A stretch of DNA of 64,000 bases from an uncultured Olsenella sp. (GTDB lineage Bacteria > Actinomycetota > Coriobacteriia > Coriobacteriales > Atopobiaceae). Below the pieces are notes generated by a model that worked only from the letters and a program-made list of their open reading frames with translations, was not told the DNA's origin and did no database searches. Shown one piece after another: positions 1 through 64,000 of this stretch. The stretch is taken from contig OMVJ01000002.1 in the NCBI GenBank assembly GCA_900314495.1, forward strand, positions 62,001 through 126,000, written 5' to 3'. Position 1 is the first letter of the stretch. Each line of letters starts with the position of its first letter. The translations under genes were made by a program, and so were the position numbers.

Positions 1-392
1 ACACGCCCAACACCTACGGCATCTACCTCTGCGGGAAGATCTTCCGCTGGGTGCTTGACGGCGGCGGCGTTGAGGCCATGGGAGAGCGAAACTGGAGCAA
101 GGTCCAGCCGCTTTACGACGCCATTGACCAGAGCCCCTTCTACGCCGGCTACGCGCAGCCGCAGGACCGCTCCATAGCAAACGTCACCTTCCACACCCCC
201 ACGCCGGAGCTGGACGCCGCCTTCGTCGCGGGCGCCCGGGAGCACGGCATAGTCAACATCAAGGGCCATCGCAGCCTGGGCGGCCTACGCGCAAGCTGCT
301 ACAACGCCGTCTCCGAAGAGGCGGTGAGCGCCCTCATCTCGTACATGGGCGAGTTCGAAGCCGCCCATGCTGCGGAGGCCCGATCTCTGTAG
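1..392 (+). CDS. serC: phosphoserine aminotransferase, C-terminal part
   Basis: The reading frame is open from the window edge (first full codon at 3) to a stop at 390-392, so only about the last 129 residues are present. It begins TPNTYGIYLCGKIFRW, the part of the SerC fold just after the PLP lysine, and ends with the small domain (VNIKGHRSLGGLRASCYN), which matches the conserved GHRSVGGxRASxYN end of SerC. The enzyme transfers an amino group from glutamate to 3-phosphohydroxypyruvate in serine synthesis. serA follows 56 bases downstream on the same strand and makes its substrate, so the two are very likely co-transcribed. The start lies outside the window. Confidence 0.93.
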   Translation, partial: TPNTYGIYLCGKIFRWVLDGGGVEAMGERNWSKVQPLYDAIDQSPFYAGYAQPQDRSIANVTFHTPTPELDAAFVAGAREHGIVNIKGHRSLGGLRASCYNAVSEEAVSALISYMGEFEAAHAAEARSL

Positions 393-448
393 CCGGCTAC
401 CCGGCCGGCTCCCCAGACACCGTCAGGCATCCGCAGAAAGGAATCATC

Positions 449-1639
449 ATGCGCTACGTACGCGTTCTCGACAACATAACCCAGAACATCACGAAGGACG
501 GCGTCTCCAAGCTGGGCGACGGCTATGCCTCCACGCAGGACATAAACAAGGCCGACGCGATCCTCATCCGCGCCTCGGACATCAACGACCTTGAGTTCCC
601 GCCCTCCATCCGCTGCATCGCCCGCTCCGGCTCCGGCGTCAACAACATTCCGTACGAGCGCGTCGCCAAGCAGGGCATCGTGGTCTTCAACGCCCCCGGC
701 GCCAACTCCAACGCCGTGAAGGAGCTGGTCCTGGGCATGATGCTGTCCCACTCGCGCGACGTCACGGGTGGCGTCAACTGGTGCCTGGAGCACGCGGACG
801 ACCCAGACATCACCAAGGACGCCGAGCGCAGCAAGAAGGCCTTCGTGGGCCACGAGCTCATGGGCAAGAAGGTCGGCGTCGTGGGCGTGGGCAACATCGG
901 CTCCAAGGTGGCGAACGCCCTGTCGCACCTGGGCGCCCATGTGTTCTGGTACGACCCCTACCTCTCTGTGGAGCACGCCCTGAAGGTCTCCGCCAGCGTC
1001 ACGCGCGTGCACGACCTTGACGACCTCTGCCGCGACTGCGACTACCTGACCCTGCACGTGCCCTCCAAGGAGGACACTATCCGCATGATCGGCGAGCCGC
1101 AGATATACAAGATGAACCGCGGCGCCATGCTTCTGAACTACGCCCGCGCGGACATCGTGGACGAGGATGCCGTGGCGCACGCGCTGGACATGGGGCACCT
1201 CTCCCACTTCTGCACCGACTTCGCCACGCCCAAGACCATGCGGATGAAGAACACCACCGTCACCCCGCACATGGGTGCCTGCACGCGCGAGGCGGAGCAG
1301 AACTGCGCCAACATGGCCATCAGCGAGATGAAGGACTACCTGGAGAACGGCACCGTCCACAACTCCGTCAACTACCCGGACATCGACCTGGGAACCTGCC
1401 TGTACGACGGACGCATGTGCGCCCTGCACGCCAACAAGCCCAAGATGGTTGCGCAGATCACCTCCATCATGGCCGACGCGGACGTGAACATCCAGAAGAT
1501 GGCCAACGTCTCGCAGGGTGGCAACGCCTACACCATGGTCGACTTCTCCGGCGACCTGGATGACCCCACCATCCAGCGCCTGCGCTCCATTACCGGCATG
1601 TACCTGGTAAGGATCCTGCCGGGCACGTCCCAGCAGTAG
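449..1639 (+). CDS. serA: D-3-phosphoglycerate dehydrogenase
   Basis: This 396-residue protein oxidises 3-phosphoglycerate with NAD, the first step of serine synthesis. The substrate-binding stretch ARSGSGVNNIPYERV is near residue 55, the NAD-binding glycine motif VGVGNIGSKV is near residue 145, and the catalytic histidine is in TPHMGACTREAEQN. A C-terminal ACT domain (residues about 320-390, ALHANKPKMVAQITSIMA) suggests feedback sensing of an amino acid. The length fits the short SerA type without the extra intervening domain. The ATG has AGAAAGGA a few bases upstream. It lies between serC and a DUF1015 gene, a common serine-block arrangement in anaerobes. Confidence 0.95.
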   Translation: MRYVRVLDNITQNITKDGVSKLGDGYASTQDINKADAILIRASDINDLEFPPSIRCIARSGSGVNNIPYERVAKQGIVVFNAPGANSNAVKELVLGMMLSHSRDVTGGVNWCLEHADDPDITKDAERSKKAFVGHELMGKKVGVVGVGNIGSKVANALSHLGAHVFWYDPYLSVEHALKVSASVTRVHDLDDLCRDCDYLTLHVPSKEDTIRMIGEPQIYKMNRGAMLLNYARADIVDEDAVAHALDMGHLSHFCTDFATPKTMRMKNTTVTPHMGACTREAEQNCANMAISEMKDYLENGTVHNSVNYPDIDLGTCLYDGRMCALHANKPKMVAQITSIMADADVNIQKMANVSQGGNAYTMVDFSGDLDDPTIQRLRSITGMYLVRILPGTSQQ

Positions 1640-1702
1640 GGTCGCCACGTTAGGGCGCATCGCCCAACCGGCACAGGATCACGACCAGGTGGGAGGCACG
1701 TC

Positions 1703-2962
1703 ATGCGAGTGGAGCCAATCGATTGCCTGAGGCCCCGTCCCGAGAAGGTGGGCGAGTTCACCTCGCTTCCCTACGACGTCTTCACGGAAGGCGAGGCGCG
1801 CGCCTACGCGGCCGCGCACCCCACCTCCTTTCTGGCCATAGACCGGCCGGAGACCAACTTTCCCGCAGGCCAGGACCCCTACGCGCCCGAGGTTTACGAG
1901 AAGGCCCACCAGCTGCTGCTGGACCGCCAGCGCGACTTCACGCTCCTGCGCGAGGAGAGACCCTGCCTCTTCCTGTACGAGCTGACGGAGGCCTCGGGCC
2001 ACAGCCAGTGCGGGCTCGTCGCCTCCTGCGCCATTGACGACTACCTGGACGGGACCATCCGCCGCCACGAGGCCACCCGCGCCGAGAAGGAGGACGACCG
2101 CGTCCGCCACATCAAGGCCACGGGGGCCCAGACGGGGCCTATCTTCCTGACCTACCGCGACAACTACGCCCTGGACGTGATTCTGGGGCTGGCCCGCAGC
2201 GGAGAGCCTCTGTACGACTGGACCGACGAGCTTGGCGTGCGCCAGCGCGTCTGGCGCATTGCCCGCGACGCGGCGATAGAGGCCATCTGCGCCACATTCG
2301 CCACGATCGACGCCGCCTACGTGGCCGACGGCCACCACCGCCTGGCCGCGGCGGCGCGCGTGTGCCAGGACTGGCGGGAGCGCGACGGCGCGAGTCCCGA
2401 CGGCAGCCTGCGGCCCTACGAGACCTTCCTGGCGGTTCTGTTCCCCGCCAGCCAGCTGCGCGTGCTCCCCTACAACCGCGTGGTCACCGACACGGGCGCG
2501 CTTTCCTTCGAGGAGTTCACGAGGCGCGTGGAGGAGGCGGGCTTCTCTTGGTCACGGCCGCAGGCCGAGCCCTGCACCCCCACGGAGCACGGCACCTTTG
2601 GCGTGTTTGCGAAGGGTGCCTGGTACCGGCTTCGCTGGCAGGGCGCCACGACGGACGACCCGTACGGCCAGCTCGACACGGCGCTTCTGCACCGCACGAT
2701 AGTCGAGGGCATTCTGGGCATCACGGACCCGCGAACCGACCCACGCCTCAGCTTCCATGGGGGCCTGGAGGACCCACGTGCGCTGGAGCCCGTTGCCGGC
2801 GCGCACGGCGTCGCCTTCGTGCTCTACCCCACCTCGGTGGAGGAGCTCATGGCGGTGGCCGATGACGGCAAGCTCATGCCGCCCAAGTCCACCTGGTTCG
2901 AGCCCAAGCTCAGGAGCGGGCTCTTCATCCGGCGAATTGACCAGGCGCGCAGGCAAAGGTAG
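1703..2962 (+). CDS. DUF1015 family protein
   Basis: This is a 419-residue soluble protein of the DUF1015 family. The recognisable signature is VADGHHRLAAAARV near residue 214, together with an N-terminal RVEPIDCLRPRPEKVGEF that matches the usual start of the family. The ATG is preceded by GGTGGGAGGCACGTC. Family members frequently sit beside serA and serC, as here, 63 bases after serA, and some have been discussed as serine-related kinases. I cannot assign a reaction from the sequence alone. It is probably the last gene of the serine transcription unit, since it faces the convergent GtrA gene. Confidence 0.85.
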   Translation: MRVEPIDCLRPRPEKVGEFTSLPYDVFTEGEARAYAAAHPTSFLAIDRPETNFPAGQDPYAPEVYEKAHQLLLDRQRDFTLLREERPCLFLYELTEASGHSQCGLVASCAIDDYLDGTIRRHEATRAEKEDDRVRHIKATGAQTGPIFLTYRDNYALDVILGLARSGEPLYDWTDELGVRQRVWRIARDAAIEAICATFATIDAAYVADGHHRLAAAARVCQDWRERDGASPDGSLRPYETFLAVLFPASQLRVLPYNRVVTDTGALSFEEFTRRVEEAGFSWSRPQAEPCTPTEHGTFGVFAKGAWYRLRWQGATTDDPYGQLDTALLHRTIVEGILGITDPRTDPRLSFHGGLEDPRALEPVAGAHGVAFVLYPTSVEELMAVADDGKLMPPKSTWFEPKLRSGLFIRRIDQARRQR

Positions 2963-2969
2963 CCAAGAG

Positions 2970-2988
2970 CCGCAGGGCCACCCTGCGG
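2970..2988. terminator. hairpin between convergent genes
   Basis: A perfect 8-bp stem (CCGCAGGG / CCCTGCGG) with a 3-base loop lies 8 bases after the DUF1015 stop and before the end of the convergent GtrA gene. There is no strong T-run on either side, although the minus-strand continuation (CTCTTGG) is mildly T-rich. It could stop transcription in either direction; the assignment is weak. Confidence 0.45.
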
Positions 2989-3006
2989 GAGAAGGAACGC
3001 TATCCC

Positions 3007-3441
3007 CTACGCCGCCTGTCCCGCACCGTCACCGGCGTCCAGCCACTTCTTGCGGCTGAAGAAGTTCCAGATCATGACCACCGCGGTGGCAACCACCTTC
3101 GTTGCCGTGACGGCAACGGGGGCGCCGCCTATGGTCACGAGGCCTACCCACATCACGAGCTCGTTGATGGCGAGGCCGATGACCGAGAGCACGATGAAGA
3201 TGGCGAACTCCTTGCCACGGGAGAGGTCGTCCCGGTGGGTGAACACGTACCTCATGGACGCCAGGTAGTTGAAGACGACGGAGACCGTGAACGAGATACC
3301 GGCAGCCACCACGGAGTTCACGCCGAACCCCACGTTGAGCAGCATGAGCACGCCGTAGTCAATGAAAAACGCAATGGCTCCCACCACGCCGAACTTCAGG
3401 AACTGCTCGATAAGCTTCTTCATGGCACACCTAACTCCCAC
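3007..3441 (-). CDS. GtrA family membrane protein
   Basis: This 144-residue protein has four predicted membrane helices with the GtrA pattern, starting KKLIEQFLKFGVVGAIAFFIDYGVLMLL. GtrA proteins are thought to help move undecaprenyl-linked sugars across the membrane for cell-surface glycosylation. The ORF opens at 3441 (GVRCAMKKLIEQ), but the ATG of MKKLIEQ at about 3423 is an equally good or better start. It is a single gene, convergent with the serine block and divergent from the polysaccharide deacetylase gene, which is also an envelope function. Confidence 0.85.
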   Translation of the reverse strand: MGVRCAMKKLIEQFLKFGVVGAIAFFIDYGVLMLLNVGFGVNSVVAAGISFTVSVVFNYLASMRYVFTHRDDLSRGKEFAIFIVLSVIGLAINELVMWVGLVTIGGAPVAVTATKVVATAVVMIWNFFSRKKWLDAGDGAGQAA

Positions 3442-3685
3442 CGCGACTCGGGACCAGGAAAGATTAGCCCAGCGGGCGCCCTCCTGCCGCCCTCCGCGGA
3501 CTTCCGCACGAAACCACCAGCACCCCCAAGGAATCCTGACGGCGCGGCCCCCCAGGGAACTTCACGCCGTCTCCCCAAAGGAGACTTTCGGCCCCCAGGC
3601 GGCCCACATCCCATAGAATGGTTCCCACCAACGCAGCCAAAGACGCAGCAGAGACGCTCACGATTCGAGGACGGGAAGCGGAAGC
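3442..3685. other. divergent intergenic region
   Basis: This stretch separates the divergent GtrA and polysaccharide deacetylase genes and so should hold both promoters. It is C-rich on the plus strand and I could not pick out a convincing -10/-35 pair or any gene in it. Confidence 0.4.
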
Positions 3686-5350
3686 ATGGCACAGGGTCGC
3701 TATGAGTCACGCGACAACAGGGATGTCCAGTCAGGCGCGCGGTCCCAAGCGACGGGCCAGCGCCGCCGCACCACCCACCTGGACACCCAGGCACCGCGTT
3801 CCGCCACGCGCGAGCGCACGGGCCGCCAGCCGGCAGACGCCACCGCGCGGCGCGAGCGCCGAAGCGGCTACGAGAACCGCCGCGACGCCGAAAAGCGGGC
3901 GACGGACCAGCACCAGCGGCGGTCCGCGCCGCCCATTGGCGTGGAGCCTCGTGACGAGTCCCGCCCGCGCGAGCTCAACCGTCGCAACTCCCACAACTCG
4001 TACGATCCCATGGCCCAGAGGCGGTCAAACTCGGCCGTCATCGTCACGGCCATCGTCCTCCTGTCCGCGCTTGCCATCTTCATCGTGTTCTGGACGCACC
4101 GGCCCATCTCCATCACCGTGGACGGCTCGGACGCCACGGTGCAGGTGGGGTCCTCGCTTGCGTCAATAGCGAAGGCCCGCCACGTCAGCGTGAAGCCGGG
4201 GGACTTCGTCTCCGTCTCGGGCGACGTGCTGACGGAGGGCGAGGGTGAGCCCTTCTCGGCCAAGGTCAACGGCAGCGACCTCTCTCACGACCAGATGGCC
4301 AGCTACAAGGCCCGCTCGCACGACAGCATAGAGTTCGACGACGGCGCCGACATCACGGAGGACTACGACGTCCAGATTCAGGAGCAGCAGCCCGTCCTCA
4401 AGATGGAGGGCGGCTACGGCGCGGTCTCCTACGTGAAGCAGTGGGGCCAGGTCGGCAAGACGGAGCTCAGGACGGGCAAGGTGTCCGGCACCACCGCCGA
4501 GGGCGACACCCTGCAGGAGGTGCAGGACTGCATCATAGAGATGCACAACGTGAAGCCCGACAACAACCAGAAGCTGGTCGCGCTCACCTTCGACGACGGC
4601 CCGGCGGAGACCTACACCGAGCAGTACCTGGACATCCTTGCCAAGTACGACGCCAAGGCCACGTTCTTCTTCCTGGGGGACTCCATCACGGAGCACCCGG
4701 ACCTGGCCAAGAGGGTGGCAGACGCGGGCATGCAGGTCTGCAGCCACACCGACACGCACCAGGACCTGACCACCCTCAGCTCCTCCAAGCTGAGGGAGGA
4801 GATAGGCAGCACCTTCTCGACCATCAAGGACGCGACGGGCGTAGAGACCACCACCATCCGCCCGCCCTACGGCTCCTTCAAGGAGAAGACCTGGCTGGAC
4901 TCCCAGGGCACCATCTCCGCCTCCATCATCTGGAACATGGACTCCGGCGACTGGAGGCTGCAGGGGTCGGAATCCATAGTCGCCAATGCCACGAGCGGAA
5001 TCCAGCCGGGCTACATCATCCTCATGCATGACGGCGGCGGTGACCGCTCGCAGGACGTGGAGGCGCTCCCCCAGATTCTGCAGACCTTGCAGGCCCAGGG
5101 GTACCGCTTCGTGACGCTGTCCGAGCTCCTCTCGTCCGACAGCTCCATCCCCGCGGACGTAGCCTCCGGCAACGCCACCATGCCCGAGGGTGCGGTGTGG
5201 CCCACCCAGATCTCCGCAGAGGACCTCGAGGCCTCCTCCACGTCCGGCGGATCCGACACCGCCTCGGACAGCTCGGGCGATTCGGACGAGGACGCGTCCA
5301 GCGAGGAGTCCTCCGACGCGACGTCTGAGGACGAGGGCGAAGGGGAGTAG
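3686..5350 (+). CDS. membrane-anchored polysaccharide deacetylase (NodB domain)
   Basis: The 554-residue protein has an Arg/Gln-rich cytoplasmic tail (about 1-110), one membrane helix (SAVIVTAIVLLSALAIFIVF), an extracellular linker domain, and a NodB-type deacetylase domain. Catalytic motifs are intact: TFDDGP for the metal-binding Asp, SHTDTH for the histidines, RPPYGS, MDSGDW and LMHDGGG. The C-terminus (about 500-554) is a Ser/Asp/Glu-rich low-complexity tail. The likely role is deacetylation of N-acetyl sugars in peptidoglycan or a surface polysaccharide, outside the cell. A longer paralogue with the same architecture lies at 10613-12574. The ATG is preceded by GGGAAGCGGAAGC. Confidence 0.88.
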   Translation: MAQGRYESRDNRDVQSGARSQATGQRRRTTHLDTQAPRSATRERTGRQPADATARRERRSGYENRRDAEKRATDQHQRRSAPPIGVEPRDESRPRELNRRNSHNSYDPMAQRRSNSAVIVTAIVLLSALAIFIVFWTHRPISITVDGSDATVQVGSSLASIAKARHVSVKPGDFVSVSGDVLTEGEGEPFSAKVNGSDLSHDQMASYKARSHDSIEFDDGADITEDYDVQIQEQQPVLKMEGGYGAVSYVKQWGQVGKTELRTGKVSGTTAEGDTLQEVQDCIIEMHNVKPDNNQKLVALTFDDGPAETYTEQYLDILAKYDAKATFFFLGDSITEHPDLAKRVADAGMQVCSHTDTHQDLTTLSSSKLREEIGSTFSTIKDATGVETTTIRPPYGSFKEKTWLDSQGTISASIIWNMDSGDWRLQGSESIVANATSGIQPGYIILMHDGGGDRSQDVEALPQILQTLQAQGYRFVTLSELLSSDSSIPADVASGNATMPEGAVWPTQISAEDLEASSTSGGSDTASDSSGDSDEDASSEESSDATSEDEGEGE

Positions 5351-5474
5351 CCCCGGCGCGAGAGGTGCTCGCGGCAAGTTGCGGGAAGCCCGTGAACGCG
5401 TGGGGCAACTCGTGTAAAACCGCCCTCCACGGGGTATAGCTACTCTTAAAACCACGAAGGGAGCGGCAGGTTTT

Positions 5475-8123
5475 ATGTCTAGGGGCAGTTTCTTCAAGAG
5501 CAAGACCTTCATTGCGGAGGAGGCGGCGTGCGCCGCCGTCCTCGTGTTGATCCTTGCCACTGCGCCGGAGGTCACCAGCCCCCTCTTCGTCCTGGAAGTG
5601 CTTCTCACGGTAATACTGGGCGGGCTCGTCGTGGTCCACACCTACGCCTACGCAACCTGGCGCGCCCGGCTGGATGCGCACGCCGCCACAGAGTCCAAGG
5701 TCGAGGCCAGAGCGGACCAGGCATCCAGCACACAGTCAGGCGAAGCCGCCCAGGCCAGCCCGTCACAACCCGAGGCTGCCGCAACGGCTGACCAACCACC
5801 TGCAGCCGAGGCGGAGTCGGCCCAAGAGGACGAGGCACCGGAGCCTTCCGCACCCGCGGAGGAGGCGGATGCCGTCGAAGGTACGGATGCCGAGCCAACC
5901 GGAATCGTCCCCTCGGACGCCATTGCCCCAGAGGAGGACCCCGCCTTCGACTACGTTGCGCTCTTGGAACGCTTCGAGGCAGCGGAGGACACCTTTGCGG
6001 AGATGAAGGCCTTCGTGGGTGAGGTCAGAACGCGCCAGGCGGCGCAGACGGGCGGCCTGGTACCTGCGGACGCGCCAAGTGTGGACGACCTTTCCGCGCC
6101 AACCGCCTTCGAGCTCTGGCTCTGCCGCCTCCTCCTTGAGGGCGGCCTCTTCACCACCATGGACGAGCTGCCGGCAGTGGCCTTGGTGCGGCCACGCCGC
6201 ACGGGCCTCTGCTACCTGCGCATCCAAGCCACCCAGCTCACGTACGACGCCATGCTCCACGTGGTGAAGATCGAGGCGGCCCTCAACGCGGCGCTCCTTG
6301 CCTGGGACAACCTGGAGGACCCGCTCCACGCCCCGGAGGAGGAGCTCTACCGCTACAACCAGCGCATCCTCAACTCCGTCTGCGCCCAGCTGACCACGGG
6401 CAGGCTCGGCTACCCCTCCAAGGAAGACGAGCCCGACGGGGAGTGGGCCGTGCGCCACGCCATATCGCGCGCCATCGAGAGCGTCGTCCTTCCCTACCGG
6501 CTCGCGGCGGACTTCCGCACGAACGTCTCCGCGGGGCAGGTGGCGCTGAAGATCGACCTGACTCCCGCCCGGGCGTTCGCCTCCAGCTCGTACTCGGACG
6601 GAATCGGCATCGTCTCGACCACAAACGACATGCGTCGCATTGCCGCCAGCCACTACGCCCTGCGGCTGGGCATCCTGCTGTCGGAGTGCGCAATCCGCTC
6701 CAGCCAGAAGATCACCGACGTGTGGGCCATGGGCGTGGTGGACACTCCCATCGCCCACCGCTGCTACTACTCCGTCCACTTCACGCGGGACCAGCTGGAG
6801 GCCATCGACCTGGCCAACGTGGCCGACCCGGTGCAAGTATACCTGGACGCGGGCGCGTCCATCCACCTGCTGGGCCCCGCCGACGGCAGCTTCACCTACG
6901 ACGGCTACTACGTGCATGACTCCGCAATCCTGCTGCGCTGCGCAGAGACGTTCTCCCTGGAGGACGAGCGCTTCTGCCCGCCCGCGCGCTACGACCGCGT
7001 CAGGCTCTCCCCCAGGCGGCTCAGCAAGAGCCAGGCGGAGGCGCTTGGCACCAGCCGAGTCTCGGGCCTTGCCATCCAGGAGAACGACGCCCGCCGCGCC
7101 ATAGCGGACGAGATGATGCACTCCCTGGGCACGTCCACAGAGAAGAGCGTGCGGGCGATCCTTGCCAGCACCAGGGACGACGCGGACCCCTCGGTCCAGG
7201 ACGCGGCGTCGCGCACGGTGGGCAAGCTCATAGAGGGAACCATCCAGAACGACCCGGAGGAAATCTGGGACGAGTTCGTCAGCGGCGAGGCAATATACAG
7301 GGCGGTAGAGCGCGCGCAGGACGACTTTGCCGCCCATGACCTTGAGTCCGCGGCGCGCCACCTGGAGGAGGGGCTCAGGCCGTACGACGAGGCGGGCAAC
7401 CTTGCGGACACCTCGGCCATAGCCTACCGGGGGTTTGACAACTACGTGGACCGCGGCCTATACAACAGGCTGTACGCCGACGACAAACGCACCGTCATGC
7501 TCGTTCCCGAGGGCTACCTCGAGGCCCACCTGCTGCTCACGGTCGCCCTGCTCGGGGGCCGCAAGGACGCCAAGGGAGCCCTGGCCCACGCACGTCGCGC
7601 GTACGAGCTCTCGCCCCTCAACACCACCGCCAACATCAACCTGGTGGGGTGCCTGGAGGCGAACGACCTGACGGACGAGGCCATGCAGACCCTGACCCAC
7701 CTGCTGACCATCGCGCACGACCCCCAGGGAATCGCCTTCGGGTACTACCAGATGGCCCACTACCAGTGGAAGGCGGGCAACGTTCGGGCGGCGGCCGCCT
7801 GCTACCAGCGCTGCATCAAGTTCATGCCCGCCGCCCTCCCCCTCCTCACAATGGAGCTCACCATGCTGGCCGTCCAGGGGGATCCCACCCTTGCCGGCAA
7901 CTCCCTCTCGGACGAGGAGAGCGGGGCCATTCTCAAGGAGGCCGGGATACCCATCTCGCCCACGCAGAGCATCGAGCAGATCTTCCTGGAGGAGCTTCGC
8001 GCCTCCATGGACGCCGAGGTCTTCCCCGTTGCGAAGAGCTTCCTCAACCTGCTTGGGTACTTCTCCGGGGACGACGTAATCTTCGGCGTCATGCGCTCCA
8101 TGGAGGGCGAACCGGACCGCTAG
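5475..8123 (+). CDS. large membrane protein with acidic linker and TPR-like C-terminus
   Basis: I do not recognise a named family for this 882-residue protein. It starts with two membrane helices (about residues 16-58), followed by an Ala/Glu/Pro/Gln-rich linker (about 75-155) and a large soluble part that should be cytoplasmic. Residues about 620-830 contain helical repeats resembling tetratricopeptide units, for example YLEAHLLLTVALLGGRKDAKGALAHA split around ALGG and the AYELSPLN and CYQRCIKFMP segments. No catalytic motif is evident. It follows the deacetylase gene by 124 bases on the same strand. A scaffold or assembly role at the membrane would fit, but that is inference. Confidence 0.75.
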   Translation: MSRGSFFKSKTFIAEEAACAAVLVLILATAPEVTSPLFVLEVLLTVILGGLVVVHTYAYATWRARLDAHAATESKVEARADQASSTQSGEAAQASPSQPEAAATADQPPAAEAESAQEDEAPEPSAPAEEADAVEGTDAEPTGIVPSDAIAPEEDPAFDYVALLERFEAAEDTFAEMKAFVGEVRTRQAAQTGGLVPADAPSVDDLSAPTAFELWLCRLLLEGGLFTTMDELPAVALVRPRRTGLCYLRIQATQLTYDAMLHVVKIEAALNAALLAWDNLEDPLHAPEEELYRYNQRILNSVCAQLTTGRLGYPSKEDEPDGEWAVRHAISRAIESVVLPYRLAADFRTNVSAGQVALKIDLTPARAFASSSYSDGIGIVSTTNDMRRIAASHYALRLGILLSECAIRSSQKITDVWAMGVVDTPIAHRCYYSVHFTRDQLEAIDLANVADPVQVYLDAGASIHLLGPADGSFTYDGYYVHDSAILLRCAETFSLEDERFCPPARYDRVRLSPRRLSKSQAEALGTSRVSGLAIQENDARRAIADEMMHSLGTSTEKSVRAILASTRDDADPSVQDAASRTVGKLIEGTIQNDPEEIWDEFVSGEAIYRAVERAQDDFAAHDLESAARHLEEGLRPYDEAGNLADTSAIAYRGFDNYVDRGLYNRLYADDKRTVMLVPEGYLEAHLLLTVALLGGRKDAKGALAHARRAYELSPLNTTANINLVGCLEANDLTDEAMQTLTHLLTIAHDPQGIAFGYYQMAHYQWKAGNVRAAAACYQRCIKFMPAALPLLTMELTMLAVQGDPTLAGNSLSDEESGAILKEAGIPISPTQSIEQIFLEELRASMDAEVFPVAKSFLNLLGYFSGDDVIFGVMRSMEGEPDR

Positions 8124-8188
8124 CGCCACGGCAGAGTGGCGAGGCGGCCCGGTTCAAGACGGGCTTCTGTTGGAGCCTGGGCTAGGGG

Positions 8189-9610
8189 CTAGTAGCTGAG
8201 CCTCATGAGCCGGGCAATGGTGACGATGTAGATCTTCAGGGCGCGCTTGAGCGTGTCCTCCTCAATGCCCTCGTCCGGGCCATGCTCGGGACCCACCCAC
8301 TCCGGGTCCACCACATGCGGGTCGTGGGGGCCGAAGGCGACTGCGCGCGCGAAGTGGCGGGCGTAGGTGCCACCGCCGATGGTGAAAGCCTGGTCATCCC
8401 TGCCGGTGAACTCGTCGTAGGTTGAGACGAGGGTCTTTATCTCCTCCGACGTGGGAGCGATGTAGAAGGGCTTCATGTCATGGGAGGCCTCCGCCGTGCT
8501 CTTGTGCGCCGCCGCGATGGTGGACATGCGGGCAAGCAGGACGTCCGCCGTCGTGCTTGTGGGGTAGCGGATGTCCATGGTCTGGACCAGGCGCGCGCCC
8601 TGGGTGCGGATGGTGCCGCCGATGGCAGTCAGGGGGTCGAAGGCGTCGTCCTGCGCGGCGATGCCCAGTGACGAGCCGTCGGTAGTCGCGAAGACCAGGC
8701 GCTCCATCTGCAGGAAGGGACGCTCCTCGGCAGTGTAGACGCCGTTCTCCAGCAGGTACTCGACCAGCATGCCAATGGCGTTGACAGTGCCTGCGGGGAG
8801 GGAGGCGTGGCCGCCCTTGCCGTGCGCGGTGAGCTTCACCAGGCCCTCGCCCGCGGGCTCCACGTCAATGCCCTGCGCGGGAGCCAGCTCGCCGGCACCG
8901 GTGCGCACGGTGACGGACGCGACGCCGGGAATGGCATTGGTGACCGTGCCGCCGTCAAACTCCACGATGCGCGACGCGGGGCCGAGAATGTCGCCCGACG
9001 TCAGCGTGATGTTCACGTGGCCCTTCTCGCCGCAGATCACGGGGAAGTCCGCGTCCGGCGAGAAGCAGAACTCCGGCTGGGGGAAGTGGTTCAGGTACCA
9101 CTCCACGTCCGCCATGTTCGTCTCCTCGTTGTTGCCCACCAGGACGCGAAGCGTGTAGGGCAGCCTCTTGCCGGACTCCGCCAGCCTGCGCGCAAAGAAG
9201 TGCGCCGCGTACAGCGAAAGGACGAAGGGGCCCTTGTCGTCCAGGACGCCACGGCCGATGAGGTAGCCGTCCTTGCGCGTCACGCGCAACGGGTCGAACG
9301 TCCAGCCGGTGCCCAGGGGCACGATGTCCGTGTGGGCAATGGTGGCCAGGTACTTCTGGGACTCTCCCGGGACGTCCGCGTACCCTATGTAGCCGTCGCA
9401 GTCATGGGCGTCCAGGCCCAGCCTGGCCGCCACCTCCAGCGCGCGGGAAAGGGCCTCGTAGGGCGCGGGGCCCCAGGGCTTGCCGGGCTCCGCATGCTCC
9501 AGGTCCTCCACCGACTCAACCTGAACCAGGTAGTCAATGTCCTTGACGACGTCCTCCCAGACCTCGTCCACGTACGCGTCAACCTCGCGCTTGAGCTCCT
9601 CGTCAGCCAT
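8189..9610 (-). CDS. pepV: M20 family Sapep/PepV-type dipeptidase
   Basis: This 473-residue metallopeptidase hydrolyses dipeptides in the cytoplasm. Metal-site motifs of the PepV group are present: IAHTDIVPLGTGW, GRGVLDDKGP, GNNEETNM with the catalytic Glu, SPDADFPVICGEKG, and the C-terminal GGGTYARHF with the last metal ligand. The ATG at 9610 is chosen because AGGAGG lies six bases upstream; the longer open frame to 9784 would overlap the promoter of the divergent HAD gene and has no family similarity. It stands alone on the minus strand. Confidence 0.88.
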   Translation of the reverse strand: MADEELKREVDAYVDEVWEDVVKDIDYLVQVESVEDLEHAEPGKPWGPAPYEALSRALEVAARLGLDAHDCDGYIGYADVPGESQKYLATIAHTDIVPLGTGWTFDPLRVTRKDGYLIGRGVLDDKGPFVLSLYAAHFFARRLAESGKRLPYTLRVLVGNNEETNMADVEWYLNHFPQPEFCFSPDADFPVICGEKGHVNITLTSGDILGPASRIVEFDGGTVTNAIPGVASVTVRTGAGELAPAQGIDVEPAGEGLVKLTAHGKGGHASLPAGTVNAIGMLVEYLLENGVYTAEERPFLQMERLVFATTDGSSLGIAAQDDAFDPLTAIGGTIRTQGARLVQTMDIRYPTSTTADVLLARMSTIAAAHKSTAEASHDMKPFYIAPTSEEIKTLVSTYDEFTGRDDQAFTIGGGTYARHFARAVAFGPHDPHVVDPEWVGPEHGPDEGIEEDTLKRALKIYIVTIARLMRLSY

Positions 9611-9750
9611 GTTGCCTCCTTGCGCCTTGGGGCGCCTCGCCTTCAGTTCATCTCCCGTAGTGTAGCGCGCCGGACGGCACGCGTCGCGCCCCGCCGGCCC
9701 GTGGTAGACTCGGCGGAAAACCGTTTTCTTGAACACTAGGGAGACTACGC

Positions 9751-10428
9751 ATGAGCAACAGCGCGCCCGCCGACCTCTGGCCACCGCGGTTCCGGGCGGC
9801 CATCTTCGACTTCGACGGGACCATCGCCGACACGGCCAACCTCTGGCACGAGGTTGACCTGGCCTTCCTTGGCAAGCGCGGCCTGCCCTACGACGAGGAC
9901 TACCCGCGACGGCTCTCCACGCTGGGCTTCAAGGGCGGGGCCATCTACACCATCGAGCGCTATGGGCTCCGGGAGAACCCGAACGACATCTGCGAGGAGT
10001 GGAACCGCATGGGCCGCGCCCTCTACCGCACCCGCGTGGAGCTGCGGCCTGGGGTGGAGCCCTACCTGAGGGCGCTCCGCAGCCAAGGGCTTCCGCTGGC
10101 ACTGGCCACCACCAACGACGCGGACGTGCTCGACTCCATGGAGAGGGTGGACGTGAACGCCCTCTTCGACGTGCGCGTTCACGGCATAGAGGTCGCACAC
10201 GCCAAGGACGAGCCCGACATCTACCTGGAGGCAGCCGCCCGCCTGGGCGTTGCCCCCGAGGACTGCGTCGTGTTCGAGGACATAGTGCCAGGGCTCCTCT
10301 CGGCACGACGGGCGGGCATGCTGGCCTGCGGCGTCCGCTCCAACGACCCGGTGCAGCAGGTCGGCGAGGTCAGGCGCGCGTCCGACCTCTTCCTGGACGA
10401 CTGGCTGGACATACCCCTGGCCTCCTAG
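9751..10428 (+). CDS. HAD family phosphatase (beta-phosphoglucomutase-like)
   Basis: The 225-residue protein is a class I HAD hydrolase with a helical cap. Motif I is FDFDGTIADT (nucleophile Asp near residue 15), motif II is LATTNDAD, motif III is the Lys of HAKDEPDIY, and motif IV is VVFEDIVPGLLSA. The substrate is a phosphorylated metabolite that cannot be read from the sequence; relatives include phosphoglycolate and sugar-phosphate phosphatases. AGGGAG precedes the ATG. The gene is divergent from the dipeptidase gene with 140 bases between, where TAGACT at 9706-9711 is a possible -10 element. Confidence 0.82.
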   Translation: MSNSAPADLWPPRFRAAIFDFDGTIADTANLWHEVDLAFLGKRGLPYDEDYPRRLSTLGFKGGAIYTIERYGLRENPNDICEEWNRMGRALYRTRVELRPGVEPYLRALRSQGLPLALATTNDADVLDSMERVDVNALFDVRVHGIEVAHAKDEPDIYLEAAARLGVAPEDCVVFEDIVPGLLSARRAGMLACGVRSNDPVQQVGEVRRASDLFLDDWLDIPLAS

Positions 10429-10612
10429 GGCGGCATATTGCCGCCAGGCCGCCGTCCGCACCCAACAGAGAGCTTACCGATGGGCTAGCATCTTTCCAGC
10501 ACGCGCGGGTATTTCGGGGCTACCATTGCAGAGTGTGTCAACTTGATCACAGACTATAGGACGGCGGGCAATCCCCTTGCCTGCGGTCCAGACCCTTTGG
10601 AGAAGCAGGAGC

Positions 10613-12574
10613 ATGCAGCAGCGTAGGAATCCGGGCGACGACCACAGAAGAAACGAGCCCCGCCGCCAAGACGCCGAACGCCAAGGCCAACCCAGGCGAA
10701 GGGCGAACCCCGAGGCCTCACGGCCTCGTCCGCAATCGGAACGGAGCGGCGGGCACAGGCCCCACGGCACAAGGCCAGACCAGGGCCAGCAAGGGCAGGC
10801 CGCGCCACGGCGGGACGCCCAGGCCAGGCGGGCATCGGGCTCGCAGTCTCAGGGCCAAGCACGCATGCGGCGCGCGGCAGACGAGCGTCCGGCGGCAAGC
10901 CAATCAGGGCATCGGCGCCAGGCGGACGCGCCGGCGCGTCGCGGCACCACGGGCAGGCGCCCGGCTTCCCAGGCAGACAACCGCAGGCCAAGGCGAGACG
11001 CAGACGCGTACCCACGGCGTGACCAGGCCTCGCCCAGGCCACGCAGGCAGGACCCGAACTCCGCCCAGGGCACTCGGCGAGCGCAGCGCTCGCGGCAGGA
11101 GCCCAGGGCACAGGTCTCCCAGCAGCAGCGCCATCGGCAGGGCCAGGCGCGGCAGGCAGGGCCCGCACGTCGGCCACCGCAGGACCAGCGTCGGCCCCGG
11201 CAAACCGGCCAGAGCCCAGCCACAAGGAGGCGCAGGGCACCGCAAGGAACAAACGATCGCACTTCTCGCGCTGGCCAGGGGGGCTACGTCCCTTCCGCCC
11301 GCGTGGAGAGGCGGCCCGCGCCCAGGGGCAGGCGGGGCGCGCTCATCCCGCAGGGGACGCCTCGCCTGGTTCTTGGCGGCGTGATAGCCGTACTTGCGGC
11401 AATCGCCCTAATCAGCATCCTGTGGACCAACCGGTCCATAGCCGTCACCGTGGACGGGACGCCCACCGACGTCCGCGTGAACTCAACCCTGGAGGCCGTC
11501 TACAAGAAGTCCGGCTCCACGGCCACGCCCGGGAACCACGTTGCCGTGAACGGTGACGTCATCACCGAGGGCGGTGGCATGCCCTTCTCCGCGACGGTCA
11601 ACGGCAACCAGGTGCCCGACGACCAGCTTGCCGGCTACCACGTGTCCAAGGACGACGACATCCAGTTCTCCGACGGCACCGACACGACGGAGGAGTACGA
11701 CGTCACGGACACCAAGGAGCAGGACCCCAAGCTGAAGATGGAGGGTGCCGACGGCACCATCTTCTACGTGAAGCAGTGGGGCAAGAAGGGCGTGACGGAG
11801 ACGCGCCAGGGCAAGGAATCAGGCAAGACCGCCACGGTGGAGGCACAGGCGCCGCAGGATGCCATTGTCGAGCGTGCCTACCCCAAGCCGGACAACGATC
11901 AGAAGCTGGTCGCCCTCACCTTCGACGACGGCCCGGCCGACCTCTACACCAAGCAGTACCTGGACATCATGGACAAGTACGGCGTGAAGGCCACCTTCAA
12001 CCTCATTGGCGAGCAGGTGGCCGAGTACCCGGAGATAGTCAAGGACATAGCCAGCCGCGGCCACCAGGTGGCCAGCCACACGTGGGACCACCAGCAGCTC
12101 ACCAAGCTGGGGCAGAAGGACATCCAGACGGAGCTGGACAAGACCTGGGACGCGCTGGCGGACCAGGGCATCCAAACCTCCACGCTGCGCCAGCCCTACG
12201 GCTCCATCAACACGGACGTCTGGCTCTACTCCGAGGGCCGGCTCTCCGTCGCGGCCTTCTGGTCGCACGACTCGGAGGACTGGGCCAAGCCGGGGGCGGA
12301 CGCCATCGTGGCCAACTGCACCGCAGACATGCAGCCTGGGTCCATCATCCTCATGCACGACGGCGGAGGCGAGCGCGACCAAGACGTGGAGGCGCTGCCG
12401 CAGATCATCGAGGCCTGGCAGAAGGCTGGCTACAAGTTCGTGACCATCTCCGAGCTCATGGCCTCCGACTCCAGCATCCCCAAGGAGATCACCTCCAACT
12501 ATGCGCCGCTGCCCGACGACTGCGTGTGGCCGACCGAGGTCGCCTCCGACAGCGTGGACAACGCCATCCCCTAA
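10613..12574 (+). CDS. membrane-anchored polysaccharide deacetylase with long Arg/Gln-rich tail
   Basis: Paralogue of the 3686-5350 gene. The ATG at 10613 is taken because AGGAG lies just upstream; a TTG at 10577 in frame has no such site. The 653-residue product has about 240 residues of Arg/Gln/Pro/Ala-rich low-complexity sequence, one membrane helix (GGVIAVLAAIALISILW), a linker domain, and a NodB domain with TFDDGP, SHTWDH, RQPYGS, HDSEDW and LMHDGGG. All usual catalytic residues are present. It should act on surface N-acetylated glycans. The TAA stop is the exact edge of a dispersed palindromic repeat. Confidence 0.87.
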   Translation: MQQRRNPGDDHRRNEPRRQDAERQGQPRRRANPEASRPRPQSERSGGHRPHGTRPDQGQQGQAAPRRDAQARRASGSQSQGQARMRRAADERPAASQSGHRRQADAPARRGTTGRRPASQADNRRPRRDADAYPRRDQASPRPRRQDPNSAQGTRRAQRSRQEPRAQVSQQQRHRQGQARQAGPARRPPQDQRRPRQTGQSPATRRRRAPQGTNDRTSRAGQGGYVPSARVERRPAPRGRRGALIPQGTPRLVLGGVIAVLAAIALISILWTNRSIAVTVDGTPTDVRVNSTLEAVYKKSGSTATPGNHVAVNGDVITEGGGMPFSATVNGNQVPDDQLAGYHVSKDDDIQFSDGTDTTEEYDVTDTKEQDPKLKMEGADGTIFYVKQWGKKGVTETRQGKESGKTATVEAQAPQDAIVERAYPKPDNDQKLVALTFDDGPADLYTKQYLDIMDKYGVKATFNLIGEQVAEYPEIVKDIASRGHQVASHTWDHQQLTKLGQKDIQTELDKTWDALADQGIQTSTLRQPYGSINTDVWLYSEGRLSVAAFWSHDSEDWAKPGADAIVANCTADMQPGSIILMHDGGGERDQDVEALPQIIEAWQKAGYKFVTISELMASDSSIPKEITSNYAPLPDDCVWPTEVASDSVDNAIP

Positions 12575-12639
12575 TGAGACAGGGGGACGCACCTTCTGTC
12601 TCATTTGCATAAGACAGAAGAACCGTCCCCCTGTCTCAT
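12574..12639. repeat. palindromic 31-bp repeat, inverted pair (locus 1)
   Basis: Two units face each other: 12574-12604 (ATGAGACAGGGGGACG ... TGTCTCAT) and 12611-12639 (AAGACAGAAG ... TGTCTCAT). The outer 16 bases at each end are perfect inverted repeats, and CTTCTGTCT/AGACAGAAG pair inside, so the transcript could form one long hairpin. The first base of the repeat is the last base of the TAA stop of the deacetylase gene. It may act as the transcript end for that gene. Confidence 0.9.
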
Positions 12640-12657
12640 AAGTTGCAGAACAACAGG

Positions 12658-12692
12658 TTGGCCGTGCCACCACCAACTGGTGGCACGGCCAA
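12658..12692. repeat. perfect 15-bp inverted repeat
   Basis: The arms TTGGCCGTGCCACCA and TGGTGGCACGGCCAA are perfectly complementary around a 5-base loop. It sits between the palindromic repeat and the 80-residue gene, 20 bases before the start codon. On the plus strand it is followed by AAAGC, so it is not a standard terminator in that direction; a structure in the leader of the small gene, or a protein-binding site, is possible. Confidence 0.6.
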
Positions 12693-12712
12693 AAGCAGAA
12701 CGGAGCAAGAAC

Positions 12713-12955
12713 ATGACACGGAGCACCAAGGTGGCCGACACCACGCGCGAGGACCGCATTCGCATCGTCTCGGAGGCGCTGGCCTTCGGCGACGACTGCG
12801 GAGACTGCTCGCTGGACGCCTGCGGCATCGACAAGTACTACCAGCCCTACATCGACGGCGAGTGCGAGCTGGCAGAGCTCAACATGAGGAACGCCGCCCG
12901 CAGCTACATCAGCGAGGGCCAGCGCGAGCCCGCAGGCCCCTCCTGCCCCATGTAG
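12713..12955 (+). CDS. small protein of unknown function with Cys cluster
   Basis: An 80-residue protein that I do not recognise. Four cysteines occur as C29-x2-C32-x4-C37-x13-C51 within an acidic segment (DDCGDCSLDACGIDKYYQ), with another Cys near the end (PSCPM), which would suit metal binding. The ATG at 12713 has CGGAG seven bases upstream; an upstream ATG in the same frame would have to read through the palindromic repeat and hairpin. It lies alone between repeat loci 1 and 2 on the plus strand. Confidence 0.65.
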   Translation: MTRSTKVADTTREDRIRIVSEALAFGDDCGDCSLDACGIDKYYQPYIDGECELAELNMRNAARSYISEGQREPAGPSCPM

Positions 12956-12994
12956 CCTGCCGGCGCGCAAAGCGCCCGCAGACGTTCTCGTGTT

Positions 12995-15646
12995 TCATTC
13001 AAATGAGACAAAAGGTGCGTCCTCCTGTCTCATGCCGCAGACGGAGCGGTTGGACACGGCGTCATGCCAGAGGGTCAGGCCCGTGCCGCGCGTCCGGTAC
13101 ACCCGCACGACGTTCGCGAAGGCAGACCCCGCAGTAGCAAGCTCGTCCTGCGGCAGCCTCTGGAGGAGCTCCACGTTCACGCCCAGCCCCCCATCGCGCT
13201 CGTCGATGGCGGCATAGTAGATGTCTGCCTCCACAAGGTCCTGGAACATGTGGCTGCCGTACGAGAGCTCCGGCGCATAACCCGCCGCCGAGTAGGCCAT
13301 CTCGCACACGCCCATCAGGCCGTCTATGTCGGCAAACGTCACCGGTACGCCCAGCTCGGGCGACGAGGTGCCAATGCGGCCCGGAGCGAGCAGCAGCCCC
13401 GTGCATCCCTCCTGCACGAGCCTGCGCCCGATTGCGCCAACAAGGGTTGCCACCTGGGACTTCTCCGCATGGGGAGTCCTGTAGTAGGCCTCTGGGTCCA
13501 CGAAGATGACTGCGTCGACGGTCGCCTTGCGCGCGTTGCCCATGGCCGTTCCGTCCACGGAGAACAGCGTGCGCCCGGCCGGGAGGTCCGGTACCTCCTC
13601 GTGCGCCAGACCCACCAGGGACTGCAGGGGTCGGCACTGCAGGAGGTTGAGCACGAACTCACCGCCTGCCCCCACGTTGACCGTGAACTCTATGTCCACC
13701 GGGTAGTCGTACTCCCTCTGCAGGGTGCGCAGTATGCTCCTCAGGGCACCGGTGAAGGCCGGGTTGCCCGCCAGCCCCTTGCACGAGGCAAAGAGCACCG
13801 GTTTGCGTTGTCCCCGATCGCGCAGCATGCGCTCGGCATCCGTGTCGTGCTCCATGACGGCTGCCGAGCCATCCTTGGAGAGCAGCGAGGCAACCTCCGT
13901 GCACGGAAGCTCCACCAGCTCGCGCCTGTCCAGGTCCACGAGGTTGGCGTAGCGCTGACAGAACCGGTGCCGCTCGGCCGACGTGCGCATCATCGTCACC
14001 TGTGGGCGGTCCAGGCTGACGATTCGCGGGTAGTCGCGCCCCGTGCGGTCCACCGCCTTGGTGCCCAAGCCCATGACCAGGCGCAGCATGCCCGCGTCGG
14101 GGTCCATGTCCGGCAGCCAACGGTAGGCGCTGTGCGAGTAGCCCACGCCGGCGGCCGTGGGCATGTAGCAGTTGTTGGCCAGGAGGGACCCGCTCACGCG
14201 CTGCACGAGCAGGGCCATCTGCTCCTCGCTCCTGTCCAGGCCGTTGCGCATGCGGTACTCCAGCGCCGAGGGGTCCAGCGTGGATGCGTATACCGTGCGC
14301 ACGGCGTCCTCGAACTCGGCCATTCGTTCCTCGGGCGTTCCCACGTTCGCGCAGAAGACCGACTCGTACTTGCCGGCAAAGGCGTTGCCAAAGCCGTCCT
14401 CCAGGAAGCTGGACGAGCGCACTATAACGGGCGTCTGGCCGTAGTAGTCCAGGATGTGCTCGAAGCCCTGACGGATGTCGCTGGGGAACTGGCCCTGACG
14501 AATGCCCTCCGCCAGCGCGGCGGCCGCATCCACGAAGCCCTCGCCGGCCTGCTGCCTTATGCGCAGACCCCACAGGTCGTTGTAGACCAAGTAGGTGTAG
14601 AAGACGTCCGTCCCCACGTAGAAGGAGTCGTGCGGCTCCATGACCGGGGCAAGTTCCGGCAGGCGTGCCGCCACCACCTTGCGGGCAAGGAGCATGCCGC
14701 AGGCCTTGCCACCCACCAGGCCCGTGCCCACCATGCGGTCGCGCACCTCAAAGTAGTCGCGCGCCGTGAAGAACCGCCTCACCATGGTGCGCATGCGGGC
14801 GTCGCGGGTCATCATCATGTTGCACATCTTGGTGCACGTGGCATCCGCAAGCTCTCCGCGCGCGTGCGCCTGCTTGGCATCCAGGAAGAACCGGTCCCAG
14901 GAGTCTATGTTCTGCTCGCTTGCCGAGGCGGATTCCGCGTTCACGCACGCGTAGTAGCGGCTGGCCTCCACGGCATCGGTGAGGGGGTGCACGTCCCCGG
15001 TAGACGGTTTGAAGGAATGCGCGAGAAACATGGTGTTGGAGTAGCGGTTCCACACCTTCAGCGGATGGATGAAGAGGCGCGAGGGCAGCGCGCCGTTCTC
15101 GGTACCGCTCTGCTGGGATGGTCCGTCGGCCACGCACTCGGAGAACACGTCCGTGAACAGCTGCGTGGTCTCGCGAATCTTGGCAACCGCGGCAAACGAG
15201 TGCCGCCCGCGCAGGATGGGAAAGTAGGCAACCGTGTCCAGCTCGAACAGGTAGGGGCAGGTCACGCGGAAGAAGTTGCCCATCATGAGGTCCGACGACC
15301 ACGCCACCTGCAGGTCCGAGAGGGAGTCGAACACATAGAAGGCGTCCCGCCCCTCCTTGGTGATGATGCTGCGCACCTGCACCGTGAAGCGCTCGAACCC
15401 GATGCCGGGGTCCAGCTCGTGGCGGTTGACGCCCGGCTGCTCAGGCAGCAGCTCGGCGTGGCTGGCGAAGCGGATGTAGTTGATGTTGCGACCGTCCAGC
15501 TTTGCCTGCTCCACGAACGGGCGCATGATGAGTGCGAAGTCCTCCAGCCGGGACAGCTGCCAGACCACGTTGTCGCCCAAGCGGATGTTGTCGTAAACAG
15601 CGTCGAGCGCTGGGATACCGCACTTGACTCGTTCGAACGCAGACAT
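12995..15646 (-). CDS. degenerate KaiC-like domain fused to PEP synthase-like ATP-grasp domain
   Basis: The 883-residue protein starts at the ATG with GGGAGGA upstream; the longer open frame crosses a repeat locus and runs antisense to the LDH gene. The first about 200 residues resemble a KaiC/RecA-type domain (VKCGIPALDAVYDN, later FYVFDSLSDL like a Walker B strand), but no GKT Walker A is present. From about residue 310 comes the ATP-grasp domain of PEP synthase/PPDK (GLVGGKACGM, VIVRSSSFLEDGFGNAFAGK). I see no swivelling phosphohistidine domain, so PEP synthesis is doubtful. The last 13 or so residues (GMRQEDAPFVSFE) are encoded by the palindromic repeat at 13003-13033. Confidence 0.8.
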   Translation of the reverse strand: MSAFERVKCGIPALDAVYDNIRLGDNVVWQLSRLEDFALIMRPFVEQAKLDGRNINYIRFASHAELLPEQPGVNRHELDPGIGFERFTVQVRSIITKEGRDAFYVFDSLSDLQVAWSSDLMMGNFFRVTCPYLFELDTVAYFPILRGRHSFAAVAKIRETTQLFTDVFSECVADGPSQQSGTENGALPSRLFIHPLKVWNRYSNTMFLAHSFKPSTGDVHPLTDAVEASRYYACVNAESASASEQNIDSWDRFFLDAKQAHARGELADATCTKMCNMMMTRDARMRTMVRRFFTARDYFEVRDRMVGTGLVGGKACGMLLARKVVAARLPELAPVMEPHDSFYVGTDVFYTYLVYNDLWGLRIRQQAGEGFVDAAAALAEGIRQGQFPSDIRQGFEHILDYYGQTPVIVRSSSFLEDGFGNAFAGKYESVFCANVGTPEERMAEFEDAVRTVYASTLDPSALEYRMRNGLDRSEEQMALLVQRVSGSLLANNCYMPTAAGVGYSHSAYRWLPDMDPDAGMLRLVMGLGTKAVDRTGRDYPRIVSLDRPQVTMMRTSAERHRFCQRYANLVDLDRRELVELPCTEVASLLSKDGSAAVMEHDTDAERMLRDRGQRKPVLFASCKGLAGNPAFTGALRSILRTLQREYDYPVDIEFTVNVGAGGEFVLNLLQCRPLQSLVGLAHEEVPDLPAGRTLFSVDGTAMGNARKATVDAVIFVDPEAYYRTPHAEKSQVATLVGAIGRRLVQEGCTGLLLAPGRIGTSSPELGVPVTFADIDGLMGVCEMAYSAAGYAPELSYGSHMFQDLVEADIYYAAIDERDGGLGVNVELLQRLPQDELATAGSAFANVVRVYRTRGTGLTLWHDAVSNRSVCGMRQEDAPFVSFE
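13003..13033. repeat. palindromic 31-bp repeat, single unit (locus 2)
   Basis: One 31-base unit with ATGAGACA and TGTCTCAT ends and the GGTGCGTC core. It overlaps the 3' end of the KaiC/PEP-synthase-like gene: read on the minus strand it encodes GMRQEDAPFVS, and the stop codon lies just beyond it at 12995-12997. This implies insertion into the end of the gene, with a new stop recruited downstream. Confidence 0.9.
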
Positions 15647-15976
15647 GGGTGTCCTCCCATCCAAGGGGTTTTCAGCAGCATACCGCGCGGATGAGACAGG
15701 GGGACGCACCTTTTGTCTCATATGCATAGGGGCGGCCACCAGGTATATGACAGAAGGGAAACGTCCCCTCCTGTCATGAGACAGGAGAACCGTCCCCCTG
15801 TCTCCGTTGTAAAGGTTCGCGTGCCGCCGCGGGCATGTAACCGTCCCGTTCCCAAGCCGTTGCACACAGGACACACCCCCTCTGCATGGCAGTTCATCCA
15901 GAGGTGCCACAATGGCCTGGTCAGCACGTGAGAGCCAGCCGCAGGCACAGGCGGCGCGTGGTCGGAAGGGAAAGAA
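15647..15976. other. divergent intergenic region carrying repeat locus 3
   Basis: No gene is evident here. It separates the minus-strand KaiC/PEP-synthase-like gene from the plus-strand LDH-family gene. Positions 15691-15804 are the palindromic repeats. The remaining 15805-15976 should contain the LDH promoter; I could not identify a clear -35/-10 pair or a redox-sensing operator. Confidence 0.5.
15691..15804. repeat. palindromic 31-bp repeats, three units (locus 3)
   Basis: Unit a (15691-15721) has the GACGCACC core, unit b (15747-15777) is a diverged ATGACAGA ... CTGTCAT copy, and unit c (15778-15804) carries AGAACCGTCC in the opposite direction. Units b and c abut directly. The block lies 45 bases upstream of the KaiC/PEP-synthase-like start and upstream of the LDH gene, so that gene has repeats at both ends. 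Confidence 0.88.
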
Positions 15977-16930
15977 ATGAGCTACAGAAACTCCAAGGTG
16001 GTCATCGTCGGCGCAGGCAACGTGGGCTCCACCACCGCCTACAGCATCGTGAACCAGGGACTCTGCGAGGACGTCTGCCTCATCGACAAGAACCACGAGG
16101 TAGCCGTGGGCCAGGCGCTGGACATGCGCGACTCGGTCTTCTTCATGAACCGCAACATGAACGTGCACGCCGGCGACTACAGCGACTGCACCGACGCGGA
16201 CATCGTTGTCATCACCGCCGCCGCACCCATGCCCAAGGACTCCAACGACCGGCTGGAGATGCTCAAGCCCAGCCTGCACGTGGTGCGCGAGGTCGTCCAG
16301 AGCGTCATGGACTCCGGCTTCAACGGCATCTTCATCGTGGTCTCCAACCCCGTGGACATCATGACCTACTACACCTGGCGGGTCTCCGGCCTGCCACGCC
16401 AGCGCGTCATCGGCTCCGGCACCTACCTGGACACGGCGCGCCTCTGCCGCGCCCTCAGCGACATGTATGACCTGGCTCCTGCCAGCGTGGAGGCCTTCGT
16501 CCTGGGTGAGCACGGCGACTCAGAGATCGTGAGCTGGAACAGCGCCACCATCGGCGGCAAGCGGGTGGACGACGTCCTGCGCGACAACGAGGCCCGCACC
16601 AAGGGCGTCACCCGCGAGGACCTGCAGAAGCGCACCATCCAGGCCGGGTGGGAGATCTTCTCGCGCAAGCACAACACCTGCTACGGCATCGCCAGCAGCA
16701 CCACGGCCATCGCCAAGTCCATCCTCTTCGACGAGAACCGCATCATGCCCGTCTCCGTCTGCGTGGACGGCATGTACGGCATCAAGGGAACCTACCTTTC
16801 CGTCCCCACCATCGTGGACCACACCGGGGCCAAGGAAATCGTGGAGATAGACCTGGAGCAGGACGAGTTGGCCGCCCTGCAGAAGTCAGCCGAGCTCCTG
16901 CACTCCTTCTACCCCCGCCTGGATGCCTAG
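15977..16930 (+). CDS. L-lactate/2-hydroxyacid dehydrogenase family protein
   Basis: This 317-residue NAD-dependent enzyme belongs to the LDH/MDH family. The NAD motif is VGAGNVGSTT (residues 11-20), the substrate-binding Arg and proton-relay Asp are in YLDTARLCR, and the catalytic His is in LGEHGDSE. The mobile-loop Arg is R92 (KDSNDRLEM). By ungapped alignment, the residue that is Gln in lactate and Arg in malate dehydrogenases appears to be Pro86 (APMPKDSNDR), so lactate specificity is not assured; another 2-oxoacid may be reduced. GGAAGGGAAAG precedes the ATG. The role would be regeneration of NAD in fermentation. Confidence 0.82.
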   Translation: MSYRNSKVVIVGAGNVGSTTAYSIVNQGLCEDVCLIDKNHEVAVGQALDMRDSVFFMNRNMNVHAGDYSDCTDADIVVITAAAPMPKDSNDRLEMLKPSLHVVREVVQSVMDSGFNGIFIVVSNPVDIMTYYTWRVSGLPRQRVIGSGTYLDTARLCRALSDMYDLAPASVEAFVLGEHGDSEIVSWNSATIGGKRVDDVLRDNEARTKGVTREDLQKRTIQAGWEIFSRKHNTCYGIASSTTAIAKSILFDENRIMPVSVCVDGMYGIKGTYLSVPTIVDHTGAKEIVEIDLEQDELAALQKSAELLHSFYPRLDA

Positions 16931-17001
16931 GTACCCAGCCGCCCAGGAGGCGCCTCGCGTTGTATCCTTTCTGTCGCCGGCGCCGAACGCGAGGAGGGGT
17001 C

Positions 17002-17829
17002 ATGAGGATTGCGCAGCTGCAGACGCACGTGTGGGACGACCCCGACCGCTGCCTGGCCGGAGCCGAGGAGGTCCTTTCGGCGCTGGACGGGCAACGTCCC
17101 GACCTCGTGTGCCTGGGCGAGATGTTCGCCTGCCCCTACGAGACGTCCGCCTTCCCCCGTCTGGCCCAACCGACGGGCGGCCCCACCTGGCGGCGCCTCT
17201 CCGCCATGGCGGCAGAGCACCACGTGATCCTCTCCGCGGGAACGGTTCCCGAGGTAGACGCGGACGGCCACGTGTACAACACGGCCTACGTCTTCGGCCC
17301 TGACGGCAGCCAGCTTGCCCGCTTCCGCAAGATGCACCTCTTTGACGTGGACATCCCGGGCGGGCAGCGCTTCCGGGAGTCGGACACCCTCACAGCCGGG
17401 GACCAGGTTGTCACCTTCGACACGGGCCTCTGCCGCATGGGCGTGTGCGTCTGCTTCGACTGCCGCTTCCCGGAGCTCGTGCGCCTCATGGCCCTGCGAG
17501 GGGCCCAGGTCATCCTGGTTCCGGCGGCATTCAACCTCTCCACGGGGCCAGCCCACTGGGAGCTCCTCCACCGGTCCAATGCGCTGGCAGCCCAGTGCTT
17601 CGTGGTGGCAACGTCCGTCGCGCGCGACATGCGGGCCTCCTACCACGCCTGGGGCCACTCCATGGTGGTCTCGCCGTGGGGCCAGGTGCTGGCGGAGGCG
17701 GCAGAGGGCCCCTGCGCACAGGTCGTGGACGTGGACCTGGGCGAGGTGGCGCGCGCCAGGCAGGCCCTGCCCACGCTCTGTGCCCGCCGCAGCGACGTCT
17801 ACGACCTCCGAGAGCTTCCTCGCGGGTAA
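17002..17829 (+). CDS. carbon-nitrogen hydrolase (nitrilase superfamily)
   Basis: The 275-residue enzyme has the Glu-Lys-Cys triad of the nitrilase fold: Glu in CLGEMFACPY, Lys in RFRKMHLFDVD, and Cys in VCVCFDCRFPEL. The HLFDVD and CFDCRFPEL motifs place it near omega-amidase/Nit2-type amidases, which hydrolyse small amides such as 2-oxoglutaramate; the exact substrate is not readable. The ATG at 17002 follows GAGGAGGGG; the longer frame beginning at 16648 overlaps the LDH gene and is not used. It starts 71 bases after the LDH stop and may be co-transcribed. Confidence 0.87.
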   Translation: MRIAQLQTHVWDDPDRCLAGAEEVLSALDGQRPDLVCLGEMFACPYETSAFPRLAQPTGGPTWRRLSAMAAEHHVILSAGTVPEVDADGHVYNTAYVFGPDGSQLARFRKMHLFDVDIPGGQRFRESDTLTAGDQVVTFDTGLCRMGVCVCFDCRFPELVRLMALRGAQVILVPAAFNLSTGPAHWELLHRSNALAAQCFVVATSVARDMRASYHAWGHSMVVSPWGQVLAEAAEGPCAQVVDVDLGEVARARQALPTLCARRSDVYDLRELPRG

Positions 17830-17872
17830 CTCCGCCATGCGCCGTCGACGCCGGGACCCCGCGGCGGCGCGG

Positions 17873-18742
17873 TCAGGACCGCTTGTGCCCGCCCATGTGC
17901 CTGGGCCTTGCCTTGCGACGTCGCACGCGGCACCAGACGAGCACGCCCAGGACCAGCGCCGCCGCAACCATTCCCAAGACCGATCGCACGCTCAGCACGG
18001 GCGCCGGCCGCTCCGTGTCCGCTCCCTCCTCCGGCATCTCGGTGCGCTCGCCGTGCACCAGCAGGCGGTGGTCGTTCACGCCGTACGGGGTGCACGTCAC
18101 CAGCGTGCACAGGTCCCTCCCCCGCTCGATCGCCAGGCTCGACACCTCCTCGGGCAACACCACCCCAATGTCGTACACGCGGTAGGCATACGTCACTCCC
18201 AAGGTGTGCACATAGAACACGTCGCCCGTCTCCAGGCGCCTGATCTCGTCGAAGGCGCTACTGCCCGGCATCCCCGAATGGGCGGTCAGGATGCAGTGCG
18301 AGGAGGCCCCTCCCACGGGGAGGCTCGACCCCTCCAGGTGCCCCACACCCGCGGCAAGCACCGCGTCGGAGGTGCCGTGGTACACGGGCAGGCGTATGTC
18401 CGCCTTGGGAACCTCGACCCATGCCATCGCCTCGTCGCCCTGGTAGCTCAGCTGCTGGTCATAGGGCAGCACGTCGGCCACCCCCGGCCCGTCGTAGCCG
18501 CCCAGCAGCGCGTTGTACGCCTCCGCCTGCTCCCGGCATGCGGCGAGCCCCGGGTCATCCTGCTCCACGGAGCTCGCCGACATGGAGGTTATGGTGGCCA
18601 TGGCCACCACGCGCGAGAACAGGTCCAGCAGAAGCGGAGACGCGAGAACCATCGCCGAGAGCACCAGCACCACCAGGGGCCAGCCTCCCCGGCGCGCCTT
18701 GCGCGCACTCCCGGAACGGACCCGCTTCTCACGCATGGACAT
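17873..18742 (-). CDS. class C (pilin) sortase
   Basis: The 289-residue transpeptidase has an N-terminal membrane helix (WPLVVLVLSAMVLASPLLL), a sortase domain, and a C-terminal helix (SVLGMVAAALVLGVLVW), the topology of class C sortases. The catalytic His is in ILTAHSGM, the Cys in LVTCTPYG and the Arg in DHRLLVHG. It should polymerise pilin subunits at the LPxTG-type motif and act outside the membrane. It begins 5 bases after the stop of the pilin gene, its presumed substrate, and the two form one transcription unit. No separate housekeeping sortase is in the window. Confidence 0.92.
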   Translation of the reverse strand: MSMREKRVRSGSARKARRGGWPLVVLVLSAMVLASPLLLDLFSRVVAMATITSMSASSVEQDDPGLAACREQAEAYNALLGGYDGPGVADVLPYDQQLSYQGDEAMAWVEVPKADIRLPVYHGTSDAVLAAGVGHLEGSSLPVGGASSHCILTAHSGMPGSSAFDEIRRLETGDVFYVHTLGVTYAYRVYDIGVVLPEEVSSLAIERGRDLCTLVTCTPYGVNDHRLLVHGERTEMPEEGADTERPAPVLSVRSVLGMVAAALVLGVLVWCRVRRRKARPRHMGGHKRS

Positions 18743-18747
18743 CTGGC

Positions 18748-20598
18748 CTAGGCACCGGCCTCGGTAGTGCGGCGGCGCATCATTGCCCCGGCCACCGAGA
18801 TCAGCACGCCGGCAGAGCCCATTGCCACAGCGATGCCGATGCCCTGCTCACCGGTGAGCGGCAGGTCCGAGACCTTGGCGTCGCCGACGGTAACGAAGAC
18901 GGCACCCTGGGCGATGTCGGTACGCGCGGCGTTGGACCCGGTGATGAGGACGTTGTCACCGGTCTTGCCGTCCGTGACCAGGCCCGGTATGACGGTGCCA
19001 AGCCTGCCGGTCACCACGTTGTCAAGCCGCGTCAGCGTCATTCCGTCCTCTCCGCCGATGACGGGATCGATCAGGAAGGTGAAGTTGGGAATCGGGTTGT
19101 AGCCGGCGGGGCTATGGGTCTCCGAGACCTCGTACTTGCCCGCGTCCAGGCCCTTGACCTCCAGCATGCCCTCGGAATTCGTCACGAACTCGAAGGGCTT
19201 GTCTCCCAGGGTGCCGTTCTCCTGCACGTACTTGCCCTCAAGGGAGTCGTTGTCGGAGTCCGCCACCTTGACGGTGAACTTGGCGCCCTCGAGCTTGACC
19301 TCGGAGTTGCGGTCCACCTTCTGCAGCTTGAGGCAGTAGGTGTACTCGCTCGCGCTGTTCGAGGTGGTCTTGCCCGTGCCCTCGCCGTGCGGGTTGTTGG
19401 AGTAGATGAGCTCCACGCTGTTCTTGTTGCCGGACCCGCCGGCGACCGCGTTCTCGTTCAGGGTCGCCTGGTACCACACGACCACCCTGGAGTTGGACGT
19501 CAGTTCGCCCGCCTTCTTGAGGTCCTCGCAATCGATGCTCAGCTTGTTGCCCTCGGCAAGGGAGACCGTGAAGAAGCTCGTGACGTCCGTGCCCTTCGAG
19601 GTGTCGGTGCCGTTCTGGTCGGCCTCGGCAATGGTGCCGTCCTTGTACAGCTTCACACGCACGCCCTCCGTCTGCGGGGTGAGGCCCGCGCTCAGGGTGT
19701 CCTCGAAGTGGTACTTGTAGCTTTCGAACTCGTTGATGTTGCCGGACACCGTTCCGGTGACGCGATACACCACCTTCTCGCCGATCTGCGCGTCCGCTCC
19801 CTTCTCGAAGTCGCTCTTGCCGTCGGACTTCACCTCCTTCACGACGGTGGGGAGCTTGGTCTTCTCGTTCACGGCGACGTCGCCCTCGGGGATGAGGGCG
19901 TAGATGGGGGCGGTTGCGGCGCGGTGCTCTTCGGTGCCGAGGGCGCTGTCGGCCGTGAGGAAGACCCACCAGCCCTCGCTGCCCTCACCCAGCGCCGTCT
20001 GCTCTCCGGCGGGGACCGAGGCGTTGCTGGGAAGGTCCTTCACGGCCTTCGCCAGCTTGTCCGCGACGGTGTCGTGGTCAACCCAGGTCCTGTTCTTGGT
20101 CGTCTGGTCCGTGCTCTCGGTGATGCGGTTGCCCATGGCGTCGGTTCCCGTGGTGAAGCCCGCCACGTTCGCCTCCATCCACTGCGCGGCCTCCTCTGCG
20201 CTGGTGCCGGCATAGTCGGAATCCACGGACTTGATGAAGCCCTCCACAGCCTCCCTGACGGTGTCGTTGGCCCAGGAGATGTCGGTGGCGGTGGACACCG
20301 GGTTGGTGCCCGAGGTGCGGTGGACGTTGGCCCTGAAGATCTGCCAGCCCAGGAACGAGGTCTCGTTGCCGTTGGCGTTGTTGATCCGGATGGTGCCCGC
20401 ACCGTAGGTGACCACGGGAATGGGGTCCTCGCGCACGGCGAGGGCGATGGTTGGCGTGAACGCACCGAAACCCATGGAGGCCGCGAGGAGGCCCGTCGTG
20501 ATCACACGTGCCACATGGCCCTTCCCACGCCCCGTGCCCGCGCTCCCACCGCTGGTCCAGCCTTCCTCCGTCTGTGCCTCTTTGCTCGCAAAACGCAT
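18748..20598 (-). CDS. LPxTG-anchored pilin / isopeptide-forming surface protein
   Basis: The 616-residue surface protein has a signal region (VITTGLLAASMGFGAFTPTIALA), Ig-like fimbrial domains, and a C-terminal sorting signal LPLTGEQG followed by a hydrophobic helix and RRRTTEAG. A pilin-type motif with lysine (KLPTVVKEVK, about residue 250) and an E-box-like YEVSETHSPAGY (about residue 500) point to a backbone pilin stabilised by internal isopeptide bonds. GAAGGAG precedes the ATG. With the class C sortase directly downstream it forms a minimal pilus cluster; no tip or base pilin is present. Confidence 0.9.
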   Translation of the reverse strand: MRFASKEAQTEEGWTSGGSAGTGRGKGHVARVITTGLLAASMGFGAFTPTIALAVREDPIPVVTYGAGTIRINNANGNETSFLGWQIFRANVHRTSGTNPVSTATDISWANDTVREAVEGFIKSVDSDYAGTSAEEAAQWMEANVAGFTTGTDAMGNRITESTDQTTKNRTWVDHDTVADKLAKAVKDLPSNASVPAGEQTALGEGSEGWWVFLTADSALGTEEHRAATAPIYALIPEGDVAVNEKTKLPTVVKEVKSDGKSDFEKGADAQIGEKVVYRVTGTVSGNINEFESYKYHFEDTLSAGLTPQTEGVRVKLYKDGTIAEADQNGTDTSKGTDVTSFFTVSLAEGNKLSIDCEDLKKAGELTSNSRVVVWYQATLNENAVAGGSGNKNSVELIYSNNPHGEGTGKTTSNSASEYTYCLKLQKVDRNSEVKLEGAKFTVKVADSDNDSLEGKYVQENGTLGDKPFEFVTNSEGMLEVKGLDAGKYEVSETHSPAGYNPIPNFTFLIDPVIGGEDGMTLTRLDNVVTGRLGTVIPGLVTDGKTGDNVLITGSNAARTDIAQGAVFVTVGDAKVSDLPLTGEQGIGIAVAMGSAGVLISVAGAMMRRRTTEAGA

Positions 20599-20983
20599 GC
20601 TCGACTCCTTCGTCTAGCGTCCTTCCCGTCGGCCAGTCCGACAGGCGTGGGTCGAAGACTACAGAGGAGGGGTTGCACGACCTTGGCGCCAGGCGCGCAC
20701 GACTCTTGCACCAACCTTGCACGCGGCCCCGAAGGGCCAGCTACGGAGACCGGGCATGTCGCCTCTTCCGCCGACCCCGAACCGCGCGTCGCCCAGAATC
20801 TCCATGGACCGGTGCCCGAGTCACGTCCGAACCGGGTTCCTCTACCCCCCCACCGCCGCATTTGGGACCAGATTGGGACAGGAGTCGGAACCGGGGAACG
20901 GTCCACACAAGAGCAGCCCCCCGCGCCTGGGCGCGGGGGGCTGCGAAGCAGACCTTGTGTCTGCGGGTATCCGGAATCTGGAA
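20599..20983. promoter_or_regulatory. upstream region of the pilin operon with TTGCAC direct repeats
   Basis: No gene is seen. Reading the plus strand, TTGCAC occurs at 20673, 20706 and 20717, spaced 33 and 11 bases, so all copies face the same side of the helix. They sit 75-125 bases upstream of the pilin start and could be an activator or repressor site. The other end of the region holds the cspA terminator hairpin. Confidence 0.4.
20913..20944 (-). terminator. terminator of cspA
   Basis: A very strong 15-bp GC-rich stem (GCAGCCCCCCGCGCC and its complement) lies 40 bases past the cspA stop. On the minus strand it continues into TCTTGTGTGG, a weak T-rich end. It separates cspA from the pilin operon. 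Confidence 0.75.
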
Positions 20984-21187
20984 TTAAATCTTGCGGACGT
21001 TGGAAGCCTGGAGCTTGCCGTTCTGACCAGTGGTGATGTCGAACTCGACAGCCTGGCCCTCGTCCAGGGTCTTGAAGCCATCCATCTGAATCTCAGAGTA
21101 GTGAACGAACAGGTCGTCGCCACCCTCGCGAGAGATGAAGCCATAGCCCTTGTCGGGGTTGAACCACTTAACAGTACCCTGTGCCAT
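20984..21187 (-). CDS. cspA: cold-shock protein
   Basis: A 67-residue cold-shock domain protein that binds single-stranded RNA and DNA. Both RNA-binding motifs are present: [16 protein letters not shown] (RNP1 KGYGFI) and DLFVHYSEI (RNP2-like). The ATG at 21187 gives the exact family length; a longer open frame to 21298 lacks similarity. The leader is long, as is typical for csp genes, and AAAGG lies upstream of the start. It is a single gene, divergent from the Crp/Fnr regulator. Confidence 0.96.
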
Positions 21188-21627
21188 TTCGTGCCTTTCT
21201 TTCTTTGTCCCTGAGGACAACAACGCTGCGCCCCAAAGGAACGCGATACCCGTGACCGCGTTGGTCACGTGGGATATCTTACCCCACGAGCACCTCAATC
21301 AGTCCACCAATCCGCGGTCGGCAGGCCCAAACGCCCGCCAGCAAAGGCACGCAAGTACGCAACGATTCGTTTTCCGCAGCTAAATCGCGATTAGTGAATA
21401 ATGGTCCGATTTTCATAAGGTTCCCGTTAGCAACCGCTCGCAGAATCTCATGAAGACGATGCGTCCACAAGTGCTCCACTTTGGGTATAAGTGCTCACCC
21501 TCCATGCGTGCCGCCGGGCACGCGCTCGCTGGGTTCATCCCCTCCCACCTCCGCACGCCCGCCCGCCAAGGGGTACACTATCGGAATAGGAACAATCTCG
21601 TCACAAATCCAACAGTTTGGAGCATTC
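21188..21627. promoter_or_regulatory. shared upstream region of cspA and the Crp/Fnr-type regulator
   Basis: No gene is evident. On the minus strand TAAGAT near 21275-21280 is a possible -10 for cspA, leaving a leader of roughly 85 bases. The middle is AT-rich and includes the perfect palindrome AATCGCGATT at about 21383-21392. Two direct copies of AAGTGCTC start at 21469 and 21489, 20 bases apart, upstream of the regulator and could be its own binding sites. Confidence 0.4.
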
Positions 21628-22401
21628 GTGGCAACCCACCCAAGCACACAACCCCCAACTGGCATGGCACCCTCGGCCCGCCTCGGCACCGGCATGATGT
21701 GCCCGCCCCGCGGAACCATGCCGGCGTGGCTGGAGCCCTACCTGCCCATCGTGTCACGCTCGCAGCTCTTCTCGGGACTCGGCGCGAGGGAGGTTCCCGC
21801 CGTCCTGGGCTGTCTGCACCCGGAGCGGCGCCGCTACAGCCAGGGCGAGTACGTGCTGCGCATGGGGGATTCCCTCCACACCGTGCCCCTGGTCGTCGAG
21901 GGGGGCGTGACGGTGGTCCAGGAGGACTGGTGGGGCAACCGCAACATCCAGAACCGCGCCACCGCAGGCGAGACCTTCGCGGTCGCCTTCGCCCTCACGC
22001 CCAACATGCCGCTGACCGTCTCCGCCGTCGCGCAGGAAGACACGACCATAGTCATGCTGGGGGTCACGCAGATGCTGACGTCCTGCGCCAACGCTTGCCC
22101 CTTCCACATGCGGCTCCTTCAGAACCTGGTGGGGGACGTGGCGCAGAAGAACCTGCAGGTCATGTCCAAGCTCTCGTACCTGAGCGAGAGGACCACGCGG
22201 GGGAAGCTGCTGGCATACCTCTCTGCGGAGTCCAGGCGGGCGGCGTCGCCCACGTTCACCATTCCCTACAACCGGCAGCAGCTCGCCGACTACCTCTCCG
22301 TCAACCGGAGCGCAATGTGCAGCGAGCTGACCCACATGGCGGAGGACGGTCTCATCCGCTTCAACAGGAACCGCTTCACCCTGCTCGCCCCCGCGGAGTA
22401 G
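21628..22401 (+). CDS. Crp/Fnr family transcriptional regulator
   Basis: The protein has an N-terminal cyclic-nucleotide-type sensor domain (LFSGLGAREVPAVLGCLHPERR split as LFSGLG, then GEYVLRMGDS) and a C-terminal winged helix (FTIPYNRQQLADYLSVNRSAM), the HTH of Crp/Fnr proteins. I chose the GTG at 21628 because GGAG lies five bases upstream, giving 257 residues; an ATG at 21718 (MPAWLEPYL) would give about 227, closer to the family mean. Ligand is unknown: there is no N-terminal Fe-S cysteine set like Fnr. It stands alone between cspA and the convergent DUF4012 gene. Confidence 0.83.
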   Translation: MATHPSTQPPTGMAPSARLGTGMMCPPRGTMPAWLEPYLPIVSRSQLFSGLGAREVPAVLGCLHPERRRYSQGEYVLRMGDSLHTVPLVVEGGVTVVQEDWWGNRNIQNRATAGETFAVAFALTPNMPLTVSAVAQEDTTIVMLGVTQMLTSCANACPFHMRLLQNLVGDVAQKNLQVMSKLSYLSERTTRGKLLAYLSAESRRAASPTFTIPYNRQQLADYLSVNRSAMCSELTHMAEDGLIRFNRNRFTLLAPAE

Positions 22402-22472
22402 CACTGGGGGTCGCACGCACCCGGAGTGTGCCGCAGCGCCCGCCGCACGGCCCGCCGCGGCAGAGGCTGGCC

Positions 22473-24650
22473 CTAGCCCGCCTCCCCCGCCACGGTGGGC
22501 GTGGCCTCGACCCCAATGCCTCCGGAGCCCTCCGGCACGGTCACCCAGAAGTCGATCCTGGTGGACCCGCCCCTGGGAACGTAGGCCTCGCAGGCCCTAC
22601 CCTGGACTCCGTTCAGCCGGACGGCGCCCAGGTCGCGCGATACCTTGCCCTCGGACACCCTGAGGTCGGCCACCTGCCCACCTGAAGGCGCCACAAGGAG
22701 CACGTGCACCAGCTGGTCACCGCGGTGGTCCGCACCCTGGATCAGGGGGTTGCGCTGGTAATCCCCGCCCACCAGCGCGTCGGGGGCACTCTGCGCCACT
22801 ACGTCCGTCATGCGGTTGCGCAGCGTCACGCTCACCTGGTACCTCTGGCTCCCGTCCGCGGCCTGGGACGCGGCCGAGACCTCGGATGCCATGGAGAGGT
22901 ACCAGCCCGCAGAGGCGTCGGTCAGGTCGTTCAGGTACACGCCCACCCTGCCGTCCGACCCGACCGCGCCGGCGACGGCGTACTTTGAGAACAGACGCTC
23001 CGTGGCGCTGTCGCTGAACCACACCAAGAGGTCCCTCCTGCCGCCCGCCTCCGAGAAGGTGCGGATGAGTTGCGACGTGTCCACCGAGCCCAGGCTCTGA
23101 GCAAGCCTCTGGCACGCGCCATCCATGGCCCCGCTGAAGAGGCTCGCCCTGCCCTGCGCCCCGTTGTTCCAATACGCGTCGCTCATCAGCGCCTGCGCCG
23201 CGTTGTTCCCGTCAAGCGTCACCTCGTCCACGCTCACCGGGCCAACAAGGCCCAGGAGGCCCTGCACGAACTGCGGGTCCACGGAGATGACCCCGTCCAC
23301 CTGCTCCGGCAGGCCGTCGGCGGTGCCGTTCGCCGCCTGCAGCCTGGCATGCAGGGTCCAGAAGCCGCTCATGAGCTTCGCCGCGCGCGTGAAGTCCGGC
23401 GTCACGCTGGAATACCCCGCCGAAGTGGCAAGCGACGTCCCGAACAGGGAGCGTTCGTCCGCCGTGATCCGCACCTGCTCCGCCGCGTACTCCTGCTCGG
23501 CGGCGACGTCCGAGAATGTGCCCACCTGCAACGCGCCGTCGGTTATGCTCACCACGCCCCACGTGACGGGATACCCGCCGGCGCCATGCAGGACGGCACC
23601 GTTCTGGAGCACCACCAGGTAGGTCTTGGTGCCGTTGGCGCCGAGCATGGCCGGTACCTGCGCCGCCACCTCCTGTGCCTGGGTGGCAAGGGTGTTGAGC
23701 CCCGAGAGTGCCGACGCCGTCGCGTCTATGCCGTCGTTCAGCTGGCCCACCGACCCATGCCCCAGCGCCGACACGGCGCCGTAGTTCCGCTCGATGACGG
23801 GCGCGACCTCGCCAAGCAGGTTCACCAGCCCCTGCACGGCGTCCACGTTGATCCTGCCCCTCTCCGCAAGGTCGTCCAGGGCACGTCCCTGCGCCTCGCC
23901 CGCAAAGGGAACCAGGGCGTTCTGCGAAAGGTCGTCCAGTGATGCCGCCAGCGTGCGCATGTTCGCGGCGTCCCTGCCCACGCCGGGCAGGGCCGTCGCC
24001 ACGGACCACAGGGGCGAGGCAGTGAGCCCGTGCATGGAGGCCGATGCGTCCGCGAACTGGGCGACGTGCGACGAGAGGGACGCGTAGTCGCCCGACGTGA
24101 GGTCGTCGTCCAGCACGTTGGCGGCCTCCCAGGCAAGCTGCGCCTGGGAGCGAACCGAGACGGCACTGCGGTACAGCGCGAAGCCGCAGGCAGCCAGGGC
24201 GACGAACACCACAAGCAGCGCGATGCCCAGCCGCTTGCGGATGGTGCGGCCGCTCGGCTTCCGACCCGCACGGCGCTGGCGCACACTTGCCCCAAGCGAC
24301 CTGCCTGCCGCCGCCACGCGCTCCCCTCCCGCACGGAGGGCCGACGGCCTCTCCGGCAGCTCCTCGGGCGGAACGTCCTCGACCTCGCCGTCTTCCGTGA
24401 AGCGCTTCACCGCGCGCTTGCGGTCTCGCCTCCTTTGGGCGAGCACGTCCAACCCGCCGCGCGCGTGCGGGTCCAGCTGGCTCTCCTCGTAGGGGTTGGC
24501 CTCGTGCGCGGGCACGTGGTTGGGCACGCCGGTCCCAGGAGCCCCCTGCGCCGGAACCTCCCGCGTCGCGTGGGAGGGCGCGTGGGCCTTGCCCTCCGTT
24601 GCGCCGGCGTCCGCCTGCTCGTGGCTTTGTGTAGAGAGGTGTCTGGCCAT
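22473..24650 (-). CDS. DUF4012 domain-containing membrane protein
   Basis: The 725-residue protein has a charged cytoplasmic tail (about 1-150), one membrane helix (RLGIALLVVFVALAACGFAL) and a large extracellular DUF4012 region starting with a helical segment (AANVLDDDLTSGDY). DUF4012 proteins occur in Gram-positive envelopes and are often near exopolysaccharide genes; no activity is established. I use the ATG at 24650, which follows GGAGG by five bases; the frame is open further to a TTG at 24698. It is the last gene of the minus-strand run that starts at desulfoferrodoxin. Confidence 0.83.
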   Translation of the reverse strand: MARHLSTQSHEQADAGATEGKAHAPSHATREVPAQGAPGTGVPNHVPAHEANPYEESQLDPHARGGLDVLAQRRRDRKRAVKRFTEDGEVEDVPPEELPERPSALRAGGERVAAAGRSLGASVRQRRAGRKPSGRTIRKRLGIALLVVFVALAACGFALYRSAVSVRSQAQLAWEAANVLDDDLTSGDYASLSSHVAQFADASASMHGLTASPLWSVATALPGVGRDAANMRTLAASLDDLSQNALVPFAGEAQGRALDDLAERGRINVDAVQGLVNLLGEVAPVIERNYGAVSALGHGSVGQLNDGIDATASALSGLNTLATQAQEVAAQVPAMLGANGTKTYLVVLQNGAVLHGAGGYPVTWGVVSITDGALQVGTFSDVAAEQEYAAEQVRITADERSLFGTSLATSAGYSSVTPDFTRAAKLMSGFWTLHARLQAANGTADGLPEQVDGVISVDPQFVQGLLGLVGPVSVDEVTLDGNNAAQALMSDAYWNNGAQGRASLFSGAMDGACQRLAQSLGSVDTSQLIRTFSEAGGRRDLLVWFSDSATERLFSKYAVAGAVGSDGRVGVYLNDLTDASAGWYLSMASEVSAASQAADGSQRYQVSVTLRNRMTDVVAQSAPDALVGGDYQRNPLIQGADHRGDQLVHVLLVAPSGGQVADLRVSEGKVSRDLGAVRLNGVQGRACEAYVPRGGSTRIDFWVTVPEGSGGIGVEATPTVAGEAG

Positions 24651-24731
24651 CGGGGCCTCCATGGCATCGGTTGCGAGTTCCTGCACACTGTAGTCCAAAG
24701 ACGCAGGCGCGTTGCGGACGGACTCGGGAGG

Positions 24732-25853
24732 TCAGTCAAGGTAGTCGCGGTCCACGTCCACCTGGACGTCGTACCCGGGCCATTCCCGTGCCAGCCTGTC
24801 GGCAATCTCCTTGCGCAGGGTCTCCGCGTTGGTGATGTCAAAATCAACGAGGACGTCCACGGAGAGGTCCCTGTCCCTTGGGTCCACATATATGCCGTGG
24901 ACCTCTCGCACCCCTAGGTAGCCGCGGCAGAGCTCGTCTATGCGCTCCTCCGCCCGCACGATGTCCGGGTCGGAGTTGATGGCGTGGATGCCGACGTTGA
25001 GCTTGACCCCGTACTTGGTGCGCACGAACCTCTGCAGGTCGTGGGTGATGTCGCCAATCTGGTGGGCGGTCATGGTGTCCGTGACGCCTATGTTCACGCT
25101 CCCGAACGTCTGGTTGGGCCCGTAGGAGTGAAGCGTCAGGTCGTACACGCCCGCGACGCCCGGGAAGCTCCCGATGTCCCCGCGCAGCTCGTCCGCGAAC
25201 GTGCGGCTGACGCGCGTGCCCAAGAGGGAGTCCAGCGGCGTCTTGAAGAGGTCGACGCCCGCCTTCAGAATCACCACGGAGATGACGACGCCCAGGATAC
25301 CGTCCAGCGAGACGCCTGCCGTCATGGCCGCCACGGCAGAGAGGATCGTGCCCAGGGACACCACCGCGTCGAAGCCGGCATCCACGCCAGACGCGATGAG
25401 GGCGTCGCTCCTGGTCGCCCTCCCCACCCTGCGGTAGTAGACGGATATGGCAACCTTCACGGCCACGGTGAAGGCAAGCGCGACGAGCATGCCCGCGGAG
25501 TAGGAGGCAGGCTCGGCATCGCCCAGCTTCCGCACCGACTCCAGCAGCGCGGAAGCGCCCGCGCCGACCACTATGCCCGCAACCACCAGCGCGGAGAGGT
25601 ACTCTATGCGGCCATGGCCGAAGGGGTGCTGGCTGTCCGCGGGCCGTGCGGCAAAGTGCGTGCCCAGGATGGTGATCACGCTGGAGGCGGCATCGGTGAG
25701 GTTGTTCACAGCGTCGAGCACGATCGCGATGGAGCCGGCCGCCAGCCCGACGACCGCCTTTATGACAACAAGGGCAACGTTGGCAGCCACGCCGACGTAG
25801 CTCGTCCGCATGATGGCGCGATCGCGCTCCCGCTCATCCATGTTGGCAGGCAT
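24732..25853 (-). CDS. cation diffusion facilitator transporter, probable Mn exporter
   Basis: A 373-residue CDF transporter with six membrane helices and a C-terminal cytoplasmic metal-sensing domain. The transport site in helix 2 reads NNLTD (Asn-x3-Asp) and in helix 5 reads DAGFD (Asp-x3-Asp), where Zn exporters usually have His-x3-Asp. The N-D-D-D set is that of manganese exporters such as pneumococcal MntE, so Mn(II) efflux is the best guess. The C-terminal part (residues about 215-373) is longer than in FieF and holds two ACT-like stretches. Its start lies one base after the stop of the upstream small gene. Confidence 0.85.
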   Translation of the reverse strand: MPANMDERERDRAIMRTSYVGVAANVALVVIKAVVGLAAGSIAIVLDAVNNLTDAASSVITILGTHFAARPADSQHPFGHGRIEYLSALVVAGIVVGAGASALLESVRKLGDAEPASYSAGMLVALAFTVAVKVAISVYYRRVGRATRSDALIASGVDAGFDAVVSLGTILSAVAAMTAGVSLDGILGVVISVVILKAGVDLFKTPLDSLLGTRVSRTFADELRGDIGSFPGVAGVYDLTLHSYGPNQTFGSVNIGVTDTMTAHQIGDITHDLQRFVRTKYGVKLNVGIHAINSDPDIVRAEERIDELCRGYLGVREVHGIYVDPRDRDLSVDVLVDFDITNAETLRKEIADRLAREWPGYDVQVDVDRDYLD

Positions 25854-25854
25854 G

Positions 25855-26250
25855 CTAGCTCGAGAGTCCCTCGTCCAGGGCGCGCAGCTCCTCCGGCACC
25901 TCGTTCACGTCCGAGCCAAACGCCTCGGCAACTGCCTCCGCCTGCTCGCGACGGTCCTCCGCCAGCCCCTCCATGCCCATGGCCCCGTAGGCCACCGAGA
26001 GCTTGTTGAGGGCATATGCCACATAGCCGGAAATCGCGTCGCCCGTCCCTGCCAGCATCATCATGGTGACCAGGCTCTCTGGCGCGAGGGACATCGCGGT
26101 CTCCGCGTCCAGCTGCAGAAGCTCGCCAATGGCGGACTCCACCTCCCCAATGGCAACCTCGTCGTGCTCCTCCAACGCCCGGTGGAGCGCGTTCGTGATG
26201 GTCTGGACGAACTGCTGGATTATCTCCAGCAGGTAGTCATGTTGAAGCAT
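25855..26250 (-). CDS. small helical protein, possibly DUF6483-like
   Basis: A 131-residue, strongly acidic, all-helical soluble protein. The N-terminus (MLQHDYLLEIIQQFVQTITN) resembles small DUF6483-type proteins, which begin with a DYIMRxIE-like helix, but I am not certain of the family. No catalytic residues are evident. It is sandwiched between ruvB (55 bases) and the CDF gene (1 base) on the same strand, so it is probably translated from the same message as the exporter. Confidence 0.65.
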   Translation of the reverse strand: MLQHDYLLEIIQQFVQTITNALHRALEEHDEVAIGEVESAIGELLQLDAETAMSLAPESLVTMMMLAGTGDAISGYVAYALNKLSVAYGAMGMEGLAEDRREQAEAVAEAFGSDVNEVPEELRALDEGLSS

Positions 26251-26304
26251 GGGACCAACCTCTCCAATCTGCCTGGTGGCGGGTACGGGAAACAGTGCAC
26301 AAGG

Positions 26305-27369
26305 CTAGCACGCCGTGGGTGGCTGCAGGCCAAGGTGCTCGAAGGCGGCCAGCGTCGCCTGCCGACCCTGCGGGGTGCGGATGATGAGCCCGCGCTGCAG
26401 CAGGTAGGGCTCGTACACGTCCTCTATGGTGGATGGGTCCTCGCCCACCGCGGAGGCGATGGTGGTGAGGCCAACGGGCCTGCCCCGGAAGGTCCGCGTG
26501 AGGGCTGTGAGGATCTTCGTGTCCATCCAGTCTAGGCCGAGCTCGTCTATCTCGAAGAAGGTCAGAGCCTCTGCCGCGACCTCCCAGGTGATGGTCCCCT
26601 CGGCCTTGACCTGCGCGTAGTCCCTCACGCGCTTCAGCAGGCGGTTGGCAAGGCGCGGCGTGCCGCGGCTGCGCGAGGCAATCTCGGCCGCACCCTGGCC
26701 GTCTATCTGCACCCCGAGTATGCGGGCGGACCGCACCACGATGCGGGCCAGCTCGTCGGTGGTGTAGTAGTCCAGGCGGTAGCTGATGCCGAAGCGGTCG
26801 CGCAGGGGGCCCGTCAGGAGCCCCGTGCGGGTGGTCGCCCCGATGAGGGTGAAGTGAGGGACGTCCAGCCGAATGGAGCGCGCCGCCGGTCCCTTGCCGA
26901 TCACGATGTCCAGGAAGAAGTCCTCCATCGCGGGGTAGAGCACCTCTTCCACCTGGTGGTTCAGACGGTGGATCTCGTCCACGAAGAGGACGTCGCCCTC
27001 CTCCAGGTTGGTGAGGATCGCCGCCAGGTCACCCGAGCGGGCGATTGCCGGGCCAGAGGTGGTCCGCAGCTTGGCGCCCATCTCGTTTGCCACCACGTTG
27101 GCGAGCGTTGTCTTGCCCAGGCCGGGAGGGCCCGAGAAGAGCACGTGGTCCAGCGACTCGTGACGGTCCTTGGCGGCGGCTATGAGCACGCGCAGGTTCT
27201 CGCGCACGCGCTCCTGTCCGCAGTACTCGTCCAGCGTCGCGGGTCGCAGGCTGTGCTCAATGTCAATGTCGTCACCGGTGAGCTCCCCCGTGACGGAGCG
27301 CGGGCCCGCCTGGTGCCGCGGGGCTCCCCCCTCGTCCTCGAAGAGGTCTGCCTTGTCGGACTGCCACAT
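26305..27369 (-). CDS. ruvB: Holliday junction branch migration helicase RuvB
   Basis: The 354-residue AAA+ motor drives branch migration of Holliday junctions with RuvA. Motifs seen are the [12 protein letters not shown] entry, Walker [13 protein letters not shown], Walker [10 protein letters not shown], sensor [17 protein letters not shown] with the arginine finger, and the C-terminal winged helix ([13 protein letters not shown]). The start codon directly abuts the ruvA stop, indicating translational coupling. Order on the minus strand is ruvC-ruvA-ruvB. Confidence 0.98.
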
Positions 27370-28002
27370 TTACGCACCACCCCCCAGGCGCCTGAGCGCA
27401 TAGCCAATGACCTTCTCCAGCGTGACCGCGCCGGCCGCCTCGTGGCCGTCCAGGGCAAGCTCCGCCTCCTGGGGCGTGAAGCCCATGGAGAGCAGGGCGG
27501 AGGTGGCCTCCTGGGTTATGGACTCGCTCGTCTCGGGCAGCTTGGACGCGGCGGGGGTGGGCTCCGTCATGCCCACCAGGCCCATGAGCTCCGGGTCCTT
27601 GGTGAAGACGTCCTGCAGCTCCACCAGGAGCCTCTGCGCCTTCTTCTTGCCCACGCCGGGAACCGTTGCCATGCGGGCCTCGTCCTGCGTGGCCACCACC
27701 GTGGCAAGGGATGCGGGCGTCAGCGTGCTGAGGACGGCCAGCGCCAGCTTCGGGCCCACGCCGGACACGCCCACCAGACGGTCGAACACGGCGCGCTCCT
27801 CCCGGCTGCAGAAGCCGTAGAGCTCCATGGCGTTCTCCTTCACCAGCAGCCGCGTGAGCAGCGTGACGCCTGCCTCGCCCACCGCCGGGAGCGCGGCGGC
27901 GGTGTTGGCCGAGACCCCAAGCTCATACCCAACGCCGTGCACGTCAATGACCACATGCGTGGGCAGGACCTCCACGAGCGTTCCCGTAAGCTGAACAATC
28001 AT
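27370..28002 (-). CDS. ruvA: Holliday junction DNA-binding protein RuvA
   Basis: The 210-residue protein binds four-way junctions as a tetramer and loads RuvB. The N-terminal OB domain (MIVQLTGTLVEVLPTHVVID) is followed by two helix-hairpin-helix motifs (LVGVSGVGPKLALAVL and ATVPGVGKKKAQRLL) and the small domain III that contacts RuvB (LLSMGFTPQEAELAL). Its ATG overlaps the ruvC TGA as ATGA, so the two are coupled. Confidence 0.98.
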   Translation of the reverse strand: MIVQLTGTLVEVLPTHVVIDVHGVGYELGVSANTAAALPAVGEAGVTLLTRLLVKENAMELYGFCSREERAVFDRLVGVSGVGPKLALAVLSTLTPASLATVVATQDEARMATVPGVGKKKAQRLLVELQDVFTKDPELMGLVGMTEPTPAASKLPETSESITQEATSALLSMGFTPQEAELALDGHEAAGAVTLEKVIGYALRRLGGGA

Positions 28003-28652
28003 GCCTTAGACCTCCTAGACTTGCGCGCCGCCAGCATGGCGGAGCGGTCGCGAGTCTCCCTCGTGACGTGTGCCGCCGTGGCGGCCGCCGTAGCCTGGCG
28101 CGCCTCGTGGGCGTCCCATTCGCGTTGCGCGAGCTCCTGCTGGAGCACCTGGTCGCCCGCCACCCTGCGGGCCACGTTGCGCGTGCGGACAAGGTTCGCA
28201 TGGCATATGGCCGCCGCCAGCGCGTCCGCGCAGTGGTCCGGACGCGGGTCGTGGTCAAGCGCCAGGATGTTGCGCACCATGTAGATTACCTGGTACTTGT
28301 CGGCGCTGCCCGTGCCCACGACGGCCTGCTTGATCTGCATGGGCGTGTACTCGCCCACCTCAAGGCCGTTCTGGGCGCAGGCCACTATGGCCACGCCCCG
28401 CGCGTGCGCCGTGGCGATTGCCGACCGCGTGTTCTCGCCGAAGAAGATCTTCTCAATTGCGAGCTGGGTGGGATGGTAGAGCTCGATGGCCTCCGAAACC
28501 CCGTCGAAGATGCGGCCGAGGCGCTGGTCAAGGGGCTCGGCCGCCTTGGTCTCCACGCAGCCGTACGCACGCGTGCGGTACACGCTGCCCCGTGTCTCTA
28601 TAATGCCCCAGCCCGTGTGTGCGAGCCCGGGGTCTATGCCCAGGATGATCAC
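27999..28652 (-). CDS. ruvC: Holliday junction resolvase RuvC
   Basis: The 217-residue endonuclease cuts Holliday junctions. Catalytic acids are seen in LGIDPGLAHTGWG, LAIEKIFFG and DHCADALAAAICH. The GTG at 28652 is used because AAGGAGG lies seven bases upstream. The core ends near residue 170; about 45 further residues (ARRVAGDQVLQQELAQREWD and onward) form an Arg/Ala-rich helical tail that is longer than in most RuvC proteins. It heads the ruvCAB unit. Confidence 0.95.
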   Translation of the reverse strand: MIILGIDPGLAHTGWGIIETRGSVYRTRAYGCVETKAAEPLDQRLGRIFDGVSEAIELYHPTQLAIEKIFFGENTRSAIATAHARGVAIVACAQNGLEVGEYTPMQIKQAVVGTGSADKYQVIYMVRNILALDHDPRPDHCADALAAAICHANLVRTRNVARRVAGDQVLQQELAQREWDAHEARQATAAATAAHVTRETRDRSAMLAARKSRRSKA

Positions 28653-28726
28653 GCGTCCTCCTTGCAGGCGTGCGCCGAAGGTCCGAACTACTGTTCTAGT
28701 AGAGTAGCACACCCGTGCGCCCGGGC

Positions 28727-30589
28727 CTAGTTCTCAGAGAAGGGATTCCCCCATTCCGTACCCATGTCGCGCCCCCCGCCCAGGTCCATGCCCTGGGATT
28801 GGCCGAAGTCGCGCAGGTAACCCAGCATGTCGCGGGTCTCGCTCCCAAGCGAGCCGCCCCCACCCTGGGCGTCGCCCGCGTCACTCATGCCCAGCAGGGC
28901 GTCCACCAGGTCGTCCTCCTCCCCAAGCTCCTCCGCGGAGCGTACGCGGTCGTGCCACGCCATGCCAAGCGGCCGCCGAGCGTCGAAGAGGGTCTTGGAC
29001 GACACCATGAGGTACATGGCGCGGCCGGTGCGCGCAGGCTCAAGCCGCTCCAGCCGCGACACCACCTGCGGCACCACGTCCGCGTTGCCCTGCTCCTGCA
29101 CCAGCCGGCTCACGTCGCACTCCCACTCCAGCCGCATGCGCAGCACGCGGTCGACAAAGCCCAGCTGCGCCTCCGGCTGCGCCGAGACCGACCCGACGCC
29201 GGGAACGTCCGGCACGCCGAAGGAGCGCATGCAAGCGGCGGAGAGCACGGGCGAGATGGTGTTCCTCATGCGGGCGACGTCCAGGAGGTCCGTCCGGTAC
29301 ACGTCTCCGAAGGGGCACAGGGTGGCCACGTGGGCCGCGTTCGCCTCCGCCTCCAGCGCCAGCGCCGTCTTGTCGCTTGGCGAGAGCACGATGCCGCCAA
29401 GGCTACGCGCCCATGCCGCCAGCTGCACCTCCACGAGGTCGGCCACCAGCCGCGCGTCCGCGGCTTCCGCAGCGCCGGCCGGAAGGACCTCCTGGCGGCT
29501 GGGCTGGCGCAGGTCCAGGCGCAGGTTGCGCGCCAGCTCCACCGCGCCCTCACGCGCCTCGCCCGCGACGGTTGGGGGAATCATGGCGTGAACGTTCACC
29601 GGACCCAGGGCGTCCGAGGCCAGGACGGCCAGGAGCGAGGACTGCAGCGTCCCGTCGAGGCAGAGGGCCACGTCGTAGAGGTCCTGCTTGTCCATGTAGT
29701 CGTGCAGGCCCAGCACCAGGGACTCCCACAGGTAGAGCGGCGCGTTGTAGACCTCGGGCGCCAGGGCGTCAGCCAGGGGCCCCTCGGACCTCGGGTCTAT
29801 CTCCGCCGTGATGATGGCCTCCTCGAAGGCCGGGGCCGAAGCCGCCAGCTCGCCCCACGGCGCGAGCACGAAGCTGGAGCCCGTGAACACCTGCGTGCCG
29901 TAGCCCCCCAGCGAGCCCACGCCCACGACCCACGCGTCTGCGTCGCGCGCGTCGGAGACGTATCGGTTCTCCGCCAGGTCACCGCCCAGCGCAGAGGAGG
30001 GGTCGTCGAAGGCGTAGCCATATCCGCCCAGGTAGATGATGCCGTCCACGCCAAAGTCGTAGTCCACGTAGTCGTCCAGGTCTTCGTACGTGAAGGCGAC
30101 GCCGAAGCTTGCCCCCGCCAGCTCGAAGACGGGCAGGTCCGGCGCGGGGGCGTCCTCATCCTCGCCCGCGTCTCCCTGGGGGCGTGGGCCCGCGAAGGCC
30201 CCCGGCCCGCCGCCAAAGACCTCCGCGGCATGCGGTGCACCCGCCCAATCCGCGTGCGAGAGGTACGCCACCAGCTTCAGGGGCATGATCCGGCCGTCGC
30301 GCAGCAGCATGGCCTCTGGGAGCGGGTCTCCGTCCAGGTCCGTCACCACGGGCACGATGGCCGGGCACTGCAGCCTATCCGCAAGGCTGGACAGGGTGTC
30401 CGCCAGGTCCAGCAGGAAGCCCTCCTGCTCCGCGTAGCCCACCGGGGCTGGCCCCGTCAGGGCGGCCATGGGAAAGACCAGCAGGTCAACGCCCTGGTTC
30501 CTGGCCACGCGCGAGCACTCCACCATTCGCTCCGCCGTGACTGCAAAGTCCCCCGCCCGGGTGCCGATCTGAGCGATGCCTATCTTCAT
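28727..30589 (-). CDS. NAD synthetase-like protein with degenerate active sites
   Basis: The 620-residue protein has the layout of glutamine-dependent NAD synthetase: an N-terminal nitrilase-type domain (MKIGIAQIGTRAGDF) and a C-terminal synthetase domain (LGLHDYMDKQ, later SPSDKTALALEAEA and DVARMRN). Key residues are missing. The glutaminase Glu is Met41 (VFPMAALTG), the nucleophile Cys is Thr167 (GVAFTYEDL), no clear catalytic Lys is seen, and the ATP-binding SGGxDS loop reads LDGTLQS at 311-317. Neither ammonia release nor adenylation looks possible, so it is probably a pseudoenzyme with another role. The C-terminus is a Gly/Asp-rich tail. Confidence 0.8.
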   Translation of the reverse strand: MKIGIAQIGTRAGDFAVTAERMVECSRVARNQGVDLLVFPMAALTGPAPVGYAEQEGFLLDLADTLSSLADRLQCPAIVPVVTDLDGDPLPEAMLLRDGRIMPLKLVAYLSHADWAGAPHAAEVFGGGPGAFAGPRPQGDAGEDEDAPAPDLPVFELAGASFGVAFTYEDLDDYVDYDFGVDGIIYLGGYGYAFDDPSSALGGDLAENRYVSDARDADAWVVGVGSLGGYGTQVFTGSSFVLAPWGELAASAPAFEEAIITAEIDPRSEGPLADALAPEVYNAPLYLWESLVLGLHDYMDKQDLYDVALCLDGTLQSSLLAVLASDALGPVNVHAMIPPTVAGEAREGAVELARNLRLDLRQPSRQEVLPAGAAEAADARLVADLVEVQLAAWARSLGGIVLSPSDKTALALEAEANAAHVATLCPFGDVYRTDLLDVARMRNTISPVLSAACMRSFGVPDVPGVGSVSAQPEAQLGFVDRVLRMRLEWECDVSRLVQEQGNADVVPQVVSRLERLEPARTGRAMYLMVSSKTLFDARRPLGMAWHDRVRSAEELGEEDDLVDALLGMSDAGDAQGGGGSLGSETRDMLGYLRDFGQSQGMDLGGGRDMGTEWGNPFSEN

Positions 30590-30595
30590 GAGAAA

Positions 30596-30642
30596 CCCCT
30601 CCGTTGGACGCTGCTGCGCAGGCGACGCGTCCGACGGAGGGG
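30596..30642 (-). terminator. hairpin after desulfoferrodoxin that also covers the next RBS
   Basis: Arms 30596-30610 and 30628-30642 pair over 15 bases with a single G-T position. On the minus strand the second arm ends GGAGGGG and runs into TTTCTC and then the ATG of the NAD-synthetase-like gene. The structure can therefore terminate the desulfoferrodoxin transcript, or hide the ribosome binding site of the next gene, or both. Confidence 0.6.
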
Positions 30643-30707
30643 CCTGGGCTCACTCTTGCAAAGCGCAAGCCGCATCCGGGACGCGGCTGGCACTCAGCCA
30701 GCCAGGT

Positions 30708-31088
30708 CTACAGGTCGGCCTTCCAAAGGCCATGCAGGTTGCAGTACTCGTAGACGGAGGCGTCCTCCGCACCGCAATCCGCGAACTCGGTAACGGGCTT
30801 CTCGCCGGGGTGCAGGTAATGGACCTCAACCCGGTCCTTGGCGGCGAGGGCGACCCACTGGATGTAGTGCGCGTCCAGCATGGGGTGCTCCACGGAGCCG
30901 ACTGCGGCCTTGATCTTGCCATCCTCACGCGTCACGACGGGAACGTGCTTCTCCGTGGCGGCATCGGTGGAACCGGCGACCAGCTCCTCCATGGGCTCGC
31001 CGCAGCACTGCGGCGTGCACGTGCCCTTCTGAACCACGGCGACCAGGTTCCCGCACTTGTTGCAACGATAGAACGTAACGTCCGCCAT
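30708..31088 (-). CDS. dfx: desulfoferrodoxin (superoxide reductase)
   Basis: The 126-residue iron protein reduces superoxide to peroxide in anaerobes. The N-terminal desulforedoxin domain has four cysteines (YRCNKCGN and QCCGEPM) for the Fe(SCys)4 centre. The catalytic iron site is marked by EKHVPVV, EHPMLDAHYI and the C-terminal YCNLHGLW. The ATG at 31088 with AGGAA upstream fits the family start (MADVTFYRC); the frame extends a further 17 codons without similarity. A promoter candidate lies at 31160-31188. Confidence 0.95.
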   Translation of the reverse strand: MADVTFYRCNKCGNLVAVVQKGTCTPQCCGEPMEELVAGSTDAATEKHVPVVTREDGKIKAAVGSVEHPMLDAHYIQWVALAAKDRVEVHYLHPGEKPVTEFADCGAEDASVYEYCNLHGLWKADL

Positions 31089-31159
31089 AGGAATTTCCTC
31101 TCTCCTTGTGGTGCCTGCCAGTCGGACACCTTCAGTCATTGTCCCCCGTATGCAGCGGT

Positions 31160-31188
31160 CTCATACCGCCGCGTCGACAGAAGGGCAA
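31160..31188 (-). promoter_or_regulatory. candidate sigma-70 type promoter for dfx
   Basis: On the minus strand TTGCCC and TATGAG are separated by exactly 17 bases and lie about 70 bases upstream of the desulfoferrodoxin start. The match to consensus is moderate; no operator is apparent. Confidence 0.4.
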
Positions 31189-31200
31189 AGCGACGCAGCC

Positions 31201-34200
31201 CTAGGCAAGCACCACCTGTCCGCCCTTGCCAAGCAGGTCCGTCACCTCCGCGCGCAACACCATGTTGTGGGCGTCCACCTTGGTGGGCAGGGCCATGCGC
31301 ATGGTGTCGCCTGAGGCCCCCTCCACCAGAAGCTCCACGTTGTCCAGCCCGTTGTAGCGGCTGAGGATGGCCCCCAGCTGCTCCATGCGCCCACGCGAGA
31401 GCATGCGGCTGGACATCATGAGCTCCAGGATCTTGGGCCTGTTCGTCCTTTCGTTCAGCTCCAGGGCCTCCACGGACGTGCAGATCACCTGGTCGCCGCG
31501 GTCGGACCGCTCCAGCTTGCCGTACACCTTTATGAAGACGTCGCCCTCGGACTCGCCCGTCTCCTCGTTCACCTGTCCCGCCAGGATCTGCGCGCACTCC
31601 TTGTACAGCTTGGGGAAGACGACCAGCGTCACCTCGGACTCCATGTCCTCAAGCGTGACTATGGCCATGGGGTCGCCGCTCTTGGTGGTCTTCTTCTGCA
31701 CGGCCGAGACCATGCCCGCCAGGCAGATGGACTTTCCCTCCTCCACCTTGTAGCGCGTGGTGGTGGCGCCGGTGTAGGGGTTGGTGTACTCCTCGGACTC
31801 CTCCAGGGCGGAAAGCGGGAAGTCCCGGGCCTTGGCCAGCGCGTACTCGTACGGCCGCAGGGGGTGGTCCGAGACGTACATGCCCAGCACCTCGTGCTCC
31901 TGCGCAAGCTTGATGCGGCGGTCCCACTCAATGCCGTCGGGGGCCGGCACGTCCTCCTCGAAGCCGGAGCCCTCCACGTCGCCGAACATGTCGAAGAGCG
32001 ACACCTGGCCGGCAGCGCGGTCCTTCTGGCGCTTGACCGCGGCGTCGACTATGTTGGCCGGGTTGTCCTTGTCAACGAAGTGCATGAGCTGCTTGCGCGT
32101 GTAGCCCGTGGAGTCGAAGGCGCCGGACTTGATAAGGGCCTCCACCACACGGCGGTTGGCGTCCTTGGAGTCCACGCGCTCCACGAAGTCGTGCAGGTTC
32201 TTGAAGGGGCCGCCCTTCGCGCGCTCCGCCATGATGGCCTCGCCCACGGACTCGCCCACGCCGCGGATGCCGGCGAAGCCGAAGCGGATGCCGTCGGGCG
32301 TGGCGGTGAAGTCGCGACCGGACTCGTTGATGTCTGGCGGCAGGATCTCGATCCCCTCGCGCTTGCAGGAGGTCACGTAGTGGACGATCTTGTCCGTCTT
32401 GCCCATGTAGGACGTGAGGACCGAGGCCATGTACTCCTTGGGGAAGTAGGCCTTGAGCCAGGCCGTCTGCATGACCAGGATGGCATAGCCGGCGGAGTGC
32501 GACTTGTTGAACGCGTAGGAGGCGAACTCCAGAACGTTGTCCCAGATCTCCTGCGCCACCTCGCGCTTGTAGTGGTTCTCCTCCGCGCCGTTCATCCAGT
32601 GGTCGTAGATGGTCTCGTCCTTGCCGTTGCCCTCCCAGTGGAAGATCTGGCCGGTGAGCATCTTGATCTTCTTCTTGGCCACCGGCTTGCGCATGCGGGA
32701 GTCGGACTCGCCGCGCGAGAAGCCCGACATGGCGACGGAGATCTGCATGACCTGCTCCTGGTAGACCATGGTGCCGTAGGTCTCCTCCAGGATGGGCCTC
32801 AGGCGATCGTCGTAGTAGGAGATCTGCTCCTTGCCGTGCATGCGGTTGATGTAGCTGGTTACCATGCCCGCGCCCAGGGGGCCCGGCCGGTACAGGGCGA
32901 TGAGTGCCACTATGTGCTTGTACTCCGTGGGCTGCATGCCCTTGATGGTGGCGGTCATGCCGCCGGACTCCACCTGGAAGACGCCCGCCGTGTGGCCCGA
33001 GCCCAGCAGCTCGTAGATCTTTGGATCGGTGAAGTCGATCTTGTCCACGTCAATGTCCACGCAGGTGGCGCCGTCCTTCAGGCACGACCTCACGGAGTCG
33101 GGCATGGCGTCTATGTCCGACGCGTTGGGGTACGAGTGGCGGATGTTCTCCAGCGCCTTGTTGATGACCGTCAGCGTACGCAGGCCCAGGAAGTCCATCT
33201 TCAGAAGGCCCATGTCCGCCACCGAGTGGCCCTCGTACTGGGTGATGGTGACGTTGCCCTTGGTGTCCAGCTTGGTGGGAACGTGGTCCGTCACGGGCGT
33301 GGGCGCGATGAGCGTGGCGCAGGCGTGCACGCCCTCGCCACGGGTCAGGCCCTCTATGGAGAGCGCCGCGTCAATTATGCGGTGGGCGTCCGGGTCCTTG
33401 TTGTATGCCTCCTCGAAGTCCGGGGAATACTGGTCCGGGTGCTTCTCGCCCTTGTGGAGGGCGCAGGGAAGCGAGAGCTTGGGGTCGTTGGAGAGCATCT
33501 TGGAGAGCTTCTGGCCCACGTAGACGGGGAAGCCCAGCACGCGGTTGGCGTCGTTGATGGCCTGCTTGGCCTTGATGGTGGAGTAGGTGATGACCTTGCA
33601 CACGTGGTCCTCGCCGTACACCTCGCGCACGTGCTGCAGCACGTCCTGGAGGTGCTCGTCGTCGAAGTCCATGTCGATATCAGGCATCTCGGAGCGCTCC
33701 GGCGAGAGGAACCTCTCGAACATGAGGCCGTTCTCCAGCGGGTCGAAGCTCGTGATGTTCATGGCATAGGCCACGATGGCGCCGGCGGCGGAGCCGCGGC
33801 CCGGACCCACGCCAATGCCGTTGTCCTTGGCCCACTGCACGTAGTCCTGCACAATAAGGAAGTAGTTGGCGAAGCCCTTCTCGCAGATGACCTTGTATTC
33901 GTACTCGAAGCGCTCCTCCACGTTCACACCCTGGATGGTAACGTTGCGCCAGTCCTCGCCGTAGCGCTTGGCCAGGCCCTTCTCGCACTCCTCGCGGAAG
34001 CGCTCCTCCGCGGTCTCCCCCGGCCTGAGGCCAGGGAAGCTGGGCAGGTACATCTTGGTCCAGTCAAGCTCATAGTCGCACTTGGCCGCAACCTCCAGCG
34101 TGTTGTCGCAGGCCTCCGGAATCCAGGAGAAGAGCTCCCGCATCTCCTCCTCGCTCTTCATGTAGAACTCGGTGCCCTCCATGCGCATGCGACTGGTGTC

Positions 34201-35100
34201 GTCCAGCGTGGTGGCCTTGCCGATGCAGCTCAGGATGTCCTGCGTGGGGGCGTCCTCGCGCGTCAGGTAGTGGAAGTCGTTGGTGGCGACGACCTTTATG
34301 TCCAGCTCGCGCGCGAGCTTCACCAGGTACTCGTCCAGCTTGCGGTCGTCCCAGCCGTTGCGGAAGCGCAGGCCGTGGTCCTGGACCTCCATGTAGAAGT
34401 CGTCGCCGAATATGCGCTTGAAGGTGCGGGCCCACTCGCGCGCGGCGTCGAAGTTGCCGTCCAGCACGTTCTGCTGGATGATGCCCTGCACGCAGGCGCT
34501 CTGGCAGATGATGCCCTCGTGGTACTGCTCCAGCATGGCCAGCGTGGTGCGGGGCTTGTAGTACATCATCTCGTGGCCGGCGGCGTGGGACATGCACCGC
34601 ACCAGGTTGTGGTAGCCCGTGCCGTTCTTGGCCAAAAGGATCAGGTGGTAGCGGCGCTGCTTGGTTCCGCGCTCGATGCAGTCATCCGTGATGAAGTAGG
34701 CCTCGCAACCGAAGATGGGCTTGACCTTGAGGCGCGGCCTGTTTGCCTGCACGGCCGCCAGGTCGTGGCCCGACTCCTCCCAGGCGCGCACGTCCGACGC
34801 CCACTGGTCATGCACGCAATCGAAGTAGTCCGCGTCGTCCGCGTCCGGGGCCGGCTCCTCCAGGTCCCAGGACTTCTTGAAGCACTCCACGTCGTGGCGC
34901 CACTGCTTCATGTTCGCCGAGGCGTCGTTGTACTTGCGGCACTCCAGGTCCAGGTTGGGAATGCCGAACATGTAGCCATGGTCGGTCAGCGCTATGGCAG
35001 GCATCTTGAGGTCCACGGCACGCTTCACCATGTCCGGTATGCGGGTCGCCCCGTCCAGAATCGAGAAGTCCGAGTGGTTATGTAGGTGTACGAACGCCAT
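31201..35100 (-). CDS. dnaE: DNA polymerase III subunit alpha (DnaE)
   Basis: The 1299-residue replicative polymerase has an N-terminal PHP domain (FVHLHNHSDFSILDGA), the palm acidic motif PDIDMDFDD near residue 471, helix-hairpin-helix sequences, and a C-terminal OB-fold region followed by a short tail (VTDLLGKGGQVVLA). The length is slightly above the usual 1160 because of insertions in the PHP region (about residues 60-130). The ATG at 35100 follows GGGAGG and matches the family start; upstream codons to 35274 are excluded. It lies downstream of addA in the same direction with 185 bases between. Confidence 0.96.
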   Translation of the reverse strand: MAFVHLHNHSDFSILDGATRIPDMVKRAVDLKMPAIALTDHGYMFGIPNLDLECRKYNDASANMKQWRHDVECFKKSWDLEEPAPDADDADYFDCVHDQWASDVRAWEESGHDLAAVQANRPRLKVKPIFGCEAYFITDDCIERGTKQRRYHLILLAKNGTGYHNLVRCMSHAAGHEMMYYKPRTTLAMLEQYHEGIICQSACVQGIIQQNVLDGNFDAAREWARTFKRIFGDDFYMEVQDHGLRFRNGWDDRKLDEYLVKLARELDIKVVATNDFHYLTREDAPTQDILSCIGKATTLDDTSRMRMEGTEFYMKSEEEMRELFSWIPEACDNTLEVAAKCDYELDWTKMYLPSFPGLRPGETAEERFREECEKGLAKRYGEDWRNVTIQGVNVEERFEYEYKVICEKGFANYFLIVQDYVQWAKDNGIGVGPGRGSAAGAIVAYAMNITSFDPLENGLMFERFLSPERSEMPDIDMDFDDEHLQDVLQHVREVYGEDHVCKVITYSTIKAKQAINDANRVLGFPVYVGQKLSKMLSNDPKLSLPCALHKGEKHPDQYSPDFEEAYNKDPDAHRIIDAALSIEGLTRGEGVHACATLIAPTPVTDHVPTKLDTKGNVTITQYEGHSVADMGLLKMDFLGLRTLTVINKALENIRHSYPNASDIDAMPDSVRSCLKDGATCVDIDVDKIDFTDPKIYELLGSGHTAGVFQVESGGMTATIKGMQPTEYKHIVALIALYRPGPLGAGMVTSYINRMHGKEQISYYDDRLRPILEETYGTMVYQEQVMQISVAMSGFSRGESDSRMRKPVAKKKIKMLTGQIFHWEGNGKDETIYDHWMNGAEENHYKREVAQEIWDNVLEFASYAFNKSHSAGYAILVMQTAWLKAYFPKEYMASVLTSYMGKTDKIVHYVTSCKREGIEILPPDINESGRDFTATPDGIRFGFAGIRGVGESVGEAIMAERAKGGPFKNLHDFVERVDSKDANRRVVEALIKSGAFDSTGYTRKQLMHFVDKDNPANIVDAAVKRQKDRAAGQVSLFDMFGDVEGSGFEEDVPAPDGIEWDRRIKLAQEHEVLGMYVSDHPLRPYEYALAKARDFPLSALEESEEYTNPYTGATTTRYKVEEGKSICLAGMVSAVQKKTTKSGDPMAIVTLEDMESEVTLVVFPKLYKECAQILAGQVNEETGESEGDVFIKVYGKLERSDRGDQVICTSVEALELNERTNRPKILELMMSSRMLSRGRMEQLGAILSRYNGLDNVELLVEGASGDTMRMALPTKVDAHNMVLRAEVTDLLGKGGQVVLA

Positions 35101-35227
35101 GCGTTGGCCTCCCGTAGGGCACCGGCCCCAGTCTTGGCAGAAGCGAGCAGAGTGGATTGTAGGGCGAGCGGGCGCCACCCGCCACGGCATACTGCTCAGA
35201 ATAGGCGAAAACTTGTTCGAATGGAAT

Positions 35228-35269
35228 GGCCCCTGAGCTGGGACGTTTGCATCTGCCCAGCTCAGGGCC
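35228..35269 (-). terminator. probable terminator of the addBA operon
   Basis: GGCCCCTGAGCTGGG and CCCAGCTCAGGGCC form a long hairpin with one bulged base and a 13-base loop, 17 bases past the addA stop. The minus strand then reads ATTCCATTCG, which is only mildly T-rich. Confidence 0.6.
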
Positions 35270-35285
35270 CCCATTCTTGCGTGGG

Positions 35286-38200
35286 TTAAATCTTCGGTGG
35301 CCGGGACTCGTCAAACGCGTACCGCACGACCGTGGGCTGGCCGTCCGCCTCCTCGCGCTCCACGCAGACGAAGGCGCACCGCACGCGCAGGAAGCCCTGC
35401 CGCATCAGGACGTATGCATAGAAGTTGGCCTGCATTCGGTGCCTGGCCAGCACCTCGTCATAGGCAAGGCCAAGGTCGCCCGTCTTGTAGTCCACCACCA
35501 GCGCCTCCTCCGACCCGGGGTCCGTGCACAGGAGGTCTATGGCGCCCTCCACGTAGTCGCCGTGCTCGGAGCCCTCCACACGCACGAAGAAGGGCACCTC
35601 CGCCCGCACCCGGGCGTGGGAGAGGGCCTCCCGCCTGAGGTCGGAACGCGACCAGCGCTCCAGCGCGGCCTCCAGCCTGGGGCGCTGGCGCACGCCGAGC
35701 CGCCAGTAGTCCTCCATGGCCCTCACGCGCTGGGGTGGCAGCTCGTGCCCGGACTCCACCATGGCCTGGGCAAGCTCGTGGAAGGCGGAGCCAAGGTTCG
35801 TGGCCTTGTCCTCGTCCGCCGTGAAGGGCGCTCCCTCCTGCTCCGCGTCGCGCTCCGCCCGGGTGGGAAGGCTCTCACCCTCCCAGACGGCACGACGGCG
35901 GGCTGGCCGCTCGCCAGCCGCATCCGCAGACGGGGCCGCAGAGGTCAGGGCGGGCTGGGCGTGCGCGCCCGCCGCCTTGTGCACCATGGAGTAGCTGAAG
36001 ACGCCCTCGCGCGCGCGGTGCAGACTCACGGGAGAAGTGGGCGCAGCCTCAGCCTCGAACAGCTCGAACGGAGCCACGCCGGAACCTTCAGAGTCGCTTC
36101 CGGCCTCGCGGGTTCCCAGAAGGACGGTCTCGGACGCGCCCTCCGGAAGCTCGCCGTCCAAGGCGGGCAGGGTGCCCGCCGAGTCGGCAACGGGCAGCGC
36201 GCCCCTCTCGCGCGTGATGGCCACGTGCCGCACGCGGGCCGGCTGCGTGCCTCCGAAGTCAACCGTCCCCTCCCCAGCCTGGGGCAGGCAACCGCCAAAG
36301 AGCGCGTCTGCCGTCCCGGCCGCCAGGAGGGGCCCCACGCCCGCCTTCGTCGTGACGCATGAGAGCGCCAGGATCAGCGCCTCTCTCGCTCGGGTCATGC
36401 CCACGTAGAGCAGGCGGGCCTTCTCCGCGTTGCCCTCGCTCACGTCCCTCGCGCGCAGGACGGACGCCCATTCCGCAAGGTTGCCCGGCTCGCCCTCCAC
36501 CTGCAGGGCGTCCGCTGCCTTGGCGTCCGTGGCCACGACCAGGGCGGTCCGGTCCCCGTCCGCCGTCGCAACGCGCCCGGAGAGCACCCCCGTGGAGGCG
36601 GTGGCGTTGCCCCAGCACTCGGCGCAGGCCACCACGGGGAACTCGAGTCCCTTGGAGGCGTGTATGGTCATCACGCGCACGGTGTCCATGGCACCACCGG
36701 CAAGGGACGCCGGGGGCACCTTTGCCGCACGCAGCCAAAGGTCAAACTCCGCCGCAGCGCGGGCCGGCCCCAGCCCCAGGTCCTCCGTCAGGGCGCGCAC
36801 GTACTCCACGGCAGCCAGCACGTTGGCCTCCCGCGCAGCGCCTTGGGCACCCTCCGCCTCAAGCCGGGCCAGCCAGCCGGAGTCGCGTATGGCGTCCAGG
36901 CAGACGTCCGCCACGGGGCGGTGGCGCACCTCCGCAAGGGCGCGGACTATGGCCTCCCTGGCAGCCACCAGCCGCCGCGAGGGGCACAGGCCATGGAAGA
37001 ACTCCATGCTGGCAATGCCGCGGTCCACCCCGCGCTTGGTGGGGGCGTCCAGCTTGTCCTGCTGGCGCGTGCCCAAGAGCACGAAGTCGTTGGCGTCCAG
37101 GCCAAACATCTCGCTGGCCAGCAGCGGGAAGAGGCCCGACTGCGTGTCGTGGGGGTTGGCCAGCGTATGGAGCAGCGCGCACACCACGAAGACCTCCGGC
37201 GCGCTGGAGAAGGTAGAGCCGCCCGTGACCACGCACTCCAGCCCGCGCGCCCTGATGGCGTCTATGTAGAGGTCCGCGTGCGTCGTCACGCCAAGCAGCA
37301 GGGCCATGTCGCCGGCGCTCTGGCCGTGCGCCGCCGTCTCCTGGAAGCGGTCCGCCACCATTGCCGCCATGACGGCCGACTGCGCCTGCAGGGGCCCGCC
37401 CGAGGCGGACGGCCCGCTGGTCAGCTCCACGTCAATGCGGGGCAGGTCACGGGCCTTGTACGCGTCCTTTCTCTTGGGGTTGGCGTCCAGGTGCATGAAG
37501 CCCTCCAGAACCCCGCGCCGCCCCGCGCCGCCCCCGCACACGCGCTCCACGAAGGCGAGCACGTCCGCGTGACTCCGGTAGTTGGTGTCCAGCCTCACGC
37601 GGTTCTCCCCCGGCATGCCCGCCCCACGGGATCTGAAGACGGAGACGTCCGCCCCGCGGAAGCGGTAGATGGACTGCTGAGCGTCGCCCACCGTGGCAAG
37701 GGGTCCGTCCGCGCCGCCAGCCAGCAGAGTGATGAGCTCCAGCTGCTCGGCGTCGGTGTCCTGGAACTCGTCCACCATCACCAGGCGGAAGCGCCCCGCG
37801 TAGTCGCCCGCCACGGCGGGGTTACTCCTCACAGACGCAAGCGCCAGGGAGACCAGGTCGTCGTTGTCCAGCACGGACTTCTGGCGCTTGAGCTGGCCAA
37901 AGCGGGCGTCCACCTGAGCCGCCAGGCCAACCAGGGGCTCCGCCCAGGCTCGGCAGGCCTCAAGCGGCACCAGTGCCCTGGCCTCCGCAAGGGCTGCCTT
38001 GGCCTCGGGCAGGGCCTCCGCGATGGCCTTGGAGCTACGTGGCAGCGACACGGCCTCCAGGGCGGCCTGGGCGTGCCCGGCGTCCCTCTGGCCGGGAGGA
38101 AGCTGGCCGAAGGCACGCAGGGCCTCCAGGGAGGGCGTCAGCTTCTCGCGTGCCTTGGGCGTGACCTTGCACGCCCCCAGGGCCTCCACGGCGTTGAGCA

Positions 38201-38819
38201 GGCGCCCCATGCAGGCGGCCAGGTCCCCTCCCTCCGGCAGGTACAGGCGGTCGAAGCCGCCCGGCGTGGCGTGGGCGCACTCCACGACCTTCTCCACCAG
38301 GGACTCCACCCTGGAGTACCCCAGCTCGGCAAAGGCACCGGACAGGGGGCCGCCTGAGCGCGCCTCGCGCTGTGCCGCACCTATGACCTCGTTCGTGGCC
38401 TGGTAGCGAAGCTGCGCCACAAGGTTCTCGTTGGCCACCTTGAACTCCGGGTCCAGCCCCAAGTCCAGCGCGTGCCTGTGCAGGATGCGCGAGCACATGC
38501 CGTGGATGGTGCTGATCCACGCGTCGTCCACCTGAAGCGCCGCCTCGCGCATGCCGGCGCGGCGCAGCGTGGAGCGCACGCGCTCCTTTATCTCGCGCGC
38601 GGCGGCGTTGGTGAAGGTGATCACCAGCACCTGGTCCAAGGAGTCCAGGTAGGGCCTACCGTCGGCCCCCGACCCCGGCGCCAGAGCCCACGCGATGCGC
38701 TGCGTGAGCGTGAACGTCTTGCCCGACCCTGCGCCCGCCTCCACGAAGAGCGGGCGGTCCAGGGTCTGCGCTATCGTCCTCTGCGGGTCGTTGAGGGTGC
38801 TCAGGTCGATGCCGCTCAC
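35286..38819 (-). CDS. addA: ATP-dependent helicase/nuclease subunit A
   Basis: The 1177-residue UvrD-type helicase-nuclease processes double-strand breaks with AddB. Helicase motifs include EAGAGSGKTFTLTQR (Walker A, near residue 30), MVDEFQDTDAEQ (Walker B), GDAQQSIYRFRGAD, and VMTIHASKGLEFPVV. The C-terminal nuclease motif is ALVVDYKTGD followed by RHRMQANFYAYVL. The GTG at 38819 overlaps the addB TGA (GTGA), and GAGGAGG lies just upstream, so the two are coupled; codons further upstream lie inside addB. Confidence 0.93.
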   Translation of the reverse strand: MSGIDLSTLNDPQRTIAQTLDRPLFVEAGAGSGKTFTLTQRIAWALAPGSGADGRPYLDSLDQVLVITFTNAAAREIKERVRSTLRRAGMREAALQVDDAWISTIHGMCSRILHRHALDLGLDPEFKVANENLVAQLRYQATNEVIGAAQREARSGGPLSGAFAELGYSRVESLVEKVVECAHATPGGFDRLYLPEGGDLAACMGRLLNAVEALGACKVTPKAREKLTPSLEALRAFGQLPPGQRDAGHAQAALEAVSLPRSSKAIAEALPEAKAALAEARALVPLEACRAWAEPLVGLAAQVDARFGQLKRQKSVLDNDDLVSLALASVRSNPAVAGDYAGRFRLVMVDEFQDTDAEQLELITLLAGGADGPLATVGDAQQSIYRFRGADVSVFRSRGAGMPGENRVRLDTNYRSHADVLAFVERVCGGGAGRRGVLEGFMHLDANPKRKDAYKARDLPRIDVELTSGPSASGGPLQAQSAVMAAMVADRFQETAAHGQSAGDMALLLGVTTHADLYIDAIRARGLECVVTGGSTFSSAPEVFVVCALLHTLANPHDTQSGLFPLLASEMFGLDANDFVLLGTRQQDKLDAPTKRGVDRGIASMEFFHGLCPSRRLVAAREAIVRALAEVRHRPVADVCLDAIRDSGWLARLEAEGAQGAAREANVLAAVEYVRALTEDLGLGPARAAAEFDLWLRAAKVPPASLAGGAMDTVRVMTIHASKGLEFPVVACAECWGNATASTGVLSGRVATADGDRTALVVATDAKAADALQVEGEPGNLAEWASVLRARDVSEGNAEKARLLYVGMTRAREALILALSCVTTKAGVGPLLAAGTADALFGGCLPQAGEGTVDFGGTQPARVRHVAITRERGALPVADSAGTLPALDGELPEGASETVLLGTREAGSDSEGSGVAPFELFEAEAAPTSPVSLHRAREGVFSYSMVHKAAGAHAQPALTSAAPSADAAGERPARRRAVWEGESLPTRAERDAEQEGAPFTADEDKATNLGSAFHELAQAMVESGHELPPQRVRAMEDYWRLGVRQRPRLEAALERWSRSDLRREALSHARVRAEVPFFVRVEGSEHGDYVEGAIDLLCTDPGSEEALVVDYKTGDLGLAYDEVLARHRMQANFYAYVLMRQGFLRVRCAFVCVEREEADGQPTVVRYAFDESRPPKI

Positions 38820-41800
38820 TTGGACCTCCTCTTCTGGCAGTTGAGGACGGGGCAGTAGGCGCACGCCTCGTCGTCCTTGGGGTCTGCATCTATGTAGCCG
38901 GCGCGCATGCGCTCGACCGCACTCGCTATCTGCTCCTCCGCCGCGTCCAGCAGGGCGCTCATGCCCCTCTCGTCCGCCATTCCAAAACCGTCAAGCTCCG
39001 AGACGCCCAGCCTGGCCGCGCGTTCGTCGCGCGGCAGCTTGCCCAGCACGCGGTCCAGCACGTTCGTGCAGATGGCGCCGGAGAGCTCGTGGGCCCCTCG
39101 CGTGCCCAGGTACACCGCGGCCACCACGTTGAGGCCCGGGTAGCGTCGCCTCACGATCTGCGCGTAGATGAGCGTCTGGACCCGACGCGGCAGCGCCAGG
39201 GCGGACCCCACCTCTCTGCCGTCCTTGGTGAAGGCGGCGTACTCGCCGAAGAAGCCGGCGGGGCCCTTGTGCTTGTAGTCAATGACCACCGCCTGGCCGT
39301 GGGCGTCCACGTCCACGCGGTCCACCGTACCCGTAAGGTAGGCGCCCGCGTACTCAACCTGCTCGCCGTGCTTGCCGAACTCCCACTCGAACAGGCGCGG
39401 CTCGAAGCCCACGAACCTGGCGGACTCGTAGTCCAGCGTGGAGAGCAGGTCGCGCCTGAGCTGCTCCTCGCGTCCGACGTCGGTGGCGTCGTGCGCGATG
39501 AGCGCCTGGTAGGCGGTCTTGTTCTTGCCCGTGCGCAGGTACATGTGGCGGCGGTGCTCCCAGAACTCCTCCTCCAGGATCTGGTGCGCCACCGGCAGGG
39601 TGGAGACATCCACCGAGGAGCCCGGCACGTGTCTGGACGGGTCCGCCAGGAGGGCCGAGGCCTCCTCCTCCGCCACGCCCATCTGCTCCAGTGCGCGCGC
39701 CAGCATCCGCCGGTGGGTCACCTCCAGCACGCGGTGGGCGAAGGTTCCCATCTCCAGCGGGGTGTGGCCGGCGTCGCTGTCCTGCAGGTGCAGCCTCCTC
39801 AGGCTGAACCACTTGAGGGGGCACTCGAGGTAGGACTCTATCTGCGAGGCGGAGAGCTTGGGACGGCCGTCCGGGAGCTCCAACTCGCCCGAGGGCGGCA
39901 CCACGACGAACCGCCTCAGCCCGTCGTCGATCCTGCCAGCCTCCGCAGGCACCTCCTCGCCCACCTTCTGGGGTCGGGAACCGCGTGCGGACACGTTCTC
40001 CGCCGCGGCGTCCTCCCCGCGGCCGCGGCGCGGCAGGCCACCCGAACGCTCGCCGTAGCAGGCCATGAGCTCCGAGAGGACCACGGCGGGGTACGCGTCC
40101 TTGGAGCTGGCATCGAAGAGTGCCCGCTCCAGCACCAGCCGGCTGCACGGAACGGAGCACAGGCAGCGGAAGGACCACCGTTCGCGGGCGAGCCCGTCTG
40201 CCGCCGGCTCCACGCCAAGGGCCACCAGCATGGCCGAGAGCGCGTCGTCCGAGCTTGGCAGGGGCGACTCCGCCGCGGTGAGGCCGCAGCAAATGAGGGC
40301 GTCCCTGCTTGCAGGTGGCAGGGTGGCGGCCCGGGAGGGGCTCAGCACCTCCACCGTGCACGCGGCGCCGGAGGGGCCGGCGGAGGACCTCAGCACGGCC
40401 GCGGTCTGCGCCAAGCCAAGCCTCGCCGTCTGCACCAGCGCCGCCAGGCTCACGGGCGCCTCCGCGTCCCTTGCCGCAGATATGCCCAGCTCCTTGAGGG
40501 TACCCGCCACGTTGAGAACCGCCGCGAGGGCATCCATGGCAGAGCTCTTCTCCAGCTCGTGGCCAGCCTCCCCTTCCCCAGCGGCACTTTCCGTCACATA
40601 GGGGGCAAGCAGCTTGGACGCCGCAGAGCCAAGCCGGCCGAGCAGCAGCTCCCGCGTTGCCTGCGCGACGGGCGCGGAGGTCTGCCTGGGGTTCTGCAGC
40701 GCCGCCAGCACGTCCCCGGGCGTGAGCAGGCGGTCGCCGCGCCAGGTTGCGTCCAGGCGCGTCGCCTTCTCGGTGCCCACGTGAGAGATTTCCGACCGCA
40801 GGAAGTCCACCAGGGGCTCCGGTGGCCACCACGTCATGTCCCCCAGGTTAACGACCACGCCGTCCGGGGTCTGCTCCGGCGCGGGCCACGCCGCGTCCAG
40901 CTCTGCCAGCGTGGCCACGGACTCCGCGTACTCAAAGAAGGCCCGGCCCGCCTCCAGCTCCGTCACCGGCACGTCCAGCTGGGCACGCACGGCAACCCCG
41001 CGCGCAAGCAGCTTGGGCACGAGCTCCCGCCATGCACGCCGCACGTCCGGGCATGCCACCACCACCCGGCGGGCGCCTTGTGCGGACAGGTCCTCAACCT
41101 CACGCGCCACCAGCTCCGCCTCCGCAAGCGGGCCTGAGGGCTCCAGCAGGCGGACCGCGCCCGTGGGCTCCAGGGTCCCGTCGCATGCCGGCTCGAAGAG
41201 CGAGGACCGCAGCCGCGCCAGCTCCGGCGCGCGGGAGCCACCCACCGGCTTCCCCGCTGCGGGGCAGCTGCGCTCGGCCGTGCTGACGCCACACCCCTCG
41301 GCCTCTCTCCGAAGCTGGCTCAGCATCTCGCCCACGCACCGCAGGGCCACGCCGTCGCCCGAGGGCACCACGAGGGTGACCTCGCCAACGTCCGCAAGGC
41401 CCAGCAGGAGCTCCCGCTCACGCCGGCTAAGCCGGGAGAAGCCTGCCGCCACGAAGGCGCCCGCGGCAACTCCCGAGGCACCCAGCAGGCCGGGAAGCCG
41501 CTCCATGACCTGGCACTCCTCCACCAGGCCGCGGGAGGCAACCTCGTGCGCGTAGGCGGCGGCAGCCCGGACCATGCCAGTCTCCGCCTCGGTCAGCCCA
41601 GCCGCCGCGCACGCGCCGGGCTCCACCTGCCCCGCGACGTCTATGGGCAACCACGGGAGCGACTGGACCAGCTGTGAGAGCAGGCTGACTGACCCCGGGC
41701 TCACCGCGGGGCCCCAGGGCTCCTCCTCGTAGCGGCGAAGGACCTCCGTCACCAGCACCAGGCGCGCCGTGGGCTCTATGACGTGGGTGCCGTCGCCCCA

Positions 41801-42022
41801 GACCTCCCAGCGCTCCTTGGCCCACGCAAGGGGAGTTGTCACCGTCACCCCAAGCGAGAGGCCCGGGACCTCCGCCAGCGCGCGCTGCGCCTCCAGCGCC
41901 AGCAAGAAGGAGGGAACCAGCAGCGTCACTTGGCCATGCGCGTCCATGCCCTGGCGCAGGGCGGCCACCACGGCCTCCCCCACCAGGTCCTCTTCATGCG
42001 TACGAGAAATACAGAGCGGCAT
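38816..42022 (-). CDS. addB: PD-(D/E)XK nuclease / AddB-like subunit
   Basis: The 1068-residue partner of AddA begins in the inactive helicase-like half (LVPSFLLALEAQRAL) and ends in a Cas4/RecB-type nuclease domain. The nuclease motif is AVVIDYKHKG preceded by TVDRVDVDAHG, with QTLIYAQIV as the QxxxY helix. The extreme C-terminus has CAYCPVLNCQK, three of the four cysteines that normally bind an iron-sulfur cluster. The ATG at 42022 has GGGGGA upstream. No Walker A is seen, as expected for AddB. It is the first gene of the addBA pair. Confidence 0.87.
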   Translation of the reverse strand: MPLCISRTHEEDLVGEAVVAALRQGMDAHGQVTLLVPSFLLALEAQRALAEVPGLSLGVTVTTPLAWAKERWEVWGDGTHVIEPTARLVLVTEVLRRYEEEPWGPAVSPGSVSLLSQLVQSLPWLPIDVAGQVEPGACAAAGLTEAETGMVRAAAAYAHEVASRGLVEECQVMERLPGLLGASGVAAGAFVAAGFSRLSRRERELLLGLADVGEVTLVVPSGDGVALRCVGEMLSQLRREAEGCGVSTAERSCPAAGKPVGGSRAPELARLRSSLFEPACDGTLEPTGAVRLLEPSGPLAEAELVAREVEDLSAQGARRVVVACPDVRRAWRELVPKLLARGVAVRAQLDVPVTELEAGRAFFEYAESVATLAELDAAWPAPEQTPDGVVVNLGDMTWWPPEPLVDFLRSEISHVGTEKATRLDATWRGDRLLTPGDVLAALQNPRQTSAPVAQATRELLLGRLGSAASKLLAPYVTESAAGEGEAGHELEKSSAMDALAAVLNVAGTLKELGISAARDAEAPVSLAALVQTARLGLAQTAAVLRSSAGPSGAACTVEVLSPSRAATLPPASRDALICCGLTAAESPLPSSDDALSAMLVALGVEPAADGLARERWSFRCLCSVPCSRLVLERALFDASSKDAYPAVVLSELMACYGERSGGLPRRGRGEDAAAENVSARGSRPQKVGEEVPAEAGRIDDGLRRFVVVPPSGELELPDGRPKLSASQIESYLECPLKWFSLRRLHLQDSDAGHTPLEMGTFAHRVLEVTHRRMLARALEQMGVAEEEASALLADPSRHVPGSSVDVSTLPVAHQILEEEFWEHRRHMYLRTGKNKTAYQALIAHDATDVGREEQLRRDLLSTLDYESARFVGFEPRLFEWEFGKHGEQVEYAGAYLTGTVDRVDVDAHGQAVVIDYKHKGPAGFFGEYAAFTKDGREVGSALALPRRVQTLIYAQIVRRRYPGLNVVAAVYLGTRGAHELSGAICTNVLDRVLGKLPRDERAARLGVSELDGFGMADERGMSALLDAAEEQIASAVERMRAGYIDADPKDDEACAYCPVLNCQKRRSK

Positions 42023-42142
42023 GCTTCCCCCGTCCCTTCGAACCACGATTCGGAGCAATGGTAACGCGTATGCGGGACATGAATTCAGGCTCCCGCCCGA
42101 GCGCCTGCGGCGGGATACGGCGCCAACGGAAGGCGCAGGGCG

Positions 42143-42454
42143 CTAGGCGCCCGCCTCGTGCCCCTCCTGCAGCCGGTCCAGCACCAGCCGATAGCCGCCC
42201 TCCGTGCCGTTCAGGCACTTGGAGACGCGGCTCACCGTGGTGGAGGAGGCCCCGGTGGCGTGGCTCACGCTCAGGTAGGACCTGCCCTCGTCCAGGAGGT
42301 GGGCGACCTCAAGCCGCTGGGCAAGGTCCTCTATCTCGCGCGCCGTGCAGAGGTCAAGCAGCAGCGCCTGCGCCTCCTCTGGCCTCTGCAGCGTGCAGAG
42401 CGCCTCGCAAAGGCGCACGACTCCCTCGCTCGCCAGCAGCTCTTCCTTGGTCAT
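42143..42454 (-). CDS. YerC/TrpR-like transcriptional regulator
   Basis: A 103-residue protein of the YerC/YecD TrpR-like family. The DNA-binding helix-turn-helix is at about residues 55-80 (GRSYLSVSHATGASSTTVSR), and the C-terminal tail (GYRLVLDRL) is characteristic of the family. Its target is unknown. It is on the minus strand, 120 bases before addB in the direction of transcription, so it may precede addBA in the same message. Confidence 0.88.
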   Translation of the reverse strand: MTKEELLASEGVVRLCEALCTLQRPEEAQALLLDLCTAREIEDLAQRLEVAHLLDEGRSYLSVSHATGASSTTVSRVSKCLNGTEGGYRLVLDRLQEGHEAGA

Positions 42455-42674
42455 TGCCCCTCCGTCCGGCTCGGTCCGATGGGCAACACTTTAGCGCATT
42501 AAAGTGTCAGACACGATACCCAAGGAGCACTTCCTCGCAGGCGCCGCGCGGCACAGGCGTCGCCTTGGCACGGCATGGAACGTTGGACGCCGGCTGTGTC
42601 CCCGCCGTGAAGACGCAATGCCCTTGCGGATTCTGGGTATAACAGCCCCAACGAACCCTAGAGAAGGAGTCCCC

Positions 42675-43037
42675 ATGGCTTTCGTTGGCACGTGGATCGT
42701 AACCGCCATTTCTGTCGCCGCCGCAATCTGGCTGGTGCCCGGCATCGTCACCGTACCCGCGGGAAGCACCGCCGCCATCCTGTTCGTGGCACTCGTGCTC
42801 GCGCTGGTAAACGCAACCGTGCGCCCCTTCGTGCGCGCCATATCCCTGCCGCTCACCGTCGTCACGCTGGGCATCTTCCACTTCGTGGTCAACGCCCTCA
42901 TGCTGGTGCTGGCAAGCTGGCTCTCACTCAACCTCTTCGGCACGGGCATCGCCATTGCCGGCTTCGGGTCCGCCCTGGTTGGCTCGCTCATCATCTCGCT
43001 GGTCTCCACCTTCGTCGAAGGCGCCACCGGCCTCTAG
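42675..43037 (+). CDS. phage holin 4 family membrane protein
   Basis: A 120-residue protein with four membrane helices and the pattern of the Phage_holin_4_2 family (NATVRPFVRAISLPLTVVTL). Despite the name, this family is common on chromosomes away from phages and its role is not known. The ATG at 42675 follows GAGAAGGAG; the longer open frame from 42504 lacks similarity. Its last 114 bases overlap, tail to tail, with the 3' end of the DUF2974 gene. Confidence 0.85.
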   Translation: MAFVGTWIVTAISVAAAIWLVPGIVTVPAGSTAAILFVALVLALVNATVRPFVRAISLPLTVVTLGIFHFVVNALMLVLASWLSLNLFGTGIAIAGFGSALVGSLIISLVSTFVEGATGL

Positions 43038-44282
43038 CCCACTCGCACCCGCATCCGCGGCATCGGTGGGCCGAAGGGTGCCCAGCGTGATCGGCGCCAC
43101 GGTCGCCAGCCAGTGCGGGCGGCTCTCTTCGCGGCGGTTGAACGTGCTCACCAGCCTGTCCACGCCCGTCTCGTAGGCAGCGCGCATGGCGTCCGTCGCG
43201 TAGGAGGAAAGCAGCTCCATCAGCAGCTGGCGCGTGAAGTCCGGCAGGTTGCCCATGCTGGCCAGCGTCTTGGCGGCCATCTGGGGCGAGGTCAGTATCT
43301 CGTTGAAGGTGGTCGCGCCGCCCGCCCCCAGGGCGTCGAAGAGCTGGTTGGTGAAGACCTCCCGGTCCTCCAGCGCCACGCCGTCCACCCAGCGGGCCAG
43401 GGCGTCGTCCAGCACCCGCGCCCTGGGGTCAAGCGCGCCCGCGCTCACGAAGCCCGTGGACGTGACCTGCCAGGTCATGGGGTCATGCTCCAGGGCGTCC
43501 GTGGCACTGGATGCCACGTAGGTTCGCGGTTCCTCCGGGTCGTCGAAGAGCTGGCCCACTATGGAATACGCGGGCTGCAGGCGCACGAAGCGCTCCCCAA
43601 ACGTGTGGTAGGCGCTCTCGGGCATCACTTCCTTTGCCAGGCCCGGCCCGTCGTTGGACCACACGCGCGCAATCAGGGGCCGCAGCTCCTCGGGCAGCTT
43701 GGCTGCCGCATAGGCCGCCAGGTTGCCGCCCTTGGAGTGGCCGCCCACGTAAACGCTCACCCGCCGGCCGCCGGTGGGGCGCACGCCCGCCTGGCGCACC
43801 ACGCGCTCCAGGTATTCCGCGGCCATGGTCTGGGCGTCCGTCACCTCAAAGCTCAGCATGAAGTCCTCGCGCCAACCCACCAGGCTGCTGTCCGTCCCGC
43901 GGAATGCCACGTACGTCTCCGTGGGAGAGACGTCCACGCACATGGCCGAGAACTGCAGCGAGCGTGCCTCGTCTATGACGTCCACGCAGTCGTGCACGGG
44001 TGCGAAGCCAAGGCGGTCGGTGGCGGCGAGCGCCTCCAGGAAGGGAATATCCACCCTTGCCGCGCTGAAGACGTAGGGCGTGATGTCCCCGGCAGCACGT
44101 GAGAGCAGCTCCGTGCACGCCTCGCGCACGGTGACCGCTCGGTTCTCACCGAGGCCCGGCGCAATTCCCGCCAGCCGAATGTACGAGAGCGTGGAGAGCG
44201 CGAGGTTGTCCACGTCGTTGAAGGGCCTCTCGGCCAGCGTGATGTCCCCTCGCAACGCGAGGTAGTCGGTCATGTTGGGCAC
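42924..44282 (-). CDS. DUF2974 / Mbeg1-like lipase-fold protein
   Basis: The 452-residue protein has an alpha/beta-hydrolase core with the nucleophile elbow GGHSKGGNLAAYAA near residue 180, and fits the Mbeg1/DUF2974 family of predicted lipases. FRGTDSSLVGWREDF before it is also conserved in the family. The GTG at 44282 is chosen for AGGAGG seven bases upstream; ATG alternatives inside start at residue 4. Residues about 415-452 (Gly/Asp/Glu-rich) are encoded on the strand opposite the holin-like gene and look like a non-conserved extension. Confidence 0.82.
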   Translation of the reverse strand: MPNMTDYLALRGDITLAERPFNDVDNLALSTLSYIRLAGIAPGLGENRAVTVREACTELLSRAAGDITPYVFSAARVDIPFLEALAATDRLGFAPVHDCVDVIDEARSLQFSAMCVDVSPTETYVAFRGTDSSLVGWREDFMLSFEVTDAQTMAAEYLERVVRQAGVRPTGGRRVSVYVGGHSKGGNLAAYAAAKLPEELRPLIARVWSNDGPGLAKEVMPESAYHTFGERFVRLQPAYSIVGQLFDDPEEPRTYVASSATDALEHDPMTWQVTSTGFVSAGALDPRARVLDDALARWVDGVALEDREVFTNQLFDALGAGGATTFNEILTSPQMAAKTLASMGNLPDFTRQLLMELLSSYATDAMRAAYETGVDRLVSTFNRREESRPHWLATVAPITLGTLRPTDAADAGASGLEAGGAFDEGGDQRDDERANQGGPEAGNGDARAEEVE

Positions 44283-44331
44283 GGCGGTTCCTCCTCATGA
44301 CTAGCACGGTCTCGCAACGCGGGTACAGAAA

Positions 44332-44357
44332 GGGGAAGCCGCGCAAGGCGGCTCCCC
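44332..44357 (-). terminator. terminator of the alcohol dehydrogenase gene
   Basis: GGGGAAGCCGC pairs with GCGGCTCCCC (one bulged base) around a short loop. On the minus strand the stem is followed by TTTCTG, which suits Rho-independent termination 25 bases after the stop codon. Confidence 0.7.
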
Positions 44358-44382
44358 CAGAAAGGCTGGAGTGGCTTACAGG

Positions 44383-45543
44383 CTACGCCATGATCTTGCG
44401 GAACATGTCCTTGACCTGCTCTGCCGTGGCCTCGCGCGGGTTGCCGGGGTAGCAGGCGTCCGCCAGGGCGTCGGCGGCAAGCTGGTCCAGGTCCTCCTCG
44501 ACCAAGCCCTTGCAGGTCTTGGGGATGCCCACGTCCTCACCCAGCTGGCGCACGGCGGCGATGGCGGCGTCCGCGGCCTCCTCGTCGCTCATGCCCGTGG
44601 TGTCGATGCCCATTGCCTTGGCGATCTCCGCCTGCTTCTTGGCAACGACGGGCTTGTTGAACTCCATGGAGATGGGCAGGAGCATGGCGCAGGCGACGCC
44701 GTGCGGGGTGTCATAGTGAGCGGAGAGGGTGTGGGCCATGGAGTGGTCGATGCCCAGGCCCACGTTGGAGAAGCCCATGCCGGCGATGTACTGGCCCAGG
44801 GCCATCTCCTTGCGGCCGGTGCCCGGGGTCTTGTCCTTGGCCTCCTGCACGGCGTCGCGCAGGTTGTGGGAGATTATCTCAATCGCCTTGTAGTGGAACA
44901 TGTCGGAGAGCTCCCAGGCACCCTTGGTGGTGTAGCCCTCGATGGCGTGGGTGAGGGCGTCCATGCCGGTGGCGGCGGTGAGGCCCACGGGCATGGAGGC
45001 CATCATGTCGGGGTCGACGACGGCGACCTCGGGAATGTCGTTCGTGTCGACGCAGACGAACTTGCGCTCCTTCTCCGGGTCGGTGATGACGTAGTTGATC
45101 GTGACCTCGGCGGCGGTGCCGGCGGTGGTGGGCACGGCAATGGTGAAGACCGCGTGGTTCTTGGTGGGGGCGACGCCCTCCAGGGACTTGACGTCCGCGA
45201 ACTCCGGGTTGTTGGCAATGATGCCGATGGCCTTGGCGGTGTCCATGGCGGAGCCGCCGCCGATGGTCACGATGGCGTTGGCACCGGACTTCTTGAAGGC
45301 CTCCACGCCGTCCTGCACGTTCTTGATGGTGGGGTTGGGCTTGACGTCGTCGTAGAGGTCCCACTTGATGCCGGCGGCATCCAGAAGATCCGTCACCTTG
45401 GAGGTGACGCCGAACTTCACCAGGTCGGGGTCGGAGCTAACGAAGACGTGGTCGTACCCACGACGCTGGAGCTCGCCCGGAATCTCCTTGATGGCGCCGG
45501 AACCATGGTAAGAAATGCTGTTGAGAACAAAACGGTCTGCCAC
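44383..45543 (-). CDS. fucO: iron-containing alcohol dehydrogenase, lactaldehyde reductase type
   Basis: The 386-residue enzyme matches FucO-type NAD-dependent dehydrogenases (E. coli FucO 383), which reduce lactaldehyde to 1,2-propanediol. The nucleotide-binding region is VTIGGGSAMDTAKAIG, and the metal-binding histidines are in GIDHSMAHTLSAHYDTPHG. The GTG at 45543 has AAGGAGG upstream; further codons to 45603 are excluded. No fucose or rhamnose genes are nearby, so a general aldehyde or diol role cannot be excluded. It is a single-gene unit with its own terminator. Confidence 0.87.
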   Translation of the reverse strand: MADRFVLNSISYHGSGAIKEIPGELQRRGYDHVFVSSDPDLVKFGVTSKVTDLLDAAGIKWDLYDDVKPNPTIKNVQDGVEAFKKSGANAIVTIGGGSAMDTAKAIGIIANNPEFADVKSLEGVAPTKNHAVFTIAVPTTAGTAAEVTINYVITDPEKERKFVCVDTNDIPEVAVVDPDMMASMPVGLTAATGMDALTHAIEGYTTKGAWELSDMFHYKAIEIISHNLRDAVQEAKDKTPGTGRKEMALGQYIAGMGFSNVGLGIDHSMAHTLSAHYDTPHGVACAMLLPISMEFNKPVVAKKQAEIAKAMGIDTTGMSDEEAADAAIAAVRQLGEDVGIPKTCKGLVEEDLDQLAADALADACYPGNPREATAEQVKDMFRKIMA

Positions 45544-45675
45544 AATACCCTCCTTGGACTTAGTGCGAGTCCCTCCCGCACACACTAGTGGGAGTCTGCC
45601 CATAACTTGGGAGGAGTATTCACCAAGAGCACGATTGGTGGCACAACCGCCATGATTGGAACGTTATGCCACGCC

Positions 45676-46275
45676 CTATGCGCCGGCGCCGTCCGACTTG
45701 GCCGCCTGCTCCGACTTGCGCCTGCCCTCGGCACGACGCAGACGCGCGGGGCGAGCGCTCTTGGGGCCCCTGTTCCGCAGCTTCTTGCCCGTGTTGTCAG
45801 CCTCGTCACCCTCCCACTGCAGGTCGAAGAAGGAGGCCCAGGGGTCGTGGCGGTGAACCTCCACGCCGTACTTGGCGTCGGAGTGCACCTGCTCCGCGCG
45901 CATGACCCGCATGCCCAGCACGAAGAACAGCCCGCAGATGACGGACGGGACTATGAGCAGCGCGTACAGGAGGGGCTTCATGCCCTCGATCATGAAGTCG
46001 AACACACCCACGAAGAAGATGACCAGGGTGGCCAGGAAGTGCAGGGCGCCCATGGCCCACGCCGCGCGCTTGGTGGAACGCGTGGCCCGCTGCATGAGCT
46101 CCCCGGCTATGAAGCTGTAGGGGACGCAGCCAATGCAGAAGGGCATGAAGAAGAGGAAGGCCCAGTTCCCGCGCAGCGTGCCGCCCAGGGTGGAGAGGAA
46201 GGGGCCGATCGCCGAGAGGGCGAACAGCACGAGATACGAGATGAAGAGCGGGGCGAGCTTCCGAATCGTCTTCAT
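45676..46275 (-). CDS. membrane protein of unknown function
   Basis: A 199-residue protein with about four membrane helices (SYLVLFALSAIGPFLSTLGG, FLFFMPFCIGCVPYSFIAGE, then two more at about 73-122) followed by a strongly basic cytoplasmic tail rich in Arg and Lys (about 160-199). I do not recognise a family. It begins with MKTIRKLAPLFIS, a clear start; the region upstream holds the dapD terminator. The basic tail could bind nucleic acid or phospholipid, but nothing shows a function. Confidence 0.72.
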   Translation of the reverse strand: MKTIRKLAPLFISYLVLFALSAIGPFLSTLGGTLRGNWAFLFFMPFCIGCVPYSFIAGELMQRATRSTKRAAWAMGALHFLATLVIFFVGVFDFMIEGMKPLLYALLIVPSVICGLFFVLGMRVMRAEQVHSDAKYGVEVHRHDPWASFFDLQWEGDEADNTGKKLRNRGPKSARPARLRRAEGRRKSEQAAKSDGAGA

Positions 46276-46326
46276 GCATTCCTCCCCCGGATGGCCGACA
46301 CATACATGATGTCAGGATATGACAAA

Positions 46327-46367
46327 TCGGGGCGGCGGTCCCATCACTTTTGGGTCCGCCGCCCCGA
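46327..46367 (-). terminator. terminator of the lysA-dapABD operon
   Basis: A 17-bp stem (arms 46327-46343 and 46351-46367, one mismatch) with a 7-base loop. On the minus strand it is followed by ATTTGTCA. It lies 83 bases past the dapD stop and closes the lysine operon. Confidence 0.7.
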
Positions 46368-46449
46368 ATGCCACATTCCTACAGAGACGCCCCCGCCCAT
46401 GGCCGCCAAGCCTCCGTTCGGGTTCGGGCCTTCTGCGGGGAGCGGTGCC

Positions 46450-47154
46450 CTACAGGGTCCTGAGTGCGTCCACCAGGGCGGTCTTGGACTCCGTCTTGGC
46501 GTCCTTCATCTTGATGACCTTGGCGGGGCAGCCGGCCACGACGGCTCCGGCGGGAACGTCGGAGACGACCACGGCACCCGCGGCAACCACGGCGCCCTGG
46601 CCCACGCGGCAGCCCTCGATCACCACGGCGTTGGCACCGATGAGCACGTTGTCCTCGATGACGACGGGCGTTGCCGAGGCCGGCTCCACCACGCCCGCTA
46701 GCACGGTGCCCGCACCCACGTGGCAGTGCCTGCCCACTATGGCGCGGCCGCCCAGCACGGCGCCCATGTCGATCATGGTGCCCTCGCCCACCACGGCGCC
46801 AATGTTGATGATGGCGCCCATCATGATTACCGCGTTGTCGCCGATCTCCACGCGCTCGCGGATGATGGCGCCCGGCTCTATGCGCGCGTTCACGCACTTA
46901 ATGTCCAGCATGGGCACGCCGGAGTTGCGGCGGTCGCTCTCGACGACCAGGTCCACGATCTGGTCCGCGTTCCTCTGCAGCACGGGCGATAGCTCCGCCC
47001 AGTCCGCGAACACGACCTTGGAGCGGCCCTCGCCAAAGACGTGCGCGCCTGCCGGGTACTCCACCTGCGCGCCCTCGGCCTCCTTCACGTAGGCCTTGAC
47101 CGGCGTCTTCTTGGGTGAGGTGGCAATGTAGTTGATGATCTCCTGTGCGTCCAT
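46450..47154 (-). CDS. dapD: 2,3,4,5-tetrahydropyridine-2,6-dicarboxylate N-acetyltransferase
   Basis: The 234-residue acetyl-CoA dependent enzyme acetylates tetrahydrodipicolinate in diaminopimelate and lysine synthesis (DapH-type). After an N-terminal domain ([18 protein letters not shown]) come hexapeptide repeats of the left-handed beta-helix ([20 protein letters not shown]). AGGAG precedes the ATG at 47154. It is the last gene of lysA-dapA-dapB-dapD. Succinylase-type enzymes differ in the N-domain; the presence of a deacetylase and aminotransferase nearby supports the acetyl route. Confidence 0.95.
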
Positions 47155-47171
47155 GGAATCTCCTCGCTGCA

Positions 47172-47891
47172 CTAGCCGAACATGAGCTCGTCGAAGGTGT
47201 AGAAGCCCGGCTCCCTGGCCATGAGCCTCTTGGCGGCGGCAATGGCCCCCGTCACGAAGATCTGCCGGCTGGAGGCGCGGTGGGTAAGGCAGAGCTCCTC
47301 GTCCTTGCCGAAGAAGTGCACCTCGTGCGTGCCGGCAACGGTGCCTCCGCGCAGGCTGTGCATGCCAACCTCGCGCGCGGGACGGGCGCCCACCATTCCC
47401 TGACGGCCGTAGACCACGCTGTCCTGGCCCTGGGGGTCGACCTCGGCCAGCAGCATGTTGGCCGTGCCGGAGGGGGCGTCCGCCTTCTGGTTGTGGTGGG
47501 TCTCCACTATCTCCACGTCCCAGCCGGGAAGGGCCTCCGCGGCAAGGCGCGTGACGTGACGCAGGGCCGCCACGCCCAGCGAGTAGTTGCCGGACTGTAT
47601 GACGCGGGACTTGGCGCCCAGCGCGCGAATCTGCGCCTGCTCGTCCTCCGTGTAGCCCGTGGTACCGCTGACCAGCGCCGCATTGGTGCGCGACACATAG
47701 GCCAGCACGTGCGGCAGGGAGGCCTTGTTGCTGAAGTCGATGACGAGGTCCGCCTGGGGCGCGGCCGCATCAAGCTCGGCTATGTTGTCAATGTCATAGA
47801 TGCCCAGCAGGTCGAAGCCGCCGTCCGCAATCAGGTCCTGCTTTATGAGGGAGCCCATGCGGCCCCCACCCACCAGGATGACGCTAGTCAA
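47172..47891 (-). CDS. dapB: 4-hydroxy-tetrahydrodipicolinate reductase
   Basis: The 239-residue reductase makes tetrahydrodipicolinate. It has the dinucleotide motif [28 protein letters not shown], and the catalytic [15 protein letters not shown]. The start is a TTG at 47891 that overlaps the end of dapA by eight bases; AAGGGGG lies about 11 bases upstream inside dapA. The protein is at the short end for the family. The overlap implies coupled translation with dapA. Confidence 0.95.
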
Positions 47892-48777
47892 GAAGACCAG
47901 CCCCCTTCATGGCGGCGGTCAGCTTGGCGCGGCCCGCGTCGGAGATGGTGGTCAGCGGCAGGCGGTAGCCCTCCGGGATGAGGCCCATCATGGCCAGCGC
48001 AGCCTTGACGGGAATGGGGTTGACCTCGCAGAAGAGGGCGTGCACAAGGTCCAGGCCCTCCAGCTGGATCTTGAGGGCAGACTGGTAGTCGCCGCCCAGG
48101 TAGTCCATGACCATGGTGTGGACGGTGGTAGGCTGCACGTTTGCCCACACGGAGATGACGCCAGAGGCACCAAGGGACATGAGGGGCACCACCATGTCGT
48201 CGTTGCCGGAGAACATCTTGAAGTCCGGGCCCACGTACTTGGCCACGGTGGTGGCGTAGGAAATGGAGCCCGAGGCCTCCTTTATGCCCATGGCCATGGG
48301 GTGTTGGGCCAGGCGCGCCACGTTGCGCTCGCTGATGGAGCAGCCGGTGCGGGAGGGCACGTTGTAGAGGATGGCCGGAATCTCAACCTGGTCCAGCACG
48401 GTGGTGAAGTGGCGGTACACGCCCTCCTCGTTGGACTTGTTGTAGTAGGGGGTGATGAGCAGCAGGCCGTCGCAGCCGATCATCTGCAGGCTCTTGGCCT
48501 TGTTGAGCGACTCCATGGTGGAGTTGGAGCCGGCGCCGCCAATGATGGGCACGCGGCCGTCCACGCGGTTCACCACGTGCTGGGCCACGGCCACGTCCTC
48601 CGCGTCGGTCATGGTGGAGGACTCGCCCGTGGTGCCCAGCACCAGGATGGCGTCGGTCTGGTTCTCCAGGTGGAAGTCCACCAGGCGGTCCAGCGCGGCG
48701 AAGTCGATGGAGCCATCCTCCTTGAACGGCGTCACCAGTGCGACGATGGATCCCTTGAGGTCACGAATGTCTGACAT
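47884..48777 (-). CDS. dapA: 4-hydroxy-tetrahydrodipicolinate synthase
   Basis: The 297-residue class I aldolase condenses pyruvate with aspartate semialdehyde. The Schiff-base lysine is in MGIKEASGS, the GTTGES motif is LVLGTTGESSTM, and the YNVPSRTG segment holds the catalytic Tyr. GGAGAAGGAT precedes the ATG. The palindromic repeat at 48793-48823 ends only a few bases upstream of this ribosome binding site and separates dapA from lysA within the operon. Confidence 0.97.
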   Translation of the reverse strand: MSDIRDLKGSIVALVTPFKEDGSIDFAALDRLVDFHLENQTDAILVLGTTGESSTMTDAEDVAVAQHVVNRVDGRVPIIGGAGSNSTMESLNKAKSLQMIGCDGLLLITPYYNKSNEEGVYRHFTTVLDQVEIPAILYNVPSRTGCSISERNVARLAQHPMAMGIKEASGSISYATTVAKYVGPDFKMFSGNDDMVVPLMSLGASGVISVWANVQPTTVHTMVMDYLGGDYQSALKIQLEGLDLVHALFCEVNPIPVKAALAMMGLIPEGYRLPLTTISDAGRAKLTAAMKGAGLLD

Positions 48778-48792
48778 ATCCTTCTCCTTCCA

Positions 48793-48823
48793 GTGAGACA
48801 GGGGGACGGTTCTTCTGTCTCAT
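48793..48823. repeat. palindromic 31-bp repeat, single unit (locus 4)
   Basis: One unit (GTGAGACAGGGGGACGGT ... TGTCTCAT) sits in the 74-base gap between lysA and dapA, two to three bases upstream of the dapA ribosome binding region. In the polycistronic message it would form a hairpin that could shield the lysA 3' end or affect dapA translation. Confidence 0.9.
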
Positions 48824-48851
48824 TTGATAGTTGATTATGCCGCGTGCGGTG

Positions 48852-50186
48852 CTAACCCGGCAGGCTCGCAAGCAGCGCCTTTCCCTCCTCCGTCACGTCC
48901 AGCGTGGCAAAGAGGTCCTGTGGCCGCTCCGCCCGGCGGATGAGGCGGGCCGTGCCGTCCTCCTGCAGCAGCACCTCCGCAGACCGCGTGCGACCGTTGT
49001 AGTTGTAGCCCATGGAGTGGCCGTGGGCCCCAGCGTCGTGAATGAAGAGCAGGTCACCGGGGGTGGTCTCTGGCAGCTGGCGGTCCCAGGCAAACTGGTC
49101 GTTGTTCTCGCACAGGCCGCCCACCACGTTGTAGGTGTGGTCTGCGGGCGCATCCTCCTTGCCCATGACGGTGATGTGGTGGTATGCCCCGTACATTGCC
49201 GGCCGAATGAGGTCCGCCGCGCAGGCGTCCACGCCCAGGTAGTCCTTGTAGGTGACCTTCTCGTGAATGACGCGGGTCACCAGGCCGCCCGCGGGTGCCA
49301 GCATCCAGCGGCCCAGTTCGGTCTTGATCTGCACGTCGCCCATGCCCGCGGGAACGAGCACCTCCTGGTAGGCGCGGCGTACGCCCTCGCCAATGGCGGC
49401 GATGTCGTTCTCCTGCTGGCCCGGCTCGTAGGCCACGCCCACGCCGCCGGAAAGGTCGATGAAACCAATGTGGATGCCAAGCTCCGCGGCCTCGTGCGCC
49501 GCAAGCTGGAAGAGCTGGCGCGCCAGGCGGGGGTAGTAGTCGTTGCCCAGGGTGTTGCTGGCCAGGAAGGCGTGGATGCCGAACTCCTGCACGCCCTCGG
49601 CGGAAAGCTCCGTGAAGGCCTGGTGCAGCTGGGCCTCGGTCATGCCGAACTTGGCGTCGCGCGGGCTGCCGATGATGCCGTTGGCGCTCTGGAAGTCCCC
49701 GCCAGGGTTGACGCGGCAGCAGACCGTCTTGGGAAAGGTGTCCAGGCTCTGGCGCCAATACTCCAGCATGTCGTAGGAGTCGAAGTTGACGATGGCGCCC
49801 AGGTCGCGAGCCAGGAGGTAGGTCTGCGCCGGCGTGTCGTTGCTGGAGAGCATGATCTGCTCGCCCTCCAGCCCACAGGCGTGGGCCAGCAGCAGCTCGT
49901 TGCTGGTGGCGCAGTCCGCGCCGCAGCCGTACTCCATCAGGATCTTGAGGATGGAGGGGTTGGGCGTTGCCTTGACGGCAAAGTACTCGCAGAAGCCCGG
50001 GTTCCAGGCGAAGGCCTGGTTCAGGGCCTGCGCGCGGCGGCGAACCTCATGCTCGCTGTACAGGTGGAAGGGTGTGGGGAACTCCGCCGCAATGGCCTCC
50101 AGCTGCTCTTTGCTGACGAAGGGCCTCTTGCCGCACGCCGCCGTGGATTCCGCCGTAAAGCCCTGCGCTGCCGTACTCTTTGCCAC
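48852..50186 (-). CDS. lysA: diaminopimelate decarboxylase
   Basis: The 444-residue PLP enzyme converts meso-diaminopimelate to lysine. The PLP lysine is in EYFAVKATPNPSIL, the glycine-rich phosphate-binding region is LSGGVGVAYEPG, and the catalytic Cys region is VVGGLCENND. The C-terminal GAHGHSMGYNYNGRTRSAEV is conserved. The GTG at 50186 is used because GGGAGG lies four bases upstream, directly after the riboswitch terminator; the open frame continues upstream through the leader but cannot be coding. It is the first gene of lysA-dapA-dapB-dapD. Confidence 0.95.
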   Translation of the reverse strand: MAKSTAAQGFTAESTAACGKRPFVSKEQLEAIAAEFPTPFHLYSEHEVRRRAQALNQAFAWNPGFCEYFAVKATPNPSILKILMEYGCGADCATSNELLLAHACGLEGEQIMLSSNDTPAQTYLLARDLGAIVNFDSYDMLEYWRQSLDTFPKTVCCRVNPGGDFQSANGIIGSPRDAKFGMTEAQLHQAFTELSAEGVQEFGIHAFLASNTLGNDYYPRLARQLFQLAAHEAAELGIHIGFIDLSGGVGVAYEPGQQENDIAAIGEGVRRAYQEVLVPAGMGDVQIKTELGRWMLAPAGGLVTRVIHEKVTYKDYLGVDACAADLIRPAMYGAYHHITVMGKEDAPADHTYNVVGGLCENNDQFAWDRQLPETTPGDLLFIHDAGAHGHSMGYNYNGRTRSAEVLLQEDGTARLIRRAERPQDLFATLDVTEEGKALLASLPG

Positions 50187-50200
50187 GCTACCTCCCGAGA

Positions 50201-50234
50201 AAGAAAAAGCCAGCAGGCACGCGGCCTTACTGGC
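50201..50234 (-). terminator. riboswitch expression-platform terminator
   Basis: On the minus strand GCCAGTAAGGC and GCCTGCTGGC form a stem around CGCGT, followed by TTTTTCTTT and then the lysA ribosome binding site. The neighbouring perfect inverted repeat GGCTGGCACCGTGCCAGCC (50239-50257) shares GCCAG-type sequence and can serve as the competing structure. Confidence 0.82.
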
Positions 50235-50269
50235 AGAAGGCTGGCACCGTGCCAGCCGACGATCCCGGT

Positions 50270-50430
50270 AAGATAGCGCCCCTGCATCCCTGCAGACAGT
50301 CCCGCGCGTCTTCCCCGCGGGCCCACCCGCGCGCCACGCCTGACGCGCGAATTCGGCGAACCTCGCCTCCCCCGGTCTCACAGCCTGCCGGCTACCCCGG
50401 GCTCTTCGTGCTCGCTCCTCTATCAAGTGC
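50270..50430 (-). promoter_or_regulatory. lysine riboswitch (L-box) of the lysA-dapABD operon
   Basis: Read on the minus strand, the leader begins GATAGAGGAGCGAGC, continues through a GGGGGAGGCGAGGTTCGCC segment with the conserved GCCGAA, and closes with GGGGCGCTATCTT, so GATAG pairs with CTATC as helix P1. The order and spacing match the known L-box, for example GATAGAGGTGCGAAC ... GCCGAAG ... GGCTATCTC in Bacillus lysC. Lysine binding should favour the terminator at 50201-50234 and shut off the four-gene operon. Confidence 0.9.
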
Positions 50431-50588
50431 GTTGAGACTACCACGCTAGGCCCGCGCGGCGCAAGACCGACATCGGCGCGTAACACGCTGGTCACGAATG
50501 GCCGCGGGCGTCCCCACCGCGACACCCGGCTCAACGCAGTCGCGCTCCCGTGCTAGCATGCTGGAAAACGCCGTCCCAAGGAGCCAAC

Positions 50589-51713
50589 ATGCCAGAGCCC
50601 GCGCCAGAGCTGCTCACCAAGTACCGCCGCGACCTGCATCGCATTCCCGAGGTCGACTTCGACCTACCGCAGACGCTGGCCTACGTGCGCTCCGTGCTGC
50701 AGCCGCTCGCCGCCGCGGACAAGCGCATCTCGGTCTTCTCGCCCTGCCGGTCCACCCTGTGTTGTCTCTTTAACCGCGGAAGCGAGCACGCCACGGCCAT
50801 CCGCACAGACATGGACGCCCTGCCCGTGACGGAGCGCTCCGGCGCGGCGTTTGCCAGCGAGCACCCCGGCAGGATGCACGCCTGTGGCCACGACGGCCAC
50901 ATGGCCATGGCCCTTGGCCTGGCGCAGCACCTGGCGCTTCACATGGACGAGCTGCCGCGGTCCGTGCTCGTCGTGTTCCAGCCCGCAGAAGAGACCACGG
51001 GCGGCGCCAAGGTCGTGTGCCAGACAGGGGTGTTCGAGCAGCACCACGTGGACCGCATCTTTGGCTTCCACCTGTGGCCCGACCTGCCCAAAGGCCAGGT
51101 CGCAAGCCGCCCCGGCGGCCTTCTCGCCGCCAGCAACGAGACCACGGTCACCATAACCGGCCGCGCCAGCCACATTGCCAAGGCGGCGGACGGCCGAGAC
51201 TCCCTGGAAGCCGGCGCCCGCTTCCTGCTGGACGCCTACCGCTACATGGACGAGCGCGCCGCCGAGGAGCCCTGCCTGCTCAAGTTTGGCCACGCGACGT
51301 CAGGCTCCGTCCGCAACCAGATCTCCGCGCAGACCGTGCTGGAGGGAAGCCTGAGGACCTTCTCCCTTGCCATGGGCCAGCGCTGCCGGGCCGAGCTGCC
51401 GCAGATTGCCGCCCGCGACGCGGAGGCGCTTGGCTGCACGGCCACGGTGCACTTCTCCGAGGGCTACCCGCCCGTGGTCAACGACCCCGCGCTGTTCGGG
51501 CTGGTGGAGGCCGCCCTGCCGGAACTGGCGCGCGTGCCGGAGCCCCTGCTCATCGCGGAGGACTTCGCCTGGTACCAGCAGTGGCTGCCCGGCGTCTTCC
51601 TGCTGCTGGGCACCGGAACCGGCATCCCCCTGCACGCGGACACCTTCAACTTTGACGAGGCCATCCTCATGCGCGGCCTGCAGACGTACGAGAGGCTCGT
51701 GCGCATTCCATAG
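50589..51713 (+). CDS. dapL: M20D amidohydrolase, probable N-acetyl-LL-diaminopimelate deacetylase
   Basis: The 374-residue metallopeptidase-fold amidohydrolase has IRTDMDALPVTE, GRMHACGHDGHMAMAL with the metal-site Cys/His, VVFQPAEETTGGAK with the catalytic Glu, and the final GTGTGIPLHADTFNFDE. The family removes N-acetyl groups from amino acids. Its position, divergent from lysA-dapABD and facing the aminotransferase, points to N-acetyl-diaminopimelate as substrate, completing the acetylase route. The ATG at 50589 follows AAGGAG; codons back to 50550 are excluded. It is not under the lysine riboswitch. Confidence 0.87.
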   Translation: MPEPAPELLTKYRRDLHRIPEVDFDLPQTLAYVRSVLQPLAAADKRISVFSPCRSTLCCLFNRGSEHATAIRTDMDALPVTERSGAAFASEHPGRMHACGHDGHMAMALGLAQHLALHMDELPRSVLVVFQPAEETTGGAKVVCQTGVFEQHHVDRIFGFHLWPDLPKGQVASRPGGLLAASNETTVTITGRASHIAKAADGRDSLEAGARFLLDAYRYMDERAAEEPCLLKFGHATSGSVRNQISAQTVLEGSLRTFSLAMGQRCRAELPQIAARDAEALGCTATVHFSEGYPPVVNDPALFGLVEAALPELARVPEPLLIAEDFAWYQQWLPGVFLLLGTGTGIPLHADTFNFDEAILMRGLQTYERLVRIP

Positions 51714-51765
51714 CGGGTACGCACGAGCAAGCCATTTGCCTAGTCCGCCGCGGGTACGGCGGGCA

Positions 51766-51830
51766 ATGAGACAAAAGGTACGTCCCCCTGTCTCCAAGGG
51801 ATGAGACGCGAGAACCGACCCCCTGTCTCA
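51766..51830. repeat. palindromic 31-bp repeats, two units (locus 5)
   Basis: Unit a (51766-51796) has ATGAGACAAAAGGTACGT with a slightly eroded right end; unit b (51801-51830) has ATGAGACGCGAGAACCGA. Both lie in the same orientation between convergent genes. The TGA stop of the aminotransferase gene (51828-51830, minus strand) is the terminal TGA of unit b. Confidence 0.9.
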
Positions 51831-53018
51831 CGCCAGGCCGTCGCCTTGGGACTCCACGAAGCGGGCCAGCCGCGTCAGGCCCTCCTCCAGCACGTCCGGC
51901 GCGCAGGCGTAGGAGAGTCGCACGAAGCCGTTGGCGCGCGACCACGGGCCGGTGCCGCTGCGGCCGCCGAAGCATGACCCCGGCACCAGCGCCACGCCCG
52001 CCTCGCGAATGGCCTGCTCGCAGAAGGCCTCGGAGTTCAGGCCCAGCTCGGAAACGCGCGGGAAGGCGTAGAAGGCGCCGCCGGGCTGCTCGCACGACAG
52101 GCCCATCTGGGCAAGGCGTCCCAGCGTGAGGTCACGCCTGGCCTGGTAGTCCCGGCGCATGCGCGCGGTGTCCGTCCCCAGCGCCTCCAGGGCGGCATGC
52201 TGCAGGAAGGCGGGAACGGAGCTCACCATGTACTGGTGAATCTTCGATGCCTCGCGCGCAAGCTCGGCCGCGCACTCCAGCCAGCCAAGCCGCCAGCCCG
52301 TCATGGCCCACGGCTTGGAGAAGCTCCCCACCACAAGCATGCGGTCCGCCAGCTCTGGGTGGCGCTGGCAGAAGCGCTCGTAGCCGTCAACGTACACGAG
52401 CTCGCTGTACACGTCGTCGCAGATGACGAAGAGGTCGTGCTTGGCCGCCACGCGCGCCACGGCGTCCAGGCTGGCGTCGTCCAGGACGCAGCCCGTGGGG
52501 TTGTTGGGCGAGTTGAGGACGATGGCCTTGGTCTTCTCCGTCACGTGGGCGGAAAGCACGTGCGCGTCAATCTGGAAGCCGTAGGGAATGGTGTCCATGA
52601 GGACGGGCACGCCGCGCTGCAGGGTGGTTATGGACTCGTACAGCGAGAAGGCGGGCGAGGGAATGATGACCTCGTCGCCGGGGTTCAGCACCAGCGAGAG
52701 GGCGACGAACAGGGCCTCCGTCGCGCCGGCGGTAACGATCACGTTGTCCGCAGCCGCAATCTGCCCAGGCACGCCGTGCGCGCGCTCGAAGGCGGCAACT
52801 CCCTCGCGCAGCCAGGGGTAGCCGTTGTTGGGCGGGTAGTGGGTGAGGCCCGCTCCCAGGTCCTCCGGAACCTTGGCGCGAATGCCCGCGGGAGTGTCCT
52901 CCCCCGGCTCCCCCAGGGTGAGGGAGATGCAACCAGGAGTCTGGCGGGCCATCTGGTTGAACCGGCGGATGCCAGAGAGCTGAAGCTTGCCGAGCTGGCC
53001 GTTGAGAGTGAGAGGCAT
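51828..53018 (-). CDS. class I/II aminotransferase, probable N-acetyl-LL-diaminopimelate aminotransferase
   Basis: The 396-residue PLP enzyme has the class I fold: ISLTLGEPGEDTP at the N-terminus, NSPNNPTGCVL, CDDVYSELVY, and the PLP-lysine motif VVGSFSKPWAMTGWRLGW. Next to dapA, dapB, dapD, lysA and the deacetylase it is best read as the missing aminotransferase of the acetylase pathway (PatA-like); an aspartate or aromatic aminotransferase cannot be ruled out. The stop codon lies in a palindromic repeat. Confidence 0.82.
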   Translation of the reverse strand: MPLTLNGQLGKLQLSGIRRFNQMARQTPGCISLTLGEPGEDTPAGIRAKVPEDLGAGLTHYPPNNGYPWLREGVAAFERAHGVPGQIAAADNVIVTAGATEALFVALSLVLNPGDEVIIPSPAFSLYESITTLQRGVPVLMDTIPYGFQIDAHVLSAHVTEKTKAIVLNSPNNPTGCVLDDASLDAVARVAAKHDLFVICDDVYSELVYVDGYERFCQRHPELADRMLVVGSFSKPWAMTGWRLGWLECAAELAREASKIHQYMVSSVPAFLQHAALEALGTDTARMRRDYQARRDLTLGRLAQMGLSCEQPGGAFYAFPRVSELGLNSEAFCEQAIREAGVALVPGSCFGGRSGTGPWSRANGFVRLSYACAPDVLEEGLTRLARFVESQGDGLA

Positions 53019-53134
53019 TGGCGTGACCCTTCAGGCAATTGACCTGCAGTTCATGCATCAAAGTGTATTCCACTAGCGCATCTGGTGCACACCGCGCCCC
53101 CCAAAGGGCCCAGCGGCGTCTCTTCGCACGCGAA

Positions 53135-53165
53135 AGGCGGCCGCCCATGCCTTGGACGGCCGCCT
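53135..53165 (-). terminator. terminator of the 2-oxoacid oxidoreductase operon
   Basis: AGGCGGCCG and CGGCCGCCT form a perfect 9-bp stem with a 13-base loop, and the minus strand continues TTTCGCG. It lies 38 bases past the stop of the gamma subunit gene. Confidence 0.75.
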
Positions 53166-53203
53166 CGCCTGCTTTCGGGTGCTACCTGGTTGCCGGCTTG
53201 CGC

Positions 53204-53767
53204 CTAGAGCTCGCTTCCCAGCTTGAGGGCGCGCTTGTTGGGCTCCAGCAGGTTGCGGTGCTTGGCGGGCACGCACTTCTCCAGGGCGGCAATGAGCACG
53301 TCCCAGTCCGCGAAGCGCGTCTCCTTCCAGAGCTTGCCCAGGCAGATGATGTTGGCCAGGCCCTTGAGGCCGTTCTCCTCCGCCATGGTGGTGGCGGGGA
53401 ACTCGAACTTGGCAACGCCCTCCTGCAGGGCCACGTCGTCCGCGTTCATGGCCAGCGTCGTGTCAATGACCACGATGCCGCCGGGCTCCACGGAGGGGCC
53501 GAACTTCTCCACCGAGGGCTGGTTCATGGCAATGAGCGCCGTGGGCTTGGTGATGAAGGGCGAGCCGATGGCCTCGTCGGAGAGCGAGACGGAGCAGTTG
53601 GCGGTGCCGCCGCGCATCTCGGGCCCGTAGCTGGGCATCCACGAGACGTGACGGCCGTCGATGAGGCCCGCGTTGGCCATGACCTTGCCCGCGAAGAGCA
53701 GGCCCTGGCCGCCGAAGCCCGAGAGGACGCACAGCATCTCGCGCGTCATGATGGAAGTGTCAGACAT
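53204..53767 (-). CDS. 2-oxoacid:ferredoxin oxidoreductase, gamma subunit
   Basis: The 187-residue subunit carries the family start MLCVLSGFGGQGLLFAGKVMA that anchors the gamma domain (CoA-binding half of the POR family). It works with the alpha, beta and delta subunits encoded upstream to convert a 2-oxoacid, CoA and oxidised ferredoxin to acyl-CoA, CO2 and reduced ferredoxin. The ATG at 53767 lies only a base after the beta subunit stop. It is the last gene of the operon. Confidence 0.9.
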   Translation of the reverse strand: MSDTSIMTREMLCVLSGFGGQGLLFAGKVMANAGLIDGRHVSWMPSYGPEMRGGTANCSVSLSDEAIGSPFITKPTALIAMNQPSVEKFGPSVEPGGIVVIDTTLAMNADDVALQEGVAKFEFPATTMAEENGLKGLANIICLGKLWKETRFADWDVLIAALEKCVPAKHRNLLEPNKRALKLGSEL

Positions 53768-53768
53768 G

Positions 53769-54653
53769 CTACTCGTCCCTCCCCTGGGCGACGATCGGGC
53801 TGGCCTTGCCGCGGTCGAACGCGGCCTCCGCGGCGTTCTTGTAGCCGTCGGCCACCACGTCGCGGTACACGCCAAGCGGGTAGTAGGGCAGCATGTTCTC
53901 GCCCAGCCACTTGAAGGCGTCCTGCGGGCTCATGCCCCAGTTTGTGGGGCAGGTGGAGACGACCTCGATGAAGCTGTAGCCAATGCCGTCCACCTGGTAC
54001 TGGAAGGCCTTCTTGATGGCCTTCTTGGCCTGGCGGATGTGCGCCGGCGTGTCGCAGGTTACGCGCTCGATGTAGGCGGGGCCGTCCAGCGTGGCCAGCA
54101 TCTCGCACACGCGCACGGGGTAGCCAACCTTGCTGACGTCGCGGCCGTAGGGCGAGGTCTGCGTGACCTGGTTGGGCAGCGAGGTGGGGGCCATCTGGCC
54201 GCCGGTCATGCCGTAGATGGCATTGTTGATGAAGATGATGGTGATGTGCTCGCCACGCGTGGCCGCGTGCACCGTCTCGGCCGTGCCGATAGAGGCCAGG
54301 TCGCCGTCGCCCTGGTAGGCAAAGACGATGTCCTCGGGGTGCACGCGCTTGACGGCCGTGGCAACCGCGGGAGCGCGGCCGTGGGCGGCCTCGATCATGT
54401 CGCAGTTGAAGAAGTCGTAGTTCATGACGGAGCAGCCGACGGGCGAGATGCCCACCGTGCGGCCCTCGATGCCCAGTTCGTCCAGGGTCTCGGCCACGAT
54501 GCGGTGGACGATGCCGTGGGTGCAGCCCGGGCAGAAGTTGAAGACCTTGTCGGCCAGGGAGTGCGGACGGCAGCTGAGGATGGTCTCGCCCTCCTGCAGC
54601 TGCGAGCCGATGCGCTCCTCCTGGTACTCGGGAAGGGTCTTGGTCGCTGCCAT
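53769..54653 (-). CDS. 2-oxoacid:ferredoxin oxidoreductase, beta subunit (TPP-binding)
   Basis: The 294-residue catalytic subunit binds thiamine pyrophosphate: CPGCTHGIVHRIV near the N-terminus, ISPVGCSVM, and the TPP/Mg motif YQGDGDLASIG ... IFINNAIYGMTGGQ. TCPTNWGMSP near the end is typical of the 2-oxoglutarate and 2-oxoisovalerate types. The ATG at 54653 directly follows the alpha subunit stop. Substrate specificity (branched-chain oxoacids or 2-oxoglutarate) is not settled by the sequence. Confidence 0.92.
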   Translation of the reverse strand: MAATKTLPEYQEERIGSQLQEGETILSCRPHSLADKVFNFCPGCTHGIVHRIVAETLDELGIEGRTVGISPVGCSVMNYDFFNCDMIEAAHGRAPAVATAVKRVHPEDIVFAYQGDGDLASIGTAETVHAATRGEHITIIFINNAIYGMTGGQMAPTSLPNQVTQTSPYGRDVSKVGYPVRVCEMLATLDGPAYIERVTCDTPAHIRQAKKAIKKAFQYQVDGIGYSFIEVVSTCPTNWGMSPQDAFKWLGENMLPYYPLGVYRDVVADGYKNAAEAAFDRGKASPIVAQGRDE

Positions 54654-54654
54654 G

Positions 54655-55761
54655 CTACTCACCTGCCTTAGCGTTGTAGGACTCCTCAATGGCGTCCAGC
54701 ACCTCTTCCGGCGTGGGGAGCACGCCGCCGGTGCGGCCGTAGAAGCTCACGTCCGCGCGACCCTTCACGGCAAGCTCCACGTCCTGGACCATCTGGCCCA
54801 TGTTGAGCTCGACGGAGAGGAACTTCCTGGCGCCGTTTGCCAGGCACTGCTCCACGGCGTCCGTGGGGTAGGGCCAGAGGGTGATGGGGCGCAGCAGGCC
54901 CACCTTCATGCCCTGCTTGCGCGCGGCACGCACGGCGGTGCGAGCGATGCGCGAGGCGGCGCCGAAGGCCACGACCACAAGCTCCGCGTCGTCGCACATC
55001 ATGAGCTCCTGGCGCTGCTGGGTGGCCTTAATCTGCTCGTAGCGGGCGAAGCGGTCGCGGTTCTTCTGCTCCAGCTCCGTCGGGGTGAGGTAGAGGGAGT
55101 TAACCACGTTGTGCTGGCGCCTCATGCCGGTGCCGGTGGTTGCCCAGGGCTTGGCGGGCAGGTCCTTGGGGTCGCGCGCTGGCGGCAGCTGCACGGGCTC
55201 CATCATCTGGCCGATCATGCCGTCGGCCAAGATCATGGCAGGGGTGCGGTACTCGTCCGCCAGGTCGAAGGCCAGGTAGATGAGGTCCGCCATCTCCTGC
55301 ACCGTGCTGGGTGCCAGGACGGGCATGTAGAAGTCGCCGTGGCCCAGGGCACGCGTGGCCTGGAAGTAGTCCGACTGGGAGGGCTGGATGCTGCCCAGGC
55401 CCGGACCTCCGCGCTCCACGTTCACGATGACGCCGGGCACGTCCGCACCAGCCATGTAGGAGACGCCCTCGCCCTTGAGCGAGACGCCGGGGCTGGAGCT
55501 GGACGTCATGGCACGCGCACCTGCCGCGCCGGCGCCGTACAGCATGTTGATGGCCGCAATCTCAGACTCGGCCTGCAGGAAGGTGCCGCCGATCTTGGGG
55601 AGCTTGCGCGCCATATAGGCGGCCAGCTCCGTCTGCGGCGTGATGGGGTAGCCAAAGAAGTACCTGCAGCCGGCGCGCATGGCGGCCTCCGCAAGCACCT
55701 CGTTGCCCTTCATGAGCACGCGCTCCTCCGCGGGGGCGGCGCTCTTCTCGGTCTCTGCCAT
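54655..55761 (-). CDS. vorB: 2-oxoacid:ferredoxin oxidoreductase, alpha subunit (VorB-like)
   Basis: The 368-residue subunit starts with VLMKGNEVLAEAAMRAG and has GYPITPQTELAAYMA, AESEIAAINMLYGAG and the TSSSSPGVSLKGEG loop. This wording is closest to VorB of 2-oxoisovalerate:ferredoxin oxidoreductases, but 2-oxoglutarate (KorA) relatives are similar, so the symbol is tentative. Start and stop codons of alpha and delta overlap as TAATG, showing tight coupling. The position in the operon is delta-alpha-beta-gamma. Confidence 0.88.
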   Translation of the reverse strand: MAETEKSAAPAEERVLMKGNEVLAEAAMRAGCRYFFGYPITPQTELAAYMARKLPKIGGTFLQAESEIAAINMLYGAGAAGARAMTSSSSPGVSLKGEGVSYMAGADVPGVIVNVERGGPGLGSIQPSQSDYFQATRALGHGDFYMPVLAPSTVQEMADLIYLAFDLADEYRTPAMILADGMIGQMMEPVQLPPARDPKDLPAKPWATTGTGMRRQHNVVNSLYLTPTELEQKNRDRFARYEQIKATQQRQELMMCDDAELVVVAFGAASRIARTAVRAARKQGMKVGLLRPITLWPYPTDAVEQCLANGARKFLSVELNMGQMVQDVELAVKGRADVSFYGRTGGVLPTPEEVLDAIEESYNAKAGE

Positions 55762-55970
55762 TAGCTCTTCACCACCGTAATCGCAACGTCGGGACAGACG
55801 AGGTAGCAGGTGGAGCACCCGATGCAGTTGTCGGGATCCATCAGCTTCGCGGGGTGATACCCCTTGGGCGTGATGTGCTCTGGGTCAAGCCCCAGCACGT
55901 GCTTGGGACAGTTGCTCACGCACAGGCCGCAGCCCTTGCAGTGAACCTCGTCCACGATGATTCGCGCCAT
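55761..55970 (-). CDS. 2-oxoacid:ferredoxin oxidoreductase, delta subunit (2[4Fe-4S] ferredoxin)
   Basis: A 69-residue ferredoxin-like subunit with two clusters: CKGCGLCVSNCP and CIGCSTCYLVCP. It passes electrons from the TPP site to free ferredoxin. The ATG at 55970 is preceded by GAGGGTGCGAAT; a longer open frame has no similarity. It is the first structural gene of the oxidoreductase unit. Confidence 0.95.
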   Translation of the reverse strand: MARIIVDEVHCKGCGLCVSNCPKHVLGLDPEHITPKGYHPAKLMDPDNCIGCSTCYLVCPDVAITVVKS

Positions 55971-56052
55971 ATTCGCACCCTCCCTCTCTAAGGTCGAAGT
56001 CTTATGCGTTGTGCTTGGGTCCGGAACTGGGCGGCCCCTCCCCAAGAGTCTC

Positions 56053-56823
56053 CTAGTCTACGCCCCAAGGCGTAGCGACAAATCTACGCATCACAAGAAT
56101 CTGTTCAATGCGTTCGTCACCGTCTGTTAACAAACTTGCAAGCTTCTGCGCAATGTCCGCCCCGCCAGCGGTATATTCCAGCCCGCCAGCGTCCTCGAGC
56201 GCATCAACCGTCACCTGCGGCACCACCGTGGCAACCAGCGGCAGGCCCAGGAGGTCAGCGCATGCGCGGGCGAACTCCCTGCCGTGGCGCACGTTCCGGA
56301 GCGTGGTCTGCTCGGCCAGGTTGGAGGTGTTGATGACGCCGTCCGCGCGCAGGTGGGCGTGCTGCTCTATGCCGGGCAGCATGGCCGCTGCCGCCTGGGG
56401 CGTGAGTGTGAGGCTGCGGTAGGCCGAGACCGCATAGAACACGCGGGCGGCGGCTGCGTCCAGCTCCTCCGCGTAGCGGCCCAGCGCCGTGGCCCCGTCA
56501 TCGTCCCCGCCCACGTCCACGATCACGCGCCTCGTGTGGTCTGCCGCGGCCGCGCGGATGACGGTGTCAATCTCGCCAGAGAGGCTGGGAGTGTCCAGCG
56601 TGGTGCGGGCCAGCACCGGCGACACCAGGTGCACCCCATGCGCCTGCAGGAGCGCGGGGTAGTCGCTGGAGCGGAAGTAGGGGTTAACGATGTCCATGTC
56701 CACCAGCGTGGTGGGGTGGCCGGCGTCCGCCTGAGCCAGGGCCAAGCCAAGCGCAGTGTTGGTCTTCCCCACCCCTGCGTGGCCAAGGATGACCGTGACG
56801 GGTGCCAAGTCGGTGAGGTTCAT
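56053..56823 (-). CDS. ParA/CobQ-like P-loop ATPase of the oxidoreductase operon
   Basis: The 256-residue protein starts MNLTDLAPVTVILGHAGVGK with a Walker A loop (GHAGVGKT, residues about 14-21) and a MinD-type region VDMDIVNPYFRSSDY. VIVDVGGDDDGATALGRYA is the Walker B segment. Similar ATPases are often found next to VOR/KOR operons in anaerobes, but their function is not known; maturation or regulation of the complex is a guess. The ATG at 56823 has AAGGAG directly upstream, bordered by repeat locus 6. It is 82 bases ahead of the delta subunit gene. Confidence 0.82.
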   Translation of the reverse strand: MNLTDLAPVTVILGHAGVGKTNTALGLALAQADAGHPTTLVDMDIVNPYFRSSDYPALLQAHGVHLVSPVLARTTLDTPSLSGEIDTVIRAAAADHTRRVIVDVGGDDDGATALGRYAEELDAAAARVFYAVSAYRSLTLTPQAAAAMLPGIEQHAHLRADGVINTSNLAEQTTLRNVRHGREFARACADLLGLPLVATVVPQVTVDALEDAGGLEYTAGGADIAQKLASLLTDGDERIEQILVMRRFVATPWGVD

Positions 56824-56831
56824 GCTGCTCC

Positions 56832-56901
56832 TTGAGACAGGGGGTTGGTTCTCGCGTCTCATTCTACGCAATGAGCTGCGAGAACCGACCCCCTGTCTCA
56901 T
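56832..56901. repeat. palindromic 31-bp repeat, inverted pair (locus 6)
   Basis: Unit a (56832-56862, TTGAGACAGGGGGTTGGT ... GTCTCAT) and unit b (56871-56901, ATGAGCTGCGAGAACCGA ... TGTCTCAT) face each other with 8 bases between, giving one large hairpin. Unit a overlaps the edge of the AAGGAG ribosome binding site of the ParA-like ATPase gene. Confidence 0.9.
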
Positions 56902-56997
56902 TGTTACGCTGCAGTTTCCAGCGCCTTTCGGACGGGCGAAAGCTGCCATACTCAACATCTGTATTGATTGCAAGTTCAATCGGGAAGGGGACAAACC

Positions 56998-57093
56998 ATG
57001 CAGTCCGTTACCGCATCCGCATGCCCCCTTCTGGTCCTTGCGCTACTAGCCATCGCGGGTTGTGGCCAAAGCCCGTCGCGCGCATCACGCTAG
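56998..57093 (+). CDS. short leucine-rich leader ORF
   Basis: A 31-residue ORF with a good ribosome binding site (GGAAGGGG, seven bases from the ATG). The product reads MQSVTASACPLLVLALLAIA then GCGQSPSRASR. The central run of Leu/Val/Ile uses CTT and CTA codons, which are unusual in this GC-rich DNA, as in leader peptides of branched-chain amino-acid attenuators. A terminator follows at 57128-57158. The alternative is a very small lipoprotein, since LAIAGC also resembles a lipobox. It is shorter than the usual ORF cutoff and no homologue is recognised. Confidence 0.5.
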   Translation: MQSVTASACPLLVLALLAIAGCGQSPSRASR

Positions 57094-57127
57094 GCGTGCA
57101 GCAGACCTCTCCATAGCCCGCACTTCT

Positions 57128-57158
57128 CGACCGTCCCTCCCACTGGGCGGTCGTTTTT
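57128..57158 (+). terminator. Rho-independent terminator or attenuator upstream of the fusion gene
   Basis: CGACCG-T-CCC pairs with GGGCGGTCG around a 7-base loop and is followed by TTTTTG. It lies 35 bases after the leader ORF and 56 bases before the TIM-barrel/acyl-CoA synthetase start. Short alternative pairings (CACGC/GCGTG near 57087-57098) are available upstream. Confidence 0.82.
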
Positions 57159-57213
57159 GTAGGAATGCACCAAGACCCGCAAGCCACCACGACCACACAG
57201 AAGGAAGCACCTC

Positions 57214-59781
57214 ATGAAGCTCGCATTCTCCACCATCGGATGCCCCGGGTACGACTGGGCCGACGTCTACACCATGGCCTCGGACCTCGGCTTTGACGGC
57301 ATAGAAATCCGTGGCCTGGGCCGCACCCCCTACGCCCCCGCGGCGCGGCCGTTCACCCCGCGCTACATTGACGAGACCATCAGCATGCTCGCCGTCCTGG
57401 GGCTGGAGATAAGCTGCTTTTCCACCAACAACGAGCTGGCGGACCCCGCCAAGCACGACGAGAACGTGGCCGAGGTCATCCAGTACATCCACCTTGCCCG
57501 CAAGATGGGCACGCAGTACGTGCGCGTCCTCTCGTGGGACGTTCCCCAGCCCACGGGCGCCACGGACGACGAGTACCTGGTCTCCATAGTGCGCGAGCTG
57601 ACGAGCGTGGCCGAGCAGGAGGGCGTCACCCTGCTCATCGAGACCTCCTCGGACTACGCGGACACCAAGCGCCTGGCGAAGGTAATCGACGCGGTGGACT
57701 CCCCCGCCTTCGGTGCCCTGTGGGACATGCACCACCCCTACCGCTTCTTTGGCGAGACGCCGGAGCAGACGGTGGCCAACCTTGGCAGGCGCATCAAGTA
57801 CGTGCAGGTCAAGGACTCAGTCATGACCGAGGACGGCCACATAGGCTACCGCCTCATGGGCGACGGCGACATGCCCCTGTACCAGATGTTCTCCGCGCTG
57901 GACGCCATCAACTTCGAGGGCTACGTCACGCTGGAGTGGGTTGCCCGCTGGGCCAGCGACGTGGCCCTGGGCGAGCCCGGCACCGTCTTCCCCCAGTTCC
58001 TGGACTACATGCGCGAGTACATGGCGGACCACCTGCAGACCTCTGCGGACGGCAGGGGCAAGTACCCCTGGCCCAAGGAGCACCTCATCGACCTCACCTT
58101 CCCCCAGGTGCTGGACAGGATCTGCGAGGAGTTCCCCAACCAGTACGCCTTCCGCTACACCGAGCCGGACAGCTACTACAACCCCTCGCCGGACGCCAAC
58201 GGCGAGTACTACGTGCGCACCTACCCGGAGTTCCGCGACGACGTTGACCAGTTCGCCCGCTCGCTCATTGCCATGGGCGTGGAGCCCGGCGACAAGGTGG
58301 CCATCTGGGCAACCAACGTGCCCCAGTGGTACCTGACCTTCTGGGCGGCCGTCAAGATTGGCGCCGTGCTGGTGACCGTTAACACCGGCTACAAGGTGCA
58401 CGAGCTGGAGTACCTGCTCAAGCAGTCCGACACCCACACCCTGGTCATGGTGGACGAGTACAAGGGCACCAGCTACCTGGACATCATTGACAGGCTCATT
58501 CCGGAGCTCAGGGAGGCCGGCGAGCCCGGCGGCTGGGCCAGCCGCAAGTTCCCCTACCTGCGCAACGTGATCACCATAGACGGGCCGCACCCCGGCTGCT
58601 ACTCCTGGAGCGAGGCGCTCATCATGGCTCCCAAGGTGGACGTGTCCGAAGTCTACGCCCGCTCCCGCGCCATGAGGCAGACGGACGTGTGCAACATGCA
58701 GTACACCTCCGGCACCACGGGCTTCCCCAAGGGCGTCATGCTCACCCACCGCAACGTGGTCAACAACGGCAAGGCCATCGGCGACTGCATGGACCTCTCC
58801 ACGGCCGACCGCATGATGATCCAAGTGCCCATGTTCCACTGCTTCGGCATGGTCCTCTCCATGACCTCGTCCATGACGCACGGCTCCACCATGAGCCCCA
58901 TCCCCGTCTTCTCGCCCCGCAAGAGCCTCAACTGCATCAACAAGGAGAAGATCACCTGCTTCCAGGGCGTGCCCACCATGTACATCGCCATGATGAACAC
59001 CCACCCCAACTTCGAGGAGACCGACTTCAGCCACGTGCGCACCGGCATCATGGCGGGTTCCCCCTGTCCCATCGAGAAGATGCGCGAGGTCGTGGAGAAG
59101 ATGCACATGCCCGACATCGTGATCACCTACGGCCAGACGGAGGCCTCCCCCGCAACCACCATGTCCCGCACGACGGACCCGCTGGAGAAGCGCGTGGAGA
59201 CCGTGGGCCTGCCCATCTATGGCGTGGAGTGCAAGATCATCGACCCGGAGACGGGAGACGAGCTGCCCGACAACACCCCGGGCGAATTCTGCAGCCGCGG
59301 CTACAACACCATGAAGGGCTACTACAAGATGCCCGCCGCAACCGCCGCCGCCGTTGACAAGGACGGCTGGCTCCACTCTGGCGACGTCCTGCTGCGCCAG
59401 AGCGACGGCTACTACCGCGTGACCGGCCGCATCAAGGACATGATCATCCGCGGCGGAGAGAACGTTTACCCCAAGGAGATAGAGGACTTCCTCTACACCT
59501 TCCCCAAGACCAAGGACGTGCAGGTCATCGGCGTGCCCGACAAGGTGTACGGCGAGGTCGTCCTGGCGGAGATAATCCTTCAGGAGGGCCAGACCGCAAC
59601 AGAGGAGGAGGTCAAGGACTTCTGCCGCACGCGCATAGCCAAGGAGAAGGTGCCCGCCTACGTGCGCTTCGTTGAGAGCTTCCCCATGAACGAGGCCGGC
59701 AAGATCCAGAAGTACAAGATGCGCGAGGAGGCCATTGAGCTCCTGGGCCTGCAGGATGCCGCGGCGGTGAAGACGGCCTAG
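57214..59781 (+). CDS. fusion of xylose-isomerase-like TIM barrel and acyl-CoA synthetase
   Basis: The 855-residue protein has two enzyme domains. Residues 1 to about 275 are a sugar phosphate isomerase/epimerase-like TIM barrel with candidate metal ligands in LLIETSSDY, LWDMHHPYRF, YVQVKDS and VTLEWVARW. Residues about 285-850 are an acyl-CoA synthetase/AMP ligase with YTSGTTGFPKGVMLTH, YGQTEASP, DGWLHSGDV, GRIKDMIIRGGENVYPKEI and the adenylation Lys in NEAGKIQKYK. Both look intact. The synthetase should activate a carboxylic acid with ATP and CoA; substrate and the link to the isomerase-like part are unknown. The ATG has AAGGAAGCACCTC upstream. The gene is preceded by a leader ORF and attenuator-like terminator. 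Confidence 0.85.
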   Translation: MKLAFSTIGCPGYDWADVYTMASDLGFDGIEIRGLGRTPYAPAARPFTPRYIDETISMLAVLGLEISCFSTNNELADPAKHDENVAEVIQYIHLARKMGTQYVRVLSWDVPQPTGATDDEYLVSIVRELTSVAEQEGVTLLIETSSDYADTKRLAKVIDAVDSPAFGALWDMHHPYRFFGETPEQTVANLGRRIKYVQVKDSVMTEDGHIGYRLMGDGDMPLYQMFSALDAINFEGYVTLEWVARWASDVALGEPGTVFPQFLDYMREYMADHLQTSADGRGKYPWPKEHLIDLTFPQVLDRICEEFPNQYAFRYTEPDSYYNPSPDANGEYYVRTYPEFRDDVDQFARSLIAMGVEPGDKVAIWATNVPQWYLTFWAAVKIGAVLVTVNTGYKVHELEYLLKQSDTHTLVMVDEYKGTSYLDIIDRLIPELREAGEPGGWASRKFPYLRNVITIDGPHPGCYSWSEALIMAPKVDVSEVYARSRAMRQTDVCNMQYTSGTTGFPKGVMLTHRNVVNNGKAIGDCMDLSTADRMMIQVPMFHCFGMVLSMTSSMTHGSTMSPIPVFSPRKSLNCINKEKITCFQGVPTMYIAMMNTHPNFEETDFSHVRTGIMAGSPCPIEKMREVVEKMHMPDIVITYGQTEASPATTMSRTTDPLEKRVETVGLPIYGVECKIIDPETGDELPDNTPGEFCSRGYNTMKGYYKMPAATAAAVDKDGWLHSGDVLLRQSDGYYRVTGRIKDMIIRGGENVYPKEIEDFLYTFPKTKDVQVIGVPDKVYGEVVLAEIILQEGQTATEEEVKDFCRTRIAKEKVPAYVRFVESFPMNEAGKIQKYKMREEAIELLGLQDAAAVKTA

Positions 59782-59815
59782 CGCACCCGACGCACAGTTC
59801 CCCATCGCCCCCGCT

Positions 59816-59857
59816 AACCCCCCTGCTGCTGAAGATTTTTATTATCGGCAGGGGGTT
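59816..59857 (+). terminator. hairpin after the fusion gene
   Basis: AACCCCCCTGC and GCAGGGGGTT pair across a 21-base AT-rich loop, 35 bases past the fusion stop. The sequence after it (CTGGCTTGG) is weakly T-rich. Confidence 0.5.
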
Positions 59858-59880
59858 CTGGCTTGGCTCCACATCGTTTC

Positions 59881-59902
59881 AAATATGATATGCTCTATAT
59901 TT
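59881..59902. promoter_or_regulatory. AT-rich promoter/operator of the HTH gene
   Basis: AAATAT and ATATTT form an inverted repeat with a 10-base spacer inside an unusually AT-rich stretch (about 59870-59920) that also has TATGAT and TATGCT as -10 candidates. It lies 36 bases upstream of the HTH gene, a fitting place for autoregulation. Confidence 0.4.
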
Positions 59903-59937
59903 GTTATGCTATGGTCAGCTTTCTTGCGGGAGTGTTG

Positions 59938-60405
59938 ATGGAGAAGAAGATCCTCTCGGTGGTTCCATTAGAGAACATGCATATTCTCGTCTGGTTCGAG
60001 TCGGGAGACGTGCGGAGGTTAGACGCCCACAAGCTCATTGTCGAGGAAGCCTTCGCCGATCTTGCCAATCCCGCAACGTTCAAGAACGTCATCTTGTGTC
60101 CCGAAGGCGCCGGCCTTTCCTGGGGCAAGGACCTGACGGTCGACGCCAGCTGGGTGTATTCGCACAGCAAGCCCTACGACGTGGTGGAGCTGGAGAAGCG
60201 CCGACTGCTGCAGGACCTTGTGGTCGCCCGGCACGAGAGCGAGCTTTCCCAGGTTGGCCTGGGGGAGCTGTCCGGCATTCGGCAGCCCGTCATCTCGCGC
60301 ATAGAGAGCGGAAGCATAGCACCGCAGATCAACACCCTCTTCAAGCTCCTGGCTCCCATGGGCAAGACCCTGAAGATCGTGGACTTGGACGGCGCTCTGA
60401 AGTAA
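59938..60405 (+). CDS. DUF2442 plus XRE-type helix-turn-helix protein
   Basis: The 155-residue protein has an N-terminal DUF2442-like domain (KILSVVPLENMHILVWFESG, about residues 1-80) and a C-terminal XRE-type HTH (LGELSGIRQPVISRIESGS, about 105-150). This pair occurs in antitoxin-like regulators. I start at the ATG at 59938, preceded by GGGAG; the open frame from 59863 reads the AT-rich promoter. No toxin gene is adjacent: the next gene is gatB on the other strand. It may be a solitary regulator or the remnant of a toxin-antitoxin pair. Confidence 0.8.
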   Translation: MEKKILSVVPLENMHILVWFESGDVRRLDAHKLIVEEAFADLANPATFKNVILCPEGAGLSWGKDLTVDASWVYSHSKPYDVVELEKRRLLQDLVVARHESELSQVGLGELSGIRQPVISRIESGSIAPQINTLFKLLAPMGKTLKIVDLDGALK

Positions 60406-60467
60406 TTTGGGCAGCCGGCAAGGCGTGCCAAAGGCGCCACCCCAACTTGGTACTTACGTGCAAGAAG

Positions 60468-60495
60468 CGGCCCGCGGGACAAAGCCCGCGGGCCG
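60468..60495. terminator. bidirectional terminator between HTH gene and gatB
   Basis: A perfect 11-bp stem (CGGCCCGCGGG / CCCGCGGGCCG) with a 6-base loop lies 63 bases past the HTH gene stop and 36 bases past the gatB stop on the other strand. The minus strand continues CTTCTTGC and the plus strand TTCGCTTTG, so either direction is possible. Confidence 0.75.
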
Positions 60496-60530
60496 TTCGC
60501 TTTGCGCACGTTTGGCGCGAGGTCACCAGG

Positions 60531-62099
60531 CTAGGCCTCCAGCTTGGCAGCCAGCAGCTGGTTGAAGAGCTTGGGGTTGCCCTTCACGCCCGCCCCCTTG
60601 GAAGCCTTCATGCACTGGCCCACCAGGAAGCCCAATACCTTCTTGTTGCCGTCGTGATACTGCTGCACCTGGTCCGTGCAGCGCGCCAGGACCTCGTCCA
60701 CAATGGGCTCCAGCGCACCGGTGTCCGTGCTCTGGCGCATGCCCCGCTCGTCCACCACCTTGGCGGGGTCCGTCTGAGTGCCGTCCACGGCCTCCAGCAC
60801 CTCGCGCGCCTGCGCGAAGGTGATGGCGTCGGCAGCCAGCAGCTTGGAGATGGAGGCCGTCTGTGCGGCCGTGATCTGCTTGAAGGCGGGCAGCAGGTTC
60901 ACCACCACGTTGGCAACCGTGGGCACGGTCTTGGCGTCCACGGCGGCCACGGCCTCCTCGAAGTACTTGGACGTCGCTGGGTCGCCCGCGATCTGCGCGG
61001 CATCGGCCAGCTTCAGGCCGTAGTCGGCCATGTAGCGGTCGCGCTTGGCGTCGGGCAGCTCCGGGATGCGGCTGCGGCAGTCCTCGATGAAGGAGTCGCT
61101 CAGGTCGAAGGGCGCCAGGTCCGGGTCGGGGAACAGGCGGTAGTCGTCCGCGGTCTCCTTCACGCGCATGACGATGGTGCGCTTGTGGTTGGGCTCCCAG
61201 TGGCGGGTCTCCTGGTAGACGATGCCACCCTCCTCCAGCACCTCGGCCTGACGGCAGATCTCGTACTCCAGGCCGTCGTGCAGGCTCTTGAAGGAGTTGA
61301 TGTTCTTTAGCTCCGTCTTGGTGCCCAGCTTGGTGGTGCCGCGGCGACGCAGGGACACGTTGCCGTCGCAGCGCATGGAGCCGCTCTCCAGCGAGCAGTC
61401 GGAGATGCCCAGCGTACGGAAGGTCTGCTGCAGCTTCTCCATGAAGCAACGGGCCTCCTCCGGCGTGCGGAGGTCAGGCTCGGTCACCAGCTCTATGAGC
61501 GGGGTGCCGCAGCGGTTGTAGTCAATGAGGGACTCCGTGGCGTCCGCGATGCGGCCCTCGTCGCCGCCCACGTGCACCATCTTGGCGGCGTCCTCCTCCA
61601 TGTGGATGCGCAGGATGCGGATGGGCACCTTGTAGGAGCCATCGGCAGCCTTCGTCACGGTAACTGGGGCGGCCTCGTCGTGCGCCGCCACCACGTCCGT
61701 GCCGGTCTCAACGTTGTCCGGGCGCTCCTTGGCGCCCTCGCCAGAGACCTCAAGGTCCAGGTGGCCGTACATGCAGAAGGCAACCGGACCCTGCGTGGTC
61801 TGGAAGTTCTTGGACATGTCCGGGTAGAAGTAGTGCTTGCGGTAGAACATGGAGTGCTTCTGGATCTTGCAGTTGGTGGCGAGGCCGGCCATCACGATGC
61901 TCTGGATTGCCTTCTTGTTGGGCACGGGCAGGGCGCCGGGCATGCCCAGGCACACGGGGCACACGTTGGTGTTGGGCGGGTCGTTGTGGCTGAGCCTGCA
62001 GTTGCAGAACATCTTGGTGTCCAGCGTGGTGAGCTCGGTGTGAACCTCAAGGCCGATGACGGCCTCCCAGTCCTTCAGGACCTCTTGCAGCGTCTTCAC
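60531..62099 (-). CDS. gatB: aspartyl/glutamyl-tRNA amidotransferase subunit B
   Basis: The 522-residue subunit binds the mischarged tRNA and ATP in the conversion of Glu-tRNA(Gln) to Gln-tRNA(Gln) (or Asp to Asn). It has the GatB start WEAVIGLEVHTEL, the zinc-site cysteines in MFCNCRL and NVCPVCLGMPG, and a YqeY-like helical C-terminus (GFLVGQCMKASKGAGV). A slightly longer N-terminal lead (MKTLQEVLKD) is encoded from a GTG that overlaps the gatA stop as TAGTG. It is the last gene of gatCAB, ended by a bidirectional hairpin. Confidence 0.97.
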   Translation of the reverse strand: MKTLQEVLKDWEAVIGLEVHTELTTLDTKMFCNCRLSHNDPPNTNVCPVCLGMPGALPVPNKKAIQSIVMAGLATNCKIQKHSMFYRKHYFYPDMSKNFQTTQGPVAFCMYGHLDLEVSGEGAKERPDNVETGTDVVAAHDEAAPVTVTKAADGSYKVPIRILRIHMEEDAAKMVHVGGDEGRIADATESLIDYNRCGTPLIELVTEPDLRTPEEARCFMEKLQQTFRTLGISDCSLESGSMRCDGNVSLRRRGTTKLGTKTELKNINSFKSLHDGLEYEICRQAEVLEEGGIVYQETRHWEPNHKRTIVMRVKETADDYRLFPDPDLAPFDLSDSFIEDCRSRIPELPDAKRDRYMADYGLKLADAAQIAGDPATSKYFEEAVAAVDAKTVPTVANVVVNLLPAFKQITAAQTASISKLLAADAITFAQAREVLEAVDGTQTDPAKVVDERGMRQSTDTGALEPIVDEVLARCTDQVQQYHDGNKKVLGFLVGQCMKASKGAGVKGNPKLFNQLLAAKLEA

Positions 62100-63592
62100 T
62101 ACAGCTCGCCTCCCTTCCCGGCAAACGCGGGCGCGACCTTGGCCCTTCCCTCGAAGCCCCGCTCGATGGCGCGGGCAAACTGCAGCAGCTTGCGGTCGCA
62201 GAAGGCCGGGCCCTGCAGCTGGGCTGAGATGGGCATGCCGGAGTCCGCACCAAGGCCCAGCGGGACGGAGATGCCCCCGTTGCCGACGATGTTGTTGGAG
62301 ATGGTGTACATGTCCGAGAGGTACATCTGCGTGGGGTCGCTGATCTCGCCAAACTTGAACGCGGTGCGCGGCGCAGACGGCATGAGGATGACGTCGCAGC
62401 GCTTGTAGGCGTTCACGTAGTCCTGCGTGATGAGCGTGCGCACCTGCTGGGCCGGGTAGTAGTACTTGTCGTACACGCCGGAGGCCAGGAGGTAGGCGCC
62501 CATCATCTGGCGGCGCTTGGCCTCGGCGCCAAAGCCGTGGGCGCGGGAGAGAGACGTCTGCTCAGCAAGCGTCTTGCAGCCGGGCTCCTGGTAGCCGTAG
62601 CGGACGCCGTCAAAGCGGGCCAGGTTGGAGAACGCCTCGCAGGGGCCTATCACGTAATAGGCGGCGATGGAGCTTGCCATGTTGGGCAGCTCGATCTCCA
62701 CGATGTTGGCACCCTGGTCCCTGAGGGCCTTCTCGGCCGCCTCGATGCCGGCCTTTACCTCTGCGGTCAGGCCCTCCGCCTCCATGAGGCTGGGGATGAC
62801 GCCCACGGTCTTGCCCTCAATGGGGTCCTCAAGGTGCTCCAGGAAGTCCACCGGGCAGTCCTGGCTGGTGCTGTCGTAGGGATCATGCCCGGCGGCAACA
62901 AGCGCGTTCATGGCAAGGGCCACGTCCGCCACCGAGCGGCCGAAGGGGCCAACCTGGTCCAGCGAGGAGCCGAAGGCCACCACGCCATAGCGAGATACCG
63001 CACCGTACGTGGGCTTCATGCCCACCACGCCGCAGAAGCTGGCCGGCTGGCGGATGGAGCCGCCCGTGTCGGAGCCCAGCGTGACGGGAACCTCGCCCGC
63101 GGCAACGGAGGCGGCGCTGCCGCCGGAGGAGCCGCCCGGCACGCGCTCCGTGTCCCAGGGGTTGTTGGTGCGGTGGAAGGCGCTGGACTCCGTGGAGGAG
63201 CCGAAGGCGAACTCGTCCATGTTGGTCTTGCCCACGGGCGTGGCACCCGCGTCAAGCAGGCGCTGCACCGCCGTGGCGGTGAACTTGGACTCGTAGTTCT
63301 GGAGCATGCGGCTGGCACACGTGGTGCGCGTGCCAAGAAGGTGCATGTTGTCCTTGAAGGCAACCGGCACGCCCGCCAGGGGGCCGAGCTTCTCCCCCGC
63401 CGCACGCGCCGCATCAGTCTTCTGGGCAGCGGCCAGGGCAAGGTCCGCAGACACCTGCAGGAAGGCCTGAACCTGGGGTTCACGGGCCTCTATGGCGCTC
63501 AGAGAGGCCTGTGCCACCTCCACAGCGCTGAACTGGCCAGAGGCCACGCCAGCGGCAATTTGGGCTGCGCTGAGCTCGTCGATGTTGGCCAT
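62099..63592 (-). CDS. gatA: aspartyl/glutamyl-tRNA amidotransferase subunit A
   Basis: The 497-residue amidase releases ammonia from glutamine for GatB. The Ser-cisSer-Lys triad is present: the Lys in VAFKDNMHLLG, the cis-Ser in GGSSGGSAAS, and the nucleophile Ser in GSDTGGSIRQPASFCG. Its ATG overlaps the gatC stop as TAATG, which couples translation within gatCAB. Confidence 0.97.
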   Translation of the reverse strand: MANIDELSAAQIAAGVASGQFSAVEVAQASLSAIEAREPQVQAFLQVSADLALAAAQKTDAARAAGEKLGPLAGVPVAFKDNMHLLGTRTTCASRMLQNYESKFTATAVQRLLDAGATPVGKTNMDEFAFGSSTESSAFHRTNNPWDTERVPGGSSGGSAASVAAGEVPVTLGSDTGGSIRQPASFCGVVGMKPTYGAVSRYGVVAFGSSLDQVGPFGRSVADVALAMNALVAAGHDPYDSTSQDCPVDFLEHLEDPIEGKTVGVIPSLMEAEGLTAEVKAGIEAAEKALRDQGANIVEIELPNMASSIAAYYVIGPCEAFSNLARFDGVRYGYQEPGCKTLAEQTSLSRAHGFGAEAKRRQMMGAYLLASGVYDKYYYPAQQVRTLITQDYVNAYKRCDVILMPSAPRTAFKFGEISDPTQMYLSDMYTISNNIVGNGGISVPLGLGADSGMPISAQLQGPAFCDRKLLQFARAIERGFEGRAKVAPAFAGKGGEL

Positions 63593-63909
63593 TAGCGGTC
63601 GCCCCCTTCCTCGCCCAGGATGGAGGGCACGCGGAAGTAGCGGTCGTGCTTGGAGCCCGCGTTGTCCAGCGCGGTCTGGATGTCCAGCGCACGCACGGAA
63701 TCGTCCACCACGTCCTCGCCCATCACGTTGGAGAGGTCGCCAATGGGGTGGAAGGTGGGCTCAACACCCTCCAGGTCGTACTCACGGATGGGCTGTAGGA
63801 TGTCCACCGTCTCGTTCATGTAGGCGGTCATCTCGTCCAGCTCCTCATCGGTCAGAGCTATGCGAGCGTAATCGGCAATGGCCGCCACGTCTTCCCTGCT
63901 CAAGGACAT
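63592..63909 (-). CDS. gatC: aspartyl/glutamyl-tRNA amidotransferase subunit C
   Basis: The 105-residue small subunit stabilises the GatA-GatB complex. It has the usual features: LSREDVAAIADYARIALTDE, then MNETVDILQPI and the C-terminal FRVPSIL. AGGAGG lies six bases before the ATG. It is the first gene of gatCAB; TAGAAT near 63953-63958 on the minus strand is a possible -10 element. Confidence 0.96.
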   Translation of the reverse strand: MSLSREDVAAIADYARIALTDEELDEMTAYMNETVDILQPIREYDLEGVEPTFHPIGDLSNVMGEDVVDDSVRALDIQTALDNAGSKHDRYFRVPSILGEEGGDR

Positions 63910-64000
63910 TCTTGCCTCCTGTCAGGCACAGTCAGCTAATTCACCGTGTGTCATTCTACGGCATGCGACGTAAGGAAGGCCAACGGACACTGCTGCGGCA

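Follow-up and report, generated by a model that had tools for sequence, protein, structure and literature searches.

An invariant C-terminal tetrapeptide and loss of both sets of catalytic motifs in a conserved NadE-fold protein

How does a NAD synthetase-like protein that lacks the catalytic residues of both its halves come to be kept in bacterial genomes, and for what function? The question is raised by a minus-strand gene at positions 28727..30589 of the window, i.e., the whole 64,000-nt stretch of DNA that was analysed. It encodes a protein of 620 residues, hereafter pseudo-NadE, whose coordinates, length and overall NadE layout were proposed in a preliminary description and are borne out here by ORF calling, Pfam, NCBIfam, the AlphaFold2 fold and orthologue alignment. 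The first half (residues 1-268; 29786..30589, minus strand) is glutaminase-like, with a nitrilase fold, and matches the Pfam family CN_hydrolase over residues 2-268 (E 9.4e-14); the synthetase-like half (residues 283-545; 28955..29743, minus strand), delimited by Pfam, AlphaFold2 and a structure match, gives a weak match to NAD_synthase over residues 288-391 (E 8.5e-6), and is followed by a poorly conserved linker (residues 551-612; 28754..28939, minus strand) in which AlphaFold2 confidence is low towards the end. The AlphaFold2 model, for which 63 orthologues were used, reached a mean pLDDT of 89.4, mostly above 90 in both domains, with a loose insert at about residues 111-150 and disorder from residue 596 to the end of the protein; this and all other models of pseudo-NadE and its relatives are of monomers. 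By sequence, profile and predicted structure, the best PDB matches are the two-domain NadEs 3n05, 5kha and 4f4h, and the glutaminase-synthetase domain order and fold of PRK13981-type NadE are present, while the NCBIfam model of that two-domain NAD+ synthase (PRK13981) gives 101 bits against a curated cut-off of 479.

Motifs were compared with those of eight intact two-domain NadEs and of 13 sister-order enzymes, likewise intact; a scan of genome contigs, most matches of which were ordinary Verrucomicrobiota NadEs sharing an N-terminal peptide, was used solely as a source of intact references. In the alignment, Met41 (30467..30469, minus strand) takes the place of the glutaminase Glu and Thr167 (30089..30091, minus strand) that of the Cys, as previously proposed, and the Lys of the triad is also absent. 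The replacement of the synthetase loop SGGxDS was likewise recognized before, and reads D312-G-T-L-Q-S317 (29639..29656, minus strand). Further, NKSE has become DKTA, with D406-K407-T408 (29366..29374, minus strand) in place of NKS and the Glu lost, and DxxK has become D-V-Y-R, its Lys replaced by Arg. Loss at both sites was found in 96 distinct orthologues, of which 79 come from f1, the family of the window, and 17 from a second family (f3): the glutaminase Glu and the Cys are missing from every one of them, as is an intact SGGxDS. Neither the Glu-Lys-Cys triad nor the SGGxDS loop with NKSE, features that define a PRK13981-type NadE, is found in pseudo-NadE.

Some of the old synthetase pocket is nonetheless left, since K407 and D429 occur in 96/96 orthologues and T408 in nearly all, and the fold is retained. 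A protein of this kind could be a ligand sensor whose pocket still binds a nucleotide, or a repurposed enzyme catalysing another reaction via Lys407, Thr408 and Asp429, as the preliminary description had partly suggested in speaking of ligand sensing. However, there is no phosphate-binding loop any more, SGGxDS and NKSE have both lost their acidic residues, the loop at the equivalent position varies by family (DG[TS]LxS vs xGDLxS), and the DxxK Lys position is occupied by Arg in f1 and by Leu in f3. Together, these losses and differences make a pocket chemistry common to all orthologues doubtful, and we regard a sensing or repurposed catalytic role as unlikely.

Among the representative genomes examined, orthologues were present in 134 of the 140 belonging to f1, as well as in f3. 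Five of the six f1 genomes with no orthologue are 57-82% complete. The sixth, G028, is a 99%-complete single contig from whose examined sequence dnaE, ruvC and pseudo-NadE are all missing; given that dnaE and ruvC are also lacking, the absence of pseudo-NadE there is uninformative, and this genome was rejected as a natural knockout. Divergence is fast, with identity of only about 50% within the genus, and one genome (G060) carries an in-frame stop, both of which would be expected of a decaying pseudogene or an annotation artefact. Such an explanation is nevertheless very improbable: in 32 pairs of close relatives dN/dS ranged from 0.03 to 0.28 (median 0.07), indicating purifying selection, almost every genome with a match has an open frame, and both the C-terminal tail and the locus described below are held constant across the two families. 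Recent decay was rejected on account of the low dN/dS and of substitutions common to all orthologues, no relative with intact motifs having been found in f1 or f3, and a sequence artefact was rejected on account of the open frames. Moreover, a motif loss common to 96 distinct orthologues is neither chance nor the private accident of one genome. The earlier proposal that selection has kept frame and length is thus supported by the shared substitutions, the low dN/dS, and the retained fold and locus. With an enzyme fold, catalytic residues missing in all orthologues alike, and purifying selection, pseudo-NadE has the properties of a pseudoenzyme, and its sequence makes it very probable that it is dead as a NAD synthetase while being maintained by selection. 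The label "NAD+ synthase", which the domain matches invite, would be wrong for these genes in two families.

A feature missed by the preliminary description, and new here, is an invariant C-terminal tail. Pseudo-NadE ends in F617-S618-E619-N620 (28730..28741, minus strand), and F-S-x-N closes 96/96 full-length orthologues; a short way ahead of it there is usually an aromatic residue, in most cases Trp. Conservation reaches 97% or more at 17 positions, F617, S618 and N620 among them, and the linker that precedes the tail is among the least conserved parts of the protein (mean majority identity 0.25). Phe, Ser and Asn are each encoded by different synonymous codons, and every one of the three stops occurs, from which it follows that selection acts on the peptide; a constraint at the DNA level at the 3' end was rejected on the same grounds. 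An orthologue of 1,078 residues in G019 (L206:4663-7899) has an acidic low-complexity extension and ends in NNPFSIN. The tail is modelled with a pLDDT of about 33 in pseudo-NadE and about 30 in a relative that has kept its synthetase site intact, and in the monomer models of both proteins no docking of the tail into its own body was seen, which is weak evidence. Within the window's own genome, a strict pattern (W, spacer, FSEN, stop) matched only the pseudo-NadE gene, and looser FSxN-stop patterns gave 8 matches vs 10 in controls; other proteins of this genome with the same tail were sought and rejected, given that three further stop-type matches closed no ORF.

Proteins that dock by a C-terminal tip have a variable, disordered linker closed by a peptide that does not vary, and pseudo-NadE shows this arrangement; its flexible arm, with the constant tip and a free carboxylate, would be read as a docking peptide. 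This tetrapeptide on its disordered linker is the strongest clue to function, and suggests partner docking in the first place; we infer that pseudo-NadE probably acts in this way, with real room for doubt.

The origin of the protein can be followed in its relatives. In the sister orders of the class, every motif is intact in 13/13 two-domain NadEs. In the other families of the order (f2, f5-f10 and one f4 genome), 13/13 lack the glutaminase Glu, Lys and Cys and have SGGxDS and NKSE; an enzyme of this kind is presumably ammonia-dependent, with a dead first domain, as judged from its motifs. The glutaminase-dead, synthetase-intact two-domain NadEs of these families include L161-L172, L176 and L177, and those of f9 listed as L164, L170, L171 and L176 end in YLAN, ILEN, ILEN and FLDN, respectively, which resemble FSxN. 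In the other-family genomes searched, the glutaminase-dead NadE was the strongest NAD_synthase match, and the sole strong one except in G250 and G310. G250 carries an extra NadE of 690 residues and has therefore two NadEs, the synthetase motifs of the resident one being intact. In f4, the matching NadE consists in most cases of one domain and lacks the dead first one. The synthetase site, too, has been lost in f1 and f3. The tree agrees with this stepwise motif loss: f1 and f3 form one clade (SH-aLRT 99), f10 is the nearest group, with moderate support (SH-aLRT 80 only), and both lie within a clade of the whole order (99). Judging by relationships and genome sizes, f1 may correspond to Atopobiaceae, f3 to Coriobacteriaceae and f4 to Eggerthellaceae, all in Coriobacteriales.

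Two genomes of f10 bear on how the last step took place. In G311, the synthetase motifs are intact, dfx is a neighbour and the tail, FSKN, is already present; a search of this genome found no second NadE. In G310, the copy (L204, on G310:C50, 5668-6929), cut by the contig end, has AGDLDS in place of SGGxDS, and a separate single-domain NadE has SGGKDS; the cut copy apparently records a second loss of the synthetase loop that took place independently. Every case in which the second site has gone is accompanied by another NadE, and we infer that the second NadE came first and the loss of the synthetase site followed, with cause running in the same direction.

The position of the gene between desulfoferrodoxin and ruvCAB had been correctly described; all of these genes lie on the minus strand, and locus comparison shows the arrangement to be conserved. 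With X standing for pseudo-NadE, the order dnaE-dfx-X-ruvC-ruvA-ruvB holds in f1 and f3 with small variations. In the window, dnaE (31201..35274) lies upstream of dfx, as in most loci of both families, the desulfoferrodoxin gene dfx (30708..31139) is the upstream neighbour, as in most loci, and ruvC (27999..28712) and then ruvA and ruvB (26305..28002) are the conserved downstream genes, all on the minus strand. At 25855-26250, also on the minus strand, lies a gene for a 131-residue protein with no Pfam family above cut-off, found downstream of ruvB in most f1 loci. In f5, the synthetase-intact NadE is separated from nearby dnaE by a single ORF of 417 aa, which fits a common locus.

The maintenance of this single-strand locus in two families, together with a typical distance of 40-150 nt from the stop of pseudo-NadE to the start of ruvC and the lack of any terminator-like site on the minus strand of the stretch scanned, would be consistent with a recombination or replication accessory that is co-expressed with ruvCAB and dnaE and docks one of their products through the tail. 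Conversely, in f10 the tail already exists and ruvC is on another contig, and neighbourhood alone is weak evidence, as housekeeping genes may just share a promoter; such a role is quite improbable.

The reaction itself need not be missing from these cells. A separate NadE of the Mycobacterium tuberculosis type with SGGLDS was found in 16/16 f1 and f3 genomes checked, so that by its motif an active paralogue is present in each of them, the copy of the window's genome (G000) being frameshifted as assembled. That copy, the canonical nadE L141 on G000:C22 (about 740-800), lies at a contig edge, on a different contig from pseudo-NadE, and compared with the congener G002 it seems to have lost about 70 nt between the glutaminase and synthetase halves, which shifts the frame; because the frame is open in the relatives, this is probably an assembly fault. 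A second nadE, whose absence would have spoken against the preliminary description, is therefore present, with the reservation that applies to this one assembled copy.

The co-occurrence also allows for a prozyme-like regulator, NadE regulation being one of the roles put forward in the preliminary description; the dead protein would then bind its cell's active NadE, of the M. tuberculosis type, and tune it. An NadE with SGGLDS accompanies it in every f1 or f3 genome checked, dead paralogues that activate an active partner are known, as in the AdoMetDC prozyme (PMC5201418), and NadE is elsewhere controlled by a protein partner, PII (PMC7196632). Nevertheless, pseudo-NadE is of the PRK13981 type and the active enzyme of the PRK02628 type, two separate NadE branches, and a shared oligomer interface is thus not expected; the genes are not neighbours, and the tail already exists in G311, a genome in which the search gave no second NadE. 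We therefore hold regulation of NadE by pseudo-NadE to be unlikely as well.

The reading that we favour, on balance and with some reserve, is that of a NadE-fold pseudoenzyme that lost catalysis in two steps and was kept as a non-catalytic adaptor docking a partner via its C-terminus; NadE regulation of the prozyme kind, an accessory role with RuvC, RuvAB or DnaE, and ligand sensing are each less supported. In the first step, at the level of the order, the glutaminase triad was lost and the synthetase motifs stayed intact, which would have left an enzyme presumably using ammonia; in the second, f1 and its sister family f3 lost the synthetase site too, both losses being evident from the sequences, and the separate M. 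tuberculosis-type NadE presumably took over the reaction. What was retained is a folded body and a flexible C-terminal arm ending in F-S-x-N-COOH; the arm would dock a specific partner protein, and the body would serve as a scaffold or hold a ligand. Given that the FSxN tail also occurs in a relative whose synthetase site is intact, docking is probably older than the loss of catalysis, and would be the function that was kept. One idea is that a glutaminase-dead NadE was kept by its tail in the vicinity of a nitrogen donor or a user of NAD, and that only the docking role survived once the second NadE had taken over the chemistry. The conservation of K407, T408 and D429 in the old synthetase pocket counts against an adaptor, and would fit ligand binding or another chemistry. 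In a more speculative vein, and with only a slim chance of being right, F-S-x-N-COOH may be an undescribed C-terminal docking signal and the dead NAD synthetase a dedicated adaptor through which the state of a nucleotide or of NAD is linked to a partner, perhaps the neighbouring gene products RuvC/RuvAB or DnaE. The invariant FSxN offers a direct way into the search for the partner.

The literature searched contained no report of a catalytically dead NadE from these bacteria; PMC3376133, which deals with the evolution of one- and two-domain NadE, gave no match for "inactive", "paralog", "Collinsella" or "Coriobacter". One bacterial class provides a clean natural series from two active sites to one and to none, with the intermediate still found in sequenced genomes, and this series makes both the origin of a pseudoenzyme and what outlives catalysis directly testable.

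Among known systems, two-domain NadEs of the PRK13981/NF010588 type (3n05, 5kha, 4f4h) are alike in domain order and fold, and pseudo-NadE keeps the Lys of NKSE (in 96/96 orthologues) and the Asp of DxxK; it differs from them in the loss of catalytic and nucleotide-loop motifs, in a score far below the family cut-off, and in a C-terminal linker with an FSxN end. The M. tuberculosis type (PRK02628; 3dla, 3syt), to which the other NadE of the genome belongs, has the same domain architecture; it is a separate branch with intact motifs, and not the direct ancestor of pseudo-NadE. The glutaminase-dead NadEs of the order's other families (L161/L191, L168) share the dead first half and the branch, L191 also having the dfx neighbour and an FSKN end, but they differ in their intact SGGxDS and NKSE, and are, on that evidence, probably active ammonia-dependent synthetases. 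The AdoMetDC prozyme of Trypanosoma brucei, which is known to bind and activate its paralogue, is likewise a catalytically dead protein beside an active enzyme (PMC5201418). Unlike that pair, pseudo-NadE and the NadE of its genome are not recent duplicates. Finally, the C-terminal tip of SSB combines a variable disordered linker with an invariant short end peptide and a free carboxylate; peptide and body differ from those of pseudo-NadE, and the likeness of the two tails is one of working principle.
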